Of a stretch of DNA of 20,655 nucleotides, positions 1-20,655 are shown one piece after another. Positions within the stretch are counted from its first letter, which is position 1. Each line of letters begins with the position of its first letter. Position numbers and translations under genes: made by a program. The stretch is from a virus. Under the pieces are notes generated by a model that saw nothing but the letters and a program-made list of their open reading frames with translations, had not been told where the DNA came from and made no database searches. The stretch covers positions 1 through 20,655 of IMG/VR virus record IMGVR_UViG_3300042731_000190; one strand, 5' to 3'.

Positions 1-752
1 AACTATTGGATGACCAAGCGGGAGACCCTGACTTCCCTTTTGAGTTCGGCCTCATCAGGGACGAGGTAGAGGGTCTTGATAGGGGCAACTTGGGTATCAT
101 CTTTGCCAGACCAGAGGTAGGTAAGACCACCTTCTGCTGTTTCCTAGCTGCAAGTTATGTACGTGCAAAGCAAAACGTAGTATATTTTTCTAACGAAGAG
201 CCAGCAAAGAAAATAAAGTTGCGTCTCATCCAATCGTTTTTCGAAGTTACAAAGGAAGAACTTGACAAGAATCGTGCGAAGTACGTACCATTGTGGGATG
301 AGCATATTGCACCGTACTTCAAAATCATGGCCTCTGTGGGTACGAGTGTTGAAGAGGTAGACGAGTACGCCAAGCTGAACAAGCCTGACATAATCTTCTG
401 TGACCAGCTTGATAAGTTTCGTATCGCTGGTGAGTACAACCGTGGTGATGAGCGGTTGAAAGAGATATATGTCAACGGACGCGAGATTGCCAAGCGCAAT
501 AACTTACTGTTCTGGGCTGTGTCGCAGGCAAGTAATGATGCCCATGACCGACAGTTCATCGACTACTCCATGATGGATAACTCGAAGACAGGTAAGGCTG
601 GTGAGGCAGACATTATCATTGGTATTGGTAAGACAGGTTCGAGTGAGGTGGAGAACACCGTACGACACATTTGTATATCAAAGAACAAAATTAACGGATA
701 TCACGGCATGATAAATGCACAGATAGACATAGCAACGGGAGTGTATTACTGA
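1..752 (+). CDS. Replicative DNA helicase, DnaB/T7 gp4-type RecA-fold domain (5' partial)
   Basis: The frame is open from the window edge, so the N-terminus (a primase or DnaB N-domain, if present) is missing. The visible ~249 residues form a RecA-like ATPase core. A Walker A loop ARPEVGKTT (nt ~105-131) has Glu where helicases of this family usually have Gly. It is followed by a conserved strand ending FSNEEP, a Walker B strand DIIFCDQLDKF (nt ~384-416) and a sensor-like FWAVSQAS with the conserved Gln. Late in the protein, ADIIIGIGKT and SKNKING fit the C-terminal DnaB motifs. By family knowledge it unwinds DNA at the fork as a hexameric ring. It is directly followed (TGATG overlap) by the polymerase exonuclease gene, which supports a fork role. 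The family call is confident; whether a primase is fused upstream cannot be seen. Confidence 0.88.
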   Translation, partial: LLDDQAGDPDFPFEFGLIRDEVEGLDRGNLGIIFARPEVGKTTFCCFLAASYVRAKQNVVYFSNEEPAKKIKLRLIQSFFEVTKEELDKNRAKYVPLWDEHIAPYFKIMASVGTSVEEVDEYAKLNKPDIIFCDQLDKFRIAGEYNRGDERLKEIYVNGREIAKRNNLLFWAVSQASNDAHDRQFIDYSMMDNSKTGKAGEADIIIGIGKTGSSEVENTVRHICISKNKINGYHGMINAQIDIATGVYY

Positions 753-1330
753 TGCGTGTTCTTACCTTTGATGTAGAAACCACACATAAAGACAAGCCTA
801 GTGGTGGTACAACTGCGTTGCCACATTTTGGCAATCGTCTTGTATCTGTAGGTTTCAAGTGGCTGGGTAATGATGTACAATATCTATGCTTTCATCATGC
901 AGACCGTGAGCCTAGCCGTGATGCGTTCAACATCTTTCAAGATGCTTTGCGTCTTGCAGATGTGGTAGTTGGACAAAACATTAAGTTTGATTTACAATGG
1001 GTACGCTCATGTAATTTTACCTACGAGGGGCATGTATATGACACGATGGTTGCGGAATACCTGCTGGCGAAGGCGAGGCGTTGGCCTCTTGGCCTTGCTG
1101 CTCTTGCCCAAAAGTATGGTGGCATACAGAAGGAGAAAGACCTCGTTCAGCCATATCTCAAGAATGGGAAGACATTCTACGAGATACCGTGGGAGATAGT
1201 AGAAGAGTACGGCATAGCTGACGTAGCCGCTACAGAACACGTTGCACTCAAGCAATTAGAAGCCTTTGGCACAACCTTTGAGGAACTTTATGGAAAACGA
1301 ACTGATACCGACACTGAAGCTGTCGCTTGA
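752..1330 (+). CDS. DNA polymerase 3'-5' exonuclease subunit (DnaQ-like, family A exo domain)
   Basis: This 192-residue protein is a stand-alone version of the proofreading domain of a family A DNA polymerase. Exo I is FDVETT near residue 6 (the DxE metal ligands). Exo II is NIKFDLQW (NxxxFD) near residue 76. Exo III is YGIADVAAT (YxxxD) near residue 153. It should remove misincorporated 3' nucleotides. The ATG at 752 overlaps the helicase stop (TGATG), with GGGAG about ten bases upstream. The end runs 41 bases into the polymerase gene in a different frame. The two proteins sum to about 705 residues, matching T7 gp5 (704), so the pair is a split version of one polymerase. Confidence 0.9.
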   Translation: MRVLTFDVETTHKDKPSGGTTALPHFGNRLVSVGFKWLGNDVQYLCFHHADREPSRDAFNIFQDALRLADVVVGQNIKFDLQWVRSCNFTYEGHVYDTMVAEYLLAKARRWPLGLAALAQKYGGIQKEKDLVQPYLKNGKTFYEIPWEIVEEYGIADVAATEHVALKQLEAFGTTFEELYGKRTDTDTEAVA

Positions 1331-2831
1331 GATGACAGACGTACTCGCCAAGATAGAGTACAACGGTCTGAAGATAAACCTCAACACACTTGAGCAGATA
1401 CGAGAAGAATACGAAACTGAGATGCACGAATTGGAGATGCGTCTGGACAGCTTGGCACGTGATGCTATGGGGGATACACCCATCAATCTTGCCAGCCCGG
1501 ACGACAGGTCGATGCTCCTATACTCACGCAAAGTTGCAGACAAAACCCTCTGGTCACAAGTGTTCAATCTGGGGCATGAGGTGCGTGGCTCTACTCGCAA
1601 ACCAAAAATGCGTACTCGCATGAGAGCCAAAGACTTTAAAGAAAACGTACGTGGTTTGACACGTGTAGTGTACAAGACAGAAGGGCAACGTTGTCCAGAC
1701 TGTGATGGTGAGGGACGCTTTCATCCACTGCGTAAGGATGGTACACCCAGCAAAGCAGTGCGAGTTTGTAAGACATGTAAAGGTACGGGTGTCCTGTACC
1801 GTAGTACCGGTGAGGTAGCTGGCTTCAAGCTTGTGCCTCGTAATCCTTTGGACGTTGCGTCTGCTGGTTTTAAAACAGACAAAGTTACACTTGAGGAACG
1901 TGCGCCAGAACTTAGCGGTGAGGCTCGTGACTTTGCAGAATCGTACGTAAGGTACAATGCCTTGCGTACCTATTTAAGTACTTTTGTTGAAGGGATGCAA
2001 AACAATGTTGATGAGAATGGTTTCATACACCCAGAATTTATGCAGTGTGTTACGGCGACGGGTCGCCTTTCGAGCCGCAATCCTAACTTTCAAAATATGC
2101 CACGTGGAAATACCTTCGCTATACGCAAGGTTGTTGAGAGCAGGTTCGAAGGCGGTCAGATACTTGAGGGGGATTACTCTCAGCTAGAGTTTCGTGTTGC
2201 TGGCTTCTTGGCTAATGATGAGGGTATCATGTCAGACGTACGGGCTGGCACGGATGTACATAGCTACACAGCCAGTGTGATAGGTTGTAGTCGGCAAGAA
2301 GCCAAAGCACATACTTTTAAGCCGCTGTACGGTGGTGTGAGTGGCACTGAAGACCAGCAAAGATACTACCGTGCGTTCAAGGAAAAATATGCAGGTGTCA
2401 AGGAGTGGCACGAGAGGTTACAGAGAGAAGCTGTAAAGCATAAGCAAATTAAACTACCATCAGGCAGACAATATGCTTTTCCAGATGCAAAGTGGACAGA
2501 GTGGGGTACAGCTACAAATCGCACCGCTATCTGTAACTATCCGGTGCAGGGATTTGCAACCGCAGACCTGTTGCCTGTGTGTCTTATACGTCTTAGCCAC
2601 CTAGTGGAACAAAATAATCTACAGTCTGTAATTTGTAATACCGTGCATGACTCTATTGTAATGGACGTACATCCAGATGAAAAAGACATTTGTATCAAGC
2701 TGATGACTGAGGCTATGTTAGCGATACCTGAAGAGGTACAAAAGAGGTATAATGTACAGTATACTATGCCTGTTGACATAGAATTAAAAATAGGATACAA
2801 CTGGCTTGACTTACATGAAGTCAATGTGTAG
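1290..2831 (+). CDS. Family A DNA polymerase, polymerase domain, with internal zinc-knuckle pair
   Basis: This 513-residue protein carries the thumb, fingers and palm of a PolA/T7-type polymerase but no exonuclease domain. ATGRLSSRNPNFQNMP precedes motif A, DYSQLEFR (D295). Motif B is RQEAKAHTFKPLYGG (R335, K339, F343, Y347). Motif C reads HDS (residues 453-455) where most relatives have HDE. At residues 135-167, in the thumb region, there are two DnaJ-like CxxCxGxG knuckles (C135, C138, C160, C163). The ATG at 1290 is chosen because GAGGAA precedes it by four bases; an in-frame TTG at 1266 is possible but lacks such a site. The start lies inside the upstream exonuclease gene, which suggests coupled translation. 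The protein should be the replicative polymerase, working with the adjacent exonuclease. Confidence 0.93.
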   Translation: MENELIPTLKLSLEMTDVLAKIEYNGLKINLNTLEQIREEYETEMHELEMRLDSLARDAMGDTPINLASPDDRSMLLYSRKVADKTLWSQVFNLGHEVRGSTRKPKMRTRMRAKDFKENVRGLTRVVYKTEGQRCPDCDGEGRFHPLRKDGTPSKAVRVCKTCKGTGVLYRSTGEVAGFKLVPRNPLDVASAGFKTDKVTLEERAPELSGEARDFAESYVRYNALRTYLSTFVEGMQNNVDENGFIHPEFMQCVTATGRLSSRNPNFQNMPRGNTFAIRKVVESRFEGGQILEGDYSQLEFRVAGFLANDEGIMSDVRAGTDVHSYTASVIGCSRQEAKAHTFKPLYGGVSGTEDQQRYYRAFKEKYAGVKEWHERLQREAVKHKQIKLPSGRQYAFPDAKWTEWGTATNRTAICNYPVQGFATADLLPVCLIRLSHLVEQNNLQSVICNTVHDSIVMDVHPDEKDICIKLMTEAMLAIPEEVQKRYNVQYTMPVDIELKIGYNWLDLHEVNV

Positions 2832-2834
2832 AAT
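2806..2834 (+). promoter_or_regulatory. Sigma70-like promoter ahead of the ssDNA-binding gene
   Basis: TTGACT (2806-2811) and TAGAAT (2829-2834) are separated by exactly 17 bases, and each matches the bacterial consensus at five of six positions. Initiation would fall near 2841, just upstream of the ribosome site GGAGAA (2861) and the ATG at 2871. A second TTGACA at 2773 with TACAAC 17 bases on (2796) may form a tandem promoter. The -35 lies in polymerase coding sequence, so chance similarity is possible. A separate promoter for an abundant ssDNA-binding protein would make sense. Confidence 0.45.
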
Positions 2835-2870
2835 CAATCTACGCAACCCTGATTGGAAATGGAGAATCGA

Positions 2871-3707
2871 ATGGGAAATATTGTAAATAATGAACTGGAC
2901 TCTTTGGTAGCTGCGTTTAATTCTAATGATGAAACTGCTTTGATGGCGGCTTCTGGTCAACAGACCCAACAGAAACAAACTGGTTTACCGCGATTAAATA
3001 TTAACTATGATATGGAAACTGAAGATGGCATTGCTCTAACGCGAGGTGATTGGAAAGTGTACGTTGATGGTAGGTTCTTGTATGCGCCTACTGTGCAATT
3101 ACGTCCTATTCTGCGTACTTTTGAGTATAGCTTGTGGGATGCAGATGAAGGGGGCTTTAAATGTAAGTCTGTGCAGAAACCAACTATATCGGGTGACTTT
3201 CCTGATTCGGATGGCACGAATAAATGTGGTCGTCTTCGTCGTGATGAAGAAGAAACTGCATCAGAGGAAGTGCAAATGCGGTCTCGTGCCGTTGTTTGCA
3301 ATCAGGTAATCTACGGTCAACTGTCAGGTAATTTTAAAGCTGCAGATGGCACGGAAGTTACTTTGGATGCCCAGCCTATCGTAGCGTATTTCAAACGTTC
3401 TGGGTATAAGCCGATTGGAGATTTCATTGATGGGCTTTCTCGTCAAAAGAAATTGATGCAACGTCAGGTTATGAATCTGGCAACGTCTAAGGCCAAGAAG
3501 GGCAGTGTCACTTACTGGATTCCTGTTCCTACTTTGCATGGTGAAGTTCCTATTACAGAGGCTGATAAGCAACTGATGGGTATGTTTGCTGAGACTGTAT
3601 CTGCACATAATAATTATGTGATGGAGCAGAACCGCGAAGCCACTAAGTTTGCAAGTGGTGGAGACTTTGACTTAGCAGACGACTTTACTGATGTTGACGC
3701 TGCTTAG
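2871..3707 (+). CDS. Probable single-stranded DNA-binding protein
   Basis: This 278-residue protein has no family that I recognise with certainty. It is beta-rich in the middle (for example GDWKVYVDGRFLYAP and VVCNQVIYGQLSGNF). It then has a basic helical stretch (LSRQKKLMQRQVMN, with TSKAKKG soon after) and ends in a strongly acidic tail, DFDLADDFTDVDAA. Phage ssDNA-binding proteins such as T7 gp2.5 use an acidic C-terminal tail to contact the polymerase and helicase. Position between polymerase and nuclease genes fits that job. The call is therefore inference from tail and context. The ATG at 2871 has GGAG six bases upstream; an ATG at 2859 is in frame but has a poorer site. The last 17 bases overlap the next gene. 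Confidence 0.5.
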   Translation: MGNIVNNELDSLVAAFNSNDETALMAASGQQTQQKQTGLPRLNINYDMETEDGIALTRGDWKVYVDGRFLYAPTVQLRPILRTFEYSLWDADEGGFKCKSVQKPTISGDFPDSDGTNKCGRLRRDEEETASEEVQMRSRAVVCNQVIYGQLSGNFKAADGTEVTLDAQPIVAYFKRSGYKPIGDFIDGLSRQKKLMQRQVMNLATSKAKKGSVTYWIPVPTLHGEVPITEADKQLMGMFAETVSAHNNYVMEQNREATKFASGGDFDLADDFTDVDAA

Positions 3708-4575
3708 TATTCAAGACTTTTTGGACAAAGCAAGCAGGGGGGAACTTGATGTCTCCCCTGCATCACTTAATAAATTTAAAATTGAATGTCGTGAAGCTGC
3801 TGCAAAACAGCTAAAGCGTGAGAAACGCGAATGGTACGTTCGCATGTCCGGTCTTGGTCGTCCCATGTGTCAGCAGATGCTAGACAGAGATGGTGTCGAA
3901 GAGGAGATGGAATACAATGCTGTGTTCCGCTTTCTGTTTGGTGACCTGACTGAAGCGGCAATGATGCTTGTACTGCGAGAGGCCGGTGCGGACATTAGAG
4001 GCGCACAGGAGAAGTGTTCTTTACATCTTGATGGGTACATAGTCAGAGGTACGCTTGACCTCATCCTGCGCGATTCTATGGGCATTGACAGGGTGTGGGA
4101 TATTAAGTCTGCCAGTGATTGGGCGTTCAAGAACAAATGGATTGGCGGGTACGAGAAGTTGCTCGATGAAGACCCGTTTGGGTATATCATGCAGGGCTTT
4201 TTATACGCTGAAGCAATGGGTATGCCGTTTGGCGGTTGGCTCGTTGTAAACAAATCATCCGGTGAGATACTTGAAGTGCCTGTTCCTGAGTGGCACGACA
4301 CAGATAAGCATAAGTATCTGGAAGAAGCAAAGCGTCGTGTAAAGGTACTGAATGACCCTGATGCACCGTTCGTAAAGTTTGAACCAGAAGATGAGACCTA
4401 TCGTAGACAAGGACAGATTATCAAAACGGGTAACAAGATACTACCTCGCGTATGTGGATTCTGTGGTTACCGCGCACATTGTTGGCCTGATGCAATCTTA
4501 CGAGAAAAAGTAACCTCACAGGCTAAGAACCCTCCTAAAACATGGTATACTAGATTAAAAAAGAAAGAAATCTAA
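3691..4575 (+). CDS. RecB/Cas4-like PD-(D/E)XK nuclease with probable Fe-S cluster
   Basis: This 294-residue protein shows the RecB nuclease signature: FGDLTEAA with E88, GTLDLI with D123, the strand VWDIKSAS with D137 and K139, and a QxxxY motif (QGFLYA, Q168-Y172). One cysteine before the nuclease core (C60) and three after it (C255, C258, C264, in CGFCGYRAHC) match the four-cysteine arrangement that holds a 4Fe-4S cluster in Cas4 and AddB. By family knowledge it would be an exonuclease or flap-type nuclease used in recombination or in degrading host DNA. The ATG at 3691 lies inside the previous gene and has no good Shine-Dalgarno, so translation is probably coupled. A strong RNA stem-loop (3734-3761) occupies its first codons. 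Confidence 0.82.
   Translation: MLTLLSIQDFLDKASRGELDVSPASLNKFKIECREAAAKQLKREKREWYVRMSGLGRPMCQQMLDRDGVEEEMEYNAVFRFLFGDLTEAAMMLVLREAGADIRGAQEKCSLHLDGYIVRGTLDLILRDSMGIDRVWDIKSASDWAFKNKWIGGYEKLLDEDPFGYIMQGFLYAEAMGMPFGGWLVVNKSSGEILEVPVPEWHDTDKHKYLEEAKRRVKVLNDPDAPFVKFEPEDETYRRQGQIIKTGNKILPRVCGFCGYRAHCWPDAILREKVTSQAKNPPKTWYTRLKKKEI
3734..3761 (+). promoter_or_regulatory. Strong stem-loop at the ssDNA-binding/nuclease junction
   Basis: A ten-pair stem (3734-3743 with 3752-3761, one G-U pair, seven continuous pairs in the GC-rich base) closes an eight-base loop. It begins 27 bases after the stop codon of the ssDNA-binding gene and lies in codons 15-24 of the nuclease gene. No T-tract follows, so it is not a standard intrinsic terminator. 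It could protect the 3' end of the upstream mRNA, slow polymerase, or reduce translation of the nuclease. Confidence 0.5.
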
Positions 4576-4955
4576 TGCCGTACATCTTGATGAGAGAATA
4601 CGATATAGACTTAATGGCTTTGAACGATGACTTGCACCATGCGTATGTTGAATCACATACAGGTACAGGGGGAGAAAGACGTGTCGTGTATCTTCGTCAA
4701 CATGAAAAGGGGATGCCTATCACACTTAGAGAGAATTACTCTGATGATGGGTTTCTACGTGCAGAAACGTACGAACGAGATGCACGTACTGTCGAGAATG
4801 AATTGTTAAAAATAAGACAACTATCTAATCAAGGGGCAAACATTTGCGTACCACTAGCACCGCTCACAAAAGAACTAGATGCTATTCAAAGACTATCCCC
4901 AAAACTCGCAGGATATCTAAAACAAAGACTAAATTCGATAAACTTAATAGTATGA
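4575..4955 (+). CDS. Hypothetical protein, 126 aa
   Basis: I do not recognise this protein. It is soluble and charged, with no membrane segment, cysteine pair or evident catalytic motif. The N-terminal half looks mixed alpha/beta (VVYLRQHEKGMPITLREN) and the C-terminal half looks helical (RTVENELLKIRQLS, then LTKELDAIQRLSPKLAGYL). The ATG at 4575 overlaps the nuclease stop (TAATG). The stop overlaps the endonuclease I start (ATGA at 4952), so it is translated as part of the same operon. A role in replication or recombination is suggested only by position. Confidence 0.8.
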   Translation: MPYILMREYDIDLMALNDDLHHAYVESHTGTGGERRVVYLRQHEKGMPITLRENYSDDGFLRAETYERDARTVENELLKIRQLSNQGANICVPLAPLTKELDAIQRLSPKLAGYLKQRLNSINLIV

Positions 4956-5353
4956 AACGTAAATTTGCAAATAGAAAATCAGGGTATCGGTCACAGTTTG
5001 AACTCAGTTTGGCACGTAGTTTGAAAGAAAAGAACATACCGTTCGAGTATGAAACAAAGCGACTGACATACATACCTGACCCTAAGACATACACCCCAGA
5101 CTTTTACCTACCAGATACAGACATTTACATTGAGGCAAAAGGCGAGTTGTCTAAGCCAGACAGAGTGAAGATGATTCTGATAAAGAAACAGCATCCTGAA
5201 CTTGACATACGGTTTGTTTTCATGAATTGTCGTAATAAGATATACAGGGGAAGCAAGACAACGTACGCTGATTGGTGCATCCGACATGGGTTTGATTGGT
5301 CAGAGAAACACATACCAGCCGAATGGTTAAGAAAGGCAGACAACGATGAGTGA
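4952..5353 (+). CDS. T7-type endonuclease I (Holliday-junction resolvase)
   Basis: This 133-residue protein matches the T7 gp3 endonuclease I pattern. An early Glu (SQFE, E17) is followed by TPDFYLPDTDIYIEAKG, giving D50, E61 and K63. These correspond in order and spacing to T7 E20, D55, E65 and K67. The family cuts branched DNA such as four-way junctions, which debranches replicating DNA before packaging and helps degrade host DNA. T7 endonuclease I is 149 residues, so length is normal. The ATG at 4952 forms an ATGA overlap with the upstream stop. An earlier in-frame start near 4844 would add a lysine-rich, poorly structured leader overlapping the previous gene and is unlikely. Confidence 0.88.
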   Translation: MKRKFANRKSGYRSQFELSLARSLKEKNIPFEYETKRLTYIPDPKTYTPDFYLPDTDIYIEAKGELSKPDRVKMILIKKQHPELDIRFVFMNCRNKIYRGSKTTYADWCIRHGFDWSEKHIPAEWLRKADNDE

Positions 5354-5696
5354 TGACATAAAGAAGAAAGTAGAAGCAGCAAGTCTGTTACCTGACAGGT
5401 ATTACCTAATCATGAACTATGAAGACGAAGACTCGTTTTCTATGACAGCGTACGACACAACAAAAGGTGAAGTGAATATGGAAAACGTACCCGCTGGCAT
5501 GGTTATGTTGTCTGGTATGATTGAGTTAATGGAAAATGACTTTGACCGTGTGTGGGATGCAGGTGTTGCTCGTCTTAGCTTTATTGCAATGGCGGAATCT
5601 TTTAAACCAGAAAGTAAAGACGGAGAAGATGCTATTGATAAGATTGTTGCGCGAGAAGATAATATTGTGAAAGTAAATTTCGGAGAAACGCAGTGA
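5346..5696 (+). CDS. Hypothetical acidic protein, 116 aa
   Basis: No family is recognised. The protein is acidic (NYEDEDS, ESKDGEDAIDK) with no cysteine and no membrane segment. A short hydrophobic stretch, GMVMLSGMIELM, is more likely a buried helix. The ATG at 5346 overlaps the endonuclease I gene by eight bases, and the stop overlaps the next start (GTGA). An acidic small protein in this position could be a partner or DNA mimic for neighbouring nucleases, but nothing in the sequence shows this. Confidence 0.78.
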   Translation: MSDDIKKKVEAASLLPDRYYLIMNYEDEDSFSMTAYDTTKGEVNMENVPAGMVMLSGMIELMENDFDRVWDAGVARLSFIAMAESFKPESKDGEDAIDKIVAREDNIVKVNFGETQ

Positions 5697-5974
5697 CAAG
5701 CTACATGAACATTATGAAAGAGATAGAAGAAAACGAACAAGCAGGTAAAGAGGCATATAGCGGCTATGATATGGTTGACAAACCCTTCCACTACAATCAG
5801 GCAGGTATCGAGTGCATTGATGCAATCAAAGCGGCGACGGGTACAGGCTTTGAACAATACCTACAAGGGAACATCATCAAGTACGTCTGGCGATACAGAT
5901 ACAAAGGCAAACTACAAGACCTCAAAAAAGCCCAGTGGTATCTCGAAAAGTTAATTGAAGAGAAGACAGAATGA
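5693..5974 (+). CDS. DUF3310 family protein
   Basis: This 93-residue protein carries the DUF3310 signature: DKPFHYNQAGIECIDAI, then GNIIKYVWRYRYKGK, then LKKAQWYLEKLI. The family is common in phages next to nucleotide-metabolism and replication genes. It is often annotated as a nucleotide kinase-like protein, but its activity is not established. The GTG at 5693 is supported by CGGAGAA seven bases upstream and by the GTGA overlap with the previous stop. The stop overlaps the following ATG (ATGA at 5971). A position just before ribonucleotide reductase fits a nucleotide-related role. Confidence 0.88.
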   Translation: MTSYMNIMKEIEENEQAGKEAYSGYDMVDKPFHYNQAGIECIDAIKAATGTGFEQYLQGNIIKYVWRYRYKGKLQDLKKAQWYLEKLIEEKTE

Positions 5975-6129
5975 ACTGTTGGCATTGCAAAACAGAATTA
6001 ATCTGGGGATGTGACCACGACATGGAAGAAGAGAGTAGTTACTTCTCTATGGTCACAGACCTACACTGCCCAAATTGTGGCAGTGAAGTTTCAGTATACT
6101 TACCAAAAGAAAGAAAAACCGATGAATAA
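5971..6129 (+). CDS. Small zinc-ribbon protein, 52 aa
   Basis: This small gene encodes MNCWHCKTEL at its start and LHCPNCGSEV near residue 31. The two CxxC knuckles are separated by about 27 residues, with an extra Cys and His (WGCDHD) between them. That is a typical zinc ribbon. The ATG overlaps the DUF3310 stop (ATGA) and the stop lies eight bases past the next ATG (6122), so it fits the coupled operon exactly. Similar tiny zinc-binding proteins often follow DUF3310 genes in phages. It may bind nucleic acid or a protein partner; its target is unknown. Confidence 0.8.
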   Translation: MNCWHCKTELIWGCDHDMEEESSYFSMVTDLHCPNCGSEVSVYLPKERKTDE

Positions 6130-8050
6130 TATGTTACCTACCCCTTATCAGCAGTTCATTCACAAGTCACGATATGCTCGTTGGATTGAAGATGAAGGAC
6201 GCAGAGAAGATTGGCATGAGACTGTGTATCGTTACACAAACTTCATGGCAAATCATCTTAAAGATAAACATGATTTTGATATACCAGAGCAAGACCTTTC
6301 TGATATACACGATGCTATTTTGGATTTGCAAGTCATGCCAAGCATGAGAGCCATGATGACATCTGGTGCTGCGTTGGAACGAGATAATGTATGTGGGTAC
6401 AACTGTTCATACATTCCTGTGGATAGCCCCCGCTCATTTGATGAATGTATGTACATTCTTATGTGTGGCACTGGTGTAGGGTTTTCTGTTGAGCGTAGTA
6501 ACGTGGATAAGATGCCTGTGATTAGTGATGCAATGAATGACTCTGAGACCGTTATCAAAGTTGCAGATAGCAAACCGGGATGGGCAAAGGCATACAGGGA
6601 GTTGATTGCCCTGTTGTACGCAGGACAGATTCCTACATGGGATGTATCAGAAGTTCGTGCGTCTGGAGAACGTTTGAAGGTCATGGGGGGAAGAGCCTCT
6701 GGCCCACAACCTCTCGTGGACTTGTTCACGTTTACTGTAGAGGTATTTAAAAAAGCGTCAGGACGTAGACTATTTCCGATTGAGTGTCATGATTTGATGT
6801 GTAAGATTGGGGAGATTGTTGTCGTAGGTGGGGTAAGACGCTCTGCTCTCATCAGTCTTAGTAACCTAAACGATGACCAGATGCGTCATGCCAAGGCAGG
6901 ACAGTGGTGGGAGAATGAAGGACAGAGAGCCTTGGCTAACAACTCTGTCGCATACAAAGGTAAGCCTGAGATGGGTACGTTTATGCGTGAGTGGCTTGCG
7001 TTGTACGATAGTAAATCTGGTGAACGTGGTATCTTTAATCGTGAAGCTGCAGACAAACAAGTTGCACGTAACGGCAGACGAGAGACAGGACACCAGTGGG
7101 GTACAAACCCCTGTAGTGAGATTATTTTGCGTCCATACCAGTTTTGTAACCTCTCTGAGGTCGTCGTGAGGGCTAGTGATACCCTTGATGACTTACTGAG
7201 GAAGACGAGAATTGCCACTATTGTAGGTACAATACAGTCTACGCTCACTGATTTCAAATATTTGAGGAATGTATGGAAGAAGAACACAGAGGAAGAAAGA
7301 TTGCTAGGCGTGTCCTTAACTGGTATTATGGACCACTCCGTTCTATCCAAAAATGTAGACAGCAAACGTTGGCTAGAGAAGATGCGAAAAGAAGCCGTCA
7401 AAACGAACGAGAAGTATGCAAAGATGCTTGGAATCCCTCAGTCCGCTGCAATCACTTGTGTAAAGCCGTCGGGTACTGTGTCACAACTCGTGGACGCAGC
7501 TAGTGGCATACATGCTCGTCACAATGATTACTACATTCGAACTGTTCGTGGTGGTAATTCTGACCCTCTTACTCAATTTATGAAGGAGTCAGGAGTATAC
7601 AATGAACCTGATGTTATGAAGCCTGACACGACCACGGTGTTTAGTTTTGCTATGCAGTCACCTTTGGGTGCAGTGCTGCGTACAGATATGTCTGCTATCG
7701 AACAGCTAGAGTTGTGGAAAACGTACGCTCTGCATTGGTGTGAACACAAGCCATCTGTAACTATCTCTGTTAAGGAAGAAGAGTGGATGGATGTAGGTGC
7801 TTGGGTGTATCAAAACTTTGATGTTGCATCCGGTGTTTCGTTCTTGCCTCACAGTGAGCATACTTATCAGCAGGCTCCGTATCAAGACATCGAACGTGAA
7901 GATTATTTAGAGTGGCAACAAGCGTATGATTATGTTACTCTTGATTGGAATAAGTTGACTGAGTTTGAAAAGGAAGATACGACTACAGGTTCGCGTGAGT
8001 TAGCTTGCACAGCAGACACCTGTGAAGTTGTAGACTTGAGTGCGGCATGA
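6122..8050 (+). CDS. nrdJ: Class II (adenosylcobalamin-dependent) ribonucleotide reductase
   Basis: This 642-residue protein reduces ribonucleotides to deoxyribonucleotides. By comparison with Lactobacillus leichmannii RTPR, the key residues line up. NCSYIPV (C95) and FCNLSE (C342) are the redox pair, and NPCSE (residues 329-333) holds the radical Cys C331 and E333. The C331-C342 spacing of eleven equals C408-C419 in RTPR. CVKPSGTVSQLVDAASGIHARH is another strong match, given here only as its start CVKPSGTVSQ and end SGIHARH. The tail CTADTC (C629, C634) keeps the swinging-arm pair. No small subunit or activase gene is beside it, consistent with a cobalamin enzyme. The ATG at 6122 overlaps the zinc-ribbon gene by eight bases; an ATG at 6131 is an alternative. 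Confidence 0.92.
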   Translation: MNNMLPTPYQQFIHKSRYARWIEDEGRREDWHETVYRYTNFMANHLKDKHDFDIPEQDLSDIHDAILDLQVMPSMRAMMTSGAALERDNVCGYNCSYIPVDSPRSFDECMYILMCGTGVGFSVERSNVDKMPVISDAMNDSETVIKVADSKPGWAKAYRELIALLYAGQIPTWDVSEVRASGERLKVMGGRASGPQPLVDLFTFTVEVFKKASGRRLFPIECHDLMCKIGEIVVVGGVRRSALISLSNLNDDQMRHAKAGQWWENEGQRALANNSVAYKGKPEMGTFMREWLALYDSKSGERGIFNREAADKQVARNGRRETGHQWGTNPCSEIILRPYQFCNLSEVVVRASDTLDDLLRKTRIATIVGTIQSTLTDFKYLRNVWKKNTEEERLLGVSLTGIMDHSVLSKNVDSKRWLEKMRKEAVKTNEKYAKMLGIPQSAAITCVKPSGTVSQLVDAASGIHARHNDYYIRTVRGGNSDPLTQFMKESGVYNEPDVMKPDTTTVFSFAMQSPLGAVLRTDMSAIEQLELWKTYALHWCEHKPSVTISVKEEEWMDVGAWVYQNFDVASGVSFLPHSEHTYQQAPYQDIEREDYLEWQQAYDYVTLDWNKLTEFEKEDTTTGSRELACTADTCEVVDLSAA

Positions 8051-8538
8051 TTGAAATTCAAATATCAGATGAAATGCTCTTGGCTGCTCGTTCTAAAACT
8101 CGTCAGATGGGGTTGTTAAACAATTCCATACTTAGAGGGGGCGGTAGTATAGCAGGATTTATAGGAGAACAAATCGTACTCTCTGTGTTAGGTGGCGTGT
8201 GGAAAAATTCGTACGACTACGATATCATTCTGGATGACGGTAAGAAAATAGAAGTAAAAACTAAACAAACTTCTGCTGTTCCTAAGTTACACTATGATTG
8301 CAGCATCAGTAACTTTAATACAAAACAAAAATGTGACATGTACGCTTTTACTCGTGTACACAAGGATTACTCTACAGGTTGGTTCTTGGGTATGCTAGAT
8401 AAAAAAGAGTACTTTGATAAAGCTGTGTTTATGAAGAAAGGTTCACTTGACCCTGCGAATGGTTATACAGTTCGTGCGGATTGTTATAACGTACCTATAT
8501 CTGAATTGAGACAAGCAAATGGCGCAAAAGAAGGTTAA
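8047..8538 (+). CDS. Putative PD-(D/E)XK endonuclease-like protein
   Basis: The 163-residue protein has the core of a restriction-endonuclease-like fold. FIGEQIVLSVLGG (E41) is a helix with a conserved acidic residue. It is followed by DYDIILDDGKKIEVKTKQ, where D59, E69 and K71 give a D-x9-ExK active site. The rest (YDCSISNFN, DMYAFTRVH) alternates strands and helices as in this fold. The substrate is unknown. It may cut host DNA, act in recombination, or be a relic of a selfish nuclease. The ATG overlaps the reductase stop (ATGA). It is unrelated in detail to the RecB-like and endonuclease I genes upstream. Confidence 0.6.
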   Translation: MIEIQISDEMLLAARSKTRQMGLLNNSILRGGGSIAGFIGEQIVLSVLGGVWKNSYDYDIILDDGKKIEVKTKQTSAVPKLHYDCSISNFNTKQKCDMYAFTRVHKDYSTGWFLGMLDKKEYFDKAVFMKKGSLDPANGYTVRADCYNVPISELRQANGAKEG

Positions 8539-8737
8539 GTTATTTTCTCTGGAAGCAAACTTGCTTACCAGTGGCAACGTAGAGATACTATGGGATGGTG
8601 TTGACCCCGACGATTTCGAACGCGAAATGAATTTAGGGATGCCAGAGTACGAAGGTTCGCACAGTGTAGCATCCCTAATTCGGTACTTGCGTACAGTTGG
8701 TGATGAAGTGATGGATAAGTCGCGGACGTACGTTTAG
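8519..8737 (+). CDS. Hypothetical protein, 72 aa, last gene of the plus-strand module
   Basis: No family is recognised. The protein is short and acidic (WDGVDPDDFEREMN) with a basic start (MAQKKVKLF) and no membrane segment. The ATG at 8519 lies 20 bases inside the preceding gene, so translation is probably coupled. Its stop TAG (8735-8737) overlaps the stop of the opposing gene, so it ends the replication operon. Confidence 0.72.
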   Translation: MAQKKVKLFSLEANLLTSGNVEILWDGVDPDDFEREMNLGMPEYEGSHSVASLIRYLRTVGDEVMDKSRTYV

Positions 8738-9006
8738 ATAACGCCACGACCTTTCAATATATCTGCTTTTGTTACCTTGCCATCTTTATTTAGGTCAGGA
8801 AACTTTGCTTTACCGCCGCCTGCCATCATGGGCATACCCATTGCAGGTTCAACGTTCTTTGACTTTTTTTCTTCACGGGGCATTTGTTGCCCCTTTGCTT
8901 TTTTTGCAGACATCTGGTTTGCAGTGCCGCCGTACATCATTGGCTTACGACGAGTCATGCCACCATACATCATACCCTTGCGGGGGCCATTGTTGTACGT
9001 TTTCAT
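8734..9006 (-). CDS. Small Gly/Met/Lys-rich protein with C-terminal EF-hand-like loop, 90 aa
   Basis: The N-terminal half contains two copies of a MMYGG motif (GMMYGGMTRR and PMMYGGTANQ) and a lysine-rich linker (SAKKAKGQQMPREEKKSK). The end, FPDLNKDGKVTKADILKGRG, matches the calcium-binding EF-hand loop DxNxDGxVxxxD. Proteins of this build occur beside structural genes in marine phages, but their role is not established. The ATG at 9006 is chosen because GGAG lies six bases upstream; a TTG at 9018 is less likely. It is the last gene of the virion module. Its stop overlaps the stop of the gene on the other strand. Confidence 0.75.
   Translation of the reverse strand: MKTYNNGPRKGMMYGGMTRRKPMMYGGTANQMSAKKAKGQQMPREEKKSKNVEPAMGMPMMAGGGKAKFPDLNKDGKVTKADILKGRGVI
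8877..8905 (+). terminator. Intrinsic terminator for the plus-strand module
   Basis: GGGGCA (8877-8882) pairs with TGCCCC (8888-8893) around a five-base TTTGT loop. The run TTTGCTTTTTTT follows at once. This is the normal layout of a rho-independent terminator for transcripts coming from the replication genes, about 140 bases past the last stop codon. On the minus strand the same hairpin is followed by A-rich sequence and would not terminate. The terminator lies wholly inside the opposing coding sequence. Confidence 0.6.
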
Positions 9007-9018
9007 ATTTATCTCCAA

Positions 9019-12000
9019 TTAAGGGGCTGTTATATCAAGGCTTGGTAGTATAAGGTCACCTGCGCCACCACCCAAGCCGATTTGACGCATTTCATTTGGA
9101 TTTAATCCTGTGAACTCTCTTCCTGTTCTTTGTATATCTGCAGGCGTTGCATTTACAGTGTAACGTCTGTTTTCTGTATCTACAATCTCTTTTGTTTCAG
9201 TGCCTTGCGTGTGATACAACCTTGCTGCAGCATTGATAAGCGCACGTCTGAATGCAGCATCACGTTTAGGGTCGAGAGGACGACCGGTTCGAACCATCTC
9301 TGCAAAGGCTCTGCCGACTTCTACGTCTTCAAGAGCAAGCATAAAGAACTCGAAATCTTTTTTTCGTATACCCTGTAATGCAGCTTCCGTACCTAAGTAA
9401 GGTGCGCCAACAATGCCACGATTAAAAGCGTACATACGGCTAACGAAACTCTCCGGTGAAAGGCCACGAGGTATGCCCCTTATGGATATGTTCTGCCCAC
9501 TGAACACTGAGTTTTCTGTTTCAGATAAGAAACCTGACATAGCTTCTAAAATCTCGTAGCTGTCATCTCCCAGTATTTCTTTCATAAGTTTGCGCTGTTC
9601 GTCAGTTTCTCCTAACAAACGCACGATTTCAGGCCGTGATTCGGCAACTATATCTGTCTCAACTATACGCACATTTTCGTCTGGTGATACAACACTTTCT
9701 GCACGTTTTCTACCTGTGGGTTTAAATACTCTTTTGCGAATGTGACGTACAACAGCATCTCTAATCACTTGTTTTACTGCAGCCTCATCCATTGTATCTA
9801 AAGAAGTAAGTGTTGATGTGATTTGCCTATACCGGCTAGTACCCCCATCTAAAATAATACTTCCAATGTCATCCGCACTATTTACGTCGGGCAACATACC
9901 TCTTAAAAACGATACCGCCTCATCTAAATTTTCTTTTCTTTTCTTTGCAGGAGCGGCAAACTTATCGATTGCAATGTTGATTTCTGCATTTACTTCGTTT
10001 TCTATTTTTCTAGCTGCCTCTTCTGATACAGAGCTTTTCCAAGGACCGTACGTATCATCCATGTGTTTAGTCGGATTTATTAAAGAAATTTCCCTACCGT
10101 TAGCGTCTAACATCTTAAAGTTATTTTCAATTTTTCTGGCTGCTGCCATCATGTCCTGCATAGTTGCGCCGTTTTCCATCATCTCTTTTAACTTTTCACC
10201 TACAAAAGCTGAAAAGTAAGAGCGGAATGTTTCTGTGTCAATGTCGCCTTGTACAAGTCTGTAGCCTATGGCCCTACCAGCCCCCTGACCTCTAACATTG
10301 CCCTTAGTAACTTGAAAGCTACCCAACGTTCTATTTATAGACAGCATTATATTTTCTGCAGACTGTGGGTTTGTCAGCATGTCTAATGTCATCCAGTTGT
10401 TGATTGCTTTATCGTACGCCTTACCTGATGGGTTATCGTTGGTAACCCCCTTCTCATTTGTACGCTGCTTTCCCCACGACATCAAACGTGGAACAAAGGC
10501 TCCTTCCTGTAAATCGTACCAGTTTTCTTTGTACTCACGCCACGCTCTTCTGCCACGTTCCATAATCTCAGGTAGTGTACCTTCAATTTCTCCCGTTTGT
10601 TGATTCAATACACGAAGGTTGCCTAACGGACGAGCGTTCCCATCTGCATCTATGACTTCAAAGTCACCGTACTTGCTCTCTACTAATTCAGAAGTAGCAG
10701 TCAACTTACGTGATACTGTGCCGTCATCCCTGTATTTAAAACCAAGTGCGCGTACAAAACGGTCTAATTCTGCATACTGCATGGGGTCCATATCAAAGAA
10801 GGGTAGATGTTGGTCATTTTCTGCAGCTTCTATAATTAACTTTTGTGCAAGCATCGCTTGTTTGTTTCTGCCTTTAGGAAAAGCTGCTGGGTCTTTTTTC
10901 TTTTCTTGCTTTACCATTTTAGCAACATATTCATCTACATCCATTCCAGCGTCCATAGCAGCGTTCATAAAAAATGGAGATGTTAATTCAACTAAAGTGT
11001 CGTCTATAGCCTTGATATCTCCCGGACGCATCCCTTTTCCTTGAACATTTAACAAACGCCCAGTTCCGGGATAGTCTAGCTCTGTCAAATCTAGTATAAC
11101 ATCTAAAACAGGAACAGTTGGGGGTGTTGTGATGCGCTGATTAGTACTATCTAAAAATACAGAGTTATCACTTTTTAAAAATACAAAATCTTTTGATGCA
11201 ACTTCTTTTGCTCTACCGTGACGAGAAACAAGGTGCATTTCAAACAACCCCAACGGACCAACGCTCATTGCTACATCTGGATTGTCTTTTGTTTGTAAGA
11301 ACGCACGTGCTTCCTCCCCTGCTCCAAATTGTAACTTCAGTTCGTCCGCTTTGTTTTTTATAAGTTGAGTGATTGGTCCGTACGTGTTGATTAGATGTTG
11401 TTGAAATTCAGGTGCGGGAACTGCGTTCATGTCGATTAAATTCTTATCACGAAGAACTGTCATAGCCTCATCAAACGTCATGTGGTCACTGATATCAGGA
11501 CGACCCCCCGGAGAAGCTGGGTCAAGCACACCTGAGTTACCATGTAAAACATTTAAGTATCCACCTACACCTTTTTTGGATACTACATCAAGAAGTGTTT
11601 TTAAGTTTTGTTGTTCAACTTTAGCATCCTCGTGATACCGCTTAACTGTTTCAAAAAATACTTCGTCCACGTTTCCGGTGGACTCCATTTGCTTTAGAAT
11701 CCTATCCAACTCACTGTTTAACTGTTCACCTAACACACGTATCTGTTGAAGATGTTTAACTTGTTCGCCTCCAATTGCATCTTTTACAGCTACAGTTTTA
11801 GATACTGCATCTTGAAGATGTCGTAACGTAACGATATCAGTCAAAACCGGCAACGTTACATCAAGAACAGCCTCATCTACACCTGCATTTGCAAGTTTTG
11901 TCCTGTATGCGTCAATACGACGAGCATGTTCCATAGCCATGTCGCGTATTTCTGGTGCGGCTCTTTGAAAGTGTCGTATTAATAATTCTGTTCGTTTTCG

Positions 12001-13755
12001 TACATCTTTAGTAGTGTGGCTTTTTATGTAATCTATACCGGCAGGAACCTTTCCTTTGGCGACACTTGTCAAAAATCCTACACCTACACCAATTAAAGAC
12101 CCTAAATCTCTGTCCATCATAGATGCCTCTTCAAAGAAGAATCCTACAGATGCAGCACCTGCTAAAACGTACCTGTCTTGTACGTTGTAGTCTCTGATAA
12201 ATTTAGGAACTGCGCTTCTGCGTTGTATTCCAGTTAGGGAAATGCTAATTTCATCTATTTGAGAATCGATGTTTCTAATCTTCTCGTCTAAATTAGGGCG
12301 GTACGTTTCAGGGTTGTCTCTTTGTTTTATTAAACGAGTGCGTTGGTCAGTCAAAGCAGACAAACGGTCTGTTTGTTGCACAACTTCTACACGCATGTCT
12401 ACTGGAAGAGACGCATCACTTACCTGAAAGGCTCTAGCTAAACGTTCATTTGTAATTTCATCTAGCTTATCATTCCCTTGACGAAGCACAAATTTGCGTA
12501 TGCCAAAATTGCCTTTTCTGTATTCATCAAAAAATCCTTGAATAAGTTCCTGTTCAGGTATTTCTTTTCCACCAGTCAATTCAAACCGTTTTTTTACGTA
12601 CGCACGATACTGGGAGTGCATGTACTTTGCGTTTGCTGTGGTAAAGAAATTAGATACCTTGTTGGGTGCGTTCATTTCAAGAAACAGACGTGCCGTAAAA
12701 GCAGGCAAGCCCGTTTGCTCACGAGCCAAATCTTCTGCTGTAGAAAGGTCCATGTCAATCCCACGTGATGCCCATTCATCTTGAAGCTCTTGAGAGGCGG
12801 GTTTCCACCACATGTCTAGCAAAGCTTGTCGACCTGTGTAAGAAGAGATGTCTTCGTTGTACCATGTATTTATGCCGTCACCAAACCAACCTGCAATTTC
12901 TCCGACCATGTACAGACCAATTTCTGCTGAACCTCTACCTAATGTTTCAGTTGCAAGCGTACCTATTCTTTTTGCTTCTTTAATTGCAATATTTTCAAGA
13001 GCGTCATTAATTATAAAGTATCTGGCACGGGCAGGCACGTTTTGCCGTAATAACTTTTCATTCAAGTGTTGTGCGTGCATAGCCCGAATAACTTCCGCTC
13101 CCGGTTCGTCTTGATTCGCACCTAATGCTGCACCAAAAATTCTGTTAGTGTATGCTAAACGGTTGTACGCAGATGCAGACATGTCCTTGTAATTTATTTC
13201 CATCTCACCTACACCGAATGGACCGGGTACGGTTATTGAATCAGGAACTCTTGTTAGTTTGGCAACCGCTTCTTCAAACGGAAAATCTACGTATTGAGCA
13301 TCTTGTGTAATGGCGCGAACTGCACCAAACTGATTCATCATCTCTACACGTTCTTCAAAAGTATCAGGCAGTATTTCTATTTCGCCGTCTTGATTTTCTA
13401 CAGCATCCCAAGTCATAAATTGATTGGTTACGTAATCTTCGTCATCCAAGTTAAGTACGTTTGAAATACCTACTTTTTCCCTAAATTTTACCTTTGTCCA
13501 ATCTACAGGCACTTTTCTTTTGGTTACCATTCCCATGCCCGGTATCTTTATGTCTGTACCCGGTATCGGGGTGGGGGCCATTTCTGTTTCAATCTGGTCA
13601 GTGAGTACGCCAGACGCTTCTACCGCTTCCTGTTTTTTCTTCTGTTCTTCTCGACGCAAAGAATCTGCCTGCAAAAATGCACCTATGGGAGACGCTGACG
13701 GCATCAACGTGGACATCTGCAAGCCTATGTTAGATTGTTTAGTATCTTCTGCCAT
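9019..13755 (-). CDS. Giant internal virion protein (probable ejectosome component), 1578 aa
   Basis: This is the largest protein in the window and has no enzyme motif that I recognise. Its size and place after the tail-region genes, next to another giant protein, match internal virion or DNA-ejection proteins of podoviruses (T7 gp15/gp16 in role, not in visible sequence). It is mostly helical and charged. A coiled-coil-like stretch with SALTDQRTRLIKQRD lies near residues 455-515. Residues ~525-565 contain two glycine-rich hydrophobic segments (YVLAGAASVGFFFEE and LGSLIGVGVGFLTSVAKG) that could insert in the host envelope. I see no lytic transglycosylase motif. The ATG overlaps the upstream stop (TAATG). 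The functional call is inference. Confidence 0.6.
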   Translation of the reverse strand: MAEDTKQSNIGLQMSTLMPSASPIGAFLQADSLRREEQKKKQEAVEASGVLTDQIETEMAPTPIPGTDIKIPGMGMVTKRKVPVDWTKVKFREKVGISNVLNLDDEDYVTNQFMTWDAVENQDGEIEILPDTFEERVEMMNQFGAVRAITQDAQYVDFPFEEAVAKLTRVPDSITVPGPFGVGEMEINYKDMSASAYNRLAYTNRIFGAALGANQDEPGAEVIRAMHAQHLNEKLLRQNVPARARYFIINDALENIAIKEAKRIGTLATETLGRGSAEIGLYMVGEIAGWFGDGINTWYNEDISSYTGRQALLDMWWKPASQELQDEWASRGIDMDLSTAEDLAREQTGLPAFTARLFLEMNAPNKVSNFFTTANAKYMHSQYRAYVKKRFELTGGKEIPEQELIQGFFDEYRKGNFGIRKFVLRQGNDKLDEITNERLARAFQVSDASLPVDMRVEVVQQTDRLSALTDQRTRLIKQRDNPETYRPNLDEKIRNIDSQIDEISISLTGIQRRSAVPKFIRDYNVQDRYVLAGAASVGFFFEEASMMDRDLGSLIGVGVGFLTSVAKGKVPAGIDYIKSHTTKDVRKRTELLIRHFQRAAPEIRDMAMEHARRIDAYRTKLANAGVDEAVLDVTLPVLTDIVTLRHLQDAVSKTVAVKDAIGGEQVKHLQQIRVLGEQLNSELDRILKQMESTGNVDEVFFETVKRYHEDAKVEQQNLKTLLDVVSKKGVGGYLNVLHGNSGVLDPASPGGRPDISDHMTFDEAMTVLRDKNLIDMNAVPAPEFQQHLINTYGPITQLIKNKADELKLQFGAGEEARAFLQTKDNPDVAMSVGPLGLFEMHLVSRHGRAKEVASKDFVFLKSDNSVFLDSTNQRITTPPTVPVLDVILDLTELDYPGTGRLLNVQGKGMRPGDIKAIDDTLVELTSPFFMNAAMDAGMDVDEYVAKMVKQEKKKDPAAFPKGRNKQAMLAQKLIIEAAENDQHLPFFDMDPMQYAELDRFVRALGFKYRDDGTVSRKLTATSELVESKYGDFEVIDADGNARPLGNLRVLNQQTGEIEGTLPEIMERGRRAWREYKENWYDLQEGAFVPRLMSWGKQRTNEKGVTNDNPSGKAYDKAINNWMTLDMLTNPQSAENIMLSINRTLGSFQVTKGNVRGQGAGRAIGYRLVQGDIDTETFRSYFSAFVGEKLKEMMENGATMQDMMAAARKIENNFKMLDANGREISLINPTKHMDDTYGPWKSSVSEEAARKIENEVNAEINIAIDKFAAPAKKRKENLDEAVSFLRGMLPDVNSADDIGSIILDGGTSRYRQITSTLTSLDTMDEAAVKQVIRDAVVRHIRKRVFKPTGRKRAESVVSPDENVRIVETDIVAESRPEIVRLLGETDEQRKLMKEILGDDSYEILEAMSGFLSETENSVFSGQNISIRGIPRGLSPESFVSRMYAFNRGIVGAPYLGTEAALQGIRKKDFEFFMLALEDVEVGRAFAEMVRTGRPLDPKRDAAFRRALINAAARLYHTQGTETKEIVDTENRRYTVNATPADIQRTGREFTGLNPNEMRQIGLGGGAGDLILPSLDITAP

Positions 13756-16700
13756 TAGGTAGAGCCGCCTTCTTCGTTACTTTTCATTATTTTAAATTTA
13801 AAAGTTCGTTCTGCTCTTTGACGTTGTGAATCAGTAAGGTCGTCAACAGTCACGCCTAGTCTCGTTGCTGCTTTTTGCAATTCTTCGTTCAATCGTTTAT
13901 TGAACACATCTTCAGTTAAACCTAAATACTGGTCATCTGGGTCAAGTTTTGGAGAACGAGGATTTTGTCCCTTTGTATTAATGTAATTAACTGCATAGTT
14001 TATTCCCATATCGATATGGTACACGCTGTCTGCAGCCATGCTAAGTGCAACAGCCGTGTTGTAAGCAGCCCTTTCTCTACCGTCAGTAGATGTTTGATAC
14101 TTTGCACGTGTGTACATATCTTTAATTAAGTCTCGTGCTGCTTCAATCGTGTCAACCTGTGTCTCTGCACTTGTTATAAATCCTTGACGTAATGCGTTAA
14201 GAATTAAAGCAACGTCTTGGTCAGAAATCGTACGACCCCCTGTGCCACCCTGCACGGCTGCAGATATCTGATAAGCTAAAGTAACAAGATAAAATTGACG
14301 AGCAGCTAAATTCCGTCTTACTTCAGGGTCCATACCACGAGAGGCTGCATCCACTTCTGCAGCCATTTCAGATACAATTTTTTCAATTTGGTCTCTGCCT
14401 GTGTTCCCTGTATTTCCCGTTGTTAAATTTTGATGTCTTCCAGTGGTAGCTAGACCAATAGACTGTTTAAAGGAATCTAATCCAGATAGTAGCTGTGTAG
14501 CGTTAGCTGTACCAGACCCACCCAAGAAATCTAAAACTACTCCCTTTAATCCACTTACAACGTAAGGTAGGTCAGCCGCCTGTAATCTAAAATTAGCAAT
14601 ACTTGAAGGGTCAAGTAATGTAGCGCGGCCTGTGTTTCTGTCTATGTTATAGTAAGTACTTAAAAAAGAATTAGCAGTACTCAAAGCAGCAAACGCACTA
14701 TCTCTCATTTCTATACCTGCAAAGAAACGTTTTTCACCGGGGCCACCCATGCCGGGTTGAAATTCTAGTAGTGCGTCTTGAAATTCTGGGGACAAATATG
14801 CGCCGGGTCCACCCTTTGCCTTTGATTTGCGGGAGGTAATCCAGAGTTGTTGAGTTTCTACAAGGTCTTCAAAAGAATCTGCTGCACCTACAATTTTATT
14901 TGCAAAGAATTTTACATCATCAGGTTGAACACCTAAATTAACTCCATTCGACCACGCGACGAAAAGGTCCATGTATGTACTATTACCATCAGGAGTTTTT
15001 AAGTTTCTTAGACTTCTGTACGCTTCAGGTATGGCTTGAATGTCACTGTACCTAATTATACCGTTAGGGTCGGCTACAGGGGTTACTCCGTCAACAGGAC
15101 TTCTTTCTACATCAAACATAAGCATCATAGCTGGACCTGCGTGTCGTATGTCATTTAAGCCTTGTACTTGCATGTAATGAGATTGCAAATAGCTATAATT
15201 ATCTCTTTGTGCTGCTGGAACAGAAGTAGGAATCAAACGTACTTTTTGATTATGCACAGGTTGAATGTGCGTTTGATTTGGACTCAGTGCGTAATCTTCA
15301 GGCAGAACAACTACTTCGGCTGTTTCACCTAAAGCAGGGTCAGTGTTGCTAAAAATAAACTGTTCCATATTTGTAAACGCATCGTCAAAGCTAACTTTAT
15401 CGTACTGTTCAAGAGCCTCCCGCATACCTTTAATTTCAAGCATCGGTCTTGTAGTATCAAACACTTTCTCTACCAGAGGTTTAAATTCTTGAGGGGGAAT
15501 TGCAGCATCTCTATTCAAGGCATTGTTTCTACGACGCTCATCTTCTGACTTGGCTTTTTCCTGTTCGTACAAAGAGTATAGCACAGGTGCAAAAGTTCGA
15601 ACGTATTCTTCTGCATGTCCTTCACGATTGTTTATCTTTTCGATACGAGACGGAGTAAGTTTTTGTACCATCGTAGCACGTTGTTGTGGAATACTGTCCT
15701 GTTTCATACCCCCAAAGAAAACAACTTTACCGTTTTCTATAAACGGCATTTGTTCCATATGTCCGTTTACTTTACTAGCCATAGTGCTGTAATTTGATGC
15801 GTTTGGTCGGCTGCTTTTTAATATCCTACCTGTGCCTTGTTCGACAGTTACATCTATAAGTTCTGTTGCTGTTGCTTTATCCTCTGATGTAAGAGAAGGG
15901 TCATCAACAAGTTTTAATTCACCGTTAACACGAATTGCTGTAGTTTCAATCGTATCCCGGTCAATAGGACTAACAATAGAGGGAGTGCCGTTTACTACGC
16001 CAACTTTTCCCTTGCCAATGACAGTGATGTTATCAAAAACGCTTGTAAATACTGGTGTGTTAAAATCAGACTCATCATCTGCATAGACTTGAACTGTCGC
16101 TCCTGTTGCCTTGTTAACAGCGGTAGCAATCGCCCTCTCTTGTTCCTTACCGTCTATAAATTCAGATTCAGGGTCGCCTACCTTTTGAGAGCCTTTGTAC
16201 TTTTGTTTAATTTTAGTATAGTCGTGTGTGGCAACATCCAATCCATTTTGTGCTAACATATCTTCCATATCTTTAAAGCTTGAAGCACTGTACCTTTGTA
16301 CCTTACCTTCGGGATTTGTCATCAGCCATTCGTACGTAATGTCTTCATATTCCAATGCCTCTGGAATTATTCTTTCTGCTAACACTGTACGTTCTGAAAT
16401 AGTTTTACCTTTTGAATCTAGGTACGTGTTGTACCTTAATTTAACTATGCTTTGTGCGCCATGTTGTGCTTCTAGTTCAGTTAAACGGTCAGAATCAACT
16501 CTTGAATATTTTATACTATCTGATACCTTTTTGCCATTTTTAAATACCGCAGGAACAATAACGTCGTACAGAGGGTCTCCCTTACGAGCATCCTTGTCAA
16601 ACTCTTCTTGTGTAAATTTTGGCTGACCAATAATACGCATATTAGCATCTATGTTAGCTATGTAGGATTGAAGAATACCTCCTGTGCGTATGGCTTCTGT

Positions 16701-17327
16701 TACAGCTTGTGGTCGTTGGTCAATAGTAAACATTTTGTCACCTACTCTGTAACCTCTATCAACAGCCATTCCAAACGCGGCTACTTGGTCATCTACGCTA
16801 TATCTTTGCCTTGTACCGTCAGCTTTAATATGCCCTATCTGACGAGCAAAACCACCTTTGTTCCAATCAGGATTTAATTTATCTAACTCTTTTCTAGTTC
16901 CAATAATTTGATTATTATTCAGGTCAAGGCCAGAAAAAAGTTGTGTTCCCGCAGGTTCCTGATTTAGTTTGGCTTTAACTTCATGAGCAAAAATATAACT
17001 ATTTCCGTCAGCGGAAAGCCCTGCAACTTTTTCATAATTCTGAGGTGGCATGGCTCCCGGAAGAACTGTTAGTTCTTGCGTATCACCTGTTTCTGTATTT
17101 ATGTACAGACCCCTGCTTTGTTGAAGTCTTACATCTCGTACCTTAGAAAGGTCTTCAGCTTCTTGCTCTGCCTTTTTCTTTTTAATATCTGCTTGAAGTT
17201 CATAATCAATTATTTCTTTTTCTTGTGTCATCTCTGCTTTAGCAGCAGCAGCGGCAGCTTTGGCTCTGCGTTTTTTACCGTAGTTTGCAGTGAGAGCGTA
17301 CAACCCAAGTGAAAACAAATCAGCCAT
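13755..17327 (-). CDS. Large internal virion protein, 1190 aa
   Basis: This is a second giant protein with no recognised domain. It starts with a short hydrophobic segment (LFSLGLYALTANYG), then an Ala/Lys-rich, coiled-coil-like helix (KKRRAKAAAAAAKAEMTQEK onward, to about residue 65). The long middle is beta-rich and the C-terminal third helical (for example AAYNTAVALSMAADSVYH). Size and pairing with the 1578-residue neighbour suggest a podovirus internal or ejection protein. The start is well supported: AGGAGCAGGA precedes the ATG at 17327, which forms a TAATG overlap with the upstream gene. The role is inferred from context only. Confidence 0.6.
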   Translation of the reverse strand: MADLFSLGLYALTANYGKKRRAKAAAAAAKAEMTQEKEIIDYELQADIKKKKAEQEAEDLSKVRDVRLQQSRGLYINTETGDTQELTVLPGAMPPQNYEKVAGLSADGNSYIFAHEVKAKLNQEPAGTQLFSGLDLNNNQIIGTRKELDKLNPDWNKGGFARQIGHIKADGTRQRYSVDDQVAAFGMAVDRGYRVGDKMFTIDQRPQAVTEAIRTGGILQSYIANIDANMRIIGQPKFTQEEFDKDARKGDPLYDVIVPAVFKNGKKVSDSIKYSRVDSDRLTELEAQHGAQSIVKLRYNTYLDSKGKTISERTVLAERIIPEALEYEDITYEWLMTNPEGKVQRYSASSFKDMEDMLAQNGLDVATHDYTKIKQKYKGSQKVGDPESEFIDGKEQERAIATAVNKATGATVQVYADDESDFNTPVFTSVFDNITVIGKGKVGVVNGTPSIVSPIDRDTIETTAIRVNGELKLVDDPSLTSEDKATATELIDVTVEQGTGRILKSSRPNASNYSTMASKVNGHMEQMPFIENGKVVFFGGMKQDSIPQQRATMVQKLTPSRIEKINNREGHAEEYVRTFAPVLYSLYEQEKAKSEDERRRNNALNRDAAIPPQEFKPLVEKVFDTTRPMLEIKGMREALEQYDKVSFDDAFTNMEQFIFSNTDPALGETAEVVVLPEDYALSPNQTHIQPVHNQKVRLIPTSVPAAQRDNYSYLQSHYMQVQGLNDIRHAGPAMMLMFDVERSPVDGVTPVADPNGIIRYSDIQAIPEAYRSLRNLKTPDGNSTYMDLFVAWSNGVNLGVQPDDVKFFANKIVGAADSFEDLVETQQLWITSRKSKAKGGPGAYLSPEFQDALLEFQPGMGGPGEKRFFAGIEMRDSAFAALSTANSFLSTYYNIDRNTGRATLLDPSSIANFRLQAADLPYVVSGLKGVVLDFLGGSGTANATQLLSGLDSFKQSIGLATTGRHQNLTTGNTGNTGRDQIEKIVSEMAAEVDAASRGMDPEVRRNLAARQFYLVTLAYQISAAVQGGTGGRTISDQDVALILNALRQGFITSAETQVDTIEAARDLIKDMYTRAKYQTSTDGRERAAYNTAVALSMAADSVYHIDMGINYAVNYINTKGQNPRSPKLDPDDQYLGLTEDVFNKRLNEELQKAATRLGVTVDDLTDSQRQRAERTFKFKIMKSNEEGGST

Positions 17328-17863
17328 TATTCCTGCTCCTGTTGTTCAGTAGCGATAAATCCCTGTGGAGAAACATCAATTCTAAAGTTGTTTTCTTCTT
17401 CGTAATTCATGCGTAATTTTCTGTTTCTCTCTTCTTCCATAGCAGAATACAACTCAGGATTACGTTGTTGCATAATGTTAAAGAACGCACCTTCTTTTAC
17501 ATTACCCTCTGGGTCTTCCTCTTCTTGTACGAACATCACAGGTTCGAACCCTTCTTGTACAGCCATGTCGTACAAAAACACACCAACTGCTGGCTTGATT
17601 AGTTCAGCCACATCTGGAGTAAACGCACCCGCCATAAATCCTTTAAAAGCAACTTGGTCTACCAACTCTTCAACAGTGATGCCAGCCAACATTAACTTTA
17701 ACATATCCCCCCGTGCAGGACCGTTTCCTATGCTTTCTGTAATGTGGTCAATCGCATCATCAGGATTAGGAAAACGAGCAGGTTGCTCCCATGCCCACTT
17801 ACCCGGTGGTCCAGTAAGAGAATTGCCCGGTGGGGCAGCAAGTGCAGTAATTTTATCTTGCAT
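17327..17863 (-). CDS. Conserved phage structural-type protein, 178 aa
   Basis: The N-terminus PPGNSLTGPPGKWAWEQPAR followed by FPNPDDAIDHI resembles a conserved pattern (PGxSLT-P-WE-P-P-F-P/D-P) of small proteins in the structural regions of marine phages. This is from memory and was not searched. The middle is helical with hydrophobic patches (GFMAGAFTPDVAELIKPAVG). The C-terminus is acidic and Gln-rich (ATEQQEQE). It has no catalytic motif. AGGA lies about six bases upstream of the ATG at 17863, and the gene ends in a TAATG overlap with the next. It is probably a minor virion or assembly protein. Confidence 0.7.
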   Translation of the reverse strand: MQDKITALAAPPGNSLTGPPGKWAWEQPARFPNPDDAIDHITESIGNGPARGDMLKLMLAGITVEELVDQVAFKGFMAGAFTPDVAELIKPAVGVFLYDMAVQEGFEPVMFVQEEEDPEGNVKEGAFFNIMQQRNPELYSAMEEERNRKLRMNYEEENNFRIDVSPQGFIATEQQEQE

Positions 17864-17866
17864 AAT

Positions 17867-18415
17867 TTATCCTGTTAGTTTGGCACGTGCGCGTCTTCTT
17901 GCAGAGGTTGTGCTGGCAAGTGATGCCTTAGTGGTGACTGTTGGGTTAGCTGTTTGAATGGATGGTAAACCCATAATTCTAGCACGTTTAGCTAGATAGT
18001 TTTGTACGCGAGGATTGGCTAGTGCGCTGTTTACTTTGCCGTTGTTACCTAAAGGAATCATCCTCGCTCTACTCGCTTGAAAATTAGTGTTCGTATTTAC
18101 ACCAGACGCAGATATTCGAGGAACGGTAGGCAAGTCTTCAAATTGTAAACTCCTTCTTTTCCCCTCTGCTAGTTCCGTGCCAAAATCAATAAAGTCTTTT
18201 CCTTTTTCTAGATAAGGAGACAGAAACGAACCGACCTTAGTACTACCAAACGCTGGAATACCTAGCTTGTTAAACCCACTTCCTATGATACTTTCATCAC
18301 TGTACCTACCATCAACGGTTTCTCCAAACAAGTATTCTTTCCCAACCATACTACCTAATATGGTTGCACCTAACTTTAGTGTATTTCCACCTACTGCTTT
18401 TGATAACCAACTCAT
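17867..18415 (-). CDS. Hypothetical virion-module protein, 182 aa
   Basis: No family is recognised. The N-terminus (KLGATILGSMVGKEYLFGE) is weakly hydrophobic and glycine-rich and might touch a membrane, but it is too short and polar for a confident transmembrane call. The C-terminal half is basic and low in acidic residues (RARMIPLGNNGKV, YLAKRARIMG), ending in SARRRARAKLTG, which suggests nucleic-acid contact. It sits three bases before the next gene and five bases after the previous one, with GAAG ahead of the ATG. A minor capsid or ejected protein is plausible from position alone. Confidence 0.7.
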   Translation of the reverse strand: MSWLSKAVGGNTLKLGATILGSMVGKEYLFGETVDGRYSDESIIGSGFNKLGIPAFGSTKVGSFLSPYLEKGKDFIDFGTELAEGKRRSLQFEDLPTVPRISASGVNTNTNFQASRARMIPLGNNGKVNSALANPRVQNYLAKRARIMGLPSIQTANPTVTTKASLASTTSARRRARAKLTG

Positions 18416-18420
18416 ATCTT

Positions 18421-19908
18421 CTATCCAAATATGTTATCGATTGCCTTGATAATCAAGAAATCGTCAAATTTATCATCGTACAATGAAGCGTTTTGACTGA
18501 AGGATGCTGCTTGCATTGCTGCGTTGTGTGCGCGGTCTTTGTCGTTCTCAGATATTTGCATAGCCCACGCAGCCTTGTCTCGATACAACTGCCATAAATT
18601 GTTTAGTGCGTTTTGTTGGATGCCAAGTAAATTAAGAGCGTTCTGTCTGTTTGCTTCGTTTTGATTTGCTGTGTTCTGTGTATTTACATTGCGTCTCCAG
18701 ATAGCGTTGCTCTGGTCAATTTCAAGACGCATATTCGCGTTGAATTGTTCAAATTGTGCTTCCATTTGTGCGTTGAATTGCTCAAGTGCAGCAGATTGAG
18801 ACGTATTAAATTGCTGCACAGCAATCGAACGCTGTATGTTTGCTGTTTCTATATTTGCGCCTAGTTCAGTAAAGAACTCTTGTATATCGTTTTCAGATTT
18901 TGCATTAAATTGTTTTGCAGCGTTTTGAGCAGCAGCATCCGATACGAGTGCGCTTACCTTCGACTGATATGTAATCGTATTTGATTGTTGTTCGTTTGTA
19001 AGATTTTGTAAGTCAATAGACAGAAAAGCTTTAGCGTTGTTTACAGCGGCTTGTTGACGATTGTTTAAGTTTGCCATGTCCATTGCAGCAAACGTTGCAG
19101 CGTTCTGTAATGCAGCTTGCTGTTCGTTGTTTAGGTTTTGTAGCTGTATAGTGGCGTATTTATCTGCATCCGCTTGTGCAATCGGTATGCCAGACTCCAT
19201 GACGGCCTGTGTAATTGCTGCTGCAGCCATGCTAGACGCACCCAACCCGCGCTGTTGCATGATTGCATTGACACGACGAACAGCAGGAGAAGCCCACGGT
19301 GGAAGAGGCCCACCTGAGTTTATAGAGTTCATCAACTGACCAAGTTGATATTGAGTTGTGGCTCTTTGGTCTAACTCTTGTGTTGCTGCTTGCGCTATAC
19401 TCTGTTGTCCAACCTGCCCCTGTGCTGCTTGCATCTGTGCATCTTGAGAAAGTTGACCTTGGGCTGCTTGGGCTTGTCCGATTTGAGGAGCAGCTTGTGA
19501 TGCTTGATATGTGGCAGTTTGAAACGCTGCTGGGTTTTGCTGTGTGGGAGCAGTAACAGGAATAGCTGGTGCTACCTGTGGCGCAGGGCCAACAGTATTT
19601 TGGGACAGAAGTTCATCAGCTTGTACCTTCTGTTCTTTAGGAGTTATTTCTGCGCCGGTAGGTAAGGTTGATTCAGCTAGGTCCGCTTGTTGTGCCTCTT
19701 GTGCAATCGTGGCTTCTTCTAGTTCATCACCAGTTTTACCTTTGGTCGTTTTGGTATTTACAGGCTTTGTTGCCATGTTAGTATTTCCCTGATTGCCTTG
19801 ATTTAGTTTTGCTGTTCCTGCTGGCAGCCCTTTTGCACCAAAACCGGGCAATCCAGCTTGAATGCCACCGCTACCACCACCGGGGGATATTGTTATATTC
19901 GACGACAC
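18421..19908 (-). CDS. Q/N/A-rich coiled-coil virion protein, 495 aa
   Basis: This protein has three parts. Residues 1-60 are Gly/Thr/Lys-rich and disordered-looking. Residues ~60-195 are Gln/Ala/Pro-rich, with short repeats such as QAAQGQ. A conserved-looking block PPWASPAVRRVNAIMQQRG and the following SSMAAAAITQAV (203-236) leads into a long helical region. From residue 258 to ~440 this follows an 11-residue periodicity. The GTG start at 19908 is supported by AAGGAAG five bases upstream, which lies in the end of the holin gene. No enzyme motif is seen. Proteins with the PPWASPAVRR-type block occur in structural clusters of marine phages (recalled, not searched), so an internal virion or tail-tube role is likely but unproven. 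Confidence 0.72.
   Translation of the reverse strand: MSSNITISPGGGSGGIQAGLPGFGAKGLPAGTAKLNQGNQGNTNMATKPVNTKTTKGKTGDELEEATIAQEAQQADLAESTLPTGAEITPKEQKVQADELLSQNTVGPAPQVAPAIPVTAPTQQNPAAFQTATYQASQAAPQIGQAQAAQGQLSQDAQMQAAQGQVGQQSIAQAATQELDQRATTQYQLGQLMNSINSGGPLPPWASPAVRRVNAIMQQRGLGASSMAAAAITQAVMESGIPIAQADADKYATIQLQNLNNEQQAALQNAATFAAMDMANLNNRQQAAVNNAKAFLSIDLQNLTNEQQSNTITYQSKVSALVSDAAAQNAAKQFNAKSENDIQEFFTELGANIETANIQRSIAVQQFNTSQSAALEQFNAQMEAQFEQFNANMRLEIDQSNAIWRRNVNTQNTANQNEANRQNALNLLGIQQNALNNLWQLYRDKAAWAMQISENDKDRAHNAAMQAASFSQNASLYDDKFDDFLIIKAIDNIFG
18616..19137 (-). repeat. Hendecad (11-residue) repeat array in the 495-aa protein
   Basis: Within residues 258-431, NLNN/NLTN motifs recur at 258, 280 and 302 (22 apart). 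Then a QFN-type motif occurs at 333, 366, 377, 388, 399 (QSN), 410 (TQN) and 421 (RQN), all multiples of 11 apart, with Asn fixed at the third position. Strict 11-residue periodicity is the mark of a right-handed coiled coil. The DNA copies have diverged, so the repeat is visible mainly at protein level. Confidence 0.8.
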
Positions 19909-19910
19909 AC

Positions 19911-20057
19911 TTACTTCCTTGTCGCATTAATTATCTTGATAACCAGATATGTTATGGTAAGAATCCCCACTGCAAGTGCTATCCACTGATTTAACACGGG
20001 CAACCAAAACGGTGCAGAGATACCACCGATACCTATCGCTATATCATCGGGCTTCAT
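19911..20057 (-). CDS. Small phage holin, 48 aa
   Basis: This gene encodes a short N-terminus MKPDDIAIGIGGISAPFW with two Asp residues. One hydrophobic segment (about residues 25-43, including WIALAVGILTITYLVIKII) and a basic end, NATRK, follow. This is the build of small phage holins, which make holes in the inner membrane at lysis. The preceding Q-rich gene start and the 64-residue gene frame it tightly. Its ATG overlaps the upstream stop (TGATG), and its last codons contain the ribosome site of the next gene. No endolysin is in the window, so it must lie elsewhere. A membrane-anchored virion protein is an alternative. Confidence 0.72.
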   Translation of the reverse strand: MKPDDIAIGIGGISAPFWLPVLNQWIALAVGILTITYLVIKIINATRK

Positions 20058-20251
20058 CAGTCTGCATCCTGAATGGTGTTACCTTCAGCTACCCACTTAA
20101 GGATGGCTTCATATTCGATATTGCCGGGGCAGATAGGCACACCAACAGTTTTCCCATCAATCACTGCAATAATAGCAGAGTTAGGTTCACTAGGTGTAGG
20201 CTCATCTACAGGAATAATTTTTGCTCTATACTGTGCCGATGTGATATTCAT
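20057..20251 (-). CDS. Hypothetical protein, 64 aa
   Basis: The protein is short and soluble. Its second half, VPICPGNIEYEAILKWVAEG followed by NTIQDAD, resembles a widespread phage motif (PxxxNxxYxxxLxWxAEGNT) found in small proteins next to tail-fibre genes. Its function is unknown. CGGAG precedes the ATG at 20251 by about six bases. The upstream gene's TAA directly abuts the ATG, and its own stop overlaps the holin start. A tail-fibre accessory or chaperone role is possible from position only. Confidence 0.72.
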   Translation of the reverse strand: MNITSAQYRAKIIPVDEPTPSEPNSAIIAVIDGKTVGVPICPGNIEYEAILKWVAEGNTIQDAD

Positions 20252-20655
20252 TTACAACTCCGCAGAAAAATCTATATAACCAGCGGGATTAAATGCAAAG
20301 GCCATTGGTTCTGCACTGCCATTCAACCCACTATTATCAGCAAACCTTACATCAAGCGTAGTAATGTTACTTTCACTACTACTATAATGAACTGCGGGAC
20401 TGCTTGCGGTAGTGATATTTCCCGCATTGTTATACCAGATTGCTCCATTTGACATTGACATTGATGGTGTTAAACGCATCGCAGTAGGGAAAGTTATAGG
20501 CGCAACAGGTATTTGTCCTAGAACACGCCCCATTGCAAAATACGCATATTGACCACTAGCAATCCTATAATAGTATCGTTGACATCTAGCCAACTCATCC
20601 CCAAATGACCGATGCTCAAATGGTGTGGCCTGTTCGCCTACTTCAAGCTGTACGC
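20252..20655 (-). CDS. Tail-fibre-like structural protein, C-terminal part (5' partial)
   Basis: The frame is open to the window edge, giving 133 residues of the C-terminus. It starts VQLEVGEQATPFEHRSFGDE and continues LARCQRYYYRI. This is a block repeatedly found near the end of phage tail-fibre and receptor-binding-type proteins. The rest is beta-strand and Ser/Thr/Asn-rich (SNGAIWYNNAGNITTA, AVHYSSSESNITT), as expected of a trimeric fibre end or lectin-like jelly roll. It would sit on the virion surface and contact the host. An internal TTG at 20593 is not the start. The upstream region needed to name the exact type is outside the window. Confidence 0.72.
   Translation of the reverse strand, partial: VQLEVGEQATPFEHRSFGDELARCQRYYYRIASGQYAYFAMGRVLGQIPVAPITFPTAMRLTPSMSMSNGAIWYNNAGNITTASSPAVHYSSSESNITTLDVRFADNSGLNGSAEPMAFAFNPAGYIDFSAEL

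Follow-up and report, generated by a model that had tools for sequence, protein, structure and literature searches.

A conserved CxxCxGxG cysteine knuckle in a thumb insertion of HMO-2011-type phage DNA polymerases

Family A DNA polymerases of the HMO-2011 type, such as gp12 of Puniceispirillum phage HMO-2011 and the enzymes of Pelagibacter phage HTVC033P and Roseobacter phages CRP-1/2/3, represent up to 19.7% of their family in ocean viromes (PMC9038755), and how they stay on DNA therefore bears on marine virus replication broadly. Their hallmark, according to two surveys published in 2019 (PMC6918029) and 2022 (PMC9038755), is a 'partial DnaJ domain' containing two CxxCxGxG motifs and located between the exonuclease and the polymerase, which was found in all isolates and in 207 metagenomic genomes. 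In the GenBank record of HMO-2011 (NC_021864), the same segment is annotated DnaJ_CXXCXGXG. Since the motif appears in this record and in both surveys, it is an already known feature; the refined placement in the polymerase thumb that is presented here is new relative to the literature covered. Neither a function nor a thumb placement is given for the partial DnaJ domain in the two surveys, and no biochemistry on the putative zinc insertion of HMO-2011-type enzymes was found in the literature covered.

Insertions in the thumb of family A polymerases have a described function in other systems. In the T7 and human mitochondrial polymerases, processivity factors bind thumb insertions (PMC7699545). 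Escherichia coli Pol I, moreover, becomes less processive and less accurate when its thumb is truncated (Minnick 1996, cited in PMC10061031). The locus analysed here is the full 20,655-base IMG/VR record IMGVR_UViG_3300042731_000190, of viral origin, called 'the window' below.

A polymerase gene separate from its exonuclease gene

The window opens with the gene of a DnaB-type helicase (3-752), followed on the plus strand by a separate gene for a 3'-5' exonuclease of 192 aa (752..1330; motifs DxE, NxxFD and YxxxD; Pfam DNA_pol_A_exo1, E 1.3e-10) and by the gene of a family A DNA polymerase of 513 aa devoid of an exonuclease domain (1290..2831, ATG start; Pfam DNA_pol_A, E 9.9e-53). Further along, the neighbouring replication genes (within 3691-8538) comprise those of a Cas4-type exonuclease (3691-4575) and phage endonuclease I (4844-5353), a DUF3310 gene (5693-5974) and a class II-type ribonucleotide reductase with a GTG start (6011-8050). 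The minus strand carries two very long ORFs of 1578 and 1190 aa (9019-17327), the 1578-aa one having no Pfam match.

The closest named phages are HTVC033P (48.5% identity of the polymerase), HMO-2011 (41%), and Roseobacter phages CRP-1/2/3 and others (38-42%). The resemblance to the HMO-2011-type enzymes extends over nearly the whole protein (38-49% identity) and includes the family A domain, the motifs and the insertion, the segment with the two CxxCxGxG motifs preceding the catalytic domain. However, the enzymes of HMO-2011, HTVC033P and CRP-1/2/3 are fused exonuclease-polymerases of ~680-705 aa, whereas in the window the exonuclease is encoded by a separate, overlapping gene and is not part of the same polypeptide.

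Relatives of the polymerase were collected from viral contigs with four queries. In the clade of the window, exonuclease and polymerase are separate ORFs in 71 of the 71 loci in which both ends are visible, in every case with a +1 shift and an overlap, while 188 other loci, outside this clade, encode a fused protein. The split clade has a single origin in the tree (support 99/99). In the window, a Shine-Dalgarno-like GAGGA (1280..1284, plus strand) lies within the exonuclease gene and the polymerase ATG stands 5 nt further on. The same arrangement, GAGGA then a start codon at 5 or 8 nt (65 ATG, 3 GTG and 3 TTG), is kept in all 71 loci, which fits translational restart. This was preferred, as the simpler explanation given such conservation, over a programmed +1 frameshift yielding a fused enzyme. 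The split arrangement is new, the HMO-2011-type enzymes described so far being fused. The 2022 survey retained solely polymerases >540 aa, a size above that of the window polymerase and of the split clade (~508-513 aa), which would therefore be missing from its polymerase tree (PMC9038755).

Four invariant cysteines and the kind of knuckle they form

The first CxxCxGxG motif in the polymerase translation is CPDCDGEG (residues 135-142, with C135 and C138; 1692..1715, plus strand) and the second is CKTCKGTG (residues 160-167, with C160 and C163; 1767..1790, plus strand), exactly where a preliminary sequence-only reading of the window had located them. Among 300,000 composition-preserving shuffles of the window polymerase, 208 contained one such motif and 0 contained two. 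That reading was made dependent on conservation of the cysteines among close relatives, and they are indeed conserved: both CxxC pairs are kept in 266 of 266 full-length polymerase relatives. Both complete motifs occur in 217 of these, the rest differing mainly at a glycine, mostly that of the second motif. In 35 representatives (<80% identical), conservation of the four cysteines is 100% and the adjacent residues vary freely. Likewise, C135, C138, C160, C163, G140, G142, G151 and G167 are invariant in an alignment of 71 sequences (called A1), and the sequence between the cysteines is variable except for a turn with K149 and G151. The window polymerase thus has the four invariant Cys ligands in two CxxC pairs that characterize a tetracysteine knuckle. 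With four ligands in all, the two CxxC pairs would make up one zinc site and not two, so that the name 'double' zinc knuckle, proposed initially, is misleading.

The knuckle had also been called DnaJ-like, a description that holds for half a domain. CxxCxGxG motifs are common to the window polymerase and the central (CR) domain of DnaJ, and the Pfam profile DnaJ_CXXCXGXG (PF00684) matches the polymerase at profile positions 14-55 of 65, which correspond to the inner pair of motifs. Beyond this, the likeness fails: the score of 21.1 bits is under the gathering cut-off of 32.7, and DnaJ has four motifs, two zinc sites and a J-domain, whereas the window polymerase has two motifs, one predicted zinc site and no J-domain (HPD) among its Pfam matches up to E 1. 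Membership of the DnaJ family was rejected on these grounds. A chaperone-like role, in which the knuckle would recruit host DnaK or stand in for DnaJ in replication, could be read into the published label 'partial DnaJ domain' and into the match of 67 of the 71 members with the Pfam profile at E <= 0.01, and attention has been drawn to the role of DnaJ in lambda replication (PMC9038755). Such a role nevertheless appears highly improbable in view of the missing J-domain, the two motifs out of four and the sub-threshold match of the window polymerase, and because the zinc domain of lambda Q displays the same knuckle pattern.

The lambda Q antitermination proteins (PDB 4mo1 and 7ubj) are in fact the best match by sequence among solved structures, albeit a weak one (E 0.024); with PHROG 6060, a Q-like family, the match spans residues 125-168 (E 4.3e-7). 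As in the window polymerase, the zinc domain of lambda Q has two CxxCxGxG-type motifs with similar spacing; lambda Q is, however, a transcription factor, and its observed likeness to the polymerase concerns the knuckle. Given this shared pattern and the lack of a J-domain, the knuckle is, judging from its sequence, of a CxxCxGxG type that occurs in several protein families, rather than part of a chaperone. Matches to Pfam Zn_Ribbon_Prim (E 0.13) and Anti-TRAP (E 0.25) were taken as generic CxxC cross-matches and discarded. When the zinc segment alone was searched by tblastn, HMO-2011-type enzymes were the only polymerases among the best 50 matches, the remainder being mostly enterobacterial phage primases or primase/helicases (E 0.009-0.5), with one phage dnaJ. 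In the primase/helicase genes (Drexlerviridae-type phages, matches H73-H110), the segment finds a weak match (~34% identity over 58 aa), which may mean that the knuckle is used there as well.

An insertion between helices H1 and H2 of the thumb

The AlphaFold2 model of the window polymerase, built from the protein chain alone, has a mean pLDDT of 88 (~86-95 over the knuckle region) and a pTM of 0.77. Together with an alignment to the Klenow fragment, it delineates the thumb on the plus strand as the long helix H (residues 31-60, 1380..1469), helix H1 (residues 70-78, 1497..1523), which follows the INLxS motif (FNLSS in Klenow), helix H2 (residues 198-207, 1881..1910), which follows a GFKT motif in the model, and helix I (residues 210-239, 1917..2006), seen likewise in the model. 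Between H1 and H2, and flanked by H and I, is an insertion of ~110 residues (approximately 83-192; 1536..1865, plus strand), with a net charge of +13, that replaces ~10 Klenow residues (595-605). Within it, strands 128-134 and 168-176 beside the knuckle would most simply form a two-stranded beta-ribbon (1671..1817, plus strand) that ends in the putative zinc knuckle. The model of a fused relative is alike, with a ribbon (294-300/334-342) between helices 238-246 and 364-373.

Profile alignments agree with this view. The A1 profile aligns with Klenow over residues 13-81 and stops at construct position 271, which is E. coli residue 594 after adding the construct offset of 323. Once residues 83-190 are removed from the profile, the alignment is continuous through Klenow, with INLxS over FNLSS, and runs on into the next loop. 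Furthermore, polymerase models match the Taq/Bst structures with Z scores of ~28 (385 of 513 residues) and ~32 (531 of 678 residues), the unmatched remainder being about the size of the insertion. From the Klenow profile, the models and the Taq/Bst matches taken together, it follows that the insertion lies in the H1-H2 loop of the thumb and that the knuckle is at the thumb tip. The initial proposal that the thumb of the polymerase houses a zinc-type insertion, its motifs lying between the N-terminal helices and the ATGRLSS block, is therefore supported, and the alternative that the knuckles lie far from the thumb is contradicted by both AlphaFold2 and Klenow comparisons.

The further suggestion that this is the general place of the T7 insertion is correct as to the neighbourhood in the thumb but not as to the loop. 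In T7 gp5, the FNPSS motif comes after the thioredoxin-binding domain (residues 258-334; the helix names H and H1 are those of the T7 structure), whereas FNLSS/INLxS in Klenow and in HMO-2011-type polymerases precedes the loop carrying the insertion. A T7-type domain would stand between H and H1, before FN(L/P)SS, and the window insertion follows H1. This order of motifs places the T7 domain in the H-H1 loop and the zinc insertion in the H1-H2 loop, that is, in neighbouring rather than equivalent loops; the argument, which relies on motif order and not on superposition, is strong but short of a formal proof. The A1 profile aligned with T7 gp5 solely from residue 224 onwards, over the catalytic part, the insertion-deleted profile left the thumb loops of T7 uncovered, and MAFFT misaligned the two insertions. 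The T7 polymerase is absent among the structure matches listed for the models, and this absence is no evidence.

The H1-H2 loop, judged by eye as the segment that separates the F-x-W/F-x-S and (V/I)Y(S/K)T helices, is also long in PolAs of Autographiviridae (L299, L300, L301, L302 and L305). The PolAs of Stenotrophomonas phage StenM_174, Pseudomonas phage PollyC, an Acinetobacter Friunavirus and Rhizobium phage RHEph02 thus have a long insertion in the same loop but, in contrast to the window polymerase, no CxxC anywhere. Zinc is therefore not required for the insertion in these phages; the H1-H2 loop appears as a repeated site of enlargement, and zinc as peculiar to the HMO-2011-type family. 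The closest relative found without the zinc motif, encoded on a MAG contig of Myxococcota (L291:3071-5062), is a fused exonuclease-polymerase, ~35% identical in its catalytic part and with a short thumb loop by eye; because its branch in the tree is very long, it cannot date the insertion.

These zinc-free insertions, together with the variability of the residues between the cysteines (the K149/G151 turn aside), are what would be expected if the knuckle were a mere stabiliser of a long loop, binding neither DNA nor a partner. Two features argue against so passive a part, namely the retention of the cysteines without exception, even in relatives of 41-50% identity, and the uniformly basic character of the insertion (mean net charge +10, range +4 to +19 among the relatives, for a mean of -5 in the rest of the polymerase). 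Both suggest a working surface, and the stabiliser explanation is accordingly considered rather improbable.

A putative zinc-stiffened arm and its comparison with known systems

The best reading of the locus starts from the observed motif, its conservation, its position in a thumb loop and the charge of the insertion. In this scheme, which we hold to be somewhat better than an even bet, a structural zinc knuckle would stiffen a basic arm at the thumb tip that grips the duplex and/or docks a replisome partner. The four cysteines would bind a single metal in one Zn(Cys)4 knuckle capping the two-stranded beta-ribbon of the ~110-residue H1-H2 insertion, zinc having the structural role of keeping the arm rigid. 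Most likely, the arm would extend the grip of the thumb on the new duplex, so that DNA affinity and processivity would rise with no need of thioredoxin, and it may also dock a replisome partner, for example the protein with an acidic tail that is encoded next door. By analogy with the E. coli, T7 and mitochondrial enzymes, it would be expected to embrace the duplex upstream of the catalytic centre, to bind a partner protein, or to do both. A role in processivity or docking is plausible in that it fits the basic charge and the thumb-tip position; the positive charge of the insertion could also reflect merely protein–protein contacts.

This last point leads to the gene that comes immediately after that of the polymerase (2871..3707, plus strand), whose product of 278 aa has an acidic C-terminal tail (DFDLADDFTDVDAA in the window protein, DVDIDGIVDVEVEEEVA in that of HMO-2011) and is a candidate ssDNA-binding protein or docking partner. 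If the arm were mainly a docking device, it would bind the acidic tail of this would-be phage SSB in the manner of the basic patches of the T7 domain, and DNA grip would be secondary. The tail is acidic in most of the 45 listed and the insertion is basic, the tail of the T7 SSB binds the thioredoxin-binding domain, i.e. the thumb insertion (PMC7699545), and in a mobile element the PolA thumb tip is predicted to bind SSB (PMC10061031). However, the neighbour is without a family match and, in PHROG, Pfam and PDB, matched no SSB family, so that it could not be assigned to one, and its tail is nearly neutral in a few relatives (L060, L061 and L073). Docking as the main function is viewed as unlikely, though less so than the other alternatives to an arm that grips DNA.

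Placement at the thumb tip gives the odd annotation 'partial DnaJ domain' a testable mechanism, DNA grip or partner docking. In a broader and more tentative proposal, to which we give somewhat less than an even chance, the zinc-stiffened H1-H2 arm would be a thioredoxin-independent device for processivity or docking, a further solution in addition to that of T7, in one of the most abundant groups of marine phages, the enzyme in the clade of the window being composed of two subunits with a separate exonuclease. T7 gp5, like the window polymerase, is a family A replicative polymerase whose thumb tip bears a large insertion; the T7 domain stands before H1 and has another sequence, whereas the window insertion stands after H1 and carries the cysteine knuckle. 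If the proposal is true, a zinc-based element would join the known thumb add-ons, which comprise the thioredoxin-binding domain of T7 and the mitochondrial and plant inserts.
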